Part shown: piece after piece, positions 1 through 64,000 of the stretch
How the letters are laid out: every line of letters begins with the position of its first letter
How positions within the stretch are numbered: position 1 is the first letter of the stretch
Source: Flavivirga algicola
Lineage (GTDB): Bacteria > Bacteroidota > Bacteroidia > Flavobacteriales > Flavobacteriaceae
Assembly (NCBI RefSeq): GCF_012910715.1
Contig: NZ_JABBHF010000005.1
Coordinates: 124,001-188,000, forward strand
Reading direction: 5' to 3'
Length of the DNA: 64,000 bases
Notes under the pieces: generated by a model
Told to the model about the DNA's origin: nothing
The model's input: only the letters and a program-made list of their open reading frames with translations
Databases searched by the model: none
Program-made: the position numbers and the translations under genes

Positions 1-213
1 CCCGTTCCTAACAAAGGCGTTTTAAATGTAAAATCGAAGGTCTATGATTCCTTTCAAATCATAAACCAATACGGTCAAGAAGTGAAGCGTTTTGCAGTAA
101 CACCAGGAATCACTACAAAATTAAACACAGGGTTTTTAAGCGACGGAGTTTATTATGTTAAAGCAGTCCAAGCCCAGGACACTGGTGCGAAAAAGCTAAT
201 TGTTAAGAGGTAA
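1..213 (+). CDS. C-terminal tail of a secreted protein with a type IX sorting domain (partial)
   Basis: The reading frame is open from the first base and ends at a TAA at 211-213, leaving 70 residues. These look like a type A C-terminal sorting domain of the type IX secretion system: a short beta-rich unit with VYDSFQIINQYGQEVKR, then LNTGFLSDGVYYVKA, and a basic end KKLIVKR. In the family this tail carries exported proteins through the outer membrane and is then removed. The catalytic or binding part lies outside the window, so the function cannot be named. A strong terminator follows at once. Confidence 0.75.
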   Translation, partial: PVPNKGVLNVKSKVYDSFQIINQYGQEVKRFAVTPGITTKLNTGFLSDGVYYVKAVQAQDTGAKKLIVKR

Positions 214-245
214 GATTTTCTAGAAGCATTTTACAATTTTAAAAA

Positions 246-295
246 TACTGCCTAAAAGTGTTGTTCAAAATAACATTTTTAGGTAGCTTTTTTAA
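246..295 (+). terminator. Rho-independent terminator after the sorting-domain gene
   Basis: A 13-base arm at 248-260 (CTGCCTAAAAGTG) pairs with CATTTTTAGGTAG at 274-286 with mismatches or wobble, and a T-rich run follows. It ends the upstream unit and separates it from gyrB. Confidence 0.8.
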
Positions 296-2546
<2,251 letters not shown>

Positions 2547-2570
2547 ATAGCTTAAATAATAATTCTTTAT

Positions 2571-2607
2571 AAAACCCTGATATGATTCATGTCAGGGTTT
2601 CTTTTTA
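2571..2607 (+). terminator. Terminator after gyrB
   Basis: AAACCCTGA at 2572-2580 pairs with TCAGGGTTT at 2592-2600, and the stem extends through TATGA/TTCATG. CTTTTTAT follows. Confidence 0.9.
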
Positions 2608-2648
2608 TAGTAAAATATCGTTGAAATGCATTTTTTTTCGATAAAAAG

Positions 2649-2678
2649 TTGTTTGTAGTCGTTTTTTTTATACTTTTG
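2649..2678 (+). promoter_or_regulatory. Bacteroidota promoter for the DUF6588-type gene
   Basis: TTG at 2649-2651, a 19-nt spacer and TACTTTTG at 2671-2678 match TTG-N19-TAnnTTTG. The start codon at 2701 is about 22 nt downstream. Confidence 0.65.
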
Positions 2679-2700
2679 TTCTAACCAAATTAACAAAAGA

Positions 2701-3702
2701 ATGAAAAAGTTAACCTTATTATGTTTGCTATTATTAGTAGCACATGTGTCTCGTTCGCAAGAACTGGAAAGTATTCTACTGGCATCTAGAGACGATGCTA
2801 ACAAATTAACGAATAGTTACATTGGTCCTGCAATGACAGGATTAATTTATGGTATGAATAGTGGTTGGTACCATACGGCTAAAGTCCATAAAAAACTAGG
2901 GTTCGATGTTACAATTGCTATGAATGCTTCTATGGTACCATCAAAAGATGAATTCTTCGATATTGCAAACTTAGGGTTAACAAGTATAACGGCATCAGGA
3001 TCTTCTGTAACCCCAACCGTTGCTGGTAAAGGTGATGGAGCTATGTTAGATGTAAACGCTACCGTTGAAGGCCAGACTGTAACAGCTTCATTTGAAATGC
3101 CTTCTGGTATAAATGATGATTTGCCTCTAGGAGCAGTACCAACACCAGCAATACAATTAGGTGTGGGCTTGCCTTATAAATTTGATGTGATGCTGCGTTT
3201 AGTTCCCGAAGTAGGAAGCGATGATGTAAAAGGGAAATTATTTGGAGTAGGACTTAAAAAAGAAATAACGAGCATTTTCGGGCCAGTTGATAAGTTGCCA
3301 TTACATGTTTCTGTATTAGCGGCTTATACCTCTATGGATGTAAATTATGGCATCGATGGTAATGTGATACCTGGTCAAAATCAAAGAGCAGAGTTTAAAT
3401 TAAATGCATATACAGTTCAAGCCATAGGGTCGTTAAACTTCCCAATTGTTAATATTTATGGTGGATTGGGGTACACTGGAGGTAGCTCAACACTAAAAAT
3501 GTTAGGGACTTATGAACTACAGTATGATAACATTCCAGTAGCTATTCCAGTTACAGATCCTTTAAACCTAGATTTTGATGCCAGTGGTTTTAGAACGACA
3601 TTAGGCGTAAGACTAAGTTTAGGTTTCTTTAAGCTTTTTGGAGATTATACATTGCAAGAGTATAATACATTATCCGCAGGAATAGCGTTTAGTTTTAGAT
3701 AA
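2701..3702 (+). CDS. DUF6588-type exported protein, probably an outer-membrane beta-barrel
   Basis: The 333 residues begin with a Sec signal peptide (MKKLTLLCLLLLVAHVSRSQ, cut near residue 19). The rest is rich in glycine and aliphatic/aromatic alternation, and the chain ends in FSFR, an aromatic-ending terminus typical of outer-membrane barrels. The N-terminal half, with LTNSYIGPAMTGLIYGMNSGWYHTAK, matches what I remember of the DUF6588 family of flavobacteria. No enzyme motif is visible and the role is unknown. It has its own promoter and terminator and so looks monocistronic between gyrB and mdh. Confidence 0.75.
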   Translation: MKKLTLLCLLLLVAHVSRSQELESILLASRDDANKLTNSYIGPAMTGLIYGMNSGWYHTAKVHKKLGFDVTIAMNASMVPSKDEFFDIANLGLTSITASGSSVTPTVAGKGDGAMLDVNATVEGQTVTASFEMPSGINDDLPLGAVPTPAIQLGVGLPYKFDVMLRLVPEVGSDDVKGKLFGVGLKKEITSIFGPVDKLPLHVSVLAAYTSMDVNYGIDGNVIPGQNQRAEFKLNAYTVQAIGSLNFPIVNIYGGLGYTGGSSTLKMLGTYELQYDNIPVAIPVTDPLNLDFDASGFRTTLGVRLSLGFFKLFGDYTLQEYNTLSAGIAFSFR

Positions 3703-3759
3703 AAGTTGAAAAAAAAGTCATTTAGTTAAGTTAGTTTATATTTCATTAATTAGTTTTTA

Positions 3760-3792
3760 AAAGTACAAGATTTAATCTTGTACTTTTTTTAT
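3760..3792 (+). terminator. Terminator after the DUF6588-type gene
   Basis: Perfect 11-bp arms AAGTACAAGAT (3761-3771) and ATCTTGTACTT (3775-3785) flank a 3-nt loop, followed by a T run. Confidence 0.92.
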
Positions 3793-3810
3793 TTAGAGTA
3801 TATTAATTCG

Positions 3811-3818
3811 TAGTTTTG
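3811..3818 (+). promoter_or_regulatory. Predicted -7 element for mdh
   Basis: TAGTTTTG matches TAnnTTTG. It implies a leader of about 105 nt before the mdh start at 3931. A -33 TTG is not obvious, so this is a weak call. Confidence 0.4.
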
Positions 3819-3930
3819 TATGACTAAAATCATATAATTTAGGCTTTTAAATTATGAGATTTGTATCGATAAAATTTCACTAAAAAGTGAATATTCAAGG
3901 GCCTAGAAATAACAATAAAATAAATAATAG

Positions 3931-4863
3931 ATGAAAGTAACAGTTGTAGGAGCAGGAGCAGTAGGCGCAAGTTGTGCTGAATATATTGCTATTAAAGATT
4001 TTGCTTCGGAAGTCGTTTTATTAGACATTAAAGAAGGTTATGCGGAAGGAAAAGCCATGGATTTGATGCAAACTGCATCATTGAATGGTTTTGATACTAA
4101 AATAACAGGTATTACAAACGATTATAGTAAAACTGCAAATAGTGATATTTGTGTGATTACTTCTGGGATTCCTCGTAAACCAGGTATGACACGGGAAGAA
4201 TTAATAGGAATTAATGCAGGTATTGTAAAATCTGTATCATCAAGTTTAATAGAGCATTCTCCAAACACGATTCTTATTGTAGTTAGTAACCCAATGGATA
4301 CCATGACATATCTAGCACATAAGTCAACTAACTTACCTAAAAATAGAATTATTGGTATGGGTGGTGCATTAGACTCTGCCCGATTTAAATATAGGTTGGC
4401 AGAAGCTTTAGGAGCACCTATTAGCGATGTTGACGGTATGGTAATTGGTGGTCATAGTGATACAGGGATGGTGCCATTAACAAGCCAAGCAACCAGAAAC
4501 AGTGTTAGAGTATCTGAGTTTTTGAGTGAAGATAGATTAAATCAAGTAAAAGAAGATACTAAAGTAGGTGGAGCTACACTTACTAAATTATTAGGAACTT
4601 CTGCTTGGTATGCACCAGGTGCAGCAGTAAGTGCTTTGGTACAAGCGATTGCTTGCGACCAGAAAAAAATGTTCCCTTGTTCTACGTTTTTAGAAGGGGA
4701 GTATGGTTTAAGTGATATCTGTATTGGTGTACCGGTTATTTTGGGTAGAAATGGTATAGAGAGCATTGTTGACGTGCCTTTGAGCGATGCAGAAAAAGCA
4801 CATATGCAAGCTAGTGCTGAAGGTGTTAGGAAAACAAACGGACTATTAGAGGTAGGTGTATAG
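3931..4863 (+). CDS. mdh: Malate dehydrogenase
   Basis: This TCA-cycle enzyme oxidises L-malate to oxaloacetate with NAD+. The N-terminal Rossmann motif GAGAVGAS (7-14) is followed by Asp32, which favours NAD over NADP. Substrate-binding arginines sit in PRKPGMTREE (Arg82, Arg88) and at Arg151, and the catalytic pair is Asp148 in ALDSARF and His175 in GGHSD. The 310-residue length is that of the LDH-like MDH group found in Bacteroidota. A terminator follows at 4887, so it is a single-gene unit. Confidence 0.96.
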   Translation: MKVTVVGAGAVGASCAEYIAIKDFASEVVLLDIKEGYAEGKAMDLMQTASLNGFDTKITGITNDYSKTANSDICVITSGIPRKPGMTREELIGINAGIVKSVSSSLIEHSPNTILIVVSNPMDTMTYLAHKSTNLPKNRIIGMGGALDSARFKYRLAEALGAPISDVDGMVIGGHSDTGMVPLTSQATRNSVRVSEFLSEDRLNQVKEDTKVGGATLTKLLGTSAWYAPGAAVSALVQAIACDQKKMFPCSTFLEGEYGLSDICIGVPVILGRNGIESIVDVPLSDAEKAHMQASAEGVRKTNGLLEVGV

Positions 4864-4886
4864 AAGCTTACTTTTTAAATATATTT

Positions 4887-4917
4887 AAGGGCTATCAATA
4901 TTTTGGTAGCCTTTTTT
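4887..4917 (+). terminator. Terminator after mdh
   Basis: GGCTATC at 4890-4896 pairs with GGTAGCC at 4905-4911, with one G-T wobble, and TTTTTT follows. Confidence 0.88.
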
Positions 4918-5155
4918 GTTATATAATGAAAATATGTGTGTATACTTATTAGGCCACATATTTACTTTCTGTTATTCTCTGATAGAAAATTTATAATATT
5001 CAGTACTTTAAATGAGATATTTATGTAAAAGACCGTAGAAAAACTGTCTTTATTTTTTATATTTGGCTCTTGAAATGTTCATAGCGGTATCTTCATTATA
5101 TGGTGAAAAGACTTTATGGATATTACATGACCGTTGAAATCAATAGATATTACGC

Positions 5156-5767
5156 ATGAAAGCGAAATGGTACTTTAGTACTTTAGTTATAGCCCTTATT
5201 TTATTAGGTGTTTGCCAGGAGCAAATTTCTGTACCAAATCAGGAAATTGTCATGGAATTCATCTATGATGAGGTAACATCTGACGAAGTTCAAGATGCCA
5301 TTGCAGTTGTAAAGAAGCAATTGCGAACCTTAGGGATTGATAATGTACAGGTAGGAGAAAAGGAAGATGGACGGTTAAAAATCACATATTATAGTGATGT
5401 TCATGTTGCTAGTGTAAAAGAATTACTTTCCAAAGAAAAAGATCTAGAGCTAGATTACGCTTCACAGAACCAGGATAAAGGTCAGAACAAGATCCCTTCC
5501 AACGAAAACAAAAACAGTTATAACTTAGATGTATATGAAATTCAAAAAGGAACAGATGGAGAATCTGACCTAAATGGAATATACGTTGCTGAGTTAAAGC
5601 ATGAATATGACCGATTTACCAATCCAAATCTATACATTGCTAAAATAGATAGTAGTGAAAAAGATAGGATTGTTGGAGTAGTCTATAAAGTACAGAGACA
5701 TATTACAATTGCAATAGATGATATGTCTTATAATGTTCCTGACGTTAGAGCTGGACCAACTTCGTAA
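5156..5767 (+). CDS. Orphan protein resembling the SecD periplasmic (P1) domain
   Basis: The 203-residue product has one N-terminal membrane or signal segment (about residues 5-20). A cysteine follows at position 20, but the residue before it is valine, so a lipoprotein site is doubtful. The soluble part reads like the periplasmic region of SecD. AIAVVKKQLRTLGID (49-62) parallels AFEVLRKRIDEFGV of the SecDF encoded just downstream, and IAIDDMSYNVPDVRAGP (185-201) parallels IAIVLDDIVYSAPSVKTGP there. The protein stops right after that GP, before the SecD transmembrane bundle. It may be an accessory SecDF component, a regulator or a decaying paralogue. The family resemblance is seen by eye; the function is inference. 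Confidence 0.65.
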   Translation: MKAKWYFSTLVIALILLGVCQEQISVPNQEIVMEFIYDEVTSDEVQDAIAVVKKQLRTLGIDNVQVGEKEDGRLKITYYSDVHVASVKELLSKEKDLELDYASQNQDKGQNKIPSNENKNSYNLDVYEIQKGTDGESDLNGIYVAELKHEYDRFTNPNLYIAKIDSSEKDRIVGVVYKVQRHITIAIDDMSYNVPDVRAGPTS

Positions 5768-5951
5768 AGGGAATTCTTAACCTTATTAAATAATGCTTTT
5801 TTACTTTTCAAATAAATGATGGTATGACTAAATGCCTCAGGGAAGAAATACAATATTAAAAGCATTTTTCAAAAACATAAAAATACAATAAGACAAGTTT
5901 TATCATTAGCTTGAAAATAATGAATCGTCTTATTTGAATCACAAAAAATAA

Positions 5952-5982
5952 TTGTCAAAATATAGAGTAAATCATACATTTG
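5952..5982 (+). promoter_or_regulatory. Bacteroidota promoter for secDF
   Basis: TTG at 5952-5954, a 20-nt spacer and TACATTTG at 5975-5982 fit the consensus. The secDF start is 34 nt downstream. This suggests secDF is transcribed separately from the SecD-like gene before it. Confidence 0.65.
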
Positions 5983-6016
5983 CTCATTTTTAAAAATTGA
6001 CCAAAATAATATAAAC

Positions 6017-9007
6017 ATGCAAAATAAAGGATTAGTAAAATTATTTGCTGTGTTGTTCGGACTAGTAAGTATTTATCAGTTATCGTTCACATTTAAAGCA
6101 AATCAAATAGAAAGCAATGCCGAAGAGGTAGCGATCAATAAAATTCCAGAAACGGAAGCCGATTATCGTGCTAAGAGAAGTCAGGAGGAAGTTAGTTATT
6201 TAGAATCTATTGCAACCGACACCGTTTTTAATCTTGGTATTTCCAAATTCACTTATAATCAAGTGAAAGAAAAAGCCATGCCTTTGGGGCTGGACCTTAA
6301 AGGAGGGGTTAGTGTGACTTTACAAATTTCTGTAAGAGATATTTTAGAAGGACTAGCTAATAAAAGTAAAGACCCAGCATTTAATAAAGCCTTAGATGAT
6401 GCTGAAGAACTTCAAAAAGATGCTCAAGAGTCTTATTTAGAATCTTTTTTCAGAGCTTTTGATGCTATCAAAGGTGACACTAGATTAGCATCACCAGATA
6501 TTTTTTATACAAAAGATTTGGATGGTGAAATTAATAGCAATATGTCTGATGATGAGGTTAAGCAAGTTATAGGACAGAAGGTAGATGAATCAATTGTATC
6601 AGCTTTTGAGGTATTGCGTAAGCGTATTGATGAGTTTGGTGTTACACAACCTACTATTCAACGTCTAGGTAATTCGGGTCGTATTTTAGTTGAATTACCA
6701 GGTGTTAAAGATAAAGAACGTGCTATAAGATTATTACAAAATACGGCACAATTAGAGTTTTGGGATGCTTATAAAGGTGAGCAATTTTTTGGCTTTTTGG
6801 CCCAAGCTAATGAAGTGTTAAAAGCATCTGTAAAACCAGAAGCAACAGAAGAAGAGCAAGAGCCTCAGGATGGAGAAAATACGGAGGATGACACTATTGA
6901 TGACCTTTTAGGAGATGCAACTACTGATTCAACAGCTGTGGAATCTGAAAACAATCCTATTCTAGATTTATACAGAGGGTCAGGTTACCAGGGAGATGCT
7001 ATTATTGGAAGGTTTGAGCTTAAAGATAAGGCCATACTTCTCGATTATTTAAACAGACCTGAAGTAAGGGCTTTACTTCCTGCGGAGCAACGTTATGTTA
7101 AATTTGTTTTTGGAAAACCAGAAAAGGATAGTGAAATAGTAGATTTATATGCTCTGGTAGGAAATAGAGATAATACACCTCAGTTAAGCGGAGCCGTTAT
7201 TGTAGATGCTCGTAATCAATTTGGGCCATCTGGAAAACCAGAAGTTTCTATGCAAATGAATGCTAAAGGAGCTAAAATTTGGGAGGCCATGACAGGTAAA
7301 GCATATAACCAACAAAGTCAAATAGCTATTGTTTTAGATGATATTGTATATTCAGCGCCTAGTGTTAAAACAGGACCTATTGCTGGAGGTAACTCTTCAA
7401 TATCTGGAAGTTTCACGTTAAATGAGGCAGTCGATTTAGCAAATGTACTACGTGCAGGTAAATTACCAGCATCTGCTGATATTATTCAAAGTGAAGTGGT
7501 TGGACCATCACTTGGTCAAGAATCTATCGATAGTGGTACGACATCGTTCTTAATAGCATTAACATTAGTACTCATTTGGATGGTATTTTATTATGGTAAA
7601 GCTGGTGGTTTTGCAGATGTTGCCATGTTATTAAACATATTATTAATCTTTGGTATATTATCAGGATTAGGAGCTGTATTAACCTTACCAGGTATTGCAG
7701 GTATTGTATTAACAATAGGGATGTCGGTAGATGCAAATGTACTTATATTTGAGCGTATTCGAGAAGAGTTAACAAAAGGTAAAGGCCAAAAAGAGGCTAT
7801 TAAAGATGGATTTAGTAATGCGCTATCATCTATTTTAGATGCGAACATTACCACTGGTTTAACAGCATTGATTCTATTTATATTTGGTTCTGGACCCATT
7901 AAAGGATTTGCAACAACTTTATTAATAGGTATTGGTACCTCTTTATTTACAGCTATATTTATTACTAGGTTGTTAATTGACTGGTATGCTAACAAAGGTG
8001 GTAAATTGGACTTTTCTACAGGGGTTACAAAAAACCTTTTCAGAAACATAAACATCGAATTCCTGCAAAAACGTAAAATAGCTTATATTATTTCTGGAGC
8101 TTTTATTGTATTAAGTTTAGGGTCTTTGTTTACCAATAGTTTAGATCAGGGTGTTGATTTTGTTGGAGGAAGAACATATCAGGTGCGTTTTAGCCAAGAT
8201 GTTAGTGCTTCAGAAATTACAAATATTTTATCAAAACCCGATGTTTTTGCGAGCGCTGATGCTAAGACTTTTGGTGATGCCAATCAATTGAAAATTACAA
8301 CAAAATATAAAGTAAATGAAACAGGAGCTGAGGTAGATGAAGCTATTAGAAAATCGTTATTTGAAGCGCTGCAACCGCATTTAGATGGTATGTCTTATGA
8401 AGATTTTATTAGCGATTCAGATACTAAGAAAGTTGGTTTAATGAAATATTACAAAGTAAGCCCAACGATTGCAGATGATATTAAACAAGCCTCTTTCTGG
8501 GCGATTTTAGGATCTTTAATAGTTGTATTCCTTTATATTTTAATCCGTTTTAAAAGATGGCAATTTTCTTTGGGAGCAGTTGCTGCAGTATTCCATGATG
8601 TATTGATTGTTTTGGGAATATTCTCTTTAACTTATAAGTTTATGCCATTTAATATGGAAATAGACCAAGCATTTATTGCGGCTATTTTAACGGTTATTGG
8701 TTATTCATTAAATGATACCGTGGTAGTATTTGATAGAATTCGTGAGTTCTTTAATGATCATGCTAATTGGGAATTTAATCGCGTTGTAAATGTATCGCTT
8801 AGCAGTACCCTAAGTAGAACATTAAATACCTCTTTAACTACTTTGGTGGTGTTATTGGCAATCTTTATTTTTGGTGGAGATTCTATTAGAGGCTTTATGT
8901 TTGCCTTAATTGTAGGTGTTATAGTAGGTACGTATTCATCGTTGTTTATTGCAACACCAATCATGTATGATACCGTTCAAAAACTAGAAGATAAGAAGAA
9001 GAAATAA
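6017..9007 (+). CDS. secDF: Fused protein translocase subunit SecDF
   Basis: SecD and SecF are joined in one chain of 996 residues, as is usual in Bacteroidota. The protein uses the proton gradient to pull secreted proteins across the inner membrane after SecYEG and SecA. The SecD half has an N-terminal membrane helix, GLDLKGG, the periplasmic P1 domain with RKRIDEFGV (about 200), and the membrane block with GMSVDANVLIFERIREE. The SecF half begins with a new helix and GVDFVGGRTY and contains GYSLNDTVVVFDRIRE. An acidic low-complexity insertion (about residues 275-312, rich in E, D and T) lies in P1. It has its own promoter and a terminator. Confidence 0.96.
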   Translation: MQNKGLVKLFAVLFGLVSIYQLSFTFKANQIESNAEEVAINKIPETEADYRAKRSQEEVSYLESIATDTVFNLGISKFTYNQVKEKAMPLGLDLKGGVSVTLQISVRDILEGLANKSKDPAFNKALDDAEELQKDAQESYLESFFRAFDAIKGDTRLASPDIFYTKDLDGEINSNMSDDEVKQVIGQKVDESIVSAFEVLRKRIDEFGVTQPTIQRLGNSGRILVELPGVKDKERAIRLLQNTAQLEFWDAYKGEQFFGFLAQANEVLKASVKPEATEEEQEPQDGENTEDDTIDDLLGDATTDSTAVESENNPILDLYRGSGYQGDAIIGRFELKDKAILLDYLNRPEVRALLPAEQRYVKFVFGKPEKDSEIVDLYALVGNRDNTPQLSGAVIVDARNQFGPSGKPEVSMQMNAKGAKIWEAMTGKAYNQQSQIAIVLDDIVYSAPSVKTGPIAGGNSSISGSFTLNEAVDLANVLRAGKLPASADIIQSEVVGPSLGQESIDSGTTSFLIALTLVLIWMVFYYGKAGGFADVAMLLNILLIFGILSGLGAVLTLPGIAGIVLTIGMSVDANVLIFERIREELTKGKGQKEAIKDGFSNALSSILDANITTGLTALILFIFGSGPIKGFATTLLIGIGTSLFTAIFITRLLIDWYANKGGKLDFSTGVTKNLFRNINIEFLQKRKIAYIISGAFIVLSLGSLFTNSLDQGVDFVGGRTYQVRFSQDVSASEITNILSKPDVFASADAKTFGDANQLKITTKYKVNETGAEVDEAIRKSLFEALQPHLDGMSYEDFISDSDTKKVGLMKYYKVSPTIADDIKQASFWAILGSLIVVFLYILIRFKRWQFSLGAVAAVFHDVLIVLGIFSLTYKFMPFNMEIDQAFIAAILTVIGYSLNDTVVVFDRIREFFNDHANWEFNRVVNVSLSSTLSRTLNTSLTTLVVLLAIFIFGGDSIRGFMFALIVGVIVGTYSSLFIATPIMYDTVQKLEDKKKK

Positions 9008-9035
9008 AAACTAACTTAAATTATTTTTCTTCAAG

Positions 9036-9068
9036 AAAGCCTGTCAACATTGTTGATGGGCTTTTTAT
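9036..9068 (+). terminator. Terminator after secDF
   Basis: AAGCCTGTCAACA pairs with TTGATGGGCTT across a short loop, with one mismatch and wobble, and CTTTTTATTT follows. Confidence 0.85.
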
Positions 9069-9092
9069 TTAACGTTTAAATACTATTTTGAC

Positions 9093-9124
9093 ACTTCCTG
9101 TTAAAACAGGAATCCCGCTCAGGG
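9093..9124. repeat. Small palindromic repeat, CCTG-type module
   Basis: TTCCTGTTAAAACAGGAATC (about 9095-9114) is an inverted repeat of the same family as the module upstream of trpA at 37865. It lies between the convergent secDF and ACBP genes. Confidence 0.55.
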
Positions 9125-9175
9125 AAATAATAATAAGCTTAATTTATGGAGTTCTTAATGAAGGCTGGAATAATT

Positions 9176-9442
9176 TTATTCCCTATACAAAAAATAACTG
9201 TTCACCAATTCGATGTACAGGCGTTTAGCTTTATTTTCGCTAATGTCCTTGGCCTGAAATAGTGCGTTGGTTTTAAAAGCATTGATGATGGGCTTTTTAC
9301 TTTTAGGTCTGCCATAGTCGTTGGTAGCTTTTTTATAATACGCATAAAGCTTTAATAGCGTATCTGCTGGAAAAGGTTGAGTATGCGCATTTACTCTGCT
9401 AACAGCATTTTGAAACTCTATATCTAACTCTATATCGGTCAT
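9176..9442 (-). CDS. Acyl-CoA-binding protein
   Basis: The 88-residue protein fits the small ACBP fold. It has the helix FQNAVSRVN, then LKLYAYYKKAT and a conserved lysine-rich turn, although the usual WxAW segment is replaced by INAFKTNALFQA. The family binds long-chain acyl-CoA in the cytoplasm. It is the last gene of the LUD-cdsA-psd unit; its ATG overlaps the psd stop codon by one base (TAATG). That coupling supports a role in phospholipid supply. Confidence 0.85.
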   Translation of the reverse strand: MTDIELDIEFQNAVSRVNAHTQPFPADTLLKLYAYYKKATNDYGRPKSKKPIINAFKTNALFQAKDISENKAKRLYIELVNSYFLYRE

Positions 9443-10092
9443 TAAACTTCTGCAATAACACTTTCGCCACCACGAACTTTTTGGTTAAGCTGGACTTTAA
9501 TATTTGTATCTAAAGGTAAAAATAAATCGACTCTAGACCCAAATTTTATAAAACCAGAATCTTCGCCTTGCACAGCCTTATCATTTAGTTTGGCATAGTT
9601 TACAATGCGTTTTGCCAAGGCTCCTGCAATTTGTCTATAAAGTACTTTACCATATGTTTCATTTTCAACTACTACAGTTGTGCGTTCATTTTCTTCACTT
9701 GCTTTGGGGTGCCATGCTACCAAATATTTACCAGGATGGTATTTGCTAAAAATAACATTGCCACTAATTGGATAACGCGTAACATGAACATTTATTGGAG
9801 ACATAAATACACTAACTTGCAAACGCTTTTCTTTAAAATACTCCTTTTCAAAAACTTCTTCAATGACAACAACTTTTCCATCAACTGGAGAAACCACTTG
9901 CTTGCTATTGAGTGATGTATGGCGTTTAGGGTTTCTAAAAAATTGAAGTATAAGTATTAAAAATACTAGAAGCACTACTACAATAAGCGTATTTATCCAC
10001 TGAATCTCAATAAAATTGTCAACCAATAGAAAAGATGCAATGGTAAATATAAAAGTTATAAGTATAATTTTATGGCCTTCTTTATGAAACAT
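9442..10092 (-). CDS. psd: Phosphatidylserine decarboxylase proenzyme (short type)
   Basis: The enzyme makes phosphatidylethanolamine from phosphatidylserine. Two hydrophobic segments at the N-terminus (about 8-25 and 34-51) anchor it in the membrane. SPVDG (68-72), VHVTR (102-106) and the self-cleavage site FGSR (Gly185-Ser186, which gives the pyruvoyl group) are all present. The 216-residue length is that of the archaeal-type short enzyme common in this phylum. It overlaps the end of cdsA by 11 bp and the start of the ACBP gene by one base, so the three are translationally coupled. Confidence 0.95.
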   Translation of the reverse strand: MFHKEGHKIILITFIFTIASFLLVDNFIEIQWINTLIVVVLLVFLILILQFFRNPKRHTSLNSKQVVSPVDGKVVVIEEVFEKEYFKEKRLQVSVFMSPINVHVTRYPISGNVIFSKYHPGKYLVAWHPKASEENERTTVVVENETYGKVLYRQIAGALAKRIVNYAKLNDKAVQGEDSGFIKFGSRVDLFLPLDTNIKVQLNQKVRGGESVIAEV

Positions 10093-10903
10093 ATTGTATA
10101 ATTCTTAAAAATAAATATATAAATGGTGCTGCAAAAATAATGCTGTCTAATCGATCTAACAATCCGCCATGACCAGGCATGATAACACCACTATCCTTAA
10201 CATTAGCCTGTCTTTTAAATTTGGACTCTATTAAGTCTCCTAAAGTTCCAAATACGCTAATAACAATACTTAAAATTAGCCAACTTGTAAAGCCTAATAG
10301 CTCTGTAAAGGTAGCGATAAAATAGCTGGCCACACATGAAAAAAATAATCCGCCAAGAAAACCTTCCACTGTTTTTTTAGGTGATATTTTTTCAAAAAGT
10401 TTTTGCTTTCCAAAATTTTTACCCACTAAAAATGCAAAAGAATCATTTACCCAGACTAAAATAAAAGACCCTAATAATATATTTGGATTGTAGATTTTAT
10501 GATAATTGGCTATTAAAATCAAGAATACAAAAGCACTTGATAAATAAAAGGTTGTGAGAATAAAACGCTTTGAAGCAAAGAGCGGGATGGTTTTTTCTGA
10601 AAATAAGTCTTTTATTAGAAATAGCTCAACAAAAATAGTGAGTACCATCAATATTTGAGTCGCCTCATCTAAACCTGTGTCAGTATTTAATACCGATTGC
10701 CAATATCCAAAAATAGCATAAAGGACAATAAAAATAAAGTAGGGGATATAACTTTTAAGCTGAATAAGTTTTTTGAACTCACCCAAACAGACCAGACCAA
10801 AAACAAAAAAAAGACCTATTGATAGCTGTTCGTAATTCAAGCATAGAATTAGTAACAAGACGTAGAGTAGCCCAGAAAGTGATCGAATAAGGATTTCTTT
10901 CAT
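10082..10903 (-). CDS. cdsA: Phosphatidate cytidylyltransferase (CDP-diglyceride synthase)
   Basis: The protein makes CDP-diacylglycerol from CTP and phosphatidate, the entry to phospholipid synthesis. Its 273 residues form about seven or eight membrane helices. The family signature lies near the C-terminus, with GDLIESKFKRQANVKDSG followed by MPGHGGLLDRLDS, which holds the metal-binding aspartates. The gene starts one base after the stop of the LUD gene and overlaps psd, so the order fits a membrane-lipid unit. Confidence 0.95.
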   Translation of the reverse strand: MKEILIRSLSGLLYVLLLILCLNYEQLSIGLFFVFGLVCLGEFKKLIQLKSYIPYFIFIVLYAIFGYWQSVLNTDTGLDEATQILMVLTIFVELFLIKDLFSEKTIPLFASKRFILTTFYLSSAFVFLILIANYHKIYNPNILLGSFILVWVNDSFAFLVGKNFGKQKLFEKISPKKTVEGFLGGLFFSCVASYFIATFTELLGFTSWLILSIVISVFGTLGDLIESKFKRQANVKDSGVIMPGHGGLLDRLDSIIFAAPFIYLFLRIIQYVS

Positions 10904-10904
10904 T

Positions 10905-11513
10905 CTATAAATCTTCTAAAAGTAGTAGGTAAAGGTTTTTTGCACTACTACCATAACTTAGAAAATCTTTTTCATCGTTGGATTTAAAATGCTTTATGGT
11001 TGTAATATTAGTCGGGATTTTTTGCCTGTTTTTAGATTTTATACCGCGCAAGCCTTCTCCAATATTTTCAACAATCTGACTTGTTGTAGCAAATACAATA
11101 AAGTTTACAGGTAATTCAGGAAGTTTTTTTTCAAAAATTTGCTTTGAGGAGATAAGTAATGATCCGTCGTTAGCAATAAGATTTTCACAAGTTGTTAGCA
11201 AAAAAGTTGACTCACTTATATTGTTCGTGTCTTTAAGATTAGAGTTTTTAAATTTGTTTTTTAAATTGTCGTCAAGTAATAAGACCTTTTTTTCTTTCCA
11301 ATTATTTTCCTCAAGAATATGATCTAAATTGAAAAATATCTCGTTTAAATTCTCACAATATAAGAACTTACCGCCATTAGCTTTGAAGTTTATAGTAAAC
11401 CTTTCATCTATTGGTAGTTTTATCTCAGGCATATATTTGCCTCTATCGTCAGATTTCAATTCTTCCCCTGAACGTTCAGACTTGGAACCAAAAATTTTTC
11501 TAAAAAGACTCAT
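10905..11513 (-). CDS. LUD-domain (LutC-like) protein
   Basis: The 202-residue protein resembles the LUD domain of lactate-utilisation proteins: LLTTCENLIANDGSLLIS and a central FIVFATTSQIVENIGEGL match its core. LutA and LutB partners are not present here, so a role in lactate oxidation is doubtful. The gene begins a new transcription unit after the ftsH terminator and runs directly into cdsA. The function in this setting is unknown. A basic N-terminal segment (MSLFRKIFGSKSERSG) may contact the membrane, but that is a guess. Confidence 0.7.
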   Translation of the reverse strand: MSLFRKIFGSKSERSGEELKSDDRGKYMPEIKLPIDERFTINFKANGGKFLYCENLNEIFFNLDHILEENNWKEKKVLLLDDNLKNKFKNSNLKDTNNISESTFLLTTCENLIANDGSLLISSKQIFEKKLPELPVNFIVFATTSQIVENIGEGLRGIKSKNRQKIPTNITTIKHFKSNDEKDFLSYGSSAKNLYLLLLEDL

Positions 11514-11554
11514 TTAAGTGGGTTGCTATTAACAGAATTCTTTATGAGGTTTAT

Positions 11555-11562
11555 CAAATATA
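11555..11562 (-). promoter_or_regulatory. Predicted -7 element for the LUD-cdsA-psd-ACBP unit
   Basis: On the minus strand the bases read TATATTTG (11562 to 11555), a perfect TAnnTTTG. The start codon at 11513 lies about 40 nt downstream. The -33 position falls inside the ftsH terminator. Confidence 0.55.
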
Positions 11563-11602
11563 AAAAATCTTAAATTAACCATACGATTAATTTAAGATTT
11601 TT
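11563..11602 (-). terminator. Strong bidirectional terminator after ftsH
   Basis: A perfect 16-bp stem, AAAAATCTTAAATTAA at 11563-11578 with TTAATTTAAGATTTTT at 11587-11602, encloses an 8-nt loop. T runs occur on both strands. It sits directly upstream of the next promoter's -7 box. Confidence 0.9.
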
Positions 11603-11636
11603 ACTAAAAAGCTTAACAAAATATGTGCTTATCGAG

Positions 11637-13577
11637 CTATTTGTCTAAGTTTTCGCGTACCTCCTTTTCAAAATCACGCTTCCCAAATATTTTTTCAAGA
11701 TTATCTTTGAAGATAACCTCTTTTTCGAGAAGAACTTCGGCAAGCTCGGTTAGTTTATCTTTATTGTCTTCAAGCAATTTGATAGCTCGTTGGTATTGTT
11801 CTTCGATAATATTTGAAATTTCTTTATCGATCAATTCTGCCGTTTGTTCACTATAAGGTTTGGTAAAGCCATATTCGCTTTGTCCAGAATCGTAGTAAGT
11901 TAAATTTCCAATTTTATCACTCAGACCATAAATGGTAACCATGGCTCTGGCTTGTTTTGTTACCTTTTCTAAATCACTAAGTGCCCCTGTAGATATTTTA
12001 TCGAAAATGACTTTCTCGGCAGCACGACCACCAAGCGCAGCACACATCTCATCTAACATTTGTTCTGGTCTAACAATTAGGCGTTCTTCAGGTAAATACC
12101 ATGCGGCACCTAATGAGCGACCACGAGGAACAATAGTTACTTTAACCAATGGAGCAGCATGTTCAAGCATCCAGCTTACCGTCGCGTGACCAGCTTCATG
12201 AAAGGCAACAGCTTTTTTCTCGCTTGGAGTTATTATTTTATTTTTCTTTTCTAATCCGCCAATAATTCTATCTACAGCATCAAGAAAATCTTGCTTGTCT
12301 ACAGCCTTCTTGCCATTTCTAGCGGCAATTAAGGCAGCTTCATTACAAACATTGGCTATATCTGCTCCTGAGAACCCTGGTGTTTGTTTTGAAAGGAAAT
12401 CGGTATCTAGGTCTTTGGCTTTTTTTAATGGTCTTAAATGTACCTCAAAAATTTCTTTACGCTCACGAACATCTGGAAGATCCACAAAAATTTGTCTATC
12501 AAAACGACCAGCACGCATTAATGCTTTATCTAAGATATCGGCTCTGTTGGTAGCTGCAATTACAATAACGTTAGTATTTGTACCAAAACCATCCATTTCT
12601 GTCAACAACTGATTCAATGTGTTTTCACGCTCATCATTACTTCCAGACATCGCATTTTTTCCTCTGGCACGCCCAATAGCATCTATTTCGTCTATAAAAA
12701 TTATAGATGGTGATTTTTCTTTGGCTTGTTTAAAAAGATCGCGAACACGAGATGCACCTACGCCAACAAACATTTCGACAAAATCTGAACCCGATAAAGA
12801 GAAGAAAGGAACTTTAGCTTCTCCAGCAACAGCTCTGGCCAACAAGGTTTTTCCTGTTCCAGGAGGTCCTACAAGTAAAGCGCCTTTTGGGATTTTACCT
12901 CCTAATGTTGTATATTTTTCTGGAAATTTAAGAAAGTCTACGATTTCCTGAACTTCTTCTTTAGCGCCTTCTAAACCAGCAACATCTTTAAACGTTGTTT
13001 TTACTTCTGTATTCTGGTCGAAGAGTTTCGCTTTGGATTTTCCAATATTAAAAATCTGCCCGCCAGCACCACCAGCACCACCACCAGACATACGGCGCAT
13101 GATAAAAATCCAAACCCCAATAAGCAAAATAAAAGGAAGTATGCCCATCAAAAGATTTCCCCAATCATTAGTTTCTGTATCAAATGTTACAACAGGTTTA
13201 ACGGTTAAATCTTTTGTTAGCTCGTTTAAACGATTCTCAAAATTTTGAAGATCACCAAACTCAAATTTATAGTTTGGTAACTTTGTTGAAGATGGAATAA
13301 GTGTTGTAGGCTTTGAATTTTTATGAACCTCTTTGGCTTCAGCGTCTTTAGTTAAGTAAACCCTGGCTACGCGTGTATTCTTTACAATATCAACTTTCTC
13401 AACATCTCCATCTTCTAAAAATCTAAAAAAGTCTGAAGGTGTCGTTTGATTACCATCTTGGTAGCTTCCATTACTAAATAATTGAAAACCTAAGAAAACA
13501 GCTATTAATATGCCATAAATCCAATATGGACTAAATTTTGGTTTTTTGTCTTTTGTATTTTTTTTGTCGTTTGCCAT
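11637..13577 (-). CDS. ftsH: ATP-dependent zinc metalloprotease FtsH
   Basis: This membrane-bound AAA+ protease degrades damaged or unassembled membrane proteins and short-lived regulators. Two helices (about 17-35 and 142-160) flank a periplasmic domain. The AAA module has Walker A GPPGTGKT (237-244), Walker [10 protein letters not shown] (292-300) and the second region of homology ATNRADILD ending in RAGRFDR. The zinc site HEAGH is at 460-464. A glycine-rich linker ([11 protein letters not shown]) follows the second helix. At 646 residues it is full length. It lies 8 bp after rsfS, so the two share a promoter. Confidence 0.97.
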
Positions 13578-13585
13578 CTGATTTT

Positions 13586-13957
13586 TTAGTAACTATTTTC
13601 TATAACTGTTGTTTTTGCGTCTCCCCAAAGACTTTCAATATCATAATACTCTCTAATATGTTTTTGAAACACATGTACTACAACATTGACATAGTCTATT
13701 AACACCCATTCGGCGTTATCTACGCCTTCGGTATGCCAAGGATTATCTTTAAGTTCTTTGCTTACTTTTTTTTGTATTGAATTAACTATAGCGTTTACCT
13801 GTGTGTTTGAAGTCCCCTCACAAATTATAAAGTAATCACAAACCGTATTTTCAATCTCTCTTAAATCTAGAATATTTATTTTATCACCTTTAACATCTTC
13901 AATGCCATTTATTATTACAGATATTAGTTGGTCTGTGCTTATATTTTCTTTCGCCAT
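13586..13957 (-). CDS. rsfS: Ribosomal silencing factor RsfS
   Basis: The protein binds ribosomal protein L14 and blocks subunit joining when nutrients run low. The 123 residues cover the whole family, with CDYFIICEG, HTEGVDNAEWVLIDY and HVFQKHIREYYDIESLW as the conserved blocks. It is first in the unit with ftsH, an order frequent in Bacteroidota. Confidence 0.94.
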   Translation of the reverse strand: MAKENISTDQLISVIINGIEDVKGDKINILDLREIENTVCDYFIICEGTSNTQVNAIVNSIQKKVSKELKDNPWHTEGVDNAEWVLIDYVNVVVHVFQKHIREYYDIESLWGDAKTTVIENSY

Positions 13958-13976
13958 TAAATTTATTTAATTTATG

Positions 13977-13984
13977 CAAAGTTA
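13977..13984 (-). promoter_or_regulatory. Predicted -7 element for rsfS-ftsH
   Basis: The minus strand reads TAACTTTG (13984 to 13977), which fits TAnnTTTG, about 20 nt before the rsfS start. The divergent birA begins at 14051. Confidence 0.5.
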
Positions 13985-14050
13985 TTATTTTTTTAGTTCT
14001 TTATACTTTAAAATAGTTATAAGATTTTATACTGTCACAATAACCTCATT

Positions 14051-14782
14051 ATGCTTATAGTCAAACTTAATGCCATCGATTCTACAAATAGCTATTTGAG
14101 AAAGCTTAGTGCCAAGGAAATTATACAAGATTATACGACAGTTATTGCAAAAGAACAAACACAAGGACGTGGTCAAATGGGAACAGTTTGGAGCTCTGAA
14201 GCATCTAAAAACCTTACATTTAGTGTGTTTAAGGAAATGTCCCAATTTCATTTGGAACACCCTTTTTATATTAGTATTGTTACTTCTTTAGCCTTATTAA
14301 AGACACTTCAATTTTTTTCAATTTCTCGATTAAGCGTAAAATGGCCAAACGACATTTTGTCAGAAGACAAGAAGATTTGTGGTATTTTAATTGAAAATGT
14401 CATAAAACAAAATAATATTAATGCCTCTATTATTGGTATTGGTTTAAATGTAAATCAAACCGAATTTAAAAATTTACCTAAAGCTTCATCTTTGAAAATT
14501 ATATCGGGAAAAGTTTTTGACTTAGATGAAATCGTTCATGCTATTCTAAAAAATTTAGAACACTATTTTCTTCTTTTGGAAAAAGGGCAATGTCATATTT
14601 TAAAAAATGAATACGAGAAATACTTGTTTAGAAAAAATAAACCTTCAACATTTAAAGATGTTGAAGGTTCTATTTTTTCTGGTTTTATAAAAGGAATTTC
14701 CCAATCTGGAAACCTACAAGTTTTGTTGGAAGATGATATTACAAAAGAGTTTGACTTAAAAACTATAGAGCTTTTATATTAA
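14051..14782 (+). CDS. birA: Biotin--[acetyl-CoA-carboxylase] ligase
   Basis: The enzyme activates biotin with ATP and attaches it to the carrier protein of acetyl-CoA carboxylase. Key motifs are DSTNSYLR (10-17), the adenylate loop QGRGQMGTVW (38-47) and KWPNDI (97-102) with CGILIEN (110-116), then GIGLNVNQ. The N-terminal DNA-binding domain of E. coli BirA is missing, so this is a group I ligase without repressor function. It converges on the next gene with a 4-bp overlap at the 3' ends. Confidence 0.94.
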   Translation: MLIVKLNAIDSTNSYLRKLSAKEIIQDYTTVIAKEQTQGRGQMGTVWSSEASKNLTFSVFKEMSQFHLEHPFYISIVTSLALLKTLQFFSISRLSVKWPNDILSEDKKICGILIENVIKQNNINASIIGIGLNVNQTEFKNLPKASSLKIISGKVFDLDEIVHAILKNLEHYFLLLEKGQCHILKNEYEKYLFRKNKPSTFKDVEGSIFSGFIKGISQSGNLQVLLEDDITKEFDLKTIELLY

Positions 14783-15174
14783 ATTGCATTTGGAATACTG
14801 GTAGCAAGGGTTTCAATAAACTTGCTAATAGGCCCTTTTATCATCATTGCCATCATGGGGTTAAAATCTCCAGTAAATTCTAATTGAACCTCGCTAGAGG
14901 TTTCATTAACCTCAACAATATTTCCAGTAAGCGAAAAATCTAATTTTCCTCCAGCAGCTCCTAAAACTATTTTATTTGGAGCGATGGCCTCTTTCTTTTT
15001 TAGAATAATTTCGGGCATACCCTTTAGAGCAAATAAGAATTTGTCATTTTCTAAAACTTCAAACTTACTAATATTTTCAGGCATTAAAGATTCAAAATTT
15101 TTAACATCAGATAAAAAATCAAATACCTCTTGAGGAGACTTGCTAACGTTAATTTTTGGAGATTCTAATTTCAT
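14779..15174 (-). CDS. SRPBCC-fold (START/polyketide cyclase-like) protein
   Basis: The 131-residue chain fits the ligand-cavity SRPBCC fold. It starts with the pattern SPQEVFDFLSDVKNFESLMPENI, ends with a long helix, and has MMAMMIKGPI before it. Such proteins bind hydrophobic ligands or act in ubiquinone-type or carbon-monoxide dehydrogenase accessory roles, but nothing points to a ligand here. It lies just downstream of pyrE (26 nt) on the same strand and is probably cotranscribed. Confidence 0.8.
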   Translation of the reverse strand: MKLESPKINVSKSPQEVFDFLSDVKNFESLMPENISKFEVLENDKFLFALKGMPEIILKKKEAIAPNKIVLGAAGGKLDFSLTGNIVEVNETSSEVQLEFTGDFNPMMAMMIKGPISKFIETLATSIPNAI

Positions 15175-15200
15175 GAATTTTTATTTTAGTAATGAGTATA

Positions 15201-15845
15201 TCAATTAGCGTTCCATTCTGAGGGGTTACTATTCCATTCAGATAATGTCTTTAATTCTTTTTCAGAAATATAATTGGTGTCTAAAGCTTGTTCCAGCAAA
15301 TTTTCGTAGTTGCTAAGCGTTAATAATTCTATATGCTCTTTACTAAAATTTTCTGAAGCCACATCAAAACCATAAGTAAAAATAGCAATCATACCCTTAA
15401 CATTTATATGCGCTTCCTTCAAGGCTTTTACGGCATTTAGGCTACTTTTTCCTGTGCTTATTAAGTCTTCAACAACTACAACATTTTGTCCGCCTTCAAT
15501 AAAGCCTTCTATTTGATTTTTTCTACCATGCCCTTTGGCGTCTGGTCTTACATAGATAAAAGGCAGCCCTAAATAATCTGCAACCAGCATACCTATACCG
15601 ATAGCTCCAGTTGCTACACCAGCAATAGCATCAGGTTTACCATATTGGCTTTCAATTTGTTTACCCATGGTTTCACTAATATAATTACGAATTAATGGAA
15701 ACGATAATACAATACGGTTGTCACAATAAATTGGAGATTTCCATCCTGAAGCCCAGGTAAATGGATCATTTGGACTAAGCTTTATTGCGTTGACTTGCAA
15801 TAATACTTCAGCTGTTTTTTTTGCGGTCTCTTTATTAAAAATCAT
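15201..15845 (-). CDS. pyrE: Orotate phosphoribosyltransferase
   Basis: The enzyme transfers phosphoribosyl from PRPP to orotate to give OMP in pyrimidine synthesis. I start it at 15845 (MIFNKETAKKTAEVLL), the usual family start, giving 214 residues. The open frame extends 36 codons further upstream, but that part is not family-like and crosses the -7 box at 15851-15858. The PRPP loop is VVVVEDLISTGKSS, and GVATGAIGIG precedes it. The SRPBCC gene follows at 26 nt. Confidence 0.94.
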   Translation of the reverse strand: MIFNKETAKKTAEVLLQVNAIKLSPNDPFTWASGWKSPIYCDNRIVLSFPLIRNYISETMGKQIESQYGKPDAIAGVATGAIGIGMLVADYLGLPFIYVRPDAKGHGRKNQIEGFIEGGQNVVVVEDLISTGKSSLNAVKALKEAHINVKGMIAIFTYGFDVASENFSKEHIELLTLSNYENLLEQALDTNYISEKELKTLSEWNSNPSEWNAN

Positions 15846-15850
15846 GGAAG

Positions 15851-15858
15851 CAAAATTA
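15851..15858 (-). promoter_or_regulatory. Predicted -7 element for pyrE, very close to the start codon
   Basis: The minus strand reads TAATTTTG (15858 to 15851). Only five bases separate it from the ATG at 15845, so the transcript would be leaderless or nearly so. It also supports the shorter start. Confidence 0.4.
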
Positions 15859-15976
15859 CATATAAATTTAGTTTTACCTAAGGGTTGCTTTACGAATAAA
15901 AATATTTTTTTCAACAATGAGTAGATTGTTACTAAAAATGATATTTTTACCATCTAGTAATTGTTAGTTGTAAAGT

Positions 15977-16558
15977 ATGTATAAAGTTTTTGTTGGGGAT
16001 AAACCCATTATATTGACAACTAAGGTTGAGCAAGAAATCAACTTTAAAAATTATTTGCTAGATACCGTAAATATTGGAAAAGTTATAAAAGAACTTAATA
16101 CAACTTCATTAAAAGAGGTGCGTCTTATTCATAAAAAAGAAGATAAACTTCTGAAAAAATTCTTAAAAAAACTGCCCAACGTTATAGCTGGTGGTGGTAA
16201 GGTATATAATGACAATAACGATATTTTATTTATATACAGAAATGATAAATGGGACTTACCTAAAGGGAAGGTAGAAGGTAATGAGACTATAGAAAAAACG
16301 GCAATTCGTGAAGTATCTGAAGAAACTGGAGTTGGTGGACTAGAAATAATAAAGCCTTTAGAAACTACTTATCATATTTTTAAACGTAATGGACGTCATA
16401 AAATAAAAATCACGTATTGGTTTGAAATGAAAACAGGCTTCAAAGGTGATTTATACGCCCAAGAGGAAGAGGGTATAACCAAAGTAGAATGGTTAAACGA
16501 AAATCAAGCTAAAACGGCCCTGGGAAATTCTTATGCCAATATTAAACTGTTAGTCTAA
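15977..16558 (+). CDS. Nudix hydrolase
   Basis: The 193-residue protein has a complete Nudix box at about 97-119: Gly97, Glu103, then REVSEETGV (111-119). This loop binds metal and cleaves a nucleoside diphosphate linked to another group. The substrate cannot be told from the sequence. An N-terminal extension of about 70 residues, with NFKNYLLDTVNIGKVIKEL, is outside the core and is shared with related Bacteroidota proteins as far as I recall. The gene is divergent from pyrE, which raises a link to nucleotide metabolism, but that is inference. Confidence 0.9.
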   Translation: MYKVFVGDKPIILTTKVEQEINFKNYLLDTVNIGKVIKELNTTSLKEVRLIHKKEDKLLKKFLKKLPNVIAGGGKVYNDNNDILFIYRNDKWDLPKGKVEGNETIEKTAIREVSEETGVGGLEIIKPLETTYHIFKRNGRHKIKITYWFEMKTGFKGDLYAQEEEGITKVEWLNENQAKTALGNSYANIKLLV

Positions 16559-16564
16559 CTAATT

Positions 16565-18304
16565 TTATTTAATCCTGTATATAGGGTATTGCATATGGGC
16601 TGTTTCATAATATCTACTTTGTTTGTGTATCCAGTCCAATTGAGCGTACCAATTATTATTAAATGCGGGTAAGTCTTTTTTACGATGCTCAAATGCTTCT
16701 TTTAGTTCAGGGTTATTGTTTAGCAACTCTAAAGCTTTGTCTTCCCAAACATAAGGAGAGAAGCCTTCTTTTTGTTGTAAAATGGTGTCGAAGAAATTCC
16801 AGTTAAAAAAAGAATCTGGAGCTTGTGGTTCTAAAGTTTCCAATAAATACCTAAAAGCATATTGATTTGTATATATAATATAGTCCCCTTTTATAAATCT
16901 AATTTCTTTTTCAGTTTTGATAACCTTGGTGTTATAGTGTTGATAGTGTCCTTCGTAAGGCGTTTTTCGAGTGTCGAAATTGCTGATTTTATAGGACTCT
17001 ACCTTGATTATTGAATCTTTTATTAATGGGGTCATCTCCACTTGATTTAATTTTAAAAGTTCAATGATACGATACCTGCTTTTAGGAATTATATAAGCAC
17101 TGGGAACTTTAATCTTTACTTTAGCCTTATAATAATTTTGATACGTTACCTTTTTTGTAAAAGGCTTGTTTCTATCGTATTTCAAACGTTTAGCTCCAGT
17201 TATTTTACTTGCAATCTGCTCCCCTTCAAAACCTTTAAAATTTAAAATGGTGCTTTTTGTTGTATCAATTTTCCAGTCAAGTGGATAGGTTTCAGTGTAA
17301 GTATGAACATTTTTTATAGCATGTATTCGTTTTTGTTTGATAGCTATATGATCTTCCTCCATAATTTCAATCATACTTTTCATAAGCTCGTAAGTACCTT
17401 CAACACGTTGCTTGTATGGTTTTAGCATATGAGTTTCTACCATCAGACCAAGTGTATTGAACAAAGAAGTGTAACCTGTTGAATACCTTGGGGAATCCAT
17501 AAATTGTGAGAATCCTTTCTCGGGAACTTCATTAAATACATTTACGTAAGGCGTAATGTCCCAATCTTTTAAAGTCAGTTTCTCTTCTAATTTTGGCATC
17601 ATATTATTATGGATGTATTCACCTAAATCACTACCAAGCTTATTGTGTTGTGTGAATAAATGGGTAAGGGTATATTGATAATCGGCACCATTACTTACAT
17701 GATTATCGATAAAAACGTCTGGTTTTGCCAAATGAAAGATCTGGGTAAATGCCTTTGCGTTTTTTGTATCGCACTTTATGAAATCACGATTTAAATCGTA
17801 GTTTCTTGCATTGCCTCTAAACCCATAGTCTTTTGGGCCATTTTGGTTAGTACGCGTGGTAGAATTTCGATTAAGGCTCCCGCCAATATTATAAATGGGG
17901 ATGGTGACTAAAACTGTTTCTTTAGGCATTTTAATTTTACCTTGGACCAAATCCCTAAAAAGTATCATGGTTGCATCAATACCATCACTTTCTCCTGGAT
18001 GAATACCATTGTTTATTAGCAATACACCTTTGTTATTTTCATGAATTTTAGAAAAATCAAATTCACTATCGGGATTTAGGGTAACTACATGCAAAGGATA
18101 ACCAGAATCTGTTTTTCCTATGTTTTGTATTGAGATTTCAGGATATACTTCTGCTAAATCTGTATAAAACTGTATGGTTTGTTCATATGTTGCGGTCTCT
18201 AATCCTTTTGATTTTTCATAATGGGTTTCAAAATCATATACTGTTTTTTGGTTAGAACTTGTGCAGGAAATGCATAGGATTACTAGTATAAGGATTAATC
18301 TCAT
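16565..18304 (-). CDS. M14-family zinc carboxypeptidase, exported
   Basis: The 579-residue protein starts with a hydrophobic signal ending in CISC (Cys14), so it may be a lipoprotein. The M14 zinc site is HPGE (His102, Glu105) with His202 in IDNHVSNG, and NARNYDLNRDF gives the substrate-binding arginine block. Such enzymes remove C-terminal amino acids or process murein peptides in the periplasm or at the cell surface. The C-terminal 250 residues form a separate region with no motif I recognise. It is convergent with the Nudix gene and alone on its strand. Confidence 0.88.
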   Translation of the reverse strand: MRLILILVILCISCTSSNQKTVYDFETHYEKSKGLETATYEQTIQFYTDLAEVYPEISIQNIGKTDSGYPLHVVTLNPDSEFDFSKIHENNKGVLLINNGIHPGESDGIDATMILFRDLVQGKIKMPKETVLVTIPIYNIGGSLNRNSTTRTNQNGPKDYGFRGNARNYDLNRDFIKCDTKNAKAFTQIFHLAKPDVFIDNHVSNGADYQYTLTHLFTQHNKLGSDLGEYIHNNMMPKLEEKLTLKDWDITPYVNVFNEVPEKGFSQFMDSPRYSTGYTSLFNTLGLMVETHMLKPYKQRVEGTYELMKSMIEIMEEDHIAIKQKRIHAIKNVHTYTETYPLDWKIDTTKSTILNFKGFEGEQIASKITGAKRLKYDRNKPFTKKVTYQNYYKAKVKIKVPSAYIIPKSRYRIIELLKLNQVEMTPLIKDSIIKVESYKISNFDTRKTPYEGHYQHYNTKVIKTEKEIRFIKGDYIIYTNQYAFRYLLETLEPQAPDSFFNWNFFDTILQQKEGFSPYVWEDKALELLNNNPELKEAFEHRKKDLPAFNNNWYAQLDWIHKQSRYYETAHMQYPIYRIK

Positions 18305-18469
18305 ATATTTATTGATATGGAATTGTTTTGCAATAAAATGCTTAAAAAAGCTTAAAAGTAGAAAAAAATAACTAACTTAGGTTTGTAAGTAATGTCTTAT
18401 GTAATTGCTGTAAGATAGTTTTTTTGAAGTTTTTTGTAATTTTATTAACCTCTCAAAAATAGTTTTATC

Positions 18470-18835
18470 ATGGAAACTTATAAATTGTCTTTCGGTATCA
18501 TTAATAAAATTGGTAAAAATATAGCCGAAGTTATTGTGAATGAAGGTATTGAGATGGATACGGTTAAGGTTAGTGAATACCATGATTTTTTGCTCAATAA
18601 CTTAGAGGCTCCATTTTTACTATTGGTGAACAGAAAACATTGTTATACCTATACTTTCGAGGCTCAAAAAATAATAGCCCGCTTAGAAGAAATAAAATCA
18701 ATAGCTGTGGTAGCGAATACTAGTGGAGGTGTACTGTCTACAAAAACGTTGATTAATGTTAACGGTAATGCGAATCTTAATATAGAATTATTTCGAGAAA
18801 GAGAAGAAGCTTTGGTATGGTTGAATAAAGAGTAA
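18470..18835 (+). CDS. Small protein of unknown function, possibly STAS-like
   Basis: The 121-residue soluble protein begins METYKLSFGIINKIGKN and has an alternating beta/alpha pattern, with LLLVNRKHCYTYTFEAQ and SIAVVANTSGG in the middle. This resembles the STAS/SpoIIAA-like proteins found beside metabolic genes in flavobacteria, but I see no diagnostic phosphorylation motif. It stands alone 117 nt before the SulP transporter. Confidence 0.6.
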   Translation: METYKLSFGIINKIGKNIAEVIVNEGIEMDTVKVSEYHDFLLNNLEAPFLLLVNRKHCYTYTFEAQKIIARLEEIKSIAVVANTSGGVLSTKTLINVNGNANLNIELFREREEALVWLNKE

Positions 18836-18902
18836 AAGTTTGATTTTTAAAGTGTTACTTAAACGTTTTAGTGTTGTTTCTCACCAAAACAAAGATTACT
18901 TG

Positions 18903-18932
18903 TTGTTTCTCTGTATTTTAAGTGTAAATTTG
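18903..18932 (+). promoter_or_regulatory. Bacteroidota promoter for the SulP transporter
   Basis: TTG at 18903-18905, a 19-nt spacer and TAAATTTG at 18925-18932 match the consensus, 20 nt before the ATG at 18952. Confidence 0.7.
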
Positions 18933-18951
18933 CAGCTTCAAAAAATAAACC

Positions 18952-20565
18952 ATGACAGAATTTATTAGAAAGCGTACGGCAAATGCCAAAAACGATATTT
19001 TAAGCGGAATAACAGTAGCATTAGCTTTAGTGCCAGAGGCTGTAGCTTTTGCTTTTGTTGCTGGTGTAGATCCTTTAGTAGGATTGTATGCTGCTTTTAT
19101 GATTGGTTTAATTACGGCTCTTTTTGGCGGTCGCCCAGGAATGATTAGTGGTGCGACTGGTGCCTTAGCTGTTGTCATGGTAAGTTTAGTTGCAGAAGGT
19201 AATGCCTTTGGAGCTGAAGGTGAAAACCTTGGGCTTTATTATTTGTTTGCTACTGTTATTTTAATGGGCTTTATACAAATGCTTGCGGGTGTTTTAAAAC
19301 TTGGAAAATTTGTTAGGTTGATTCCACATCCAGTTATGATGGGATTTGTAAACGGATTAGCTATTGTGATTTTTTTAGCACAATTAAAAATGTTTAGGGA
19401 TGTTAACGGCGATTGGTTTAGTGGGGCTCAAATGTGGACTATGCTAGGTCTTGTAGCCTTAACTATGGGAATTATGTTTGGTTTGCCTAAACTAACCAAA
19501 AAATTACCAGAAGCTTTGATTGCTATTTTAGTAGTTTCTGCCATTGCCATTTTGGGTGATTTTGATGTGGCTACAGTAGGAAGTTTTATTCGTGATGGAG
19601 GAGGTGAAGGCTTAAAAGGTGGGCTGCCTCAGTTTCAAACAGATATTTTTACTAAGGTGCCATTTAACTGGCAAACCTTAAGATTTATTGGACCATACGC
19701 GTTAATTTTGGCGGCGATTGGCTTAATTGAGTCGTTAATGACATTAAACCTTGTTGATGAACTAACAGATACTAGAGGAAACACCAATAGGGAATGTATG
19801 GCACAAGGCGGTGCTAATATTATTACTGGATTATTTGGAGGTATGGGTGGTTGTGCCATGATCGGACAATCACTTATTAATATTAAAGGAGGTGGTCGTG
19901 GCAGATTGTCTGGTATCGTCGCTGCATTAATGTTATTGTTTTTTATATTGTTTGCTTCTGGGCTTATTGAACAGGTTCCAATTGCTGCTCTAGTAGGTGT
20001 TATGTTTATGGTTGTAATAGGTACATTTGCCTGGAGTAGTTTTAGAATTTTAAATAAGATTCCAATAACCGATGTTATCGTTTTGGTAGCGGTATCTTCC
20101 CTGACTGTTATTTTTGATTTGGCTGTTGCCGTCATTGCTGGTGTTATTATAAGCGCTTTGGTTTTTTCTTGGGAAAATGCCAAGCGTATTAGAGCTAGAA
20201 AACGCATGCGTGAAGACGGTACTAAAGTATACGAAATCTGGGGGCCTTTATTTTTTGGATCTATTATAGCCTTTAATGAGAAATTTGATGTTAAAAACGA
20301 TCCGCAAGAAGTAGAAGTTGACTTTGTAGAATCGAGAGTAAGTGATCATTCTGCCATTGAAGCTATTTTCAATTTAGTAAATAAATATGAAGCCGAAGGA
20401 AAAACAATAAGGCTGAAACATTTAAGCGAAGATTGTAAAATCTTGTTGTATAAATCCAGTCCGAAATTTAGAGAAGTTATTATTGAAGACATAGACGACC
20501 CACGTTACCATTTAGCCGAAAACCCTGAGGCGTTTACCAAAGGGCTTTCGGAATATAAATTGTAA
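18952..20565 (+). CDS. SulP-family anion transporter
   Basis: This inner-membrane protein of 537 residues has about ten to twelve helices and a C-terminal STAS domain (from about residue 430). The start fits the family: ALALVPEAVAFAFVAGVDPLVGLYAAF, here in the form ALALVPEAVAFAF then VDPLVGLYAAF, followed by FGGRPGMISGATGA. SulP proteins move sulfate, bicarbonate or dicarboxylates, often with sodium. The substrate is not fixed by sequence; in marine bacteria bicarbonate uptake by BicA-like members is common. It has its own promoter. Confidence 0.92.
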   Translation: MTEFIRKRTANAKNDILSGITVALALVPEAVAFAFVAGVDPLVGLYAAFMIGLITALFGGRPGMISGATGALAVVMVSLVAEGNAFGAEGENLGLYYLFATVILMGFIQMLAGVLKLGKFVRLIPHPVMMGFVNGLAIVIFLAQLKMFRDVNGDWFSGAQMWTMLGLVALTMGIMFGLPKLTKKLPEALIAILVVSAIAILGDFDVATVGSFIRDGGGEGLKGGLPQFQTDIFTKVPFNWQTLRFIGPYALILAAIGLIESLMTLNLVDELTDTRGNTNRECMAQGGANIITGLFGGMGGCAMIGQSLINIKGGGRGRLSGIVAALMLLFFILFASGLIEQVPIAALVGVMFMVVIGTFAWSSFRILNKIPITDVIVLVAVSSLTVIFDLAVAVIAGVIISALVFSWENAKRIRARKRMREDGTKVYEIWGPLFFGSIIAFNEKFDVKNDPQEVEVDFVESRVSDHSAIEAIFNLVNKYEAEGKTIRLKHLSEDCKILLYKSSPKFREVIIEDIDDPRYHLAENPEAFTKGLSEYKL

Positions 20566-20570
20566 TGTTG

Positions 20571-20605
20571 TTAGAAGTTAGAAGTTAGAAGCTAGAAGCT
20601 AGAAG
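20571..20605. repeat. Five tandem heptamers (YTAGAAG)
   Basis: Three copies of TTAGAAG and two of CTAGAAG follow each other without gaps at 20571-20605 and run up to the stop codon of the HEAT-repeat gene (TAG on the minus strand at 20608-20606). The array sits between two convergent genes. Confidence 0.85.
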
Positions 20606-21052
20606 CTATCTCATGGGCCTTTTAAGTTGTTCTTTTACACGATCAAAAGATTTTTTACTGGCACGTTCCCATCTGTAGATCTTATACTTTTTACCTTTAT
20701 TGGCTTCTAGTTTAGCTTTTTTTTCGCGTTTATCTTTTACCCAATTAAATCGCTTTTTTATAATAGCAGTCCCTAATTCGTCATTACAACCAATCGCTTC
20801 AAGGGCATTTAAAGCTGCCACAGATACATTGTGTACTTTGTCGTTTATAGCTCTAAAAAGTATAGGGATGGATGACTTGTAACCAGTCTCGCCAAGAGCT
20901 TCTGCTGCTAATTTTCTAGTTTTATAATTACCATGTTCTAAAGCATACTCTATTCTTTTAACCCGTTCTGTTAATATCCATATTCGAATATCTCTTTCAG
21001 AAGGTTGAATGAGTTTTAACTTAAGGAGAATATATTTTATTCTTTGTAGCAT
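20606..21052 (-). CDS. HEAT-repeat protein
   Basis: The 148-residue chain contains two HEAT-like helical repeats: RKLAAEALGETGYKSSIPIL and VSVAALNALEAIGCNDE. A basic C-terminal region follows (KDKREKKAKLEANKGKKYK). HEAT repeats serve as protein-binding scaffolds. No partner is evident. The stop codon abuts the heptamer array. It lies alone between the SulP gene and the DUF4440-like gene. Confidence 0.75.
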   Translation of the reverse strand: MLQRIKYILLKLKLIQPSERDIRIWILTERVKRIEYALEHGNYKTRKLAAEALGETGYKSSIPILFRAINDKVHNVSVAALNALEAIGCNDELGTAIIKKRFNWVKDKREKKAKLEANKGKKYKIYRWERASKKSFDRVKEQLKRPMR

Positions 21053-21136
21053 AAACTGTTAGAAGTAATTATTTACTTATTAGTATATAATAAGTGTGAA
21101 ATGTTACTAATTAACAGTAGTTTTTTAATTTTGCCT

Positions 21137-21610
21137 TTAGTTTAGGCTTCTCGATTGGCCGTTTAAGAATTTCCAGCCATCTTCTCGTTTAATCAAGGTT
21201 CCAGATTCAATTATTTTAAAAGTTATGGGATTGTGGGCAGTATCAACCTGAACACATTTTACAACACCAGAATAAGTCGCTATTTCATTTGTTAAGGGAA
21301 CTATTTTTATATTTTCCCAAGAAAACTCAATGAAGTTTACGGTTTTCGAATTTTTGGTTAAAATATCTTTTATGGTACTATAGTCTAATGTTTTCTTGTA
21401 ACCTGGTGGGACCCAAAAGAAATCCGAAGAGTCGTCTAAATATTTAAACTCACTTATTAAGCCATTTTTTGTAATGTCCTTATGAAAGTTGTCAAACATT
21501 TGCTTAATCTCAAGAGAAATGGCTTCCTTACGTTCACTATTTAAGGCTTTTTGGCCATAGCTATTAAAAATAACTATAAAAAACAAACTAGCAGTCCAGA
21601 TTAGTTTCAT
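21137..21610 (-). CDS. Exported NTF2-like (DUF4440-type) protein
   Basis: The 157-residue product has a signal peptide (MKLIWTASLFFIVIFNSYGQ, cleaved after about residue 19). The mature part fits the SnoaL/NTF2-like fold: an N-terminal helix with IKQMFDNFHKD, the strand SGVVKCVQV and the ending TLIKREDGWKFLNGQ. Members range from enzymes to binding proteins. It overlaps the end of coaD by 4 bp (ATGA), so it is coupled to it, but no functional link is known. Confidence 0.8.
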   Translation of the reverse strand: MKLIWTASLFFIVIFNSYGQKALNSERKEAISLEIKQMFDNFHKDITKNGLISEFKYLDDSSDFFWVPPGYKKTLDYSTIKDILTKNSKTVNFIEFSWENIKIVPLTNEIATYSGVVKCVQVDTAHNPITFKIIESGTLIKREDGWKFLNGQSRSLN

Positions 21611-22062
21611 TTAATTTTTACGCTTTTAGGTACAAGTTTTGTGTAATCTCCATTATTTCTTATAACATCTCTTACAATAGATGATGCTATATAAGACGTA
21701 TCAGCCGATGTTAAAAGGAACACAGTTTCAATAGGAGCTAAGTCACGATTAGTATGAGCAATAGCTTTTTCAAATTCAAAATCTGCAGGATTACGAAGTC
21801 CGCGCAATATAAATTCCACACCTATTTCATTACAAAAGTCTACTGTTAACCCTTTGTAAGTAACAACCTTTATTTTTGGTTCATCAGCGAAAGCTTCTTC
21901 AATAAACCGTTTACGTTCCTCTAAAGAGAACATATATTTTTTATCAGCATTTACCCCAATAGCCACTATTACTTCATCAAAAAGGGTAACACCACGTTTT
22001 ATAATATCATAATGTCCCAATGTTATAGGATCGAAAGATCCTGGGAATATGGCTTGTTTCAT
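21607..22062 (-). CDS. coaD: Phosphopantetheine adenylyltransferase
   Basis: The enzyme makes dephospho-CoA from phosphopantetheine and ATP, the fourth step of CoA synthesis. The nucleotidyltransferase motif is GSFDPITLGH (8-17, with His17). The rest has FILRGLRNPADFEFE and SYIASSIVRDV, both conserved in CoaD. At 151 residues it is full length. It follows ddl on the same strand at 83 nt. Confidence 0.95.
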   Translation of the reverse strand: MKQAIFPGSFDPITLGHYDIIKRGVTLFDEVIVAIGVNADKKYMFSLEERKRFIEEAFADEPKIKVVTYKGLTVDFCNEIGVEFILRGLRNPADFEFEKAIAHTNRDLAPIETVFLLTSADTSYIASSIVRDVIRNNGDYTKLVPKSVKIK

Positions 22063-22145
22063 GTTCTTAAAGTTACAAATTTTATTTAAAACTTATTATT
22101 TTTCTGACTTAATATGTTTTGATTATCTGATTTTTTTTTTGATAA

Positions 22146-23132
22146 TCAAGGTTGTTTTAAAGCTTCTTCAATAGCATTGTCAAATAAATCTACTAACGAA
22201 ATACCAGCTGCTGCAGCCTGTTGTGGCAAAATGCTTTCTTTTGTTAACCCAGGTACTGTATTCATTTCCAGCATGTGAGGCTCATCGTCTTTAAAAATAA
22301 ATTCAGTACGCGAGAAACCTTTCATTTTTAAAACGTTATAGACTTTTTTGGCAAGTATATTTACTTTGTTTTCTTGTTCTTTATTTAATCGAGCTGGCGT
22401 GATTTCTTGAGATTTCCCCAAATATTTAGCTTCGTAATCAAAAAAATCATTTTCGCTTACAATTTCGGTAATCGGTAATACTTTGGTTTCTCCTCGATAA
22501 GTAATAACACCAACAGAAACTTCAGTGCCATCTAAAAAAGACTCAATAATAATTTCATCATCTTCCTTAAAAGCGACATCAATGGCGTTTTGCAAATCTT
22601 CTTTTTTGTGCACCTTAGTGACTCCAAAACTACTTCCTGCTTTATTGGCTTTAACAAAACAGGGCAAACCGACCTTATCGATGATACTATCCTCATTAAT
22701 AACGTCTCCCAGATTTAAGTAAAAAGAAGTTGCTGTTTTAATACCGTAAGGTTTTAAAACACTTAGGCAATCTCGTTTACTAAATGTTAGAGCAGCTTGA
22801 TACATACCGCAGCTTGTATGTGGGATATTAAGTAGCTCGAAATAGCCTTGCATATACCCATCTTCACCAGGAGCCCCATGAATCGCATTAAAGATGCAGT
22901 CGAAAGTAATAACCCGATTGGCAACCCGCACAGAAAAATCATCCTTGTTAACAGGGAATTCGGCATTATTAGCATCGACATATACCCATTTGTCTTTAAA
23001 TATATGAATGCGATATGTATTGTATTTAGTAGTATCTAATGTTTCATAAACAACATTTCCGCTTTTAAGAGAGATTTCATATTCACTTGAAAACCCGCCC
23101 ATGATTATTGCAATGTTTTTTTTTGTAAGCAT
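22146..23132 (-). CDS. ddl: D-alanine--D-alanine ligase
   Basis: This ATP-grasp enzyme joins two D-alanines for peptidoglycan precursors. The start shows the family block IAIIMGGFSSEYEISLKSG. ATP-grasp motifs follow: GLPCFVKANKAGSSFGV and, near the end, FLEMNTVPGLT in the form MLEMNTVPGLTKES with the metal-binding Glu and Asn. Length is 328 residues. The start at 23132 is preceded by a T/A-rich flank and a degenerate palindrome at 23141-23160. Confidence 0.95.
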   Translation of the reverse strand: MLTKKNIAIIMGGFSSEYEISLKSGNVVYETLDTTKYNTYRIHIFKDKWVYVDANNAEFPVNKDDFSVRVANRVITFDCIFNAIHGAPGEDGYMQGYFELLNIPHTSCGMYQAALTFSKRDCLSVLKPYGIKTATSFYLNLGDVINEDSIIDKVGLPCFVKANKAGSSFGVTKVHKKEDLQNAIDVAFKEDDEIIIESFLDGTEVSVGVITYRGETKVLPITEIVSENDFFDYEAKYLGKSQEITPARLNKEQENKVNILAKKVYNVLKMKGFSRTEFIFKDDEPHMLEMNTVPGLTKESILPQQAAAAGISLVDLFDNAIEEALKQP

Positions 23133-23280
23133 ATTTTTTTATTTCCGCGAAGACGAAAACCTTTTTAATTATGATTTGTATTCATCTAAGAATAGATAAT
23201 AAAACGTATCTATTATGAGTTAATATAAGCCAAGCTAAAATATCATATATATTGCAAAAGAAAAAACAGTTCTGTTTTTA

Positions 23281-23288
23281 TATATTTG
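23281..23288 (+). promoter_or_regulatory. Predicted -7 element for the PASTA gene
   Basis: TATATTTG matches TAnnTTTG, 20 nt before the ATG at 23309. The nearest TTG is 25 nt away, so the -33 part is unconvincing. Confidence 0.45.
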
Positions 23289-23308
23289 CCTTATCGAAAA
23301 AATTATAA

Positions 23309-23863
23309 ATGAGTCTACTTAAATTCCTTACCAGTAAAATATTTTTAAAACAAATTATCTTAGCGGTGGTTGCTGTTGTTATTTTGTGTTTTATTATGCT
23401 TAAATGGTTAAAGTCTTCAACAAATCATGGTGATTTTGAAACGGTTCCAGATTTAACGGGTAAATCCATTAGTGTTGCAGATATGGAGCTAAAAGAGAAT
23501 AATTTGGTGATGCAAATTCAAGATTCGGCTAATTTTAACCCAAATTATCCTAAGTTTTCCGTTATCGAACAAGAGCCGCCAGCAGGATCGAAAGTTAAAG
23601 AGAACCGAAAAATATATTTAACACTCAATCCATCTGGATATAGAAAAATACAAGTTCCAAACTTAAAAGAACGCACTTTCAGACAAGCAAAACCAATGCT
23701 AGAAGCCCTAGGGTTTCAGGTGGGTAAAGTGACTTACGAAAATAATATTGGTAAAGACCTCGTATTAAAGATGCGTTATAAAGGGAAGGCTATCGAAAAA
23801 GGTGATAAGTTAGCAAAAACTTCAAAAATAGATTTGGTTTTAGGGAATGGTAAACGACCTTAA
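23309..23863 (+). CDS. Membrane-anchored PASTA-domain protein
   Basis: The 184-residue protein has one N-terminal membrane helix (about 15-31) followed by two PASTA domains, starting at FETVPDLTGKSI and IQVPNLKERTF. In other phyla PASTA domains of kinases and penicillin-binding proteins sense peptidoglycan or beta-lactams. Here there is no kinase or transpeptidase, so the protein is a bare periplasmic PASTA module. It is divergent from ddl, a peptidoglycan gene, and lies 36 nt before the rluD-type gene. A cell-wall-related role is inference. Confidence 0.9.
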   Translation: MSLLKFLTSKIFLKQIILAVVAVVILCFIMLKWLKSSTNHGDFETVPDLTGKSISVADMELKENNLVMQIQDSANFNPNYPKFSVIEQEPPAGSKVKENRKIYLTLNPSGYRKIQVPNLKERTFRQAKPMLEALGFQVGKVTYENNIGKDLVLKMRYKGKAIEKGDKLAKTSKIDLVLGNGKRP

Positions 23864-23899
23864 AATTAAGCGGTCTATTAACATCTAATTTTACTACAA

Positions 23900-24937
23900 A
23901 TGGACGATTATACACCGCAATTACCAGACGAAGACAATCTTTATGAGCATTATGCTTTTACAGTTGATAGGGGCCAAACCCCTTTGCGTATAGATAAATA
24001 TTTGATGAATTTTGTTGAAAATGCAACTCGAAACAAAATTCAGACTGCCGCAAAAAACGGTAGTATTTTTGTTAATGATGAGACTGTAAAATCCAGCTAT
24101 AAAGTAAAACCTTTAGACAGAATACGTGTTTTATTTACACACCCACCACACGAAAATTTATTGGTTGGAGAAGATATTCCTATTGATGTCATTTATGAAG
24201 ATGAGTCGCTTCTTGTAGTTAATAAGCCAGCAGGTATGGTCGTACATCCAGGGCATGGTAATTATTCGGGGACACTTATAAATGCTTTAATTCATCGGTT
24301 TGATAACTTGCCCAATAACTCTAGTGATCGTCCAGGGTTGGTACATCGAATAGATAAGGATACTAGCGGACTTTTAGTGGTTGCAAAAACTGAAAAAGCC
24401 ATGGCCCACTTATCGTTACAGTTTGCTGAAAAAACTAGTGAGCGTGAGTATGTTGCACTCGTTTGGGGGCATATAGAAGCAGATGAAGGTCGTATTGAAG
24501 GCCATATTGGTCGTCATCCTAAAAACCGATTACAAAACACGGTATTTTTAGAGGATGAAGCCCATAAGGGCAAACCAGCTGTAACTCATTATAAAGTCTT
24601 GGAACGGTTGGGGTATGTTACTTTGGTGTCCTGCAAACTCGAAACAGGACGTACCCACCAAATAAGGGTACATATGAAACATATTGGACATACACTTTTT
24701 AATGATGTTCGTTATGGTGGTGAAAAAATATTAAAGGGAACTACTTTTACAAAATACAAACAGTTTGTAGAGAATTGCTTTAAAGTATTGACAAGACAAG
24801 CATTACATGCAAAAACCTTAGGGTTTACTCATCCAAAAACAGGTGAATTTATGCGATTTGATACGCCGATTCCAGACGATATGCAGCAGTGCATTGAAAA
24901 ATGGAAAACGTATACTAAAAATCAGGAATTAGGATAG
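23900..24937 (+). CDS. rluD: RluA-family 23S rRNA pseudouridine synthase (RluD-like)
   Basis: The enzyme converts uridines in 23S rRNA to pseudouridine. An S4 RNA-binding domain (about 27-80) precedes the catalytic domain, whose motif HRIDKDTSGLLVV (149-161) carries the catalytic Asp152. GRTHQIRVHMKHIGH closes the active site. The 345-residue length fits RluD, though RluC-type specificity is not excluded. It is cotranscribed with the PASTA gene in many flavobacteria and lies 36 nt downstream here. Confidence 0.93.
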   Translation: MDDYTPQLPDEDNLYEHYAFTVDRGQTPLRIDKYLMNFVENATRNKIQTAAKNGSIFVNDETVKSSYKVKPLDRIRVLFTHPPHENLLVGEDIPIDVIYEDESLLVVNKPAGMVVHPGHGNYSGTLINALIHRFDNLPNNSSDRPGLVHRIDKDTSGLLVVAKTEKAMAHLSLQFAEKTSEREYVALVWGHIEADEGRIEGHIGRHPKNRLQNTVFLEDEAHKGKPAVTHYKVLERLGYVTLVSCKLETGRTHQIRVHMKHIGHTLFNDVRYGGEKILKGTTFTKYKQFVENCFKVLTRQALHAKTLGFTHPKTGEFMRFDTPIPDDMQQCIEKWKTYTKNQELG

Positions 24938-25012
24938 GATACCTATATTTTTTAGTGTCATGGTTAGGCAATTCAATAAAATTTTCGTTACAGATAACAT
25001 TTTTTGTCGTAT

Positions 25013-25573
25013 TTAATGATATTTATGTAAATCGACCGTTTGATGTTTTGGGTTTTTACCTTCATTTCTACATTTTATATAATAAAACCATCTTTCAATC
25101 AATGCATCGAAGAACTGCATGTAGCCTGCTTGTCCTGCCTCCATAAATACATCGATAAAAATTTCTATAGAATCTGATAATCTAGATTTAATCGAAGCTA
25201 TAAAATCATAGGTTCTATTATCATCTCGAATGCTGGAAACCGTTACACAAATATTCTTATTACTTTTTAATTTTCTATTGTTTAACTTAGATAAAACGGT
25301 TTCGCTATTACTATGGTTATGAGAAATGAAGGCGTGTATGTTATCGATCTCAGAGCGATTTAATTTTGTTAATAATTCTTCAAAATCGCGAACACTATGG
25401 AACCTATGAATTTTGAAATGATACTCAAAGTGTCGTAGATATGTTTTCATAATCTCGCATGATATTCTATCCCAATAGGGTGTGCCACAAATAATGATAT
25501 TCATTGGTGCCTTTTTTAACTTATCAATAGTATCTATGCGTGATATGTCTACCTTGTTAAACACGATGTTCAA
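25013..25573 (-). CDS. Unrecognised protein coupled to a membrane coiled-coil protein
   Basis: I do not recognise this 186-residue soluble protein. It begins with a short linker and a Rossmann-like strand-loop (APMNIIICGTPYWDRI, about 27-42). A second strand, NIHAFISHNHSN, has a faint TIR-like look, and a third is NICVTVSSIRDD. The C-terminus is helical and aromatic-rich (FFDALIERWFYYIKC). Its start overlaps the end of the upstream gene by 17 bp, so the two are translated together. A nucleotide-sensing or effector role is possible but unproven. Confidence 0.6.
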   Translation of the reverse strand: MNIVFNKVDISRIDTIDKLKKAPMNIIICGTPYWDRISCEIMKTYLRHFEYHFKIHRFHSVRDFEELLTKLNRSEIDNIHAFISHNHSNSETVLSKLNNRKLKSNKNICVTVSSIRDDNRTYDFIASIKSRLSDSIEIFIDVFMEAGQAGYMQFFDALIERWFYYIKCRNEGKNPKHQTVDLHKYH

Positions 25574-26153
25574 TTTTTTTATTTACATGAGAATCAATGC
25601 TTTTAAACAAATTATTTAGTTCGTCTTTAGCAATTTGGCGCAAATCTTGATGCTCTTTATTCAATTCATCCAAAATATTTAACAATAAGGTTTTCTTTTC
25701 CTGATCTTTTACTTTTAGAAATTCTACTGTAATCTCTGTGCTTTCAATAATGAGGTTTTTTAAGTAGTGGGCTTTTTTCTGAGTACTTTCTGAAATACTT
25801 AATTGTGATTTTGAATATAAATCAATAATAGTACGTTGACGTTCTAACAGTGCTTCTTTTGTGGTATTGGCTGAATACTCATCAGGATACTTAATAATAT
25901 CTCTCAGGTATTCTTTGTGTAGTTGTAGTTCTTTTAGATAATCTTTTAAAAAATTCAGTTCATCTTGGAAATTATCAAAAAACGAATCGGCATAGGCTTT
26001 AATGAGTTCTTCGCTATAGGTTTTCGAAATATCTAATTTACTTTTTAAAGTTTCAATTTTAACAGCGTTCTTTCTAGTTATTATTAGTTGTACAATGGCT
26101 GTCGTAAGGGCAAAAATGGCAGTTATAATGGCGATATAGAATTTGTCTTCCAT
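25557..26153 (-). CDS. Single-pass membrane protein with long coiled coil
   Basis: The 198-residue protein has one N-terminal helix (about 5-26, FYIAIITAIFALTTAIVQLI). A long charged helical region follows to the end, rich in Glu, Lys and Leu, for example ELNFLKDYLKELQLHKEYL. No catalytic motif is seen. The topology suggests a membrane-tethered cytoplasmic coiled coil. It overlaps the next gene by 17 bp, which points to a two-protein unit. Function unknown. Confidence 0.7.
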   Translation of the reverse strand: MEDKFYIAIITAIFALTTAIVQLIITRKNAVKIETLKSKLDISKTYSEELIKAYADSFFDNFQDELNFLKDYLKELQLHKEYLRDIIKYPDEYSANTTKEALLERQRTIIDLYSKSQLSISESTQKKAHYLKNLIIESTEITVEFLKVKDQEKKTLLLNILDELNKEHQDLRQIAKDELNNLFKSIDSHVNKKIEHRV

Positions 26154-26482
26154 GTTGATTAATTATTAGGCTCTTATTACGCTATTTTATATTTGGCACC
26201 ATATATAAAGCATATGAATTTTAAATAAGCTTTGCTTAGGTAAATTGGTGCATGAACACTGAACTAAGTTCGATAATTTTTCTGATAAAGCCAAGGGAAT
26301 AACATGTAGGCTCTGTATTTTTTATTTGTTAAACGATCTTATAGTGAGTGAGTTAGGTGGTTGTTGGTGTTTTTGTATGTTTTTATAGCCTGTAAAAAAC
26401 ACATAAAAACATCTTATTCATATATAAATTTTATCATTTTAAATCATAAGAACGATAGCGCATTAGGACTTATATTTGGAGT
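26154..26482. other. Divergent intergenic region with alternative stems
   Basis: No gene is seen. Two overlapping inverted repeats occur: GTGTTTTT at 26367-26374 with AAAAACAC at 26395-26402, and ATGTTTTTAT at 26377-26386 with ATAAAAACAT at 26403-26412. They cannot both form at once. The VOC promoter box lies at 26471. Confidence 0.5.
26471..26478 (+). promoter_or_regulatory. Predicted -7 element for the VOC gene
   Basis: TATATTTG is followed by only four bases before the ATG at 26483, which implies a leaderless or very short leader transcript if the box is used. Confidence 0.45.
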
Positions 26483-27139
26483 ATGAAGATTGAAGAGATT
26501 ATCCTTTTTACAAAAAGCATTCAAAAGCAAAAGCAGTTTTATCAAAAGGTTTTAGGTTTTGAATTGATTTTGGAATCCAAAGAAAAAATCTCATTTAAGG
26601 CAGGGGAGAGTATCATGTCCTTTCAATATGATAAAAAAGCTGTTAATGCATCACACTTTGCATTTAACATACCATCAAATCAAGAAAAGGAAGCCTTGTT
26701 ATGGTTGCAAAAGCGTGTACAAATAATACCAGATGGGGATAATCTAATATCGGATTTTAAAGATTGGAACGCCAAAGCCATTTATTTTTATGATGCAGAT
26801 AAAAATATTGTAGAGTTTATTGCCAGGAAAAATTTAAATATGGGGAGTTATAAGTCCTTTTCTGCTAAAAGTATTTTATCAATAAGTGAAATGGCAATTG
26901 CTACTACAGATATTGAAACTATTTATAATGTCATAAACAATATTAAAAGTATTCCAATTTTTAGTGGCAACCTTACCCGTTTTTGTGCTTTGGGAAATGA
27001 TGAAGGTTTGTTTATTTTGGTAAATAACACTGTAAAAAAATGGCATCCTATCCAAGAAGAAGCTTTTACTTCAAATTTTATTATTAAAGGGGATTATAAC
27101 TTTAGTTTTGAAAATGGAGAAATAAAAGAATTATTGTAA
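26483..27139 (+). CDS. VOC-superfamily (glyoxalase-like) protein
   Basis: The 218-residue protein starts with the VOC pattern IEEIILFTKSIQKQKQFYQKVLGFEL, seen in pieces as FTKSIQKQKQFYQKVLGFEL at about 8-27. It continues with HFAFNIPS and AIYFYDADKNIVEFIAR, which supplies the metal-site glutamate region. A second half (from about 135, SEMAIATTDIETIYNVINN) looks like a diverged second module. The substrate is unknown. It is 25 nt before yaaA and probably cotranscribed with it. Confidence 0.85.
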   Translation: MKIEEIILFTKSIQKQKQFYQKVLGFELILESKEKISFKAGESIMSFQYDKKAVNASHFAFNIPSNQEKEALLWLQKRVQIIPDGDNLISDFKDWNAKAIYFYDADKNIVEFIARKNLNMGSYKSFSAKSILSISEMAIATTDIETIYNVINNIKSIPIFSGNLTRFCALGNDEGLFILVNNTVKKWHPIQEEAFTSNFIIKGDYNFSFENGEIKELL

Positions 27140-27164
27140 TTTAGTTAATTAAAAAATAGCTTTA

Positions 27165-27923
27165 ATGAAATTAGTCCTGTCACCAGCAAAGTCCCTTAAT
27201 TTTGAAAGTCAGTTGCCTACAACCAGACATACCGAGGCTCAGTTTTTAAAACAATCTGAACGCTTAAACAAACTACTTAAGAAAAAGTCTGCTAAAAGTT
27301 TATCGAAACTCATGAGTATTTCTGATGCTTTGGGCCAGTTAAACTATGAGCGTAATCAGGATTGGCAATTACCTTTCACAACAGATAATGCACGACCTGC
27401 GGTTTATGCTTTTAGCGGTGATGTATACAGAGGCTTGGATGCTTATACGATTACAGAAGAAAAAATAGATAGGTTACAAAATAGGGTCCGTATCATTTCG
27501 GGTTTATATGGGCTATTGAAACCAACCGATTTAATTCAACCATATCGCTTGGAAATGGGGACTAAATTTCCCGTTGGAAAAAATAAAAACCTTTATGAGT
27601 TTTGGAAAAAGCAAATTACAAAGGTTTTAAACGAAGAATTAGAAGATGGTGAATTGTTTTTAAACCTGGCCAGTAACGAATATTTCAAAGCCATCGATAC
27701 CAAAACATTAAAAGTACCAGTGATTACTGCAAATTTTAAAGATTTAAAAAATGGTGAATATAAAACGATTATGACTTTTGCCAAGTTGGCCCGAGGTTAT
27801 ATGACGCGTTATATTGTTGATACCAATGCCAATACTTTGGATGATTTAAAGGGGTTTAATTACGAAGGCTATAACTTTAGCGAGCCCATGTCTACAGAGA
27901 CTGATTTAGTTTTTATCAGATAA
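27165..27923 (+). CDS. yaaA: Peroxide stress protein YaaA
   Basis: The 252-residue protein opens with the family signature LVLSPAKSLNFE and keeps YAFSGDVYRGLDA, RIISGLYGLLKPTD and PYRLEMGTK. In E. coli YaaA limits damage from hydrogen peroxide by lowering free iron and binds DNA. It is full length. The VOC gene upstream and TPR gene downstream are on the same strand. Confidence 0.94.
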   Translation: MKLVLSPAKSLNFESQLPTTRHTEAQFLKQSERLNKLLKKKSAKSLSKLMSISDALGQLNYERNQDWQLPFTTDNARPAVYAFSGDVYRGLDAYTITEEKIDRLQNRVRIISGLYGLLKPTDLIQPYRLEMGTKFPVGKNKNLYEFWKKQITKVLNEELEDGELFLNLASNEYFKAIDTKTLKVPVITANFKDLKNGEYKTIMTFAKLARGYMTRYIVDTNANTLDDLKGFNYEGYNFSEPMSTETDLVFIR

Positions 27924-27983
27924 CTTTAATGTCATTTTGAGTAAGAATAATTTAATTACTACTTACAATATTTCCAACCATAA

Positions 27984-28706
27984 ATGTATTATTACTTAAT
28001 TATTGCGCTTCAGGTTTTTTGTATTTATCATCTTTATAAAAACAGGAATCCTTACTATTGGTTTTTCATCATATTCTTTATTCCAGTTATAGGTTGTGTT
28101 ATTTATTTAATTACCCAGGTTTATAACAAACGGGATGCAGAAAAAATCACAAATGAAATCACACATATTATAAACCCGACTAAAAAGGTGAAGGATTTAG
28201 AGAAGCAGCTTCAATTTTCTGAGTCGTATCAAAATAGGGTAAATTTAGCCGATGCCTATTTGGAAATTAAGGATTATAATAGTGCGATTCCTCATTATCT
28301 GGAAGCTTTGGAGGACAGTTCGCAAAACGACTTTTATGTCATTAAACAATTGATAGAAGCTTATTTTAATATAGAGGATTGTGAACATGTTATTTTGTAT
28401 GTAGAAAGGATAAAAGAGCATCCAGAATTTAAGAAATCCCGAACACAGTTTTTATACGGATTGGCATTAGAAAGAGTCGGTAAATTAGAGGAGGCTGAAG
28501 AAAACTTAAAACAAATAGATGTTCGATACTCTTTTTACGATGAACGTTTAATATATGCGAAGTTCTTGTTGAGCAGGAATAAAAAAGATGAGGCCAAAGA
28601 GATATTGGAAGATGTATCTACAGAGTCTCAGCACATGACGAAACCTAATAAACGTATTTATAGAGCAACGATCTTAGAGGTTGAAAAGTTATTGGCTGGT
28701 CTTTAA
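27984..28706 (+). CDS. Membrane-anchored TPR protein
   Basis: Two N-terminal membrane helices (about 3-18 and 24-45, like the small PLDc_N region) are followed by a cytoplasmic TPR-type helical domain. Repeat-like segments include QNRVNLADAYLEIKDYNSAIPHYLEALE and RTQFLYGLALERVGKLEEAEENL, each within 78-185. Such proteins act as assembly platforms. It is 60 nt after yaaA. Its last 18 bases overlap the convergent TPR gene at 28689. Confidence 0.75.
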   Translation: MYYYLIIALQVFCIYHLYKNRNPYYWFFIIFFIPVIGCVIYLITQVYNKRDAEKITNEITHIINPTKKVKDLEKQLQFSESYQNRVNLADAYLEIKDYNSAIPHYLEALEDSSQNDFYVIKQLIEAYFNIEDCEHVILYVERIKEHPEFKKSRTQFLYGLALERVGKLEEAEENLKQIDVRYSFYDERLIYAKFLLSRNKKDEAKEILEDVSTESQHMTKPNKRIYRATILEVEKLLAGL

Positions 28707-30125
28707 ATTTTTTATAATATTAAGTATACCCTCTCGCACTTTAGTAAAATCCTTGTCATCAATAATGTCATTAAAACCATGGGTGTGATATTCGTTAGAA
28801 AAGAGCGCTCCGCAAGTTTTTAGTATGCTTAAACATTCTTTTTTGTCACCCAAACGTAAAGTCGTTTTTGCTAAACCGTAGTATGGATGTGTATAAAAAT
28901 CTTTTCCTAAAATACGGCTGTCTTCATACTGTTTTTTAGCTTCTAATAATGTATCTCGGTTAGAGAAGTTTTCTAAATATTTCGAATAGTCATAGAGGTA
29001 GTCGCCGTGATAAACACTTAACTGAAAGTCGCTTACTTTCTGCTGAGCATTTTCAAAAATACGGAGCCCTTGATTAAATAGTTTAATAGATTTATTACGA
29101 TCATTATTTTTAAGATGGATAAGAGCCATCATTTGGATTGCATGGCTCGCATAATATGGATTTGACCAAGTTTCACCATTTATCTCCAAAGCTTTAGAAT
29201 AATAATTAAATGCAGTTTCATAATATGATAAACCGACTTCTTTTTTTGCTACTTTATCGAAAAGGTGCCCAATGCTTGTTAAAAAATGTTCATCATTAGA
29301 TTGTATATCTGTGGCTTGGCTTAATACTATTTTAACTTCTTCCCATATATCGTTGACTACTTCTTGAGAGATCCTGCACGTTTCTATTTTAGGGTAATCT
29401 ACCCAACCTGTAATTCGAACTAACGTTTCGGCCCAATGGTAATAAATAGAAGGATCTTTTTCTGTATAGGGTTTAATCGCTTTTTTGAAAGCTGTTATAA
29501 ACTCATTATGAATATAAGTGTTATTGTCGAATGCCAATGCTAAAAACTCATAGGATATATTTAAAAAACCACTAATTGCAGAACCATTAAAACCAAAGAA
29601 ATTTGACTGGTGTTTTTCTTTTCTTTCTAAATGGAGCGCCCTAAGAAATAGGGATTTTATGTCATCGAATATTTGTTTTTGGTAGTTCTGTGTCAATCTG
29701 CAGGACCTAAAAACGTTTTGAGCTAAATCGATCAGTAACGAAACATCTTCTTCATTAACATCTAGTTGTTTTTGTAAATGAGCTATACATAACTTGTTAA
29801 ATTTAATTTTATCCTCATGTTCCTTGCTTGTACTTGAGAGCATTTCGTAGACATGCCCTCTGTAGAAGTTGGATTGATCAAAATCAGGGGTTAATATTTC
29901 TATTTTCTCTATCCAATCCATCATGTCCCATATCCATTCAAGTTCATTTAGTTTACCGCACATATAATCATAATGAGATTCCCCAAAATCTGAAAGATAG
30001 GCATCGGCTACTAGTTCCTTTTCTTGAGGTGAACCATCAAGTGATATACGATCAAAAAGATCGTCTAACGTCGGTACATTCTTGCCTTTGGTATACTTGT
30101 CTGTTAACTCTTGTATGGTTTGCAT
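28689..30125 (-). CDS. TPR-like helical protein
   Basis: The 478-residue protein has no signal peptide or membrane segment. It is almost wholly helical with TPR-like pairs, clearest in ETAFNYYSKALEINGETW and MALIHLKNNDRNKSIKLFNQ. The N-terminus has many acidic and aromatic residues (YDYMCGKLNELEWIWDMMDW). I recognise no enzyme motif. It lies downstream of the DUF4476 gene on the same strand (38 nt) and so may share its transcript. Confidence 0.65.
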   Translation of the reverse strand: MQTIQELTDKYTKGKNVPTLDDLFDRISLDGSPQEKELVADAYLSDFGESHYDYMCGKLNELEWIWDMMDWIEKIEILTPDFDQSNFYRGHVYEMLSSTSKEHEDKIKFNKLCIAHLQKQLDVNEEDVSLLIDLAQNVFRSCRLTQNYQKQIFDDIKSLFLRALHLERKEKHQSNFFGFNGSAISGFLNISYEFLALAFDNNTYIHNEFITAFKKAIKPYTEKDPSIYYHWAETLVRITGWVDYPKIETCRISQEVVNDIWEEVKIVLSQATDIQSNDEHFLTSIGHLFDKVAKKEVGLSYYETAFNYYSKALEINGETWSNPYYASHAIQMMALIHLKNNDRNKSIKLFNQGLRIFENAQQKVSDFQLSVYHGDYLYDYSKYLENFSNRDTLLEAKKQYEDSRILGKDFYTHPYYGLAKTTLRLGDKKECLSILKTCGALFSNEYHTHGFNDIIDDKDFTKVREGILNIIKNLKTSQ

Positions 30126-30163
30126 ATATAAAACCTAAAAAAGGAGGATAAAGTGAGTTGTTG

Positions 30164-31246
30164 TTATTGTTTGTCAATGAGAAACTTATCGAGTTTTTGC
30201 TTAGAGTTTAAAAATTTCAATTTGTTTCTAAATACATACATTTTATCTGGAAATGGCGCATAGTCGTATAAAAACTTAATTATTTCTAACCTGTCTTTGT
30301 CAAATTTAAATATGGATACGATTTCCAGCAATTGTTCCATTGAGAAACATTTTTTTTCTATATTTTTTTTAGCCATCTCTTTTTGTTTATCCGAGAAAAT
30401 TTGATCTTTAATCGATATAAGAACCTGCAAGAACGCTTCATCATTGATGTAACAGTTGTTATTAGGATGATCGGTAACAGGGCTTATAAATATTAAATAA
30501 TCTTCAATAAACACTTTCAAATCATCTTTATAATAGGTATGACTTATAAGTTGTGTACTTTCAATGAAATTTTCTATATCGAAGCATTTGTCCAGCGCAA
30601 ATTTTAGAAACGTTAAACGATTTTTTTCTAATTGTAATTCCAGGCCTAATTTCATTATTTGAGCCGTTGAAAAACAATGCGAAGTAACCTGTTGCTTTAA
30701 AAAATCTAATCGTTGGTTGTCATTACTGTCAAACAACAAACTGTCGAAAAAATAGTTAAAGTCGTTTTGGGCCATAGGCAAATTACAATTAACTCCCGTT
30801 AGGCCTATATAACCATCAGAATTTGGAAAAACAATAGAAGCATAATCCCTGTCTGGATGGTTTTCAAATTCTAAACTCCCATCTTTGGCTTGGGTATTAT
30901 GGTACAGTTTTATGGCATGAGAAAACGTAGCGAATGAATCGTAAATATTGAAAAAATTATTTTTATCAATAACTTTTGGGTACGCAGCTAAACAAAGCTC
31001 GTATTTAATTTGATCATTGGGCATATAATAACATACATCTTGTAGCTGAAAAGTAGTATGCCATTCGTTCGTAAAGTAATGGATCGCACTATTATAACGA
31101 ACATCCCTGTTTTTATTTGACTTCATAGAAACAATGAATTTCTTATGTTTCTCATGAGAGATTGCTTGGTTGTTTTGCGCTAATACTTGTTTATGCATTG
31201 ATAAGATTAATATCAATATAAATAAGATGATTGGGCTTTTTTTCAT
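30164..31246 (-). CDS. Exported DUF4476-type protein with two repeats
   Basis: A signal peptide (residues 1-23, ending VLAQ) leads a 360-residue protein. Two copies of a DUF4476-like module are visible: CFSTAQIMKLGLELQLEKNR (about 192-211) and CFSMEQLLEIVSIFKFDKDR (about 302-321), each followed by LxFLK/IIKFLYD and aromatic residues. The domain occurs in exported Bacteroidota proteins of unknown function. The middle contains several cysteines (CYYM, CLAAY, CNL) that may form disulfides in the periplasm. Confidence 0.75.
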   Translation of the reverse strand: MKKSPIILFILILILSMHKQVLAQNNQAISHEKHKKFIVSMKSNKNRDVRYNSAIHYFTNEWHTTFQLQDVCYYMPNDQIKYELCLAAYPKVIDKNNFFNIYDSFATFSHAIKLYHNTQAKDGSLEFENHPDRDYASIVFPNSDGYIGLTGVNCNLPMAQNDFNYFFDSLLFDSNDNQRLDFLKQQVTSHCFSTAQIMKLGLELQLEKNRLTFLKFALDKCFDIENFIESTQLISHTYYKDDLKVFIEDYLIFISPVTDHPNNNCYINDEAFLQVLISIKDQIFSDKQKEMAKKNIEKKCFSMEQLLEIVSIFKFDKDRLEIIKFLYDYAPFPDKMYVFRNKLKFLNSKQKLDKFLIDKQ

Positions 31247-31575
31247 TCTTTTTATAATTAGTTTTAATATTTTTTACTCTTATCTTCAACTATGATGCCA
31301 TCTTGATCAAAAAGTATTTTAATACAGCAAAAATAACGTGTTTTGATTTTATAAAACACCCCGTTTTTAGCTAAAACCGCAAATTTTGAGTAAATAGAAT
31401 TGTATCTTATGAAGTTTAATTTGATATTACACCAGTTTCATTACTTTTAAGAAATAATTAAACGGAAGTGTCATGCAATCTAGAGTATATAAAATATAAG
31501 TTGACGACCATAAGAAAAATTGAAATGTGATGTAGAATCTGTTAAATTTGAATTGCGTAAAAATTAGGCAGATTC
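31247..31575. other. Divergent intergenic region
   Basis: No gene is seen. A 7-bp inverted repeat (GTGTTTT at 31338-31344, AAAACAC at 31353-31359) sits next to a possible minus-strand -7 box, TATTTTTG (31335 to 31328), for the DUF4476 gene. The promoter for the glycosylase-like gene is at 31520-31550. Confidence 0.5.
31520..31550 (+). promoter_or_regulatory. Bacteroidota promoter for the glycosylase-like gene
   Basis: TTG at 31520-31522, a 20-nt spacer and TAAATTTG at 31543-31550 match the consensus. The start codons at 31576 and 31594 lie 25 and 43 nt downstream. Confidence 0.6.
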
Positions 31576-32274
31576 ATGTCTATAAAGAAGATTATGTTTA
31601 AACACACCCACCCGTACAAACCGTTTATTCAAAACGATACAACAAAACTAATCGTAGGAACCTTACCACCACCGAGGTTTACTACGGGAGAACTTTTAGA
31701 GAAAGATGTAGATTTTTGCTACGGAAGTTATTATAACTCACTCTGGTTGTTTATTGATGAGATTCATGGGCTAAATTTACGTTATGATAATTCTCAAGAA
31801 GCCATTGAACAACGCAAGCAATTTTTAATTAAAAATAAAATTGGCGTTTGCGATATTGTTGAAAGTGCAGAGCGCGAAAAAATTGATGCATCCGATTTAG
31901 GTATGCAAAACATAAAACTTCGTGATATTATAGGGTATTTGAAGCAATATCCATCAATAGACACTTTATTGTTTACAGGAGGAAATAGTAAAAACGGTCC
32001 AGAATATTTCTTTAGAAAACATATTAAGGGTTATAACATGAAGCTAGAACTAATTTCAAACGAAATTCCCCGAATACATAAGTTTGAACTACCTGTCAGG
32101 CTGAACGCAGTCGAAACTTCGTCAAGAATTATCAAGACTGTATCCTTAACCTCGGGATCTGGTGCAGCCAATATTTCAATAAGTAGAATCCCTTTATATA
32201 AACAGCTAAAATCTAAAAATCCTAAATTCAACACCTTTGATTTTAGGGTGCTGCAGTATCGTGAGTTTTTTTAG
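31576..32274 (+). CDS. Uracil-DNA-glycosylase-family protein carrying a repeat-encoded insertion
   Basis: The 232-residue protein fits the UDG-like fold: KLIVGTLPPPRF near the N-terminus (active-site region), GVCDIVESAEREKIDASD in the middle and VSLTSGSGAANIS near the end, where UDG has its HPS-type loop. The family normally begins at MFKHTHPYKPF, so 31594 is an alternative start. Residues from about 174 to 184 (PVRLNAVETSS) do not fit the family. They are encoded by an intergenic-type repeat at 32093-32130 inserted in frame between two beta strands. Whether the enzyme stays active is unknown. Confidence 0.8.
   Translation: MSIKKIMFKHTHPYKPFIQNDTTKLIVGTLPPPRFTTGELLEKDVDFCYGSYYNSLWLFIDEIHGLNLRYDNSQEAIEQRKQFLIKNKIGVCDIVESAEREKIDASDLGMQNIKLRDIIGYLKQYPSIDTLLFTGGNSKNGPEYFFRKHIKGYNMKLELISNEIPRIHKFELPVRLNAVETSSRIIKTVSLTSGSGAANISISRIPLYKQLKSKNPKFNTFDFRVLQYREFF
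32093..32130 (+). repeat. Intergenic-type repeat inside a coding sequence
   Basis: The core CTGAACGCAGTCGAAAC (32101-32117) belongs to the same family as sequences near 39408, 41995 and 42888. Here it lies within the glycosylase-like gene and keeps the reading frame. Confidence 0.65.
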
Positions 32275-32360
32275 AGATTCATTTTTAAGATTCTTCAGAT
32301 GTTCCTCCTTCTGAATAACATATTTATCTAGTTGTTTAGTACCATAAAAATATATTAACC

Positions 32361-34208
32361 TTAGTTATAACCCAACAAATCATCAATAGTATTAGCTGTC
32401 ACCGCATGATAATTCGATCTTGCTTTCTTGTAAATAGCTAAAGCCTCGTCTGTTTTGTCATTTCTTTTAAAAGCTTTATAGATGGTGGAAACATACCAGC
32501 GCCTCCCCACTCTAATTAAAAATTCTTCAATTTTAGTATCAATATTATTTCCGCGATAATTATGATTAATAGCTTGCTCATACCAAACCATAGCAATGTA
32601 TGAGTTGTTAGAGTTGGTTAAATTGAAAGCGTTATCAATCATAGCTAAATGTCCTGTTTTAATATCATTAGGGAAATTTCGAACAAAATGCACCCATTCC
32701 TGAGTGGTCCAACCTTCGGTAAGTGTTTTGTCTACTATATTGGTTTTAACAAACTGCTGTATTGTTTTTTCAACCGTTTTGAATTTATCAGAAGAAATGA
32801 TGGCTTGATTATCAGGAATACCTGCCGTATAAATCCATGCGTCTGTATTAAATGCTATGTTATATTTTTCTAGTAGGTTTTCATTTAAAAAATCAACAAA
32901 TTTTTCGGTGTTGATTGTTGAAAAAGCATGTTTTTGAAAATAGTTTTTTAAGAAAATGTCAAAATTTTCGCGACCAGCAGTCTCTTCTAGTGTTCTTAAA
33001 AAGAGATAACCTTTATCATATGCAATACTATTCATACCATCATCAGGATTGCGACCTTTTAAGTTTAGTTTCAGTTTTGTTTCATCTGGAGCATCTTTAA
33101 AGCCTTCTATTTCTTCCTCTAAATCCTGCCTCCCGATACGAGCTAACATATTGGCTCTGTCTTTACCGTAAAGGGCCTCCATAATGCGCATTTCAAAGTA
33201 TACTGTAAAGCCTTCATTAAGCCAAAAATCGTCCCAAGTGGCATTGGTTACTAAATTTCCCGACCAGGAATGTGCTAATTCATGGGCAATAAGCGAAGTT
33301 AAACTTTTATCACCAGCAATTACTGTAGGTGTAGCAAAGGTTAATCGCGGGTTTTCCATACCACCAAAAGGAAAACTAGGAGGTAAAACGATCACATCAA
33401 ATTGTTCCCAGGCGTACTTGCCATACAGAGCTTCAGCTGAAGCCACCATATTTTCCATATCTGAAAACTCATAATGTGCCTTTTCTACCATAGATTTTTC
33501 GGCATAAATCCCAGTTCGGTTACTTATGGCTTTATATTCAATATCTCCCACAGCAAGAGCAATTAAATAAGGCGGAATAGGCTGTGCCATTTTAAAGGAA
33601 TAATGACCGTCTGGTGTTTTTGATTTGGGGTTTTCGGCACTCATAACTGCCATAAGTTGAGATGGAACCTGCACTTTGGCATTATAAGTAATTCTAATTT
33701 GTGGGCTATCTTGAATAGGGATCCATGTTCGCGTTAAAATGGCCTGTCCCTGTGTAAATAAGAAAGGGTGTGTTTTATCTGTTGTTTGCTGAGGTTTTAA
33801 CCATTGTAGAGCTTCAGTCTTATTTGTGGTTTTGTAAAAAACAGTGATGCGCTTTGTATGCTTATTAATATCTATTTTTAAAGGATTTCCTAACTGCTTA
33901 TCAAATTCACCTAAAGAAAATGAGGTGTCCTTACCATCGGCTTGTACATTTTCAATGGTTAAAAATTTTGAATCGAGAATAATTTGTGAAGCCTCATTGC
34001 TTTTAATTAAATAAGAAGCTTTGCCATGTATCATTTCATTATTGAAATCTACATTAATGTCTAAATCCATGTGTGTAATAACAGCCTCGTTAGGTTGAGA
34101 AAAAGAATGTGGTTCTTCAATATAGCTTAGTGTTGGTATATTTTGTTTTTTCGAACAGCTTGAAATTAAGAAGATTAAGCATCCAAATGCTAATAAGATT
34201 TTTTTCAT
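32361..34208 (-). CDS. M1-family aminopeptidase, lipoprotein
   Basis: The 615-residue protein has a lipoprotein signal (FLISSC, Cys18) and so is anchored in the envelope. The M1 catalytic block is complete: GGMEN (282-286) binds the peptide N-terminus and HELAHSW (309-315) with Glu332 in NEGFT binds zinc. A C-terminal helical domain (from about 490) resembles that of leukotriene A4 hydrolase-type members. The role is probably release of N-terminal amino acids from peptides. It is divergent from the helicase gene. Confidence 0.94.
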   Translation of the reverse strand: MKKILLAFGCLIFLISSCSKKQNIPTLSYIEEPHSFSQPNEAVITHMDLDINVDFNNEMIHGKASYLIKSNEASQIILDSKFLTIENVQADGKDTSFSLGEFDKQLGNPLKIDINKHTKRITVFYKTTNKTEALQWLKPQQTTDKTHPFLFTQGQAILTRTWIPIQDSPQIRITYNAKVQVPSQLMAVMSAENPKSKTPDGHYSFKMAQPIPPYLIALAVGDIEYKAISNRTGIYAEKSMVEKAHYEFSDMENMVASAEALYGKYAWEQFDVIVLPPSFPFGGMENPRLTFATPTVIAGDKSLTSLIAHELAHSWSGNLVTNATWDDFWLNEGFTVYFEMRIMEALYGKDRANMLARIGRQDLEEEIEGFKDAPDETKLKLNLKGRNPDDGMNSIAYDKGYLFLRTLEETAGRENFDIFLKNYFQKHAFSTINTEKFVDFLNENLLEKYNIAFNTDAWIYTAGIPDNQAIISSDKFKTVEKTIQQFVKTNIVDKTLTEGWTTQEWVHFVRNFPNDIKTGHLAMIDNAFNLTNSNNSYIAMVWYEQAINHNYRGNNIDTKIEEFLIRVGRRWYVSTIYKAFKRNDKTDEALAIYKKARSNYHAVTANTIDDLLGYN

Positions 34209-34297
34209 ATTGAATTTTAAGGGTTTTAAGCGAAAAACGAAGTTAGTTGTTTTTCTTTTAAAAAAGATAATTAAAAGGTCGTGGAGAAAATTAGCTG

Positions 34298-34305
34298 TAC
34301 ATTTG
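34298..34305 (+). promoter_or_regulatory. Predicted -7 element for the DEAD-box helicase
   Basis: TACATTTG fits TAnnTTTG. It implies a leader of about 75 nt, which contains a C6 run near 34353. Confidence 0.5.
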
Positions 34306-34384
34306 CGCCTTAATTAAAGAGGTGATGTTTAATTTATAAGTTGTCATCTCGCACCCCCCAATAAAGGGCTACCAAACAATTTAT

Positions 34385-35683
34385 ATGTCATTTAATTCAT
34401 TAGGCCTCTCTCAAGCTTTGCTAAAAGCGATTAGCAAAAAGGGATACACAACTCCGTCACCTATACAGCAAAAAGCCATTCCACCTGTTCTAGAAGGAAA
34501 AGATGTTTTGGCATCTGCCCAAACAGGCACAGGGAAAACAGCAGGTTTTACATTACCGCTTTTACATATACTTTCTGAAAACCCGAAAGAGAAATACAGG
34601 CCTATTCGTGCTTTAATTTTAACCCCAACAAGAGAATTAGCAGCGCAGGTATATGCAAATGTTAAAGAGTATAGTGAGTTTTTGAATCTACGAAGTGCTG
34701 TTATTTTTGGTGGTGTAAACCAGAAACCTCAAGTAGCAAGGATTCGCCAGGGAATTGATATTTTAGTGGCAACTCCAGGACGTTTATTAGACCTGGAAAG
34801 CCAAGGGTTGCTATCGTTAAAAAGAATTGAAATTTTTGTTTTAGATGAAGCCGATCGCATGCTGGATATGGGTTTTTTACGTGATATTGAACGAATAATA
34901 AAGATGGTTCCAGACAGAAGACAAAATTTAATGTTTTCGGCAACGTTTTCAAAAGATATAAAGAAATTGGCTCACGGCATTTTGCATCATCCAGTACAAG
35001 TGGAGGCTACCCCAGAAAACACTACTGTAGAGGCTATTAACCAGAAGGTTTATCGTGTTGCTAAAGGTTTAAAAACAGGATTGATTATTAAATTGATTTC
35101 TGACGGTAATTGGAAGCAAGTACTCGTTTTTACACGTACAAAACATGGTGCAAATAGACTTTGTAAAAAAATGATAAGTGCTAATATTAGTGCAGCTGCG
35201 ATACACGGAAATAAAAGTCAGAGTGCCAGAACTAAAGCACTGACAGGGTTTAAAAAAGGTAGCATTCGTGTTTTAGTGGCGACCGATATTGCTGCCAGAG
35301 GATTAGATATTCCGTTATTGCCACATGTTATAAATTTTGAGCTGCCTAATATTTCTGAAGATTATGTTCATAGAATAGGAAGGACAGGCAGAGCAGGGGC
35401 CAAAGGAGAAGCTTTGTCGCTGGTTAGTGCTGATGAGACAACGTATTTGAAAGGTATTGAGAAACTGATAGATATGAAGCTTCCAGTGGAAATTATAGAA
35501 GGTTTTGAACCCGACCCCAATGCTTCTACAGAGCCAGAAAAAAGACAACAGGGGCGCGGTGGAAATAGGTCTAGAAGAAATTCGGGTTCTGGAAATTCAA
35601 GAACAAGTAGACATAAAAATAATAATTCAAGACGACGTTCTAAGGGGAATAATGATAGACGTAGTGGTAATAAAAGACATTAG
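34385..35683 (+). CDS. DEAD-box RNA helicase (RhlE-like)
   Basis: The 432-residue protein has all helicase motifs: [10 protein letters not shown] (Q motif, 25-34), AQTGTGKT (45-52), PTRELA (81-86), DEAD (154-157), SAT and [10 protein letters not shown]. The last 60 residues are a basic, Arg/Asn/Ser/Gly-rich tail (for example [17 protein letters not shown]) that should bind RNA. RhlE-type helicases help ribosome assembly and RNA decay and are often cold-induced. Two small genes follow closely and may be cotranscribed. Confidence 0.94.
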
Positions 35684-35691
35684 AAAATAGT

Positions 35692-35901
35692 ATGCAAAAA
35701 ATTTTAAAAGACAAAATTATTGAGATTTGTAATAAAAAAATAAAAGAGAAAGGTCCCAATGTGGGTTTGTCTTTTTATGCTTTTTTTGCCAATAAAAATG
35801 ATAATCCTGAGTTGCTCATGGAAGCAGCGACTTGGTGGATTATGGAACATAAGTTGGACCATTTTGAAAAAGCTGTAAAGATTAAGAGCCTGATAAAATA
35901 A
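35692..35901 (+). CDS. Small DUF6500-type protein
   Basis: The 69-residue protein has the conserved block [20 protein letters not shown] and a tryptophan pair in [17 protein letters not shown] recall this as the DUF6500 family of unknown function, seen in several marine bacteria. It begins 8 nt after the helicase stop, so cotranscription is likely. Confidence 0.7.
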
Positions 35902-35906
35902 GTTTT

Positions 35907-36137
35907 ATGGAAACACAGCCCAATAACCCATTACACGGAATAAAACTAGAACAAATTATCAATGATTTGGTTGCATATTACGGTTGGGAGTATATGGGGT
36001 ATACCATTAAAATTAGATGTTTTACAGATAACCCTTCTGTAAAATCGAGCTTAAAGTTTTTACGCCGTACACCTTGGGCGCGAACTAAAGTGGAAGCGAT
36101 GTATTTAAATATGTTGAAGAATAGAAAAAGGAAATAA
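35907..36137 (+). CDS. VF530-family DNA-binding protein
   Basis: The 76 residues cover the whole small family: [16 protein letters not shown], then YYGWEYMG and [18 protein letters not shown]530 proteins (DUF2132) are reported as double-stranded-DNA binders of unknown role. It lies 5 nt after the DUF6500-type gene and ends the helicase cluster. Confidence 0.88.
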
Positions 36138-36185
36138 ACGATACTTTAGGAGTTGCCTTTTAACGTCACGGATATTACAGTTCTA

Positions 36186-36638
36186 TTATTGTAATTGTTT
36201 TAACCCTTCATAAACCACAATACTAACAGCATTTGCTAAATTTAAGCTCCTAACATGCTTACTGTACAATGGAATTTTAAAAAGCCTGTTTTGATTCATT
36301 TCAATGATAGACTTAGGCAGTCCAACAGATTCTTTTCCGAAAACTAAAAATAAATTGTCTTCAAAAGGGAGGTTCCAATGATCTTTTTTTCCATGACTGG
36401 AAAGAAAAACCATTTTTTGATCTTTATTTTTTAGGAAAAAATCATCAATACTATCGTAATAAGTTACCGATAAATGCTGCCAATAATCCAATCCAGCACG
36501 CTTTAATCGGGTGTCGTCAATCTCAAAACCAAAGGGTTTTACCAAGTGTAAACGAGACCCTGATGCTAGTGCTAAGCGACCAATGTTACCTGTATTGTTA
36601 GGGATTTCGGGTTCTATTAATACGATGTTTAAGTGCAT
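36186..36638 (-). CDS. trmL: tRNA (cytidine/uridine-2'-O-)-methyltransferase TrmL
   Basis: This small SPOUT enzyme methylates the wobble base of tRNA-Leu. The 150 residues start with the family pattern IVLIEPEIPNNTGNIGRLA. They continue with KRAGLDYWQH and end with the knot motifs LVFGKESVGLP and RSLNLANAVSIVVYE. It is the last gene of the trp unit, 3 nt after the DUF805 gene. Confidence 0.95.
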   Translation of the reverse strand: MHLNIVLIEPEIPNNTGNIGRLALASGSRLHLVKPFGFEIDDTRLKRAGLDYWQHLSVTYYDSIDDFFLKNKDQKMVFLSSHGKKDHWNLPFEDNLFLVFGKESVGLPKSIIEMNQNRLFKIPLYSKHVRSLNLANAVSIVVYEGLKQLQ

Positions 36639-36641
36639 AAT

Positions 36642-37091
36642 TTAGTTGTCTAATAGTGGTTTTCCAATTTCATCAATTTCATCATAATCATTATTGGCTT
36701 TTGGATCGAGGCCATACATGTTTGGTCTATGATCCCCATCTGTACACATTAAAACGAGATACCAAATTCTTCCAACTAGAGGGATTAAATTTATAAAAAG
36801 ATAGCCCCCACTTTTTCCAGTATCATGCAAGCGCCTTACATTAACTGCCAGCCAGGGAATTAAAGTACCCAGTAAGTAACCAATTATAATGATGCCAAAT
36901 AATGAATTTTCAAAAAGATCTTCTAGAGCAACTGATACAAAACCTAGTAAAAAAAACAAACCAATTTGAAACAAAAAAAACACCCAATATTCCTGTCGCC
37001 TTGCTCTACCAGAAAAATTAGCGTAGTTATCTATTAAAACAGTTAGATACCATTTTAAAAAACCATGTCTCTCGACTTTCAATCTATTCAT
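36642..37091 (-). CDS. DUF805 inner-membrane protein
   Basis: The 149-residue protein has the DUF805 signature: NFSGRARRQEYWVFFLF, then three or four helices, with VRRLHDTGKSGG before the last. Function unknown; E. coli relatives are YhaH and YhaI. It overlaps the end of trpA by 8 bp, so it is coupled to the trp operon although it has no known role in tryptophan synthesis. Confidence 0.9.
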   Translation of the reverse strand: MNRLKVERHGFLKWYLTVLIDNYANFSGRARRQEYWVFFLFQIGLFFLLGFVSVALEDLFENSLFGIIIIGYLLGTLIPWLAVNVRRLHDTGKSGGYLFINLIPLVGRIWYLVLMCTDGDHRPNMYGLDPKANNDYDEIDEIGKPLLDN

Positions 37092-37854
37092 GGTTTAATA
37101 TAGAGCTTACAAAATTACCGATTTTGCTAATCCCTTCATTGGTTATATGTTTTACAAAAGCACTACCAATAATAGCACCTTTGGCATAAGTAGTTGCTTG
37201 AGTAAACGTTTGATTATTGCTAATACCAAATCCGACAATTTGAGGGTTGTTAAGGTTCATGCTACCTATACGCTCAAAATACTGGGTTTGTTCTTCTCCA
37301 AAACCAACTTTGGCACCAGTGGTGCTGGCACTACTAACCATATAAATAAACCCATTAGAAATAGAGTCTATGTAGCGAATACGGTCATTGCTAGTCTGTG
37401 GTGTTATTAAAAATACATTTATTAAACCATACTTTTCAAAGATGGGTTGATATTTTTCATGATATACATCTACTGGTAAATCGGGGATTATTAAGCCGTC
37501 AATACCGATTTCTTGACATTTTTTGCAAAAAGCTTCTACACCATATTGAAACATCGGATTAAAATAACCCATAATAATCAAAGGAATATTAACCGATTGT
37601 CTAATGTCTTTTAGTTGCTCAAAAAGAACCTCGGTTGTCATGCCATTTTTTAAGGCTTGTGTAGAACTTGCCTGAATGGTTGGACCATCTGCTAAAGGAT
37701 CACTAAAAGGTAAGCCTATTTCGATCATATCAACACCGTTTTTTTCTAAATCCTTAATGATAGAAGCGGTATCGTTGATATCTGGATAGCCCGCTGTGAA
37801 GTATATAGAAAGTAACTTCTTGTCTTCTTTTAGTTTTTGATTTATTCTGTTCAT
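37084..37854 (-). CDS. trpA: Tryptophan synthase alpha subunit
   Basis: TrpA cleaves indole-3-glycerol phosphate to indole, which is channelled to TrpB. Catalytic Glu45 lies in MIEIGLPFSDP and Asp56 in LADGPTIQ. GAKVGFG and a C-terminal GSAFVKHI are also conserved. At 256 residues it is full length. Its ATG is preceded by six T/A bases and a perfect small palindrome at 37865-37882, and it lies 296 nt after trpB. Confidence 0.96.
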   Translation of the reverse strand: MNRINQKLKEDKKLLSIYFTAGYPDINDTASIIKDLEKNGVDMIEIGLPFSDPLADGPTIQASSTQALKNGMTTEVLFEQLKDIRQSVNIPLIIMGYFNPMFQYGVEAFCKKCQEIGIDGLIIPDLPVDVYHEKYQPIFEKYGLINVFLITPQTSNDRIRYIDSISNGFIYMVSSASTTGAKVGFGEEQTQYFERIGSMNLNNPQIVGFGISNNQTFTQATTYAKGAIIGSAFVKHITNEGISKIGNFVSSILNHE

Positions 37855-38150
37855 TTTTTTGTCATTCCTGCGAAAGCAGGAATCTATTTTTTAATTATAT
37901 TTTTCTTTTGTTCATTTTTTGCTTGTCCAAAAAACGAACCAAAAAAAGACATCCAAGTCAAGGAATTTTTCAGTTTTTCAAACTGAAAACCAATTTGAAA
38001 ACTCCGCGTCGAACTGTGTTCTCCTGTTTTCGGAGCTTTTCTTCATTTATTCTTCGCCTTGGCAGATCAATTCGCAGAATTGACTCGGGACTTGAATATT
38101 TAGAATGTTCTGTTTTTAACTTAAGTTCTAACTTTATTTTTTATGTGCAT
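37855..38150 (-). repeat. Composite repeat region between trpB and trpA
   Basis: On the plus strand this begins with the module TTCCTGCGAAAGCAGGAA (37865-37882). A TTTGTTCATTTTTTGCTTGTCC-like stretch (about 37905-37926) follows, with an AACGAACCAAAAAAAG partner, then several inverted pieces such as TTTTTCAGTTT/CAAACTGAAAA and AGATCAATTCGCAGAATTGA. It shares its TTTGTTCATTTT start with the repeats at 41964 and 42857. No gene is supported. Confidence 0.65.
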
Positions 38151-39335
38151 TTATATTTTAAAGTAATCAATATAATTCTCTAAATCTTTATCACCCCGGC
38201 CAGACAAACTCAGCACTACCACATCGTCTGGTTTAAAACTTTTTTGTTCGAAAATAGCAAGGGCATGTGAGCTTTCTATAGCAGGAATAATGCCTTCTAA
38301 TTCGCATAATTTTAATCCAGCTTTCATAGCTTCGTCATCTGTAATAGCCATAAATTCTGCACGTCCTGTTTTACATAAATGGGCATGCATAGGTCCTACA
38401 CCTGGGTAATCTAAACCTGCAGATATAGAATAAGGTTCTGTTATTTGACCATCGTTTGTTTGCATTAATAAGGTTTTGCAACCATGTATAATACCTTCTT
38501 TCCCCAAAACAGATGTTGCGGCACTTTCACCAGAATCGACGCCCAAACCAGCAGCTTCAACGGCAATAATATTAACATCGGTTTCATGTAAAAAATGATA
38601 ATAGGTTCCAGCAGCATTACTTCCTCCACCTATGCAAGCTACCACATAATCGGGGTTTTCCCTTCCTTCTTGTTCTTTTAATTGCCATTTGATTTCTTCT
38701 GAAATAACAGATTGAAATTTGGTCACCATATCTGGATAGGGGTGTGGGCCAATAGCTGAACCTATAATATAATGTGTGTCTACTGGGTTGTTTATCCAAT
38801 CTCGAATCGCTTCATTGGTAGCATCTTTTAGGGTACGGCTTCCCGAAAGAGCAGGCACTACGGTAGCACCTAACATTTTCATTCTAGCTACATTGGGGGC
38901 TTGTCTTTTTATATCGATTTCTCCCATATAAACAATGCATTCTAAGCCCATTAAAGCACAAACGGTAGCGGTGGCAACACCATGTTGCCCTGCACCAGTT
39001 TCGGCAATAATTCTGTGTTTGCCCAGACGTTTTGCCATAAGTATTTGGCCAATGGTATTATTTATTTTATGGGCTCCTGTATGATTGAGATCCTCCCGTT
39101 TTAAATAAATTTTGGTATTGTATTTTTCTGAAAGGCGTTTTGCAAAATAGAGCGGGGAAGGACGTCCTACATAATCTTTTAAAAGTTGATCGAACTCCTT
39201 TTGAAACTCAGGTTCTGCCATTACTTTAAGGTAGTTTTGGCGTAACTCTTCTACATTTGGATACAGCATTTCGGGAATATATGCTCCTCCAAATTCGCCA
39301 TAGTATCCTTTTTCGTTTACGTTGTAATTTTTCAT
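38151..39335 (-). CDS. trpB: Tryptophan synthase beta subunit
   Basis: TrpB joins indole and serine with pyridoxal phosphate. The Schiff-base lysine is in [12 protein letters not shown] (Lys90) and the phosphate-binding loop is GGGSNAAG. I start at 39335 ([16 protein letters not shown], 394 residues). The in-frame ATG four codons earlier, at 39347, belongs to a repeat-type flank. That flank, GGAATGACAAAAAA, also precedes trpA and trpG. Confidence 0.96.
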
Positions 39336-39347
39336 ATTTTTTGTCAT

Positions 39348-39424
39348 TCCCTCTAAGGAGAGTATCTGTTTAATTTTGATTATAATTTATAATGGATTCC
39401 GCATCACACTTCGACGCCGCTCAG
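39348..39424 (-). repeat. Repeat-derived spacer overlapping the end of trpF
   Basis: The spacer contains a TTGTCATTCC start-flank module at 39341-39350 and, at 39408-39424, ACTTCGACGCCGCTCAG. The latter is the same family as the copies at 41995 and 42888 and overlaps the trpF stop codon at 39421. Confidence 0.6.
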
Positions 39425-40089
39425 TTTATGAGTACGGATGACAAACTTTGTTTAAACTCGTTTAATTTTTCAATACTTTTCAATCCTGGTTCTATTTCGA
39501 ATTTACTATTTACATCTAAGGCATAACAATATTTTGAAGCCTCACTGTGTTTGAATTTTTTAATGTCTTCAATTTGGTCTAACCCAATACCTCCACTTAA
39601 GAAAAAAGGTTTGGTTGAGGGATAATCGTTTAATACACTCCAATCGAAGGTATACCCATTCCCCCCAGGTAATTTTCCTTTTGTGTCAAATAAAAAATAA
39701 TCACAGACACCTTCGTATGGTTTTAAAATCTCAAAATTGAATTCGTCTTTTATAGAAAATACTTTGATTATTTCAATCTGAATAGGTCTTGTATTCTTAT
39801 TACTTCGCTCCTTAAAAAACTGTTTCAGTTCTAAACAATATTCTGGTGATTCTTTTCCGTGTAATTGAACAGCTTGAAGTTGATGCTTATCTATTTGTTC
39901 GATAATATATTCCAGACTTTCGTCTACAAAAACCCCTACTTTTTTAATGGATTCTGGTAATTTTGGAATATGACTATTAAAATGTCTTGCAGATTTTTTA
40001 TAAAATATAAATCCAAGATAGTCAGGTTGCAAATTGGCAATTTGAGTGATGTTATCTTTATATTTCATTCCGCAAACTTTCAGTTTCAT
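39421..40089 (-). CDS. trpF: Phosphoribosylanthranilate isomerase
   Basis: The enzyme performs the Amadori rearrangement of phosphoribosylanthranilate. It starts KLKVCGMKYKDNI, with the catalytic cysteine, and keeps VGVFVDES, QLHGKESPEYC and FFLSGGIGLDQI; the conserved aspartate lies in FDTKGKLPGG. The last residues before the TGA (about SSVLIN) lie in a repeat and may not be ancestral. It overlaps trpC by 4 bp. Length 222 residues is normal or slightly long. Confidence 0.94.
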   Translation of the reverse strand: MKLKVCGMKYKDNITQIANLQPDYLGFIFYKKSARHFNSHIPKLPESIKKVGVFVDESLEYIIEQIDKHQLQAVQLHGKESPEYCLELKQFFKERSNKNTRPIQIEIIKVFSIKDEFNFEILKPYEGVCDYFLFDTKGKLPGGNGYTFDWSVLNDYPSTKPFFLSGGIGLDQIEDIKKFKHSEASKYCYALDVNSKFEIEPGLKSIEKLNEFKQSLSSVLIN

Positions 40090-40871
40090 GGTTGTAAGTC
40101 TTTTATAAATTGTTTGGCACTTGCGCCTGCATTATCCGTTTTCATAAAGTTTTCACCAATTAAAAACCCTTGATATCCATAAGGTTTCAATTCTTTAATA
40201 GCTTCAATATTACTGATGCCACTTTCTGAAACTTTAACAAAATCATCTGGAATTAATGAGCTTAATGTTTTGCTGGTTTCTAAACTAACTTCAAAGGTTT
40301 TTAAGTTTCTATTATTTACGCCTAGCATATCTAGCGTGGGCATGACAGATTTATGTAATTCTTCTTCGTTATGAACTTCTAATAAAACATCTAAATTCAG
40401 ACGTTTTGCAAATTCTGAGAATTGTTTAATTTCCTCTCTGGTTAAAATGGCTGCTATTAATAAAATAACATCGGCACCATGTGCTTTAGCTTCTAACAGC
40501 TGATATTCATCTATAATAAATTCTTTTCGAAGTAATGGTAAATTACAGCTTGCTCTGGCAAGTAATAAATCGTCTAGGGAACCACCAAAATACTTGCCAT
40601 CTGTTAAAACCGACATACCGCAAACGCCTGCATCTTCGTAACCTTTTGCTACATCTTGAACGTTTAGACTTTGATTTATTACTGATTTTGAGGGTGAACG
40701 TCTTTTATGTTCTGCAATAATACCTGATTTGCTGTGTCGTAAGTTATGTGCTAGGGAAATCGTTTCTCTTTGGAACAAAACAGATTGTTCTAATTGCGTT
40801 ACTGGAATTAAACTTTTTCGAAGGTCAACTTCCTTACGTTTGTCTTTAACTATTTTATCTAATATGGTCAT
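40086..40871 (-). CDS. trpC: Indole-3-glycerol phosphate synthase
   Basis: The enzyme closes the indole ring with loss of CO2. The barrel motifs are IIAEHKRRSPSKS (with the catalytic lysine), LTDGKYFGGSLDDL, PLLRKEFIIDEYQ and GVNNRNLKTFEV, and it ends with SESGI and GFLIGENFM. Length is 261 residues. Its 3' end overlaps trpF. An 88-nt spacer before it contains a CAGTGTT/CAGTAATCAGTG-type short repeat. Confidence 0.95.
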   Translation of the reverse strand: MTILDKIVKDKRKEVDLRKSLIPVTQLEQSVLFQRETISLAHNLRHSKSGIIAEHKRRSPSKSVINQSLNVQDVAKGYEDAGVCGMSVLTDGKYFGGSLDDLLLARASCNLPLLRKEFIIDEYQLLEAKAHGADVILLIAAILTREEIKQFSEFAKRLNLDVLLEVHNEEELHKSVMPTLDMLGVNNRNLKTFEVSLETSKTLSSLIPDDFVKVSESGISNIEAIKELKPYGYQGFLIGENFMKTDNAGASAKQFIKDLQP

Positions 40872-40959
40872 TTGTGGTTTTCAGTGTTAGGTAATCGGTG
40901 TTCAGTAATCAGTGAAATGGGATAATGTTTCGAACTGTTTATTGCATACTGTAAAATCA

Positions 40960-41952
40960 TTATTTACTTAACTCAATTAATGTATCTAAACTCGCTTTCG
41001 CCTTTCCTGAAAGCAGTGATTCTTTTGCTTGCTCAAAACCTTCTTTGTGGCTAATTTGCTTGGTTGTTGCTATGGCTAAGCCAGCATTAGCACAAACCAC
41101 ATTGTTCTGAGGTTCGGTTCCTTTTCCTTCGATAACATTTACGAATATTTTGGCAGCATCTTCAACCGTATTTCCTCCAAAAATAGATTCTTGAGTGATT
41201 GTTGAAATCCCTAAATCTTCTGGTGAAAACATGGTTTCGGAATTATTAGAAATAACTTTAGTATTGCCTGTTAGAGAAATTTCATCATAACCATCTAATG
41301 CGTGAACGATACTATAATTTTTATCTGTATTTTGATATAAATAGCCATATAAGCGTAACAATTCCAGATTAAAAACTCCTACCATTTGGTTTTTAGGAAA
41401 TGACGGATTAACCATGGGGCCTAGCATATTAAAAAATGTTTTTACACCTAGTTCGCGACGAATAGGCGCTACATTTTTCATGGCAGGATGGAATAATGGC
41501 GCATGCAGAACACAAATACCTGCTTTGTCAATTGATTTTTTTAGGAAATCTTCGTCATTAGAAAATTTAATACCTAAATGTTCCATAACATTCGAAGACC
41601 CGCAAGCAGAAGATACGCCATAGTTACCGTGTTTAGCTACTTTAACTCCAGCTCCAGCAGATACAAATGATGATAGGGTTGAGATATTAAAAGTGTCTTT
41701 GCCATCACCACCAGTTCCGCAAAGATCAATAGCATTAAAGTCTTTTAAATCTATGGCAATACATAATTCTAAAAGGGCATCTCTAAAACCACGTAACTCC
41801 TCCAAGGTAATACTTCGCATCATAAAAACCGTAAGAAAAGATGCAATTTGGCTTTGGTTGTACATGCCGTTAGAGATGTTTACCAATACTTGTTTTGCTT
41901 CTTCACTTGAAATGCTTTCGTGATTTATAAGTCTGTTTAATAAGTCTTTCAT
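40960..41952 (-). CDS. trpD: Anthranilate phosphoribosyltransferase
   Basis: The enzyme joins anthranilate to PRPP. The PRPP site is CGTGGDGKDTFNIST and the anthranilate site includes KHGNYGVSSACGSSNVME. Helical start ISSEEAKQVLVNI and HALDGYDEIS are conserved. At 330 residues it is full length and not fused to trpG. The 5' flank is the beginning of a long repeat at 41964. Confidence 0.95.
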   Translation of the reverse strand: MKDLLNRLINHESISSEEAKQVLVNISNGMYNQSQIASFLTVFMMRSITLEELRGFRDALLELCIAIDLKDFNAIDLCGTGGDGKDTFNISTLSSFVSAGAGVKVAKHGNYGVSSACGSSNVMEHLGIKFSNDEDFLKKSIDKAGICVLHAPLFHPAMKNVAPIRRELGVKTFFNMLGPMVNPSFPKNQMVGVFNLELLRLYGYLYQNTDKNYSIVHALDGYDEISLTGNTKVISNNSETMFSPEDLGISTITQESIFGGNTVEDAAKIFVNVIEGKGTEPQNNVVCANAGLAIATTKQISHKEGFEQAKESLLSGKAKASLDTLIELSK

Positions 41953-41963
41953 TTTTCTCTTTT

Positions 41964-42178
41964 TATTTGTTCATTTTGTCCTAAATACAAAATCCTTCGA
42001 CTACGCTCAGGATAAACTAAGCCAAAAATCATATCAAGATTAGGAAATTGCTAAAGCAATATTCACTTTCTGAATTACGTGCTTGAAGCTGTGCTTCGCA
42101 TCTCCATTCCTTCTTTTATTATTTCTGAATTTTGATGATTCCGACTGTGTCGGAACTCCAAGTTCAATTCAGATTTCA
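41964..42178 (-). repeat. Long intergenic repeat, copy 1 (between trpG and trpD)
   Basis: About 215 bp similar throughout to the copy at 42857. Shared pieces in order on the plus strand: TTTGTTCATTTTGTC, ACAAAATCCTTCGACTACGC, AGCCAAAAATCAT, AGGAAATTGC, ACGTGCTT, CATCTCCAT, TTCCGACT.TGTCGGAA. The last is an inverted repeat. It lies 12 bp upstream of the trpD start. Confidence 0.85.
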
Positions 42179-42242
42179 TTGTTTAATTATCATTATAACC
42201 TTTTCAACTGAGTAGGTACGGCTCACTGCTTACAGAATACTG

Positions 42243-42809
42243 CTAACTATTAAGCCAGTTTTCTAATATTTTTTTTCCGTTTGGTGTTAATACAGATTCT
42301 GGATGATACTGAACGCCTTTTACATCGTAGACTTTATGTCGCAACGACATGACTTGTCCGTTTTCATCAAACGAAGTGGCTTCTAAACTATCAGGTAAAT
42401 CAGGGTTGACTACCCAAGAATGATATCTGCCAACTTCTATATTTTTATTCAGACCTTCAAAAATGGGCTCGTCATCGACACTAATGGTGACATTTGTTGA
42501 AACACCATGATATACTTCATCTAAATTAATGAGCGATCCACCAAAAACCTCACCAATAGCTTGCTGTCCTAAACAAACACCTAAAATACTTTTAGTAGGA
42601 GCAAATCTTTCAATGATTGGTTTTAATAAACCAGCTTCATCTGGAATACCTGGACCTGGAGATAATACAATTTTATCAAAAGGTTCTACATCATCTAAAA
42701 CCAATTTATCATTTCTAACAACGATTACCTCACAATTTAAATCTTCTAGGTAATGAACTAAATTGTATGTAAAACTGTCGTAATTATCTATAACTAATAC
42801 TTTTGTCAT
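42243..42809 (-). CDS. trpG: Anthranilate synthase component II (glutamine amidotransferase)
   Basis: TrpG supplies ammonia from glutamine to TrpE. The class I triad is Cys79 in GVCLGQQAIG and His/Glu in VQYHPESVLT. It starts VLVIDNYDSFTYNLVHYL, typical for TrpG/PabA. As no separate pabA is in the window it might serve both pathways. At 188 residues it is full length. The start flank is the GACAAAAAATG module. Confidence 0.95.
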   Translation of the reverse strand: MTKVLVIDNYDSFTYNLVHYLEDLNCEVIVVRNDKLVLDDVEPFDKIVLSPGPGIPDEAGLLKPIIERFAPTKSILGVCLGQQAIGEVFGGSLINLDEVYHGVSTNVTISVDDEPIFEGLNKNIEVGRYHSWVVNPDLPDSLEATSFDENGQVMSLRHKVYDVKGVQYHPESVLTPNGKKILENWLNS

Positions 42810-42814
42810 TTTTT

Positions 42815-42838
42815 GTCATTCCTACCTTGGCAGGGATT
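42815..42838 (-). repeat. Small palindromic module before trpG
   Basis: GTCATTCCTACCTTGGCAGGGA lies five bases before the trpG start codon. It is related to GTCATTCCTGCGAAAGCAGG before trpA (37861) and GTCATTCCCTCTAAGG before trpB (39343). Confidence 0.65.
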
Positions 42839-42856
42839 TATTTTTAGTTAAACTTT

Positions 42857-43062
42857 TTCTTTGTTCATTTTGTCTTGATACAAAATCCTTCGACTACGCT
42901 TAGGATAAATCAAGCCAAAAATCATGTCAAAATCAGGAAATTGCTTAAGCATCATTCGCTTCCAAAACTACGTGCTTAAAGCTTCGCTTTACATCTCCAT
43001 GTCTTCACTCATTATTTGTTGATTTTGACTTTTCCGACTATGTCGGAATTTCAAGATTGATT
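42857..43062 (-). repeat. Long intergenic repeat, copy 2 (between trpE and trpG)
   Basis: About 205 bp, same order of pieces and same orientation as copy 1: TTTGTTCATTTTGTC, ACAAAATCCTTCGACTACGC, AGCCAAAAATCAT, AGGAAATTGC, ACGTGCTT, CATCTCCAT, TTCCGACTATGTCGGAA. No coding frame spans it. Confidence 0.85.
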
Positions 43063-43108
43063 TATATTTTAAGTTTCTATTTCTATTCTTTAATTAATTC
43101 CTGACTTT

Positions 43109-44512
43109 TTATATTTCTTCTGCTAATTCAATAGCCTTTGTTAATGCTCCTAATTTATTATATACTTCTTGTAATTCGTTTTCCGAGTTGGATTTTGAAA
43201 CTAACCCAGCACCAGCTTGCCAATGTAGCTTGTGGTTTTTACTCAAGAAGGTTCTAATCATAATGGCATGATTAAAATTACCTTCAAAATCCATAAAGCC
43301 TATAGCACCACCATAAAAAGAACGACTTGTTTTTTCGTATTGCTCGATAAGTTGCATTGCTCTGTGTTTTGGTGCGCCGCTCAATGTTCCCGCAGGAAAT
43401 GTGTCGGCAACCACCTGCATCGTAGAGGTGTCTTGATGTTTTTGACCAGTAACCTTACTTACTAAGTGAATAACGTGAGAGAAAAACTGAACTTCTCTGT
43501 AAGTATCCACATTAACACGGCTTCCGTGACGACTCAAATCGTTTCTGGCTAAATCTACTAACATAACATGCTCAGCATTTTCTTTATCATCTTTAACCAA
43601 TTTCTTAGCTAATTTGGCATCTTGAGAATCATTCCCAGTGCGTTTAAATGTTCCTGCTATGGGGTGAATCTCGGCTTTGCCATCACTTACAATAAGTTGT
43701 GCTTCTGGCGAACTACCAAAAATCTTAAAATTGCCGTAATCGAAATAAAATAGGTAAGGGGAAGGGTTTATGCTTCTTAAAGCACGGTATACATTAAATT
43801 CATCGCCTTTAAATTCTTGTGCAAAGCTTTTAGATAAAACCAACTGAAATACATCCCCTCTAGCACAGTGCTTTTTTGCTAACTCTACATGCGTTTTATA
43901 TTCATCATCTGTTAGATTAGAGGTAATGTCTCCTTTTGAGTAAAAACTGTAAGAAGCAAAGTTTTTAACTTTGATGAGGTGGTCTATTTCATCAATATTA
44001 TTTTCAGTATTATGACAATGAGCAAAAATATAGGCTTCGTTTTTATGATGATTTATGGCAATGATATTCTGATAAACAGCATAGTATACATCTGGAATGT
44101 GTGTTGAATCATCTTTTTTAGAAATGTCAATATCTTCGAAGTAACGAACAGCATCATAGGCTATATAACCAAAAATACCATTATTTATAAATTTAAATTC
44201 GGTATCAGAATTAACGTCGAATCGCTTAGTGAATTGGTGTATTTCTTCAGAGACGTCAATACCATCCGTTATTGGTTTTTCTATAGTACTTCCATCTGGA
44301 AATGTTTGATTAATAACTTCATTTTCAACTTTGATAGAAGCTATCGGATTAAAACAGATATAAGAAAAACTGTTGTCATTTGCATGATAATCACTACTTT
44401 CTAGTAAAATACTGTTAGGATACTTATCTCTAATTTTTAAGTAAATACTAACAGGTGTAATCGTATCTGCCAGAATTTTTTTGTAATGCGTGTATAAATT
44501 ATATGTTGTCAT
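43109..44512 (-). CDS. trpE: Anthranilate synthase component I
   Basis: TrpE makes anthranilate from chorismate with ammonia from TrpG. The N-terminal half contains ILLESSDYHANDNSFSY, where LLES is part of the tryptophan feedback site. The catalytic half shows DLARNDLSRHG, FPAGTLSGAPKHRAM and GGAIGFMDFEGN. It is 467 residues long. It is the first structural gene and follows the attenuator by about 30 nt. Confidence 0.96.
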   Translation of the reverse strand: MTTYNLYTHYKKILADTITPVSIYLKIRDKYPNSILLESSDYHANDNSFSYICFNPIASIKVENEVINQTFPDGSTIEKPITDGIDVSEEIHQFTKRFDVNSDTEFKFINNGIFGYIAYDAVRYFEDIDISKKDDSTHIPDVYYAVYQNIIAINHHKNEAYIFAHCHNTENNIDEIDHLIKVKNFASYSFYSKGDITSNLTDDEYKTHVELAKKHCARGDVFQLVLSKSFAQEFKGDEFNVYRALRSINPSPYLFYFDYGNFKIFGSSPEAQLIVSDGKAEIHPIAGTFKRTGNDSQDAKLAKKLVKDDKENAEHVMLVDLARNDLSRHGSRVNVDTYREVQFFSHVIHLVSKVTGQKHQDTSTMQVVADTFPAGTLSGAPKHRAMQLIEQYEKTSRSFYGGAIGFMDFEGNFNHAIMIRTFLSKNHKLHWQAGAGLVSKSNSENELQEVYNKLGALTKAIELAEEI

Positions 44513-44542
44513 ATTAATTTTTATTATTAAAAATATGTATTA

Positions 44543-44574
44543 AAAAAGGCTTGTCGTGAATGACAAGCCTTTTT
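44543..44574 (-). terminator. trp attenuator terminator
   Basis: Perfect 8-bp G/C-rich arms, GGCTTGTC at 44548-44555 and GACAAGCC at 44562-44569, enclose a 6-nt loop and are extended by A/T pairs. Transcribed leftward, the stem ends in a U run (plus-strand A run at 44542-44547), about 30 nt before trpE. TCGTGAA at 44554-44560 can pair with TTCACGA at 44608-44614 in the leader, giving a candidate antiterminator. Confidence 0.88.
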
Positions 44575-44608
44575 CGATATTTTAAGTTTTAAATATACTA
44601 GGTTTTCT

Positions 44609-44665
44609 TCACGAACGTAAGTTTCTGAAGCTCCACCACCAAGTATTATTTAAAATTGTATTCAT
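44609..44665 (-). CDS. trpL: trp operon leader peptide
   Basis: An 18-codon frame from the ATG at 44665 to the TGA at 44609 reads MNTILNNTWWWSFRNLRS, with three tandem Trp codons at 44641-44633. It lies between a TAnnTTTG promoter and an intrinsic terminator ahead of trpE. This is the layout of ribosome-mediated attenuation. When Trp-tRNA is short, the ribosome should stall on the TGG codons, break the CTTCA/TGAAG stem (44626-44630 with 44607-44611) and free TCGTGAA to pair with the terminator loop. The stall logic is established for proteobacterial trp leaders; its use here is inference. Confidence 0.85.
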   Translation of the reverse strand: MNTILNNTWWWSFRNLRS

Positions 44666-44684
44666 CTTTAATTTTTTGTTGGTT

Positions 44685-44715
44685 CAAATATAGAAATGAA
44701 AATATAAATACGCAA
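44685..44715 (-). promoter_or_regulatory. trp operon promoter
   Basis: On the minus strand TTG (44715-44713), a 20-nt spacer and TATATTTG (44692-44685) match the phylum consensus. Transcription would begin near 44678, about 13 nt before the leader ATG. Confidence 0.75.
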
Positions 44716-44791
44716 TAGTTTAAAACATTTTTTATTTAAAAGTTTGTTAAACTATAATATAAACAGTGAAGTATTAATTAAATTTAGGGCT

Positions 44792-45340
44792 ATGAAATTA
44801 AAACTGTTAATTGTTGCAATATTAATAATAACATCAAGTTGTAAGAACGAAAACAAAATTGCTGAAGAAAGCACAGATGTTGCTAAAAAAGAAGCTGATA
44901 ACACTATAGATCCTAATGATATCGTATTGGAGGTATACGATTATAAAGGTTTTGAAAAATTTCTTAAAAAGAAAGACGATAAAATATATGTTATTAATTT
45001 TTGGGCAACTTGGTGCAAACCTTGCGTAAAGGAGTTGCCATATTTCGAAAAATTAAACGAGCAATACAGCGATAAAAATGTAGAAGTTATTTTGGTTAGT
45101 TTAGATTTTCCTCATTTATATGAGTCTAAACTAAAACCTTTCATTAAGAAGAAAAATTTAAAATCTAAAGTAATCGCTTTAGATGATGCCGATATGAATT
45201 CATGGATACCAAAAGTAGATGAAGATTGGTCTGGAGCCATACCAGCAACTCTTATATATAAAAACGAGGCCAGTAAATTTTTTGAGGGATCGTTTACTTA
45301 TGAAACGTTAGAAACAGAGATTAAACATTTTTTAAAATAA
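44792..45340 (+). CDS. TlpA-like thioredoxin-fold lipoprotein
   Basis: I start at 44792 (MKLKLLIVAILIITSSC), which gives a clean lipoprotein signal with Cys17; the open frame extends 16 codons further without a signal-like sequence. The mature 166 residues hold a thioredoxin fold with FWATWCKPCVKELPYF, the redox pair being WCKPC. It should act outside the inner membrane as a thiol-disulfide reductase. It is 7 nt before a second thioredoxin-fold gene. Confidence 0.88.
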   Translation: MKLKLLIVAILIITSSCKNENKIAEESTDVAKKEADNTIDPNDIVLEVYDYKGFEKFLKKKDDKIYVINFWATWCKPCVKELPYFEKLNEQYSDKNVEVILVSLDFPHLYESKLKPFIKKKNLKSKVIALDDADMNSWIPKVDEDWSGAIPATLIYKNEASKFFEGSFTYETLETEIKHFLK

Positions 45341-45347
45341 ATATAAT

Positions 45348-45971
45348 ATGAAAAAGATAGTCAAGATAATTTCGGTAGCATTTGTTGTGCTTTCCATAAG
45401 TGCATTTACAATGTATAAAACAGCCTCAACAGATGGAGGATATAAAATAGGTGATATCGCTGAGGATTTTTCGCTTGAAAATGTAGACGGTAATATGGTT
45501 TCGTTATCAGATTATAAAGATGCTAAAGGTTTTATAGTCACATTTACTTGTAACACGTGTCCTTATGCTGTTATGTATGAAGATAGAATTAACGATTTAA
45601 ACAAAAAGTATGCTTCAAAAGGGTTTCCCGTAATTGCTATCATGCCAAATAATACAGATGTGAAGCCTGGCGATAATATGGAGGCCATGAAAACACGTGC
45701 AAAAAGTAAAGGTTTTACTTTCCCTTATTTGTTAGATAAGGGACAAAAGGTGTATCCTAAATTTGGAGCTACTAAAACGCCTCACATATTCTTATTACAA
45801 AAAACAGATAAAGGTCATGTGGTAAAGTACATAGGTGCTATAGATGATAATTATAAAAGTGCTTCGGCAGTAAAGACAAAGTATGTTGAGAATGCTGTTG
45901 ATGCCCTTTTGGAAGGAAAAGAAGTTAAACAAACAGAAACCAAGGCTATTGGTTGTTCTATAAAGGTTTAG
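45348..45971 (+). CDS. Redoxin/AhpC-TSA-type thioredoxin-fold protein, exported
   Basis: A hydrophobic N-terminus (about 5-22) exports or anchors this 207-residue protein. The fold begins IGDIAEDFSLENVDG and has TCNTCPYAVMYEDRI as its active site (CNTC), with a cis-proline loop at TKTPHIFLLQ. This matches the thioredoxin-family proteins of unknown partner common in Bacteroidota. It forms a pair with the TlpA-like gene and probably shares its substrate system. Confidence 0.85.
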   Translation: MKKIVKIISVAFVVLSISAFTMYKTASTDGGYKIGDIAEDFSLENVDGNMVSLSDYKDAKGFIVTFTCNTCPYAVMYEDRINDLNKKYASKGFPVIAIMPNNTDVKPGDNMEAMKTRAKSKGFTFPYLLDKGQKVYPKFGATKTPHIFLLQKTDKGHVVKYIGAIDDNYKSASAVKTKYVENAVDALLEGKEVKQTETKAIGCSIKV

Positions 45972-46042
45972 GATATGTCTTTGTTAGTGTACAAAATCTA
46001 AAAAGTAAATAGAACCTAAATATGTAGTTTAATATTTACAAC

Positions 46043-46074
46043 AATCTGAAGTGTAATACTTCAGATTTTTTTTC
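46043..46074 (+). terminator. Terminator after the thioredoxin pair
   Basis: AATCTGAAGT (46043-46052) and ACTTCAGATT (46058-46067) form a perfect 10-bp stem, followed by TTTTTTT. Confidence 0.92.
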
Positions 46075-46094
46075 GTCTATAATTTTAGATGTAC

Positions 46095-46102
46095 TAATTT
46101 TG
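46095..46102 (+). promoter_or_regulatory. Predicted -7 element for the rhodanese pair
   Basis: TAATTTTG fits TAnnTTTG. It overlaps the upstream TTG of the open frame and so supports the ATG at 46130. Confidence 0.55.
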
Positions 46103-46129
46103 TACCTACGTAAATTATATTTAAAAAAA

Positions 46130-46447
46130 ATGGAAGATTTAACACAAGATGAATGGGCATCGCAACTAGCTGATGACAATAACGCAGTTGTATTAGATGT
46201 AAGAACAGATGAAGAAGTTGCCGATGGTATTATAGCTAATGCCATACATATAGATATATATAGGGGGCAGGAGTTTATTTCAGAAATCGAAGATTTAGAT
46301 AAAAACAAAAATTATTATGTTTATTGCCGTTCAGGTAATAGAAGTGGTCAAGCCTGCTCTATTATGGAAGAGCTAGGTTTTGAAAATACTTATAATCTTG
46401 AAGGTGGTATTTTAGAATGGGCAGGCGACTTGGTCGATTTAGATTAA
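46130..46447 (+). CDS. Cytoplasmic single-domain rhodanese
   Basis: The 105-residue protein has VVLDVRTDEEVADG and the active loop YCRSGNRSG with the persulfide-forming cysteine. No signal peptide is seen with the ATG start at 46130, and the ten codons before it overlap the promoter. Rhodaneses carry sulfane sulfur. It is 7 nt before a second, exported rhodanese. Confidence 0.88.
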   Translation: MEDLTQDEWASQLADDNNAVVLDVRTDEEVADGIIANAIHIDIYRGQEFISEIEDLDKNKNYYVYCRSGNRSGQACSIMEELGFENTYNLEGGILEWAGDLVDLD

Positions 46448-46454
46448 TAACCGA

Positions 46455-46850
46455 ATGAAACGTTTAGTCCTGTTTTTATGCTCCTTGTTTAGCATAAGTA
46501 TTACTGGCTGTAAGCAATCATCATCCAAAGGCGTTATAAAAATAGTTTCTCCAAAAGAGACACGAATGCTTTTAGAAGAAGAAACCATACAATTTATTGA
46601 TGTTAGAACCCCCAAAGAGTTTGATAAAGGGCATATTAAAGGTGCACAAAATATAGATTATTTGTCGGGTAGATTTAATTCGGAGGTTGAAAAATTAGAT
46701 AAAACTAAGCCTGTTATATTGTATTGTAGATCGGGGAAACGGAGTGCAAAAAGTAGTAAAAAATTGTTGAACGCTGGTTTTGCCGAAATATATGATTTAG
46801 AGGGAGGTATAATAAAGTGGAAAGAAGCAGGATTTGAAACTAAATTTTAG
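46455..46850 (+). CDS. Lipoprotein rhodanese
   Basis: The 131-residue protein has a lipoprotein signal (SISITGC, Cys19) and a rhodanese domain with FIDVRTPKEFDKGHIKGA and the active loop YCRSGKRSAKSS. It should act in the envelope. The pair of a cytoplasmic and an envelope rhodanese next to two exported thioredoxin-fold proteins suggests thiol or sulfur traffic, but no substrate is known. Confidence 0.88.
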   Translation: MKRLVLFLCSLFSISITGCKQSSSKGVIKIVSPKETRMLLEEETIQFIDVRTPKEFDKGHIKGAQNIDYLSGRFNSEVEKLDKTKPVILYCRSGKRSAKSSKKLLNAGFAEIYDLEGGIIKWKEAGFETKF

Positions 46851-47043
46851 TAAGTATCACTAAATTTATTATAACTGTTTACATCGTTTTTTGCTAAATA
46901 GCTCATTCAACTACTTTTTTAGTACTTTACCTTTTTTATTTTTAGAAGAGAAATCATTTTTTCTATCTTTATATAAAAGTAAGCTGTTTTATAGTTAAAT
47001 AGCTTTTTTTTAAGGTTTTAACTTTATTATTATTTAAAATAAG

Positions 47044-47313
47044 ATGGAAAACGGTTACGTAATATTAGGCATAATTGCATTACTATTTTTAAGTATGTAT
47101 GGTTACTCGTATATGTCGGTAGCCATGGAAAAATTCAGACTTAACAGAGCAAAGAAAATTGATGCTCAGAAAGAAGAATTAAGACGTCAACAGCGTATTA
47201 AAAACCAAGAGGCTAGGGAAGAGAAGTTTCGTAAGTTTAATAAACGAAAAGAAGAAATTAAACACGAGCTTATGTTGTTGGAAAAAATGAAGGAAAAACA
47301 AAGAGTCAGTTAA
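47044..47313 (+). CDS. Small single-pass membrane protein with a basic coiled coil
   Basis: One N-terminal helix (about 4-20, YVILGIIALLFLSMYGYS) is followed by a highly charged helical tail rich in Arg, Lys and Glu (for example QKEELRRQQRIKNQE). It is 89 residues long with no known motif. It has its own terminator and is probably real, but its function is unknown. Confidence 0.6.
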   Translation: MENGYVILGIIALLFLSMYGYSYMSVAMEKFRLNRAKKIDAQKEELRRQQRIKNQEAREEKFRKFNKRKEEIKHELMLLEKMKEKQRVS

Positions 47314-47343
47314 TTAAAAATTAATAATCCCTTTCTAATAAGA

Positions 47344-47390
47344 AAACCTTTTGAATATAAATAATATATATTCAAAAGGTTTTTTTATGG
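47344..47390 (+). terminator. Terminator after the small membrane protein
   Basis: AACCTTTTGAATATA pairs with TATATTCAAAAGGTT across a short loop, and TTTTTT follows. Confidence 0.9.
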
Positions 47391-47403
47391 AGTAAGGTCA
47401 AAT

Positions 47404-47575
47404 AATAAGCTTACTTTAACTTGAGTTCGACTTTTCTAGGTTAATTATATCTGTTTTAAAATTAATTTATGCTAGGTACTTCGCCTGTACTCAGTATAGG
47501 CGCAGTCGAAACCTTACTTAAAAGCTGTAAATTTCGACTGCTTTCAGTGCGACAAATCGAACGCAGTTTATATTA
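47404..47575. repeat. Degenerate repeat region between convergent units
   Basis: Pieces CGCAGTCGAAACCTT (near 47501-47516) and TTTCGACTGC (near 47533) belong to the CTGAGCGnAGTCGAAG family seen in the trp operon. They form imperfect inverted pieces. No gene is supported. Confidence 0.5.
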
Positions 47576-49249
47576 TCATCCAGTAAAGTAACTAAGTACC
47601 CCAATCACTAATAGAACAAGAATAACAGATAATACTACATCGATTCGATCATAGCTATCTTTATTAGCAGTTCGCTGTTCATCTGTAAGCGTACCAAACG
47701 ACAAGCCTTTAATAAGACTGTAGTCTGGAGCTGTAGTAGCTAAACTTACCGAAATACAAAGTATTACAGATAAGATAAACATGAATATGGCCATATGAGC
47801 AAAATTAATAGTTGCAAAACTATAAATAAAACTATCTATATGTTCTCCAGCAGCTATTTGGGGTTGATAATAAATTTCGGAACCCAGTCGTATAATTAAC
47901 AAAGCTAACCCAGCTAGCAATGTGGTAATTGCTGCAGTAGAGTTTACACGTTTCCATATGATACCAAGTAAAAAGACTGCCGTAACTGGTGGTGCTATAT
48001 ACGATTGTACATTTTGGAGGTATTGGTACATCACGCCACCTCCAATTTTTTCCATAATAGGAATCCAAATAATTCCTAGCACAACAATAAACCCTGTCGC
48101 AATTTTACCTGTAGTAAGCAAGGATTTTTCAGATTTATTGGGTTTGAGTTTTTTATAAATGTCAATAGTAAATATGGTAGAACAGGAGTTAAATACAGAT
48201 GCTAAAGAACTCATTAATGCCGCCATTAATCCACCTGCAACTAATCCTTTTAAACCAACGGGTAGTAATGTTTTTACAAGCATAGGAAATGCCCTGTCTG
48301 CTTTTTCAACCGAAAAAATTTCAGGATTTTGTATGGATAAGGCAAAAGCAATAATTCCTGGTACTAAAAAGATTAAAATAGGCAACAATTTTAAATAGGC
48401 ACCAAAAATAGCACCTCTTCTCCCTATCTTAATATTATTGGCTGCCAACGTTCTTTGAACGATGTATTGATCTGTACACCAATACCAAATACCCACAATA
48501 GTACCACCTATTAATAGTCCAGTCCATGGGAAATTAGGATCGCTCATAGGGCGCCACATGTTAAAATGATCTGGGCTTGCAGCTGTTACTGTTTCTCTAA
48601 GTTGAGACCACCCTCCAACTTCTTGTAATCCTAAATAGGTGATAATTATAGAACCTAATATTAAGATGACGGTTTGCAGTGTTTCTGTATATATCACCGC
48701 TTTCATACCTCCAACAACTGTATAAATTCCTGTAAAGACTACGATGCCTATGGCACCATACCAAAAAGGAATTCCTAACAATTCTGAAACCACAATACCA
48801 CCAGCATATATAGTAACCGACACTTTAGTGAGTACATATGCAACTAATGAGAATAATGATAAAAACCATCTGGATCGTGAATCGAAACGTTTTTCCAAAA
48901 ATTCGGGCATGGTAAAGGCGCCACTTCTAATATAAAATGGCAAAAACAGCCAGCCCAATAATAATACAATCCAGGCGTGAAGTTCGTAATGTGCCATAGG
49001 GGTTCCAGATTCAAAACCTGTCCCGGCGAGTCCTACCACATGCTCAGATCCAATGTTTGAAGCAAAAATAGAAGCTCCAATAACGAACCATCCTACATTT
49101 CGACCTGCCAAAAAATAATCCTCGGTATTCTTGTTTTTTTGTAGCACAACCCATACAGCTACTGCGACAAGGGCCAGAAAATAAATTCCCAACACAACCC
49201 AGTCTAAATTTTCCAGTACCGATTGTGCGGCTAAAAAATTATTCTTCAT
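47576..49249 (-). CDS. Sodium/solute symporter (SSS family), probably xylose uptake
   Basis: The 557-residue inner-membrane protein has about fourteen helices. SSS features include NTEDYFLAGRNVGWFVIGAS near the N-terminus, FASNIGSEHVVGLAG and WYWCTDQYIVQRTLAA. This is the SGLT-like sugar branch. It is the last gene of the xylR-xylB-xylA unit, 18 nt after xylA, so D-xylose (or a xylose-like sugar) is the likely substrate; other monosaccharides are possible. Confidence 0.9.
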   Translation of the reverse strand: MKNNFLAAQSVLENLDWVVLGIYFLALVAVAVWVVLQKNKNTEDYFLAGRNVGWFVIGASIFASNIGSEHVVGLAGTGFESGTPMAHYELHAWIVLLLGWLFLPFYIRSGAFTMPEFLEKRFDSRSRWFLSLFSLVAYVLTKVSVTIYAGGIVVSELLGIPFWYGAIGIVVFTGIYTVVGGMKAVIYTETLQTVILILGSIIITYLGLQEVGGWSQLRETVTAASPDHFNMWRPMSDPNFPWTGLLIGGTIVGIWYWCTDQYIVQRTLAANNIKIGRRGAIFGAYLKLLPILIFLVPGIIAFALSIQNPEIFSVEKADRAFPMLVKTLLPVGLKGLVAGGLMAALMSSLASVFNSCSTIFTIDIYKKLKPNKSEKSLLTTGKIATGFIVVLGIIWIPIMEKIGGGVMYQYLQNVQSYIAPPVTAVFLLGIIWKRVNSTAAITTLLAGLALLIIRLGSEIYYQPQIAAGEHIDSFIYSFATINFAHMAIFMFILSVILCISVSLATTAPDYSLIKGLSFGTLTDEQRTANKDSYDRIDVVLSVILVLLVIGVLSYFTG

Positions 49250-49267
49250 AGTTTATAATTTTGTTGA

Positions 49268-50593
49268 TTAGATATATTGATTAATTATGTTCTCAAACAA
49301 TTCTTGTTTTCCGCTTTTTAGAGACAATTCGCCATTTTCTTGAGCTATTTTGTATAGATCTTCTAAATTCAGGTTGCCTTTTTCAAATTCTAACCCTTTT
49401 CCTGAATCGAAGGAGCTATAACGTTCTGTTCTTAATTTTGTGTAAGGAGAAGTGGTTATGATTTTATCGGCAATTAATAAGGCCCTGGCAAAGGTATCTG
49501 CTCCACCAATATGTGCATGGAAAACATCTTCCAGATCTGTTGAGTTTCTTCTAATTTTTGCATCAAAATTAACGCCTCCACCTTGTAAGCCTCCTGCTTT
49601 TAAGAAAACCAACATGGCTTCAGTTGTTTCTTGGATATTGTTAGGGAATTGATCTGTATCCCACCCGTTTTGGTAATCGCCTCGGTTGGCATCCAAGCTT
49701 CCTAACATACCTGCTTTTGCTGCAACTTCCAATTCGTGTTGGAAAGTATGTTGGGCTAATGTAGCATGATTTACTTCGATATTGATTTTGAAGTCTTTAT
49801 CTAATCCGTACTCCTTTAAGAACCCTATAGCAGTAGCAGAATCAAAGTCATATTGGTGTTTAGAAGGTTCCATAGGTTTGGGCTCTATGAAAAAATTTCC
49901 TTTAAATCCTTGTGCACGTGCATAATCTCTACACATGTTTAGGAAACGCCCCATATGATCTAATTCACGTCCCATATCTGTATTTAATAAAGACATATAA
50001 CCTTCACGGCCACCCCAGAATACGTAGTTTTCACCACTTAGAGCAATTGTTGCATCCAAGGCCAATTTAATTTGACCACCAGCTCTAGCAACCACACCAA
50101 AATCTGGGTTTGTAGCGGCACCGTTCATATAGCGTGGATTAGAAAAACAATTAGCCGTACCCCAAAGTAATTTAACACCAGAAGCTGCCTGCTTTTCTTT
50201 TAGGTACTTTGTAATTGTTGATAATCTTTTTTCAGACTCTGCAAAAGTTGATCCTTCTTGAATCAAGTCATAATCGTGGAAGCAATAGTAGCCAAATCCC
50301 ATTTTAGTAATGAATTCAAAAGCGGCGTCTGCCTTGTCTTTAGCAGCTTGTACTGGATCTGTAGCCCGGTCCCATTCGAAATTTTGCGTGCCTGGACCAA
50401 AAGGATCCGAACCTTGTCCACAGAATGTATGCCAGTAAGCTACAGAAAATTTAAAATGTTCTCGCATGGTTTTACCTGCAACGACCTGATCTGGGTTGTA
50501 GTATTTGAATGCTAATGGGTTATCTGATTCTTTTCCTTCAAATTTAATTTCACCGATACCTTTGTAGTACTCTTTGTTTCCTATAGTTGCCAT
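49268..50593 (-). CDS. xylA: Xylose isomerase
   Basis: The enzyme converts D-xylose to D-xylulose with two divalent metals. His106 and Asp109 lie in YYCFHDYDL. Metal-site segments are [16 protein letters not shown] and [18 protein letters not shown], followed by GSLDANRGD. Its 441 residues are the long class II type. It lies 16 nt after xylB. Confidence 0.97.
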
Positions 50594-50609
50594 ATTACTC
50601 TAAAATATT

Positions 50610-52094
50610 TTATTTATTGTTTAATATAATTTCTAATTCTTTCTTCCAATTTTGATAAGCCTCCATATAAGGAACCTTATTTTTATTAGGTACAAAAGTC
50701 ATTACATGATCATTTTTAGTAATGTTTGCACCAAATTTTTCAAAATCACCATCAGTTAAACCAGCAGCTCTTGCAGCTCCTACAGATCCTGTGGTATTGT
50801 AAATTTCTATTTCGTGACCTATTAAAGTAGCTACTGTATTCGAAAATATTTCCGATCGGAACAAATTGTCATTTCCAGCTCTAATCACATTAATTGCGGC
50901 ATTATCACCTTTTAAAATATCCATACCATAAACAAAAGAAAAAGCAATACCTTCCAGTGCAGCACGATATAAATGACTGTCATTATGCTTATTGAAGTTT
51001 AGGTTACAATAATGTGCTCCTATATTTTTATTGTTTAGCATTCTTTCTGCTCCATTTCCAAAAGGAATAACACAAAGACCGTCGGAACCTATAGGAACTT
51101 CATTCGCTTTGTTATTCATCGTTTCATAAGAATTACTAGCCAGATTGTCTTTTAACCAGCGGTATTGGATGCCTGCTCCATTAATACATAATAGTTTCCC
51201 TAACGTGGGATTTTCTTTTGTGTAGTTTACATGTGCAAAATGATTAATTCTTGAGGCTTCTTTTGATTTTAATGTGTTTGTAACGGCATAAACAACACCC
51301 GAAGTGCCTCCCGTAGCAGCAACCTCTCCATGGTTAAATACATTTAAGGATAGTGCATTATTGGGCTGATCGCCAGCTCGATAGTTTACAGAAATTCCTA
51401 CTGGTAATCCTGTCTCGGTAGCAGCTTTTTCATTAACAGTTCCTTGATTTGTAAAGTTGTCTACAATATCGGGGGTTAATGAAGGATCTATTCCATAATG
51501 TTTCAACAGGAAACTGGCTAATGTATCATCTTTATAATCCCAAAGTATACCTTCTGACAAACCATTTTTTGTCGTATTTATAATACCAGTTAACTTGTAA
51601 GCAATAAAATCTCCAGGTAACATATACTTGTAGATTTTTGAATACAATTCTGGCTCATTTTCAAGAACCCATTTTAATTTCGAAGCTGTAAAGTTCCCTG
51701 GTGAATTTAATAATTTAGTTGTACAGACGTCATGTTCCAATCTATTGAATGCCTCATTTCCAATTTCAACGGCTCTACTGTCACACCAGATAATAGAATG
51801 ACGTAAAGGTTCTCCTTGTTTATCAACAACGACTAATCCGTGCATTTGGTAAGAAATTCCAATGCCAGAAATCAAAGAGGCATCAATATTTGCTTCTTTA
51901 ATGGCTCTTTTTGTAGCAATACAAACATATTCCCACCATAAGTTGGGGTCTTGTTCCGCCCAATCTGAATGAATGGCAATAATTTCCATTTCATTTTGTG
52001 GCTCGTGAAGTGCTACTAATTTTTCTCCTGTTTTTGCATTTACAATAGCAACTTTCACAGAAGAACTTCCTAAATCATATCCTATATAATACAT
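50610..52094 (-). CDS. xylB: Xylulokinase
   Basis: The FGGY kinase phosphorylates D-xylulose to feed the pentose phosphate pathway. The ATP-binding start is YDLGSSSVKVAIVNA; GIGISYQMHGLVVVD and RAGDQPNNALSLNV follow, and the end shows GSVGAARAAGL. At 494 residues it is full length. Only 3 nt separate it from the regulator gene upstream. Confidence 0.96.
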   Translation of the reverse strand: MYYIGYDLGSSSVKVAIVNAKTGEKLVALHEPQNEMEIIAIHSDWAEQDPNLWWEYVCIATKRAIKEANIDASLISGIGISYQMHGLVVVDKQGEPLRHSIIWCDSRAVEIGNEAFNRLEHDVCTTKLLNSPGNFTASKLKWVLENEPELYSKIYKYMLPGDFIAYKLTGIINTTKNGLSEGILWDYKDDTLASFLLKHYGIDPSLTPDIVDNFTNQGTVNEKAATETGLPVGISVNYRAGDQPNNALSLNVFNHGEVAATGGTSGVVYAVTNTLKSKEASRINHFAHVNYTKENPTLGKLLCINGAGIQYRWLKDNLASNSYETMNNKANEVPIGSDGLCVIPFGNGAERMLNNKNIGAHYCNLNFNKHNDSHLYRAALEGIAFSFVYGMDILKGDNAAINVIRAGNDNLFRSEIFSNTVATLIGHEIEIYNTTGSVGAARAAGLTDGDFEKFGANITKNDHVMTFVPNKNKVPYMEAYQNWKKELEIILNNK

Positions 52095-52097
52095 AGT

Positions 52098-53096
52098 TTA
52101 TAGTGATTCTCTTAATATTAAGTTTGTGGGTATAAATTTTTGTATGGGGGCATCTTTATAAATAAATTCTGCAGCTTTCTCTCCCAAGGTTTTAAAATTG
52201 GTTGAGATAACAGAAATACCTTTATAAATAAATTTTTTCATAGGGGTTTCGTTGTATGACAAAAAACCTACGTCTACCCCAGGTTCTAGATCATAACTTC
52301 TGCATTGTTCCAAAAATGTTCCTAAAAAACGATCGCTAACACTAATATAGGCTACGTTTTTTTCAATCTTGAAGTTCTTTATGTCTTTGATTACTTTATA
52401 TTTAAATAGAAAGTTATTACAATATCTTTCGAAATGAGAAATAGCTTCTATGGGATGGTACGTGAATTTTGGGTAAACAAAATGGATTTCTTTATATTTT
52501 TTGAACGATTCTTGGGCATCTTTTAATGCATAAAAAAATGAATCACCAAAATCTTGACAAACAAAATTGCTATCTGTTTTAGCATGTATATTCCAATCTA
52601 TTAAAAGTAGCTTTTCATTTCTAAAACCATTTAAAACAGAAGGAATGGCATCGTTGTCGAACCCCATAACAACATATTTATAGTATTTTCCTTTGCTATT
52701 ATTTAATATGGTTTTGAAGTTTTCAATATTGTAATGATGAAATTGTACATCTGTTATAATATTATCTGGAAGGTTGTTTATAAAAGAATGGTACAAAACT
52801 TCTTTATAGGCTTTAAATGTATCTAATACTAAAAGCACTTTTCTAGTAACGTTAGCAACGTAATATCCTTTATTAGGAACAGAATCTATTACTTTTTGTT
52901 CTTTTAATATGGTGTATGATTTAAAAACTGTGTCTCTTGATAGTTTATATTCTTTACAAATACTATTCACAGAAGGAAGCATATCTCCAACAAGCAACGT
53001 ATCGTTAGCTAAGGCATCATTAATAGCGTTAACCAATTGCTGATATTTTGGAATATCGCTATTAAGATTGATATTAAAAATAAATTTATTTTTCAT
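52098..53096 (-). CDS. GntR-type winged-helix regulator with LacI-like sensor (xylose regulator)
   Basis: The 332-residue protein joins an N-terminal GntR-type winged helix (about 12-75: IPKYQQLVNAINDAL, LPSVNSICKEYKLSRDTVF) to a periplasmic-binding-type sensor domain (from about 85). The latter is diverged, with VVMGFDNDAIPSVL and GVDVGFLSYNETPMKKF. It heads the xylB-xylA-transporter unit, so sensing xylose or a derivative is likely, and it may regulate its own transcription. Activator or repressor function is not decidable. Confidence 0.85.
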   Translation of the reverse strand: MKNKFIFNINLNSDIPKYQQLVNAINDALANDTLLVGDMLPSVNSICKEYKLSRDTVFKSYTILKEQKVIDSVPNKGYYVANVTRKVLLVLDTFKAYKEVLYHSFINNLPDNIITDVQFHHYNIENFKTILNNSKGKYYKYVVMGFDNDAIPSVLNGFRNEKLLLIDWNIHAKTDSNFVCQDFGDSFFYALKDAQESFKKYKEIHFVYPKFTYHPIEAISHFERYCNNFLFKYKVIKDIKNFKIEKNVAYISVSDRFLGTFLEQCRSYDLEPGVDVGFLSYNETPMKKFIYKGISVISTNFKTLGEKAAEFIYKDAPIQKFIPTNLILRESL

Positions 53097-53495
53097 TTTA
53101 ATCTGTCCTGTTCTGTTCTGGTTTGTAAATATATAAAAACTGTTTTAATTTGACATATTTAGTAGATGTTTTAAAGAAAAAAAACTTGATGGTTAAAAAG
53201 AGGTCTAAAAAGCATTTGCGATTGGATTTGTTAGATAAAGCATTTCAGCTTAAGCTTTTTGAATGCTTTAGTTGCGTTCTATATGACAACATATTTGCTT
53301 TTAAGACCTCATTTTGTCATCAACAATTCAAAAATTGATTAGCTATTAATCATTTTTAAGTAAAATTGTCAAATTTTTTGGTGTTTGTTGGTACTTAAAA
53401 TGGTCTAAATAGGTCGGTATAGCGTTCAAAATAACTTAATTGGTTGATTTTGCTTACTAAAAAATGAAGCTTCGTTAATTTAGAAAGCTGAAAAC
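53097..53495. other. Upstream region of the xylose operon
   Basis: The 5' flank of the regulator holds a pentamer-type repeat, CTGTCCTGTTCTGTTCTGG (53103-53121), and a near-consensus minus-strand -7 box, TATATTTA (53133-53126). Further right, AAAGCATT at 53237-53244 pairs with AATGCTTT at 53262-53269 as a hairpin. A 62-codon frame at 53150-53338 has no family features and is probably spurious. Confidence 0.5.
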
Positions 53496-53528
53496 AAAAA
53501 AGAGTTCCTAATTAAGTAACTCTTTTTT
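53496..53528. terminator. Bidirectional hairpin, first of two
   Basis: AAAAAAGAGTT (53496-53506) and AACTCTTTTTT (53518-53528) form a perfect 11-bp stem with T runs on both strands. Confidence 0.8.
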
Positions 53529-53643
53529 AGGACTAGTCAACAAAAACATATAAAAAGAAAATCTCAGAACAAACCATGGTTTGTTCTGAGATTTAATATA
53601 TTTAATCCTAGTTAAAACTGTAATGCTTATTTAGGACTAGTCA
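53527..53643. repeat. Segment bounded by 13-bp direct repeats
   Basis: TTAGGACTAGTCA occurs at 53527-53539 and again at 53631-53643. Each contains the 8-bp palindrome GACTAGTC. Between them lie the 36-bp palindrome and CCTAGTTAA-like sequence. Confidence 0.8.
53559..53594 (-). terminator. 36-bp perfect palindrome, probable terminator of the fucose operon
   Basis: Every base from 53559 to 53594 pairs with its mirror position about the centre CCATGG; the outer arm is AAATCTCAGAAC. Leftward transcription meets TTTTCTTTTTA next, which suits a terminator for the operon ending at 53673. A perfect palindrome with no loop is unusual. Confidence 0.7.
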
Positions 53644-53672
53644 TTTTATTAAAAAATGAACTGAACAAATGC

Positions 53673-54020
53673 CTATTCTCCTAGTTTAAATACCTTTTCT
53701 AAAGCGATCCATTTTTCACCGTCTTTAGCCCAAGGTAATTCTTGTTGGTAATCCCACATCAGGTTTTCCCACTCTTGTACTTTAGGATTATTGGCATCCA
53801 TTTCAGCTTTTTTTGCGGGATCAAAAGTTTCATCAACTTCCATGATCATAAACATTCTATTTCCTGTTAAGTAAATTTCCATATCAACAATACCAGAATC
53901 TTTAATGCTTTTGGTTATCTCAGGCCAAGCGTTGCCTGCTGCATGATAAGCTTTGTATTCGGCAATGAGTTTAGAATCATCTTTTAAGTCGCACGAATAA
54001 CAATATCTTGTTGTATTCAT
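53673..54020 (-). CDS. L-fucose/L-rhamnose mutarotase
   Basis: The 115-residue protein belongs to the RhaM-type mutarotase family: RYCYSCDLKDDSKLIAEY, then AWPEITKSIKDSGI and MFMIMEVDE. It speeds interconversion of the alpha and beta sugar forms. Neighbouring FucP and fucose dehydrogenase favour L-fucose over L-rhamnose. It is the last gene of the fucose unit. Confidence 0.88.
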   Translation of the reverse strand: MNTTRYCYSCDLKDDSKLIAEYKAYHAAGNAWPEITKSIKDSGIVDMEIYLTGNRMFMIMEVDETFDPAKKAEMDANNPKVQEWENLMWDYQQELPWAKDGEKWIALEKVFKLGE

Positions 54021-54032
54021 ATTTTTATTAAT

Positions 54033-55382
54033 TTAAATAGTGGCTTTTTTTGTTACTTTATAAGCGTAAATTCCATAAAGAGCTACGAATACAAGACATA
54101 TCATTGGTAGAATGAATGAAAAATGAATTTCCGTAATCCCACCAGCTATAACATCACCAAAAACTTCTTCGTCGTTTACTGTATCTCCGAAATCCATTAT
54201 AGCAGCTTGGATTTTAGGTAAAAAAGCGCCTCCTACAATAGCCATAATCAATCCAGATGATGCTAATTTTGCTTCTTCTCCCATATCTTTGAGTGCTAGC
54301 CCATAAATTGTTGGGAACATAATGGACATGAAAACAGAAACCAGTACTAAACAAACTAAACTAGTTATACCAGTGGTAGTCATAACTCCAATACATAAAG
54401 CTGCTGCAGCAACAGCGAAGTAGGTTAGCATTCTTGCTGGATTTATTTTTTTCATTAAAGCGGTTCCGATAAACCTTGTAGAAACAAATAGTATCATGGC
54501 AGCAATGTTCCAGAAAGTACCATCAACTTTATCTCCGTCATTTAATCCTTCATTAATATATTCAACTAATTGAAAAATAGCTGTCCAACACATAATTTGT
54601 GCGCCTACGTAAAACATTTGGGCTATAACTCCGAACAGGTAGGTCTTACTCTTAAAGATTCGATTGACAGATTCTTTAATAGACAAATGTTCTCCCATAG
54701 TCATTGACGGAATCTTAGTTTTCAAAATGATGAAGAAAACTACCGCAACAAATAAGCCTACGGCTATATATGGTGTACTAATAATATCCAAATCATGCGC
54801 TTTTATTTCTGCAGCTTTTTCAGTACCAAGGGCAACAATTTCGGAGCTATCATCATAATCTGCAGACAAAATTCTATCAAGTACAACAAATTTGGCGATC
54901 ATCATCCCAGTTAGAGAACCTATAGGGTTAAATGATTGAGCTAGGTTTAGTCGTTGGGTTGCGGTTGATGGATCTCCCATTGATAGTATGAGCGGGTTGG
55001 ATGTCGTTTCGAGAAATCCTAGTCCACAAGTAATAACGAATAAGGAAATTAAGAAATATGTATAGCTGCCTTCCAGAGCTGCTGGATAAAAAAGAACAGC
55101 ACCTATGGCATATAACGCAAGGCCAAGTAAAATACCTGATTTATAACTAAACCTTCTAATAAAAAGAGCAGCAGGAATGGCCATGACTCCATAGCCAAAA
55201 TAAAATGCAAATTGTACGTTATAAGCCTCTTTGTTAGAAAGAATCATAACCTTTTTGAAAGCGGCCACCATTGGATTAGTTAAGTCATTAGCAAAACCCC
55301 ACAATGCAAAAATTGATGTTGCTGCAATAAAAGGAACCAATAAATTCTTTGGAACGACAGGTATGTTTTTTAGTTTGCTCAT
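54033..55382 (-). CDS. fucP: L-fucose:H+ symporter (MFS, FucP-type)
   Basis: The 449-residue protein has twelve membrane helices and the FucP pattern IFALWGFANDLTNPMV near the N-terminus and GLGFLETTSNPLILSMGD in the middle, with the acidic residues needed for proton coupling. It brings L-fucose across the inner membrane. Neighbours are the mutarotase (12 nt) and the dehydrogenase. Confidence 0.92.
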   Translation of the reverse strand: MSKLKNIPVVPKNLLVPFIAATSIFALWGFANDLTNPMVAAFKKVMILSNKEAYNVQFAFYFGYGVMAIPAALFIRRFSYKSGILLGLALYAIGAVLFYPAALEGSYTYFLISLFVITCGLGFLETTSNPLILSMGDPSTATQRLNLAQSFNPIGSLTGMMIAKFVVLDRILSADYDDSSEIVALGTEKAAEIKAHDLDIISTPYIAVGLFVAVVFFIILKTKIPSMTMGEHLSIKESVNRIFKSKTYLFGVIAQMFYVGAQIMCWTAIFQLVEYINEGLNDGDKVDGTFWNIAAMILFVSTRFIGTALMKKINPARMLTYFAVAAAALCIGVMTTTGITSLVCLVLVSVFMSIMFPTIYGLALKDMGEEAKLASSGLIMAIVGGAFLPKIQAAIMDFGDTVNDEEVFGDVIAGGITEIHFSFILPMICLVFVALYGIYAYKVTKKATI

Positions 55383-55471
55383 AATGTATTTTATTTAGTT
55401 GATAAATATATTCTTAAGTTTAGTTTAAACATGTTTTGTTTGTTCAAAAAAAGAGAACAAATGATTTTTTG

Positions 55472-56263
55472 TTATTCGGTTAACAATGATCTGTCTAAAT
55501 GCACATACCCACCATCACAGAATATAAACTGTCCTGTAGTATGTGATGATCTATCTGAAATAGTAAAAAGACAGGTGTCTGCTATTTCTTGTGGCGTTGT
55601 CATTCTATTTTCTAAAGGAATTTTCTTTACTATGGACTTTAGCTTTTCTTCACCATTCTCTAAGGTTTGAATCCAATTGTTATAGGCTGGTGTCCAACTT
55701 TCTGCAATAATTATAGCGTTAACTCTAATCTGGTCTTTTATTAAATCTACAGCCCACTCACGTGTTAGTCCCAGTACACCTCCTTTTGATGCCGCATAAC
55801 CAGAGGTGCCACCTTGTCCAGTAAGGCCTACTTTAGAACCTATGTTAAGAATGTTTCCTTTCGATTTTTTTAGTAACGGTAATGCATATTTTACAACTAA
55901 GAAATAACTAATCATGTTGAGTTTTAATGAGTTCATAAAATCTTCGTAAGACGCATCTAGCCCAGCACCATCATTTACTCCAACATTATTAATCACAACA
56001 TCGATTCTTCCATATTTTTCTGAAATAGTTTCAACAGCACTTTTTATTTGCTCTGGGTCGGTAACATCGGTCTGACAAAAAATAGCATCAATACCTCTTT
56101 GTTGTAATTTTTCAACATAACCAAAACCTCTGGCATTTCTATCGATAACTGCTGGCGTAGCTCCTTCATCTGCTAGCTTTTGTAAAATGGTTTCCCCAAT
56201 ACTACCTTTAATTCCTGCAGCTCCTGTTATAACAACTACTTTTCCTTTTAATCCTAAATCCAT
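55472..56263 (-). CDS. SDR-family L-fucose dehydrogenase
   Basis: The 263-residue short-chain dehydrogenase has a slightly enlarged glycine motif TGAAGIKGSIG (13-23). The catalytic residues are Ser143, Tyr156 and Lys160 (GYAASK). Its place between FucP and fuconolactonase matches L-fucose dehydrogenases that form L-fucono-lactone. The last residues VHLDRSLLTE are usual for this group as I recall. Other sugar substrates are possible. Confidence 0.85.
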   Translation of the reverse strand: MDLGLKGKVVVITGAAGIKGSIGETILQKLADEGATPAVIDRNARGFGYVEKLQQRGIDAIFCQTDVTDPEQIKSAVETISEKYGRIDVVINNVGVNDGAGLDASYEDFMNSLKLNMISYFLVVKYALPLLKKSKGNILNIGSKVGLTGQGGTSGYAASKGGVLGLTREWAVDLIKDQIRVNAIIIAESWTPAYNNWIQTLENGEEKLKSIVKKIPLENRMTTPQEIADTCLFTISDRSSHTTGQFIFCDGGYVHLDRSLLTE

Positions 56264-56277
56264 TTTTTAATATTTTA

Positions 56278-57108
56278 TTATTTTAAACTATAGAATTTAA
56301 TAGCATTCCCTCCCATAATGGCAGCCTGTTCTGTAGAACTCATTTGTGCTATAAATTCTGTTACTAATTCTTTTACTTTTTTATAATTGCCTGCAACCAA
56401 ACAAACTGGCCAATCTGACCCGAACATGGTTCTTTCTGCTCCAAAAACTTCCAAAACTAAATTCATGTATGGATGTATTTGTGCTGGTGTCCATGTATTA
56501 AAATCGGCTTCTGTTATCATCCCAGACAATTTGCAATACACATTTTCGTGTTTTCCAATTTCTTTCATCAAAACCGCCCAGCCGTCGTAAAAACCATCTT
56601 TTATGTATGGCTTAGCAATATGATCAATCACAAATCTTTGGTTGGGAAACTGTTTTACAAATTCCAAAACAGCACCTAATTGATGTGGGAACACTAAAAT
56701 ATCATAGGTGTAGTTATGCTTTTCTAAAATAGAGATTCCTTTCAGAAAGTTTGGGCGCAACAAAAAATTAGAATCTTCTTCACCTTGAACAACGTGACGA
56801 AAACCTTTCAGTTTTTCATATTCTTTATAAGTCTCTAAAACGCTTTCTAGGTTGTTAGCTCTTAAATCTGCCCAACCAACTATACCTTTAATAAAATTAT
56901 TTTTAGAAGCTAAATTTAATAAGAAATCAGTTTCAATAAGTGTTTGGTCTGCTTGTACAGCTATACAGCCGTCAACATTATTTTCAGCATAAACTTTTTT
57001 TAAATCATCAGGTAAAAAATCTTTACGAATGGCAGACATACTGTCATCGATCCATTCGTGTTTCACTGGTTCATAATTCCAGAAATGTTGGTGGGAATCT
57101 ATGATCAT
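56278..57108 (-). CDS. L-fuconolactonase (amidohydrolase family)
   Basis: The 276-residue TIM-barrel hydrolase starts IIDSHQHFWNY, with the metal-site HxH at His6 and His8. Further conserved points are GIVGWADLRA, FVIDHIAKP and FGSDWPVC, with the catalytic aspartate. The group opens sugar lactones; here L-fucono-lactone to L-fuconate. It is 14 nt upstream of the dehydrogenase gene. Confidence 0.88.
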   Translation of the reverse strand: MIIDSHQHFWNYEPVKHEWIDDSMSAIRKDFLPDDLKKVYAENNVDGCIAVQADQTLIETDFLLNLASKNNFIKGIVGWADLRANNLESVLETYKEYEKLKGFRHVVQGEEDSNFLLRPNFLKGISILEKHNYTYDILVFPHQLGAVLEFVKQFPNQRFVIDHIAKPYIKDGFYDGWAVLMKEIGKHENVYCKLSGMITEADFNTWTPAQIHPYMNLVLEVFGAERTMFGSDWPVCLVAGNYKKVKELVTEFIAQMSSTEQAAIMGGNAIKFYSLK

Positions 57109-57110
57109 TT

Positions 57111-58649
57111 TTATGCTGAGGTTTCTATTTTAATTACTGTGGCCATGTTGTCTACTACTTTTGAAGGGAGTTTAACTTTTAACCCTTCTTTTGTGTCGAT
57201 AGACCATTCTATTTTTTCGTCACTTCCAAGAATGGAGACAGATTCTATTCTTACATTGTCTTTTATATTCTTTTTTGCAAAAGCGGTTAATAAGATTTCT
57301 TTATTTGGTACTGTTTCACCCATTATAATACCATAGATATTGTAATCTTTCGTTGTGTAACGAATATCCTTGTTGCTGTATTTTATTTTATGGAAGGCTT
57401 TATGATTTCCGAAATGTCCCTCAGGCTCTTTTGTTGGGCCTTCACCAAAAGTGTACCAAGCTTCTGTTCCATAAATAGCCTCTCCATATTTTTCTAACCA
57501 AGCTCCCATTTCTAATAAGCATTTTTCTTGGTTTTCTGGAATGATTCCATTAGCCATCGGGGAAACATTTAGCAGTAATACACCATTTTTGCTAACGATA
57601 TCTATGAGCATATGTAAAACATCTGTTGACGATTTTACTCCTAAATCTTCTTTGTAAGACCAGCTTCCATTACTAATGGTAGCATCTGTCATCCAGGCTT
57701 TAGTACCAATAACATTTTTACGGGACTGCTCTAAATCCATAACACTCATAGACAAAGGGAGATCGTGTTGTTTTCTAACAATGACAACTTCTTTATCTAA
57801 TTTTTCTGCTTCATTTAAATAATAGGCTGCAAATTCTTTTCTGTAGTTTTCAGGAATAGCATCCAGAACGAAATCAAACCAAATAATATCAGGTTGATAA
57901 TTATCAATAACTTCTTTTAATTTGCCTAACCAGATTTCTTTATGCCATTTCTCGGCAGGAATGTTCCCGTATAAATAGGCCAATGTTGAGTCTTTAGAAG
58001 TAGGGGGCATGCCTTCCATATATGGATAATGGCTCAACCAATTGGTGCCATTCAATTCTGTATTCCTTTGCAAATTTCTGGCATGATGAAAGGCCGTAAT
58101 AAACTTCATGCCTTTTGATGTAAAGGCCTTTTTCAATTCGCCTGTTACATCGCGCTTGGGACCTTTGTCCATAGCATTCCAAGGGGTTATTTCACTATCC
58201 CACATGGCAAACCCATCATGGTGTTCTGCCACTGGACCTGCAAATTTAGCGCCTGCTTTTTTGAATAATGTTGCCCATTTTTCAGGATCAAATTTTTCTG
58301 CTTTGAACATGGGTACAAAATCGTGGTATCCAAATTCAGATGGGTGTCCGTATTTTTCAACGTGATGTTTGTAAACACGATGGTTTTCTAAATGCATGTA
58401 TCTCGGGTACCATTCATCATGAAACGCAGGTACGGAATAGATGCCCCAATGAAAATAGATCCCTAATTTAGCATCCTTAAACCAATCTGGGTCTTCATTG
58501 TGTTTTCCGAGGGAAGCCCAATCCTTTTCATAGCTATCTTTTGTTTCTTCCTTTATTGTGACCGTCTCATTTTTTTCTTCTTTCTGGACACAACTTCCTA
58601 AAGAAATAAGAAAAAGAAAAACTAAAATTTTTAAATAAGAAACTTTCAT
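57111..58649 (-). CDS. GH29 alpha-L-fucosidase, lipoprotein
   Basis: The enzyme frees L-fucose from glycans or fucoidan fragments. I start at 58649 (MKVSYLKILVFLFLISLGSC), which puts a lipoprotein signal at the N-terminus. A start 11 codons earlier would overlap the previous stop (ATGA) and is less signal-like. The GH29 core shows WFKDAKLGIYFHWGIYSVPA, the segment AEHHDGFAMWDS and the nucleophile aspartate in DIIWFDFVLD. It should act in the periplasm or at the cell surface, feeding FucP. Confidence 0.94.
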   Translation of the reverse strand: MKVSYLKILVFLFLISLGSCVQKEEKNETVTIKEETKDSYEKDWASLGKHNEDPDWFKDAKLGIYFHWGIYSVPAFHDEWYPRYMHLENHRVYKHHVEKYGHPSEFGYHDFVPMFKAEKFDPEKWATLFKKAGAKFAGPVAEHHDGFAMWDSEITPWNAMDKGPKRDVTGELKKAFTSKGMKFITAFHHARNLQRNTELNGTNWLSHYPYMEGMPPTSKDSTLAYLYGNIPAEKWHKEIWLGKLKEVIDNYQPDIIWFDFVLDAIPENYRKEFAAYYLNEAEKLDKEVVIVRKQHDLPLSMSVMDLEQSRKNVIGTKAWMTDATISNGSWSYKEDLGVKSSTDVLHMLIDIVSKNGVLLLNVSPMANGIIPENQEKCLLEMGAWLEKYGEAIYGTEAWYTFGEGPTKEPEGHFGNHKAFHKIKYSNKDIRYTTKDYNIYGIIMGETVPNKEILLTAFAKKNIKDNVRIESVSILGSDEKIEWSIDTKEGLKVKLPSKVVDNMATVIKIETSA

Positions 58650-58678
58650 ACTGTTTTGGTTTAAAATGCTATTTAATT

Positions 58679-60109
58679 TCACAAAGCTTTTAATGCTTGC
58701 TTCATACCGTTTAAAACGATATTTTCTAATTGATAGGTTACAAGGTCTAAAAGCCCGTCAAATTCGGTTAAGTCGACTCCCCAAAAATCAGTATTGGATA
58801 ACGTTGCTTTTGCTATACTAGGTAAATCCCCTGTAGCCCATTGTGTTGCAAAGAAATCTAATGCCGATTGATCGTCTTTTAGATCTATCGTTTTACCATC
58901 CCTATCTCCTTTATAGAAAACAATTAAAGAAGCTAAAGAGAATAACAACCTATTTGGTAATTCATTTTTTCTTTTGATATATTCTAAAACCGATGGCAGG
59001 ACTCTTGTTTTGTATTTTGAAGTTGAATTCAACGAGATACTTATCAAGGCATGCTCTAAATATGGATTTCTAAAACGATCCAAAACATCATTAGAAAACT
59101 GATCTAATTCTTCTTTGGAAAGATCTAAAGTCGGACAAATTTCATTAAAAATAGCATCTTTTAAAAAACTGCCAACAACATGATCTTCTAAAGACTCACG
59201 TACTTTGTCTATTCCATATAAATATCCAACAGGAACCAAGGTTGTATGCGCGCCATTTAAAATTCTTACTTTGCGTGTTCTGTATGGTTCCATATTGTCT
59301 GTAAACACGATATTTAATCCGCATGCGTCAGCAGGAATTTCTTCTTTTACAGAAGTTGGTCCTTCAATCACCCATAAATGAAATTGCTCGCCTTCAACAA
59401 CCAGATTGTCTTTATAGCCCAATTCCTCAGTAATAGCATCCATTTTATCTCTTGGATACCCAGGAACTATTCTGTCTACTAAAGTATTGCAAAAAATATT
59501 ATCTTCATGAATCCATTCAACAAATGCGTCTCCTAAATTCCAATCTGAGGCATATTGCAAAACAATTTTCTTCAAATTATCACCATTCTTATCAATCAAT
59601 TCGCAAGGAATTATAATCATGCCTTTATCTGAAGCACCTCCAAAAGTTTGAAACCTTTTGTAAAGTAAAGCTGTTAATTTTCCTGGAAAACTGGATTGGG
59701 GCGCATCATCTAATTTATCACTGGCATTATAAGCTATTCCAGCTTCAGTCGTATTAGAAATAACAAAGCGCAAGTTTGGGTTTTCAGCATTTGCTAAATA
59801 ATCGGTATAGTTTTCATAAGGGTTGATACCTCTTTGGATACAGTCTATAATTTCGTGTTCACTAATGGCTTGTCCATTTTTAATACCATTTAAATATAGT
59901 GTATATAGACCATCTTGATCATTCAACATATTAATCAAACCTTGATCGATGGGTTGTATAGCCACAACTCCAGCATCAAAACCTGCTTTTTTATTCATTT
60001 CATGAATCATCCAATTGGCAAAGGCACGTAAAAAATTTCCTTCTCCAAATTGAATAATACGTTCTGTATATGTGTTTGTTTTAGCTGTCTTTCTATTTAA
60101 TGCATTCAT
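58679..60109 (-). CDS. UxaB-type (tagaturonate reductase-like) mannitol-dehydrogenase family protein
   Basis: The 476-residue enzyme starts with the family motif IIQFGEGNFLRAF (18-30) and has RKVRILNGAHTTLVPVG with the catalytic-site lysine region before NGAH. By sequence it would be named tagaturonate reductase (altronate oxidoreductase). No uronate isomerase lies in the window and the neighbours are all fucose genes. It may therefore act on a fuconate-derived keto acid instead. Its end overlaps the upstream alternative start of the fucosidase. Confidence 0.82.
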   Translation of the reverse strand: MNALNRKTAKTNTYTERIIQFGEGNFLRAFANWMIHEMNKKAGFDAGVVAIQPIDQGLINMLNDQDGLYTLYLNGIKNGQAISEHEIIDCIQRGINPYENYTDYLANAENPNLRFVISNTTEAGIAYNASDKLDDAPQSSFPGKLTALLYKRFQTFGGASDKGMIIIPCELIDKNGDNLKKIVLQYASDWNLGDAFVEWIHEDNIFCNTLVDRIVPGYPRDKMDAITEELGYKDNLVVEGEQFHLWVIEGPTSVKEEIPADACGLNIVFTDNMEPYRTRKVRILNGAHTTLVPVGYLYGIDKVRESLEDHVVGSFLKDAIFNEICPTLDLSKEELDQFSNDVLDRFRNPYLEHALISISLNSTSKYKTRVLPSVLEYIKRKNELPNRLLFSLASLIVFYKGDRDGKTIDLKDDQSALDFFATQWATGDLPSIAKATLSNTDFWGVDLTEFDGLLDLVTYQLENIVLNGMKQALKAL

Positions 60110-60172
60110 TTTTTATTAGCTTTTAGCTATTAATCTTTAATTTTTTTGATTGAAATACCAAAATTTAGAATA

Positions 60173-61825
60173 CTACAATGAAACTCCTCGTTTCCAAGGA
60201 ATAAAATCGTTGTTTCCGTGCAATACTGCTTTTGAGGCAACTTCGCCACTGGCAACTTTAATAATATGGTCTAATATTTTTTCACCCATAGATTCAATGG
60301 TATCCTCTCCACTAATTACAGTTCCAGCATTTATATCTATAATATCATTCATTCTTTCGTACAAGTGGGTATTACTAGACATTTTTAAAACAGGTGCTAC
60401 GGGGTTTCCAGTGGGGGTACCTAAACCAGTTGTAAATACCACAATATTGCATCCAGATCCTACTAAACCAGTCGTAGACTCGACATCGTTTCCTGGTGTG
60501 CACAATAAGTTTAAACCAGGTTTTGTTACTTGCTCGGTGTAATCTAAAACCTGAACTACGGGAGATGTTCCTCCTTTTTTTGCCGCGCCAGCAGATTTCA
60601 TAGCATCTGTAATCAAGCCATCTTTTATATTTCCAGGAGAAGGGTTGTTTTCGAATCCAGACCCTACGGCTACTGCAGCTGCAGAGTAAGCACGCATTAA
60701 ATCATAGAATTTTTTAGAGTCTTCTTCTGTTTCACAGCGATTAATGATTTCTTGTTCTACACCGTTCAATTCTGGAAATTCTGATAAAACGGGACTTCCT
60801 CCAAGAGCTACTAATAAATCGGATGCATAGCCTAATGCTGGATTTGCAGAAATTCCTGAAAATCCATCAGACCCACCACATTCCAAGCCTAATACCAATT
60901 TACTTAAAGGTGCTGGTTGCCTGGTTACTTTATTGGCTTCAATTAACCCCAAAAAGGTGTGTTTAACGGCCTCTTCAATTAATTTTCGCTCGCTTTCACT
61001 TTTCTGTTGTTCTAAATAATGAACGGGTTTGTCTAAGTTTGGACTAATAGCATCTAAAGCATTTTGTAGCATGTCTATTTGAGCATTCTGGCACCCTAAA
61101 CTAAAAATAGTGGCTCCAGCAACATTGGGATTAGAAATATAGCCTGCCAATAACTTACACAGTGTTTCGGAATCTTGACGAATACCTCCGCAACCACCAT
61201 CATGTTTTAAAAATTTAATACCATCAACATTAGGGAAGGTACGATTTTTAGTCATTTCTTCCTTGGTTGTAATGATTGGGGTATTTAAAATAGCATCTTT
61301 AGAAGCTCCTGCTTTATATTGATTAATTAAGGCTTCTGTATCTACAGCAAAGTCTTTTTTTGTTTCGTATCCCAATTTTTCAGAAAGCGCTCCTTCTAAA
61401 ACATCAACATTTCTATTTTCGCAAAAGGTTAATGGAATAACCAACCAATAGTTTCCTGTGCCTACCTTGCCATCTTTTCTGTGGTAACCATTAAATGTTC
61501 TGCTTTCAAATTTTGAAGCATCTGGTGCTTTCCAGATAAATTTTTCTTTTGAATCTTGAAATTCGGCAGAGGCATGTTTTACATTATCAATAGTAATGGC
61601 ACATCCTGCTTGGATGGGTTCTATGGCTTTACCAATTAGTACGCCATACATGAAAATTTCATCACCTAAGGTAAAGTCGTTTAGAGCAAACTTGTGCTTT
61701 TGTTTTATGTTTTCTTTTAAGATAATATCAACACCTTGAATGGTTGCGACTGTTCCTTTTTCAAGAGGTGTAATAGCTACAATAATATTGTCTTTTGGAT
61801 CTATTTGAACGTAATTCTTGGACAT
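60173..61825 (-). CDS. UxaA-family dehydratase (altronate-type, probable L-fuconate dehydratase)
   Basis: The 550-residue protein joins an N-terminal SAF domain (about 1-95, IVAITPLEKGTVATIQGVD) to the large UxaA domain with GCGGIRQDS and LECGGSDGFSGISANP, which hold metal- and substrate-binding residues, and GCNIVVFTTGLGTPTGN. UxaA dehydrates altronate. In Campylobacter jejuni a UxaA-type protein lies in the L-fucose locus and is taken to dehydrate fuconate. Context supports the same role here. It is 8 nt after the zinc dehydrogenase gene. Confidence 0.85.
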   Translation of the reverse strand: MSKNYVQIDPKDNIIVAITPLEKGTVATIQGVDIILKENIKQKHKFALNDFTLGDEIFMYGVLIGKAIEPIQAGCAITIDNVKHASAEFQDSKEKFIWKAPDASKFESRTFNGYHRKDGKVGTGNYWLVIPLTFCENRNVDVLEGALSEKLGYETKKDFAVDTEALINQYKAGASKDAILNTPIITTKEEMTKNRTFPNVDGIKFLKHDGGCGGIRQDSETLCKLLAGYISNPNVAGATIFSLGCQNAQIDMLQNALDAISPNLDKPVHYLEQQKSESERKLIEEAVKHTFLGLIEANKVTRQPAPLSKLVLGLECGGSDGFSGISANPALGYASDLLVALGGSPVLSEFPELNGVEQEIINRCETEEDSKKFYDLMRAYSAAAVAVGSGFENNPSPGNIKDGLITDAMKSAGAAKKGGTSPVVQVLDYTEQVTKPGLNLLCTPGNDVESTTGLVGSGCNIVVFTTGLGTPTGNPVAPVLKMSSNTHLYERMNDIIDINAGTVISGEDTIESMGEKILDHIIKVASGEVASKAVLHGNNDFIPWKRGVSL

Positions 61826-61833
61826 TTATATTC

Positions 61834-62844
61834 TTAATTAAAATTTACTGTCGCTTTAATAACGCCAGTTTCTGGATTTAACCAGCTGTCAAAATTCTCT
61901 ATCATTTCTGTAAAAGGAACATTGTGTGTAATGAAAGAGTCTGTTGGGAATTGATCCAGAACACTTATAACATGTTCAAAATCTTCTGTGGTAGCATTTC
62001 TGCTGCACATTAATGTCATTTCCTTAGAATGAACAGCAGGGTGATTATAGGTTAATTCTCCTTTTGAGAGCCCTACTAAGATAAATCTACCTCCATGCGA
62101 CATATAGTTTGGCCCTGTTTCTAAAGCACCTTTGTGACCTGAGGCATCAAATACGGCAGTAGCCATATCTCCATTAGTGACTTCAGAGATTTGCTTTACG
62201 GGATCATTACTAACATTTACCGTGTAGTCAACACCTATTTTATCTTTAGCATATTGTAAACGATCTTCATTTAGGTCTAAAGCAATAACCTTGGCTCCGG
62301 CTATCTGTGCTAACTTCATGATGCCAATTCCAATAGGACCACAGCCTATAACGACTACAAACTCATCTTTTTTTATGTCAGCTCTTCTAACAGCATGCGC
62401 ACCAATTGCTAAAGGTTCTACAATGGCCATTTCATCATTAGATAGATTATTGGCAGGAAGTAAAATATTAGTAGGTACAGTTATTTGTTCTTGCATACCA
62501 CCATCTCCATGTACCCCAAGTACTGTTATGTTCGTACAGCAATTAGTTTTACCATTTCTACATGCAATACATTTACCGCAGCTAACATAAGGCATAACAA
62601 CAACTTTATCGCCAGCTTTTATGCCTTGTGGATTTTCTCCTATTTCTAGAACTTCTGAAGCCAATTCATGCCCTAATATTCTAGGATAAGTAAAAAAAGC
62701 TTGATTTCCAGAGTAGGCATGTAGATCTGTTCCACATATACCAACTTTATTTATTTGTAATAAAGCTTCATTTTCTTTTCTAATTGGAGCATCTTTTTCC
62801 TTTAAAAGAAACTCTCCAGGCTTTTCGCAAACAATATATTTCAT
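61834..62844 (-). CDS. Zinc-dependent MDR-type dehydrogenase
   Basis: The 336-residue protein has the catalytic zinc site Cys37 (GICGTDLH) and His59-Glu60 (GHE), the structural zinc cysteines in SCGKCIACRNGKTNCC, and the Rossmann motif GCGPIGIG (167-174). It is first in the fucose unit. A role as a 2-keto-3-deoxy-fuconate dehydrogenase would fit the pathway, but L-threonine-like or polyol substrates cannot be excluded. Confidence 0.85.
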   Translation of the reverse strand: MKYIVCEKPGEFLLKEKDAPIRKENEALLQINKVGICGTDLHAYSGNQAFFTYPRILGHELASEVLEIGENPQGIKAGDKVVVMPYVSCGKCIACRNGKTNCCTNITVLGVHGDGGMQEQITVPTNILLPANNLSNDEMAIVEPLAIGAHAVRRADIKKDEFVVVIGCGPIGIGIMKLAQIAGAKVIALDLNEDRLQYAKDKIGVDYTVNVSNDPVKQISEVTNGDMATAVFDASGHKGALETGPNYMSHGGRFILVGLSKGELTYNHPAVHSKEMTLMCSRNATTEDFEHVISVLDQFPTDSFITHNVPFTEMIENFDSWLNPETGVIKATVNFN

Positions 62845-62888
62845 AAAAAATTAATATTAAGAACACAAAATTAGACCGATTATCAAGT

Positions 62889-62896
62889 CAAATCTA
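62889..62896 (-). promoter_or_regulatory. Predicted -7 element for the fucose operon
   Basis: The minus strand reads TAGATTTG (62896 to 62889), which fits TAnnTTTG, 44 nt before the first start codon. No clear -33 TTG is seen, in line with an activator-dependent promoter. Confidence 0.5.
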
Positions 62897-62986
62897 CCTC
62901 ATAGAAGACATTTTTTGATACTTTAATTGCATTAAAAAAAATATTTGGGCTATTATTGCATTATAAGATCAATAAACAATGCTAAA

Positions 62987-63862
62987 ATGAAGCTCCATTT
63001 TATAGATAGAAGTGACTTAAATAACAATACTTTTACTGTTACGCATCACAACTATCCGTATTTTTTAAAAATTTGGCACCATCATAGGGAGTTAGAATTG
63101 GTTTTGTCTATTAAAAGTAAAGGAACCCGGTTTGTTGGTGATAGCATTCTTAAATTCGATGAGGGTGATTTGGTACTCATTGGTAAAGATTTGCCACATA
63201 TGTGGTTAAATGACGATGAATATTTTGAAGCATCGTCTAATTTAAAGGCCGAAGCGATTGCCATTCATTTCAAACAGGATTTTCTTGGGAGTGATTTTTT
63301 TAAAATTAATGAAATGAAACCCATTTTAGATTTAATAGAAAAGGCTAAGTATGGCATTAAATTCTTGAATATTAGCTCGAAATTAGTAGACAAAATAAAG
63401 ACACTTTCAAGCCTTAATGGGTTTCATAGAGTGATGCGTTTTATTGATATTTTAAATGATTTGGCTCATTGTGAAACTTTTCAACTTTTAGCAAGTAAAG
63501 GGTTTATAAACTCATTCAATAAAGGAAGCCATAGAAATTTAGACAAGGCCTATGAGTATATATTTAACAATTTTAAAGAACAAATAACGCTTGTTGATGT
63601 TGCGAAAATAGCTTGTATGAATCCATCTTCATTTAGTAGGCTGTTTAAAAAGGTAAATGGTAAATCGTTTTCAGAATATTTGAATGAAGTTAGAATTGGC
63701 TATGCTTGTAAACTTTTAATGGAAAGAAATAAAAATATTTCTAAAGTATGCTATGAATCTGGCTTTAACAATATTTCTAATTTTAATAGGAGGTTCAAGG
63801 CACTTATGCTAATGTCTCCTAAAGTTTATGTTCAACATTATAAAAAAGTTAAATATATGTAG
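62987..63862 (+). CDS. AraC-family transcriptional regulator of the fucose operon
   Basis: I start at 62987 (MKLHFIDRSDLNN, 291 residues); the extra 14 codons upstream begin with TTG and overlap a near -7 box. An N-terminal cupin-type sensor has YPYFLKIWHHHRELELVL and FDEGDLVLIGKDLPHMW. The C-terminal double helix-turn-helix has LVDVAKIACMNPSSFSRLFK and VCYESGFNNISNFNRRFK. It is divergent from the fucose genes and probably activates them in response to fucose or an intermediate. Confidence 0.9.
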   Translation: MKLHFIDRSDLNNNTFTVTHHNYPYFLKIWHHHRELELVLSIKSKGTRFVGDSILKFDEGDLVLIGKDLPHMWLNDDEYFEASSNLKAEAIAIHFKQDFLGSDFFKINEMKPILDLIEKAKYGIKFLNISSKLVDKIKTLSSLNGFHRVMRFIDILNDLAHCETFQLLASKGFINSFNKGSHRNLDKAYEYIFNNFKEQITLVDVAKIACMNPSSFSRLFKKVNGKSFSEYLNEVRIGYACKLLMERNKNISKVCYESGFNNISNFNRRFKALMLMSPKVYVQHYKKVKYM

Positions 63863-63888
63863 AAGAGGGATTCCCTTTTTTATATCGA

Positions 63889-63920
63889 AAAAGGGTGCAT
63901 TGAAATACACCCTTTTAATT
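63889..63920 (+). terminator. Terminator after the AraC-type gene
   Basis: AAAAGGGTG (63889-63897) pairs with CACCCTTTT (63908-63916) across a 10-nt loop. It may also serve the leftward gene at the window end. Confidence 0.85.
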
Positions 63921-63955
63921 AAACAAACAAAAAACTAAATAAACTATAAGTTTTA

Positions 63956-64000
63956 CTACATGGTAATTTCTAGTACAAATGCATGATCACAAGGTTTCTC
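63956..64000 (-). CDS. C-terminal end of an unidentified protein (partial)
   Basis: On the minus strand a frame open to the window edge ends at a TAG (63958-63956) and gives EKPCDHAFVLEITM. Only 14 residues are visible, too few to assign. Its place next to the fucose genes makes a sugar-related enzyme plausible, but this is a guess. Confidence 0.35.
   Translation of the reverse strand, partial: EKPCDHAFVLEITM

What the first reader, a model, noticed from the sequence alone, without database searches (positions are those of the whole stretch)
44543..44715. Classical tryptophan attenuator in a Bacteroidota trp operon
The sequence shows a promoter, an 18-codon leader with three tandem TGG codons, a short stem within the leader, and a U-tailed terminator about 30 nt before trpE. 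A 7-base segment (44608-44614) can pair with the terminator loop and two bases of its arm (44554-44560). Transcription attenuation of this kind is best documented in proteobacteria. Here translation starts without Shine-Dalgarno sequences, so coupling may work differently. The antiterminator pairing is weak at the stem itself, so the exact switch is inference.
Basis: partly seen in the sequence, partly recalled or inferred. Interest (0 to 1): 0.8.

Follow-up and report, generated by a model that had tools for sequence, protein, structure and literature searches.

The report
Tryptophan-sensing leader switch before trpE
A short RNA in front of the tryptophan-making genes of a marine flavobacterium carries a tiny Trp-rich reading frame and a terminator that together very probably switch the genes on when tryptophan runs short; the element is already catalogued, but comparison with its relatives shows how the switch is wired.

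Summary
The element is not new: it matches Rfam RF01692 (Bacteroid-trp), 58.7 bits, cut-off 49, and heads a trpEGDCFBA operon, probably of the genus Flavivirga (inferred). Of 133 matching loci, 131 have trpE downstream and 2 trpD. At fixed columns 509 of 571 cells pair, with 18 double changes against a shuffle mean of 4.2. In a folding model with 9 nt hidden in polymerase, 88 of 94 leaders favour antitermination with the ribosome stalled on Trp and 88 of 94 termination with it at stop; the result depends on the hidden length. By-products: 30 of 134 leaders have the AUG 4-5 nt after the -7 box and may be near-leaderless; the lineage has his, phe and ilv peptide leaders without an Rfam match above cut-off.

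The parts
44713..44715 (-). -33 TTG, 20 nt before the -7 box
   Evidence: sequence; TTTG at about -33 is the B. fragilis consensus quoted in PMC7366714; PMC6847099 saw little of it in F. johnsoniae
44685..44692 (-). -7 box TATATTTG (TAnnTTTG); predicted start of transcription about 44680-44681
   Evidence: sequence; TAnnTTTG within 60 nt of the leader AUG in 135 of 144 leaders, against 0.04 per 60 nt in downstream sequence; 4-5 nt box-to-start spacing from PMC6847099
44609..44665 (-). leader peptide ORF MNTILNNTWWWSFRNLRS*, no Shine-Dalgarno sequence seen by eye
   Evidence: translation; tandem Trp codons in 132 of 132 parsed leaders, three in 125 and two in 7
44633..44641 (-). regulatory codons UGG UGG UGG
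44638..44655 (-). segment A of the outer stem, including the first Trp codon
   Evidence: MFE, Rfam structure; A:A' duplex -10.1 against -7.2 shuffled, p<=0.05 in 31 of 83 representatives
44587..44603 (-). segment A', partner of A
   Evidence: as for A
44607..44630 (-). hairpin B, sequesters segment 2 when no ribosome is present
   Evidence: MFE, -5.8 kcal/mol; more stable than shuffles by 2.7 kcal/mol on average, p<=0.05 in 33 of 83
44608..44614 (-). segment 2 UCGUGAA, contains the leader UGA stop codon; antiterminator strand
   Evidence: covariation with the terminator loop; geometry; folding model
44542..44575 (-). intrinsic terminator GAAAAAGGCUUGUC-AUUCAC-GACAAGCCUUUUUU
   Evidence: fold -19.0 kcal/mol
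44554..44560 (-). segment 3 UUCACGA: five loop bases plus two bases of the terminator 3' arm, partner of segment 2
43109..44512 (-). trpE, first regulated gene
   Evidence: best NCBIfam model trpE_most, 428 bits, below its curated cut-off of 518
37084..42809 (-). rest of the operon: trpG 42809-42243, trpD 41952-40960, trpC 40871-40086, trpF 40089-39421, trpB 39347-38151, trpA 37854-37084
   Evidence: ORFs, NCBIfam (trpF is below its models' cut-offs, the other five reach at least one)

Best explanation
It is a ribosome-mediated tryptophan transcription attenuator of the Bacteroid-trp family (RF01692). RNA polymerase transcribes an 18-codon leader. Without a ribosome, hairpin B inside the outer stem A:A' hides segment 2 and the terminator forms (modelled). 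With Trp-tRNA plentiful the ribosome reaches the UGA inside segment 2 and covers it, so the terminator forms (modelled). When Trp-tRNA is short the ribosome stalls on UGG UGG UGG, disrupts A and part of B and leaves segment 2, 18 nt downstream, free. Segment 2 then pairs with the loop and the start of the 3' arm of the terminator while the base of that arm is still inside RNA polymerase, and polymerase reads on into trpEGDCFBA. The sequence parts, their conservation and the covariation are shown; ribosome stalling, the timing and read-through are inferred.
For: RF01692 above cut-off. TrpE downstream in 131 of 133 loci, TrpD in the other 2. Segment 2 lies 16-22 nt after the last Trp codon in 118 of 132; it is free with a ribosome on the last Trp codon in 131 of 132, and at least 5 nt of it are covered with a ribosome at stop in 120 of 132. 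Pair columns: 509 of 571 cells paired; slid registers at most 58%; 18 double changes against 4.2 for shuffles and at most 9 for slid registers; 0 of 1000 shuffles reach either value. Rewired but still complementary cases: L040, 11 bp UUUGUCGCAAU x AUUGCGACAAG, where the hairpin-B partner also changed; L142 GGAUUCAG x CUGAAUCC and L143 GCGAG x CUCGC (read by eye; both switch in the model). Folding model: stalled, antiterminator >0.5 in 88 of 94; at stop, terminator >0.5 in 88 of 94; with the middle region shuffled, mean P(antiterminator) 0.14 against 0.93 observed. For the window itself P(antiterminator) is 0.99 stalled and 0.00 at stop.
Against: No expression, ribosome or transcript-end data. 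The model is equilibrium folding without pseudoknots and depends on how many nucleotides polymerase hides: the antiterminator wins when stalled in 18, 32, 71, 88, 90, 91, 93 of 94 for 6, 7, 8, 9, 10, 11, 12 hidden, while the terminator at stop wins in 94, 92, 90, 88, 76, 65, 22. Six of 94 do not switch when stalled (L053, L056, L057, L063, L101, L137). Six of 94 lack the terminator at stop: L100, L120, L141 and L145 favour the antiterminator there, L041 and L144 neither. Without any ribosome 10 of 94 favour the antiterminator, L040 among them (all). In one genus of the order (L100, L117, L120, L125, L127, L131, L132) segment 2 pairs with the terminator's 5' arm and is not covered by a ribosome at stop. 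The dinucleotide-shuffle test of segment 2 reaches p<=0.05 in 57 of 83, not all. A hairpin C next to the terminator, which I suspected, shows no signal (1 of 83). The column shuffles do not keep relatedness.
Confidence: 0.88

Rival explanations
1. The leader and terminator form a basal or constitutive premature terminator with no tryptophan response; the ORF is only a translational pacemaker or reinitiation device.
For: No functional data; reinitiation from leader ORFs is proposed for Bacteroidetes among other phyla (PMC4833913, abstract and passages).
Against: Tandem UGG before trpE also in relatives found without the Rfam model (12 of 13; 78 of 79), the stop codon tied to segment 2 and the covarying alternative helix have no role in it. 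The window's leader stop lies 96 nt before the trpE AUG, whereas that paper's Bacteroidetes peak is at 11-14 bp.
Confidence: 0.07
2. The terminated leader is also, or mainly, a trans-acting small RNA or regulatory peptide, as recalled for rhizobial rnTrpL/peTrpL.
For: A short terminated RNA is expected in rich medium (inference).
Against: Cis linkage to trp genes in 133 of 133 loci; the peptide outside the Trp run is variable. Not directly tested.
Confidence: 0.03
3. Ligand- or protein-sensing regulation (T-box, TRAP, riboswitch).
For: None found.
Against: In the 20 kb searched around it Rfam gives only RF01692 above a gathering score; the Trp codon run is unexplained.
Confidence: 0.02

Closest known systems
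Rfam RF01692 Bacteroid-trp (Weinberg 2010, PMC2864571)
   Same: Full-length match over model positions 1-131, above the gathering score; Trp leader peptide, outer stem and inner hairpin; upstream of trp genes.
   Different: The Rfam model ends inside the terminator's 5' arm, with that arm unpaired in its structure line. The terminator hairpin and the segment-2/loop pairing are not in the model; they are added here.
E. coli trp attenuator (recalled; named in PMC6414381)
   Same: Trp codon run, 1:2 and 3:4 hairpins, alternative 2:3 helix, stop codon placed so that the finishing ribosome masks segment 2 (all recalled for E. coli).
   Different: The E. coli antiterminator takes the terminator's 5' arm (recalled). 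In 111 of 132 leaders here it takes the loop and the start of the 3' arm; 9 of 132 use the 5' arm alone. No Shine-Dalgarno sequence; the -7 box is of the Bacteroidota type.
Leaderless cysteine-leader attenuators of mycobacteria (Canestrari 2020, seen only as cited in PMC9031893, passage)
   Same: Codon-run attenuation from a leaderless ORF, as predicted for some relatives here.
   Different: Different amino acid and phylum. The window's own leader has a predicted 5' UTR of about 15 nt.

Membership tests
Rfam RF01692 Bacteroid-trp | Covariance-model score at or above the gathering score of 49 bits | tested here: met
   58.7 bits, model 1-131
Rfam RF01692 Bacteroid-trp | Located upstream of tryptophan biosynthesis genes in Bacteroidota | tested here: met
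   trpEGDCFBA downstream; nearest named relatives are Flavobacteriaceae
Ribosome-mediated transcription attenuator | Short leader ORF with a run of codons for the end product | tested here: met
   Three UGG in the window; two or three tandem UGG in 132 of 132 parsed leaders
Ribosome-mediated transcription attenuator | Intrinsic terminator before the first structural gene | tested here: met
   found by script in 132 of 133 loci
Ribosome-mediated transcription attenuator | Alternative antiterminator helix that excludes the terminator, with covariation | tested here: met
   covariation; the two exclude each other in a nested folding model. Whether they could coexist as a pseudoknot was not tested
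Ribosome-mediated transcription attenuator | Ribosome at stop masks segment 2; ribosome on the regulatory codons leaves it free | tested here: met
   Met for the window; 120 of 132 and 131 of 132 overall, with an assumed footprint of -15 to +15 around the P site
Ribosome-mediated transcription attenuator | Read-through rises when the charged tRNA is short | not testable with these tools
   needs cells or in vitro transcription
E. coli-type trp attenuator | Antiterminator pairs with the terminator's 5' arm (recalled) | tested here: not met
   0 of 7 pairs in the 5' arm for the window; 9 of 132 leaders use it alone

The most novel reading that the evidence does not exclude
Bacteroidota use a distinct geometry of attenuation: the antiterminator captures the terminator's loop and the start of its 3' arm, so the switch is decided only in the moment when polymerase sits on the U-tract with the base of the stem still inside it. 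It is read from leaders without Shine-Dalgarno sequence, and in part of the family from nearly leaderless ones. It stands beside a wider set of peptide attenuators for his, phe and ilv in the same lineage, without an Rfam match above cut-off, in which phe and ilv mostly use the 5' arm.
Probability: 0.5. Interest if true: 0.55.

Novelty: new member of a known kind. Interest (0 to 1): 0.38.

Why it matters
It turns a catalogued Rfam motif into a testable switch, with a named antiterminator helix supported by covariation, in a phylum that initiates translation without Shine-Dalgarno sequences. It also suggests that codon-run attenuation is a general mode of amino-acid control in Flavobacteriaceae and not a proteobacterial speciality, and that transcription-translation coupling must be tight enough there to support it.

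Tried and rejected
Hairpin C (44596-44577), proposed as an A'-containing hairpin next to the terminator: no more stable than shuffles in representatives (1 of 83 at p<=0.05); dropped as a functional part.

A threonine leader: the window has a sub-threshold Thr_leader match (29.7 bits, cut-off 55) and no Thr codon run; rejected. The two homoserine dehydrogenase genes are long open frames (815 and 1149 codons) whose start region was not reached in the fetched stretch, so a thr leader could not be judged.

His leaders: codon run and terminator are conserved (29 of 30, one of them, L180, with a poor terminator), but my folding switch did not reproduce antitermination (5 of 28); I do not claim their wiring.

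Absence of RF01692 as absence of the element: rejected. Of 20 no-hit genomes searched (of 62 without a hit), 13 had a full-length TrpE orthologue, and 12 of those 13 have the leader.

Literature: no paper describing the antiterminator of this family turned up in searches. Only open-licence PMC text was searched, Weinberg 2010 was seen in passages only, and its supplements could not be read. PMC4977773, the third paper naming Bacteroid-trp, was seen only in the listing.

Full report
What is there. On the minus strand the window carries a Bacteroidota-type promoter (-33 TTG 44715-44713, -7 TATATTTG 44692-44685), an 18-codon ORF MNTILNNTWWWSFRNLRS (44665-44609), a hairpin inside it (44630-44607), an intrinsic terminator (44575-44542) and trpE starting at 44512. 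The genes that follow are trpG, trpD, trpC, trpF, trpB and trpA (trpE scores 428 bits to trpE_most, below that model's cut-off but its best model; trpF is likewise below its models' cut-offs). The 137-nt leader folds 6.5 standard deviations better than shuffles.

What it is called. Rfam RF01692, Bacteroid-trp, matches 44685-44562 over all 131 model positions at 58.7 bits against a cut-off of 49. In Weinberg 2010 (PMC2864571, passages seen) it appears in Table 1 as RNA 'y', cis-regulatory 'y', switch 'n', Bacteroidetes. A 2019 paper on Flavobacterium psychrophilum (PMC6414381, one passage seen) states that the element lies upstream of the trp operon there and likens it to the E. coli attenuator. 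So the finding is a member of a known family. The Rfam model ends inside the terminator's 5' arm and leaves that arm unpaired, so the terminator hairpin and any antiterminator with its loop are outside it.

Whose genome. The nearest named TrpE is Flavivirga rizhaonensis, 96%. That contig is 79,187 bases long, the same length as contig C23 of the same-genus genome G009, so the genus is probably Flavivirga (inference).

Spread. RF01692 was found in 57 of 119 genomes (own genome included; 49 over the cut-off), 42 of 395 drawn across the phylum and 79 of 395 across the order; the filters for large sets lose weak matches, and the three sets overlap. I collected the 133 distinct loci. TrpE lies downstream on the same strand in 131; in the other two, L104 and L105, TrpD does. 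The script found both tandem Trp codons and a terminator in 132 of 133; L036 has the codons, but no terminator passed the script's rules, and it is left out of later counts. The Trp codons are part of the Rfam consensus, so their conservation in this set is partly selection. Less biased sets follow. Twenty genomes without a hit were searched with TrpE (of 62 without a hit): 19 had some match and 13 a full-length orthologue, and 12 of these 13 have a leader with tandem UGG and a terminator, L146 being the exception. Of 80 named relatives found through TrpE, 79 have upstream sequence and 78 have the leader; L255, with only 168 nt upstream, does not (this set overlaps the others in species). The Rfam model therefore misses part of the family.

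The switch. Segment 2, UCGUGAA, contains the leader's stop codon. Its partner UUCACGA is five bases of the terminator loop and two of the 3' arm. Among the 132 leaders the best helix in that zone has at least 6 bp in 129; it uses loop plus 3' arm in 111, 5' arm alone in 9, 5' arm plus loop in 6, all three in 5 and 3' arm alone in 1; there are 36 distinct sequence pairs. Because such a scan picks the best helix, two tests were made on 83 representatives under 80% identity. Against dinucleotide shuffles of the segment-2 region, 57 of 83 reach p<=0.05; the mean score is 16.4 own, 11.0 shuffled and 14.8 when the loop is taken from another species. With columns fixed by separate alignment of the two blocks, 509 of 571 cells pair, slid registers reach at most 58%, and there are 18 double changes against a shuffle mean of 4.2 and at most 9 in a slid register; none of 1000 shuffles reaches either value. 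These shuffles do not keep relatedness. The most telling single cases are rewired. In L040 hairpin-B side, segment 2 and loop all changed together (AUUGCGA, UCGCAAU, AUUGCGA). In L142 (GGAUUCAG x CUGAAUCC) and L143 (GCGAG x CUCGC) the pairing persists in other letters (read by eye).

Geometry. With a ribosome covering -15 to +15 around the P site (assumed), segment 2 is free when the last Trp codon is in the A site in 131 of 132, and at least 5 of its bases are covered at the stop codon in 120 of 132.

Folding model. Partition functions were computed on the RNA exposed when polymerase has made the seventh U, with 9 nt hidden. Ninety-four leaders were used: 83 representatives plus the 12, less L130, which has no run of four U (seen by comparing the printed rows with the list). 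With the ribosome stalled on the last Trp codon the antiterminator exceeds 0.5 in 88 of 94; with the ribosome at stop the terminator does in 88 and the antiterminator in 4; without a ribosome the terminator does in 83 and the antiterminator in 10. A mononucleotide shuffle of the middle region drops mean P(antiterminator) from 0.93 to 0.14. For the window the values are 0.99 when stalled and 0.00 at stop. The outcome depends on the hidden length: at 6 or 7 nt the antiterminator wins in only 18 or 32, at 8-10 in 71-90, and at 12 the terminator at stop wins in only 22. As the window's transcript grows, the antiterminator is displaced within the GCC of the 3' arm. So this antiterminator can only work if the decision is taken while the base of the stem is still inside polymerase. 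That is an inference, and it is the point where this family differs from the E. coli design (recalled), in which segment 3 is the terminator's 5' arm.

Exceptions. Seven loci of one genus in family f5 of the same order (L100, L117, L120, L125, L127, L131, L132), and L104 and L105, pair segment 2 with the 5' arm. In the seven the ribosome at stop would not cover segment 2. At stop the model favours the antiterminator in L100, L120, L141 and L145, and neither structure in L041 and L144; when stalled it keeps the terminator in L053, L056, L057, L063, L101 and L137. The logic of these must differ or the model is wrong there.

Outer stem and inner hairpin. A:A' is stronger than shuffles on average (-10.1 against -7.2; swapped partners -8.5) but p<=0.05 in only 31 of 83; hairpin B likewise, 33 of 83; a hairpin C next to the terminator shows nothing, 1 of 83.

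Start of translation. In F. johnsoniae promoters with 4-5 nt between -7 box and start were taken as probable, and 87% of the transcripts have leaders over 10 nt (PMC6847099, passages); in B. thetaiotaomicron about 3.7% of 5' UTRs are under 10 nt (PMC7366714, passages). Of 144 Trp leaders (132 plus 12), 134 have a TAnnTTTG box with the AUG at least 4 nt after it. The gap is 4-5 nt in 30, at most 9 in 49 and at least 15 in 73; among 86 non-redundant leaders 19 have 4-5. The window's own gap is 19 nt, a predicted 5' UTR of about 15 nt. So part of the family is predicted to be leaderless or nearly so; no start of transcription was mapped. A leaderless codon-run attenuator has a precedent in mycobacteria (PMC9031893, passage).

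Sibling leaders. In the same genome hisG, ilvD and pheA are preceded by MNFIQLHHHFHICSQAK, MKKQILNIVSFIVIVISSQR and MTTTVFYTYYNNWFYFFFSKRNEALYV, each followed by a terminator. Rfam gives no match to them above a gathering score; the ilvD leader has a sub-threshold Phe_leader match, 30.4 bits against 55. Among the 30 loci kept per gene (best of 44, 47 and 46 match rows, own genome included) a leader of the fitting composition plus terminator was found in 29 his, 29 phe and 19 ilv loci; scans for other codon classes on the same stretches gave 0-2 of 30. In the folding model 26 of 29 phe leaders switch when stalled, with a 5'-arm antiterminator, and 13 of 19 ilv leaders, mostly 5' arm plus loop; of the his leaders only 5 of 28 do (one dropped for a poor terminator). 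With the ribosome at stop the terminator holds in 27 of 29, 17 of 19 and 28 of 28. [quoted passage not shown] words beginning with Bacteroid or Flavobacter were not found in its main text. I found no paper on these his, phe or ilv leaders in searches; for search 46 I looked only at the 15 listed of 3,638.

Verdict. Real, correctly read, already catalogued. What is added is comparative evidence for the antiterminator, its unusual target, a wider distribution than Rfam's model sees, and sibling leaders. Shown: sequence parts, conservation, covariation. Modelled: the ribosome-dependent switch. Inferred: stalling, timing and Trp response.

Noticed in passing
L154 (hisG), L155 (ilvD), L158 (pheA) of the same genome; relatives L159-L247: His-, Ile/Val- and Phe/Tyr-rich leader peptides with terminators before hisG, ilvD and pheA, found in 29, 19 and 29 of 30 loci, without an Rfam match above a gathering score in the own genome.
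   Followed up: partly
window 42810-43108, 41953-42242 and 37856-37932: The trpE-trpG and trpG-trpD gaps (299 and 290 nt) share a repeat 81% identical over 218 nt, with a shorter piece (78 nt, 78%) in the trpB-trpA gap: an intergenic repeat present several times inside the operon.
   Followed up: partly
L155:867-920, minus strand: SAM-II riboswitch (RF01726, 47.7 bits, cut-off 44) beside the ilvD leader, on the opposite strand.
   Followed up: no
window 47337-47389: An AT-rich inverted repeat (about 19 bp arms) that matches plastid ccsA-ndhD 3' UTR hairpin models below threshold on both strands; probably an ordinary bidirectional terminator.
   Followed up: no
L104, L105: In these class-level relatives the Trp leader precedes trpD instead of trpE (in L104 followed by a trpF-like frame, by eye), and segment 2 pairs with the terminator's 5' arm.
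   Followed up: partly
L002, L008, L137, L139, L140 and others (30 of 134 leaders): Leader AUG only 4-5 nt after the -7 box, so the Trp leader mRNA is predicted to be leaderless or nearly so.
   Followed up: partly
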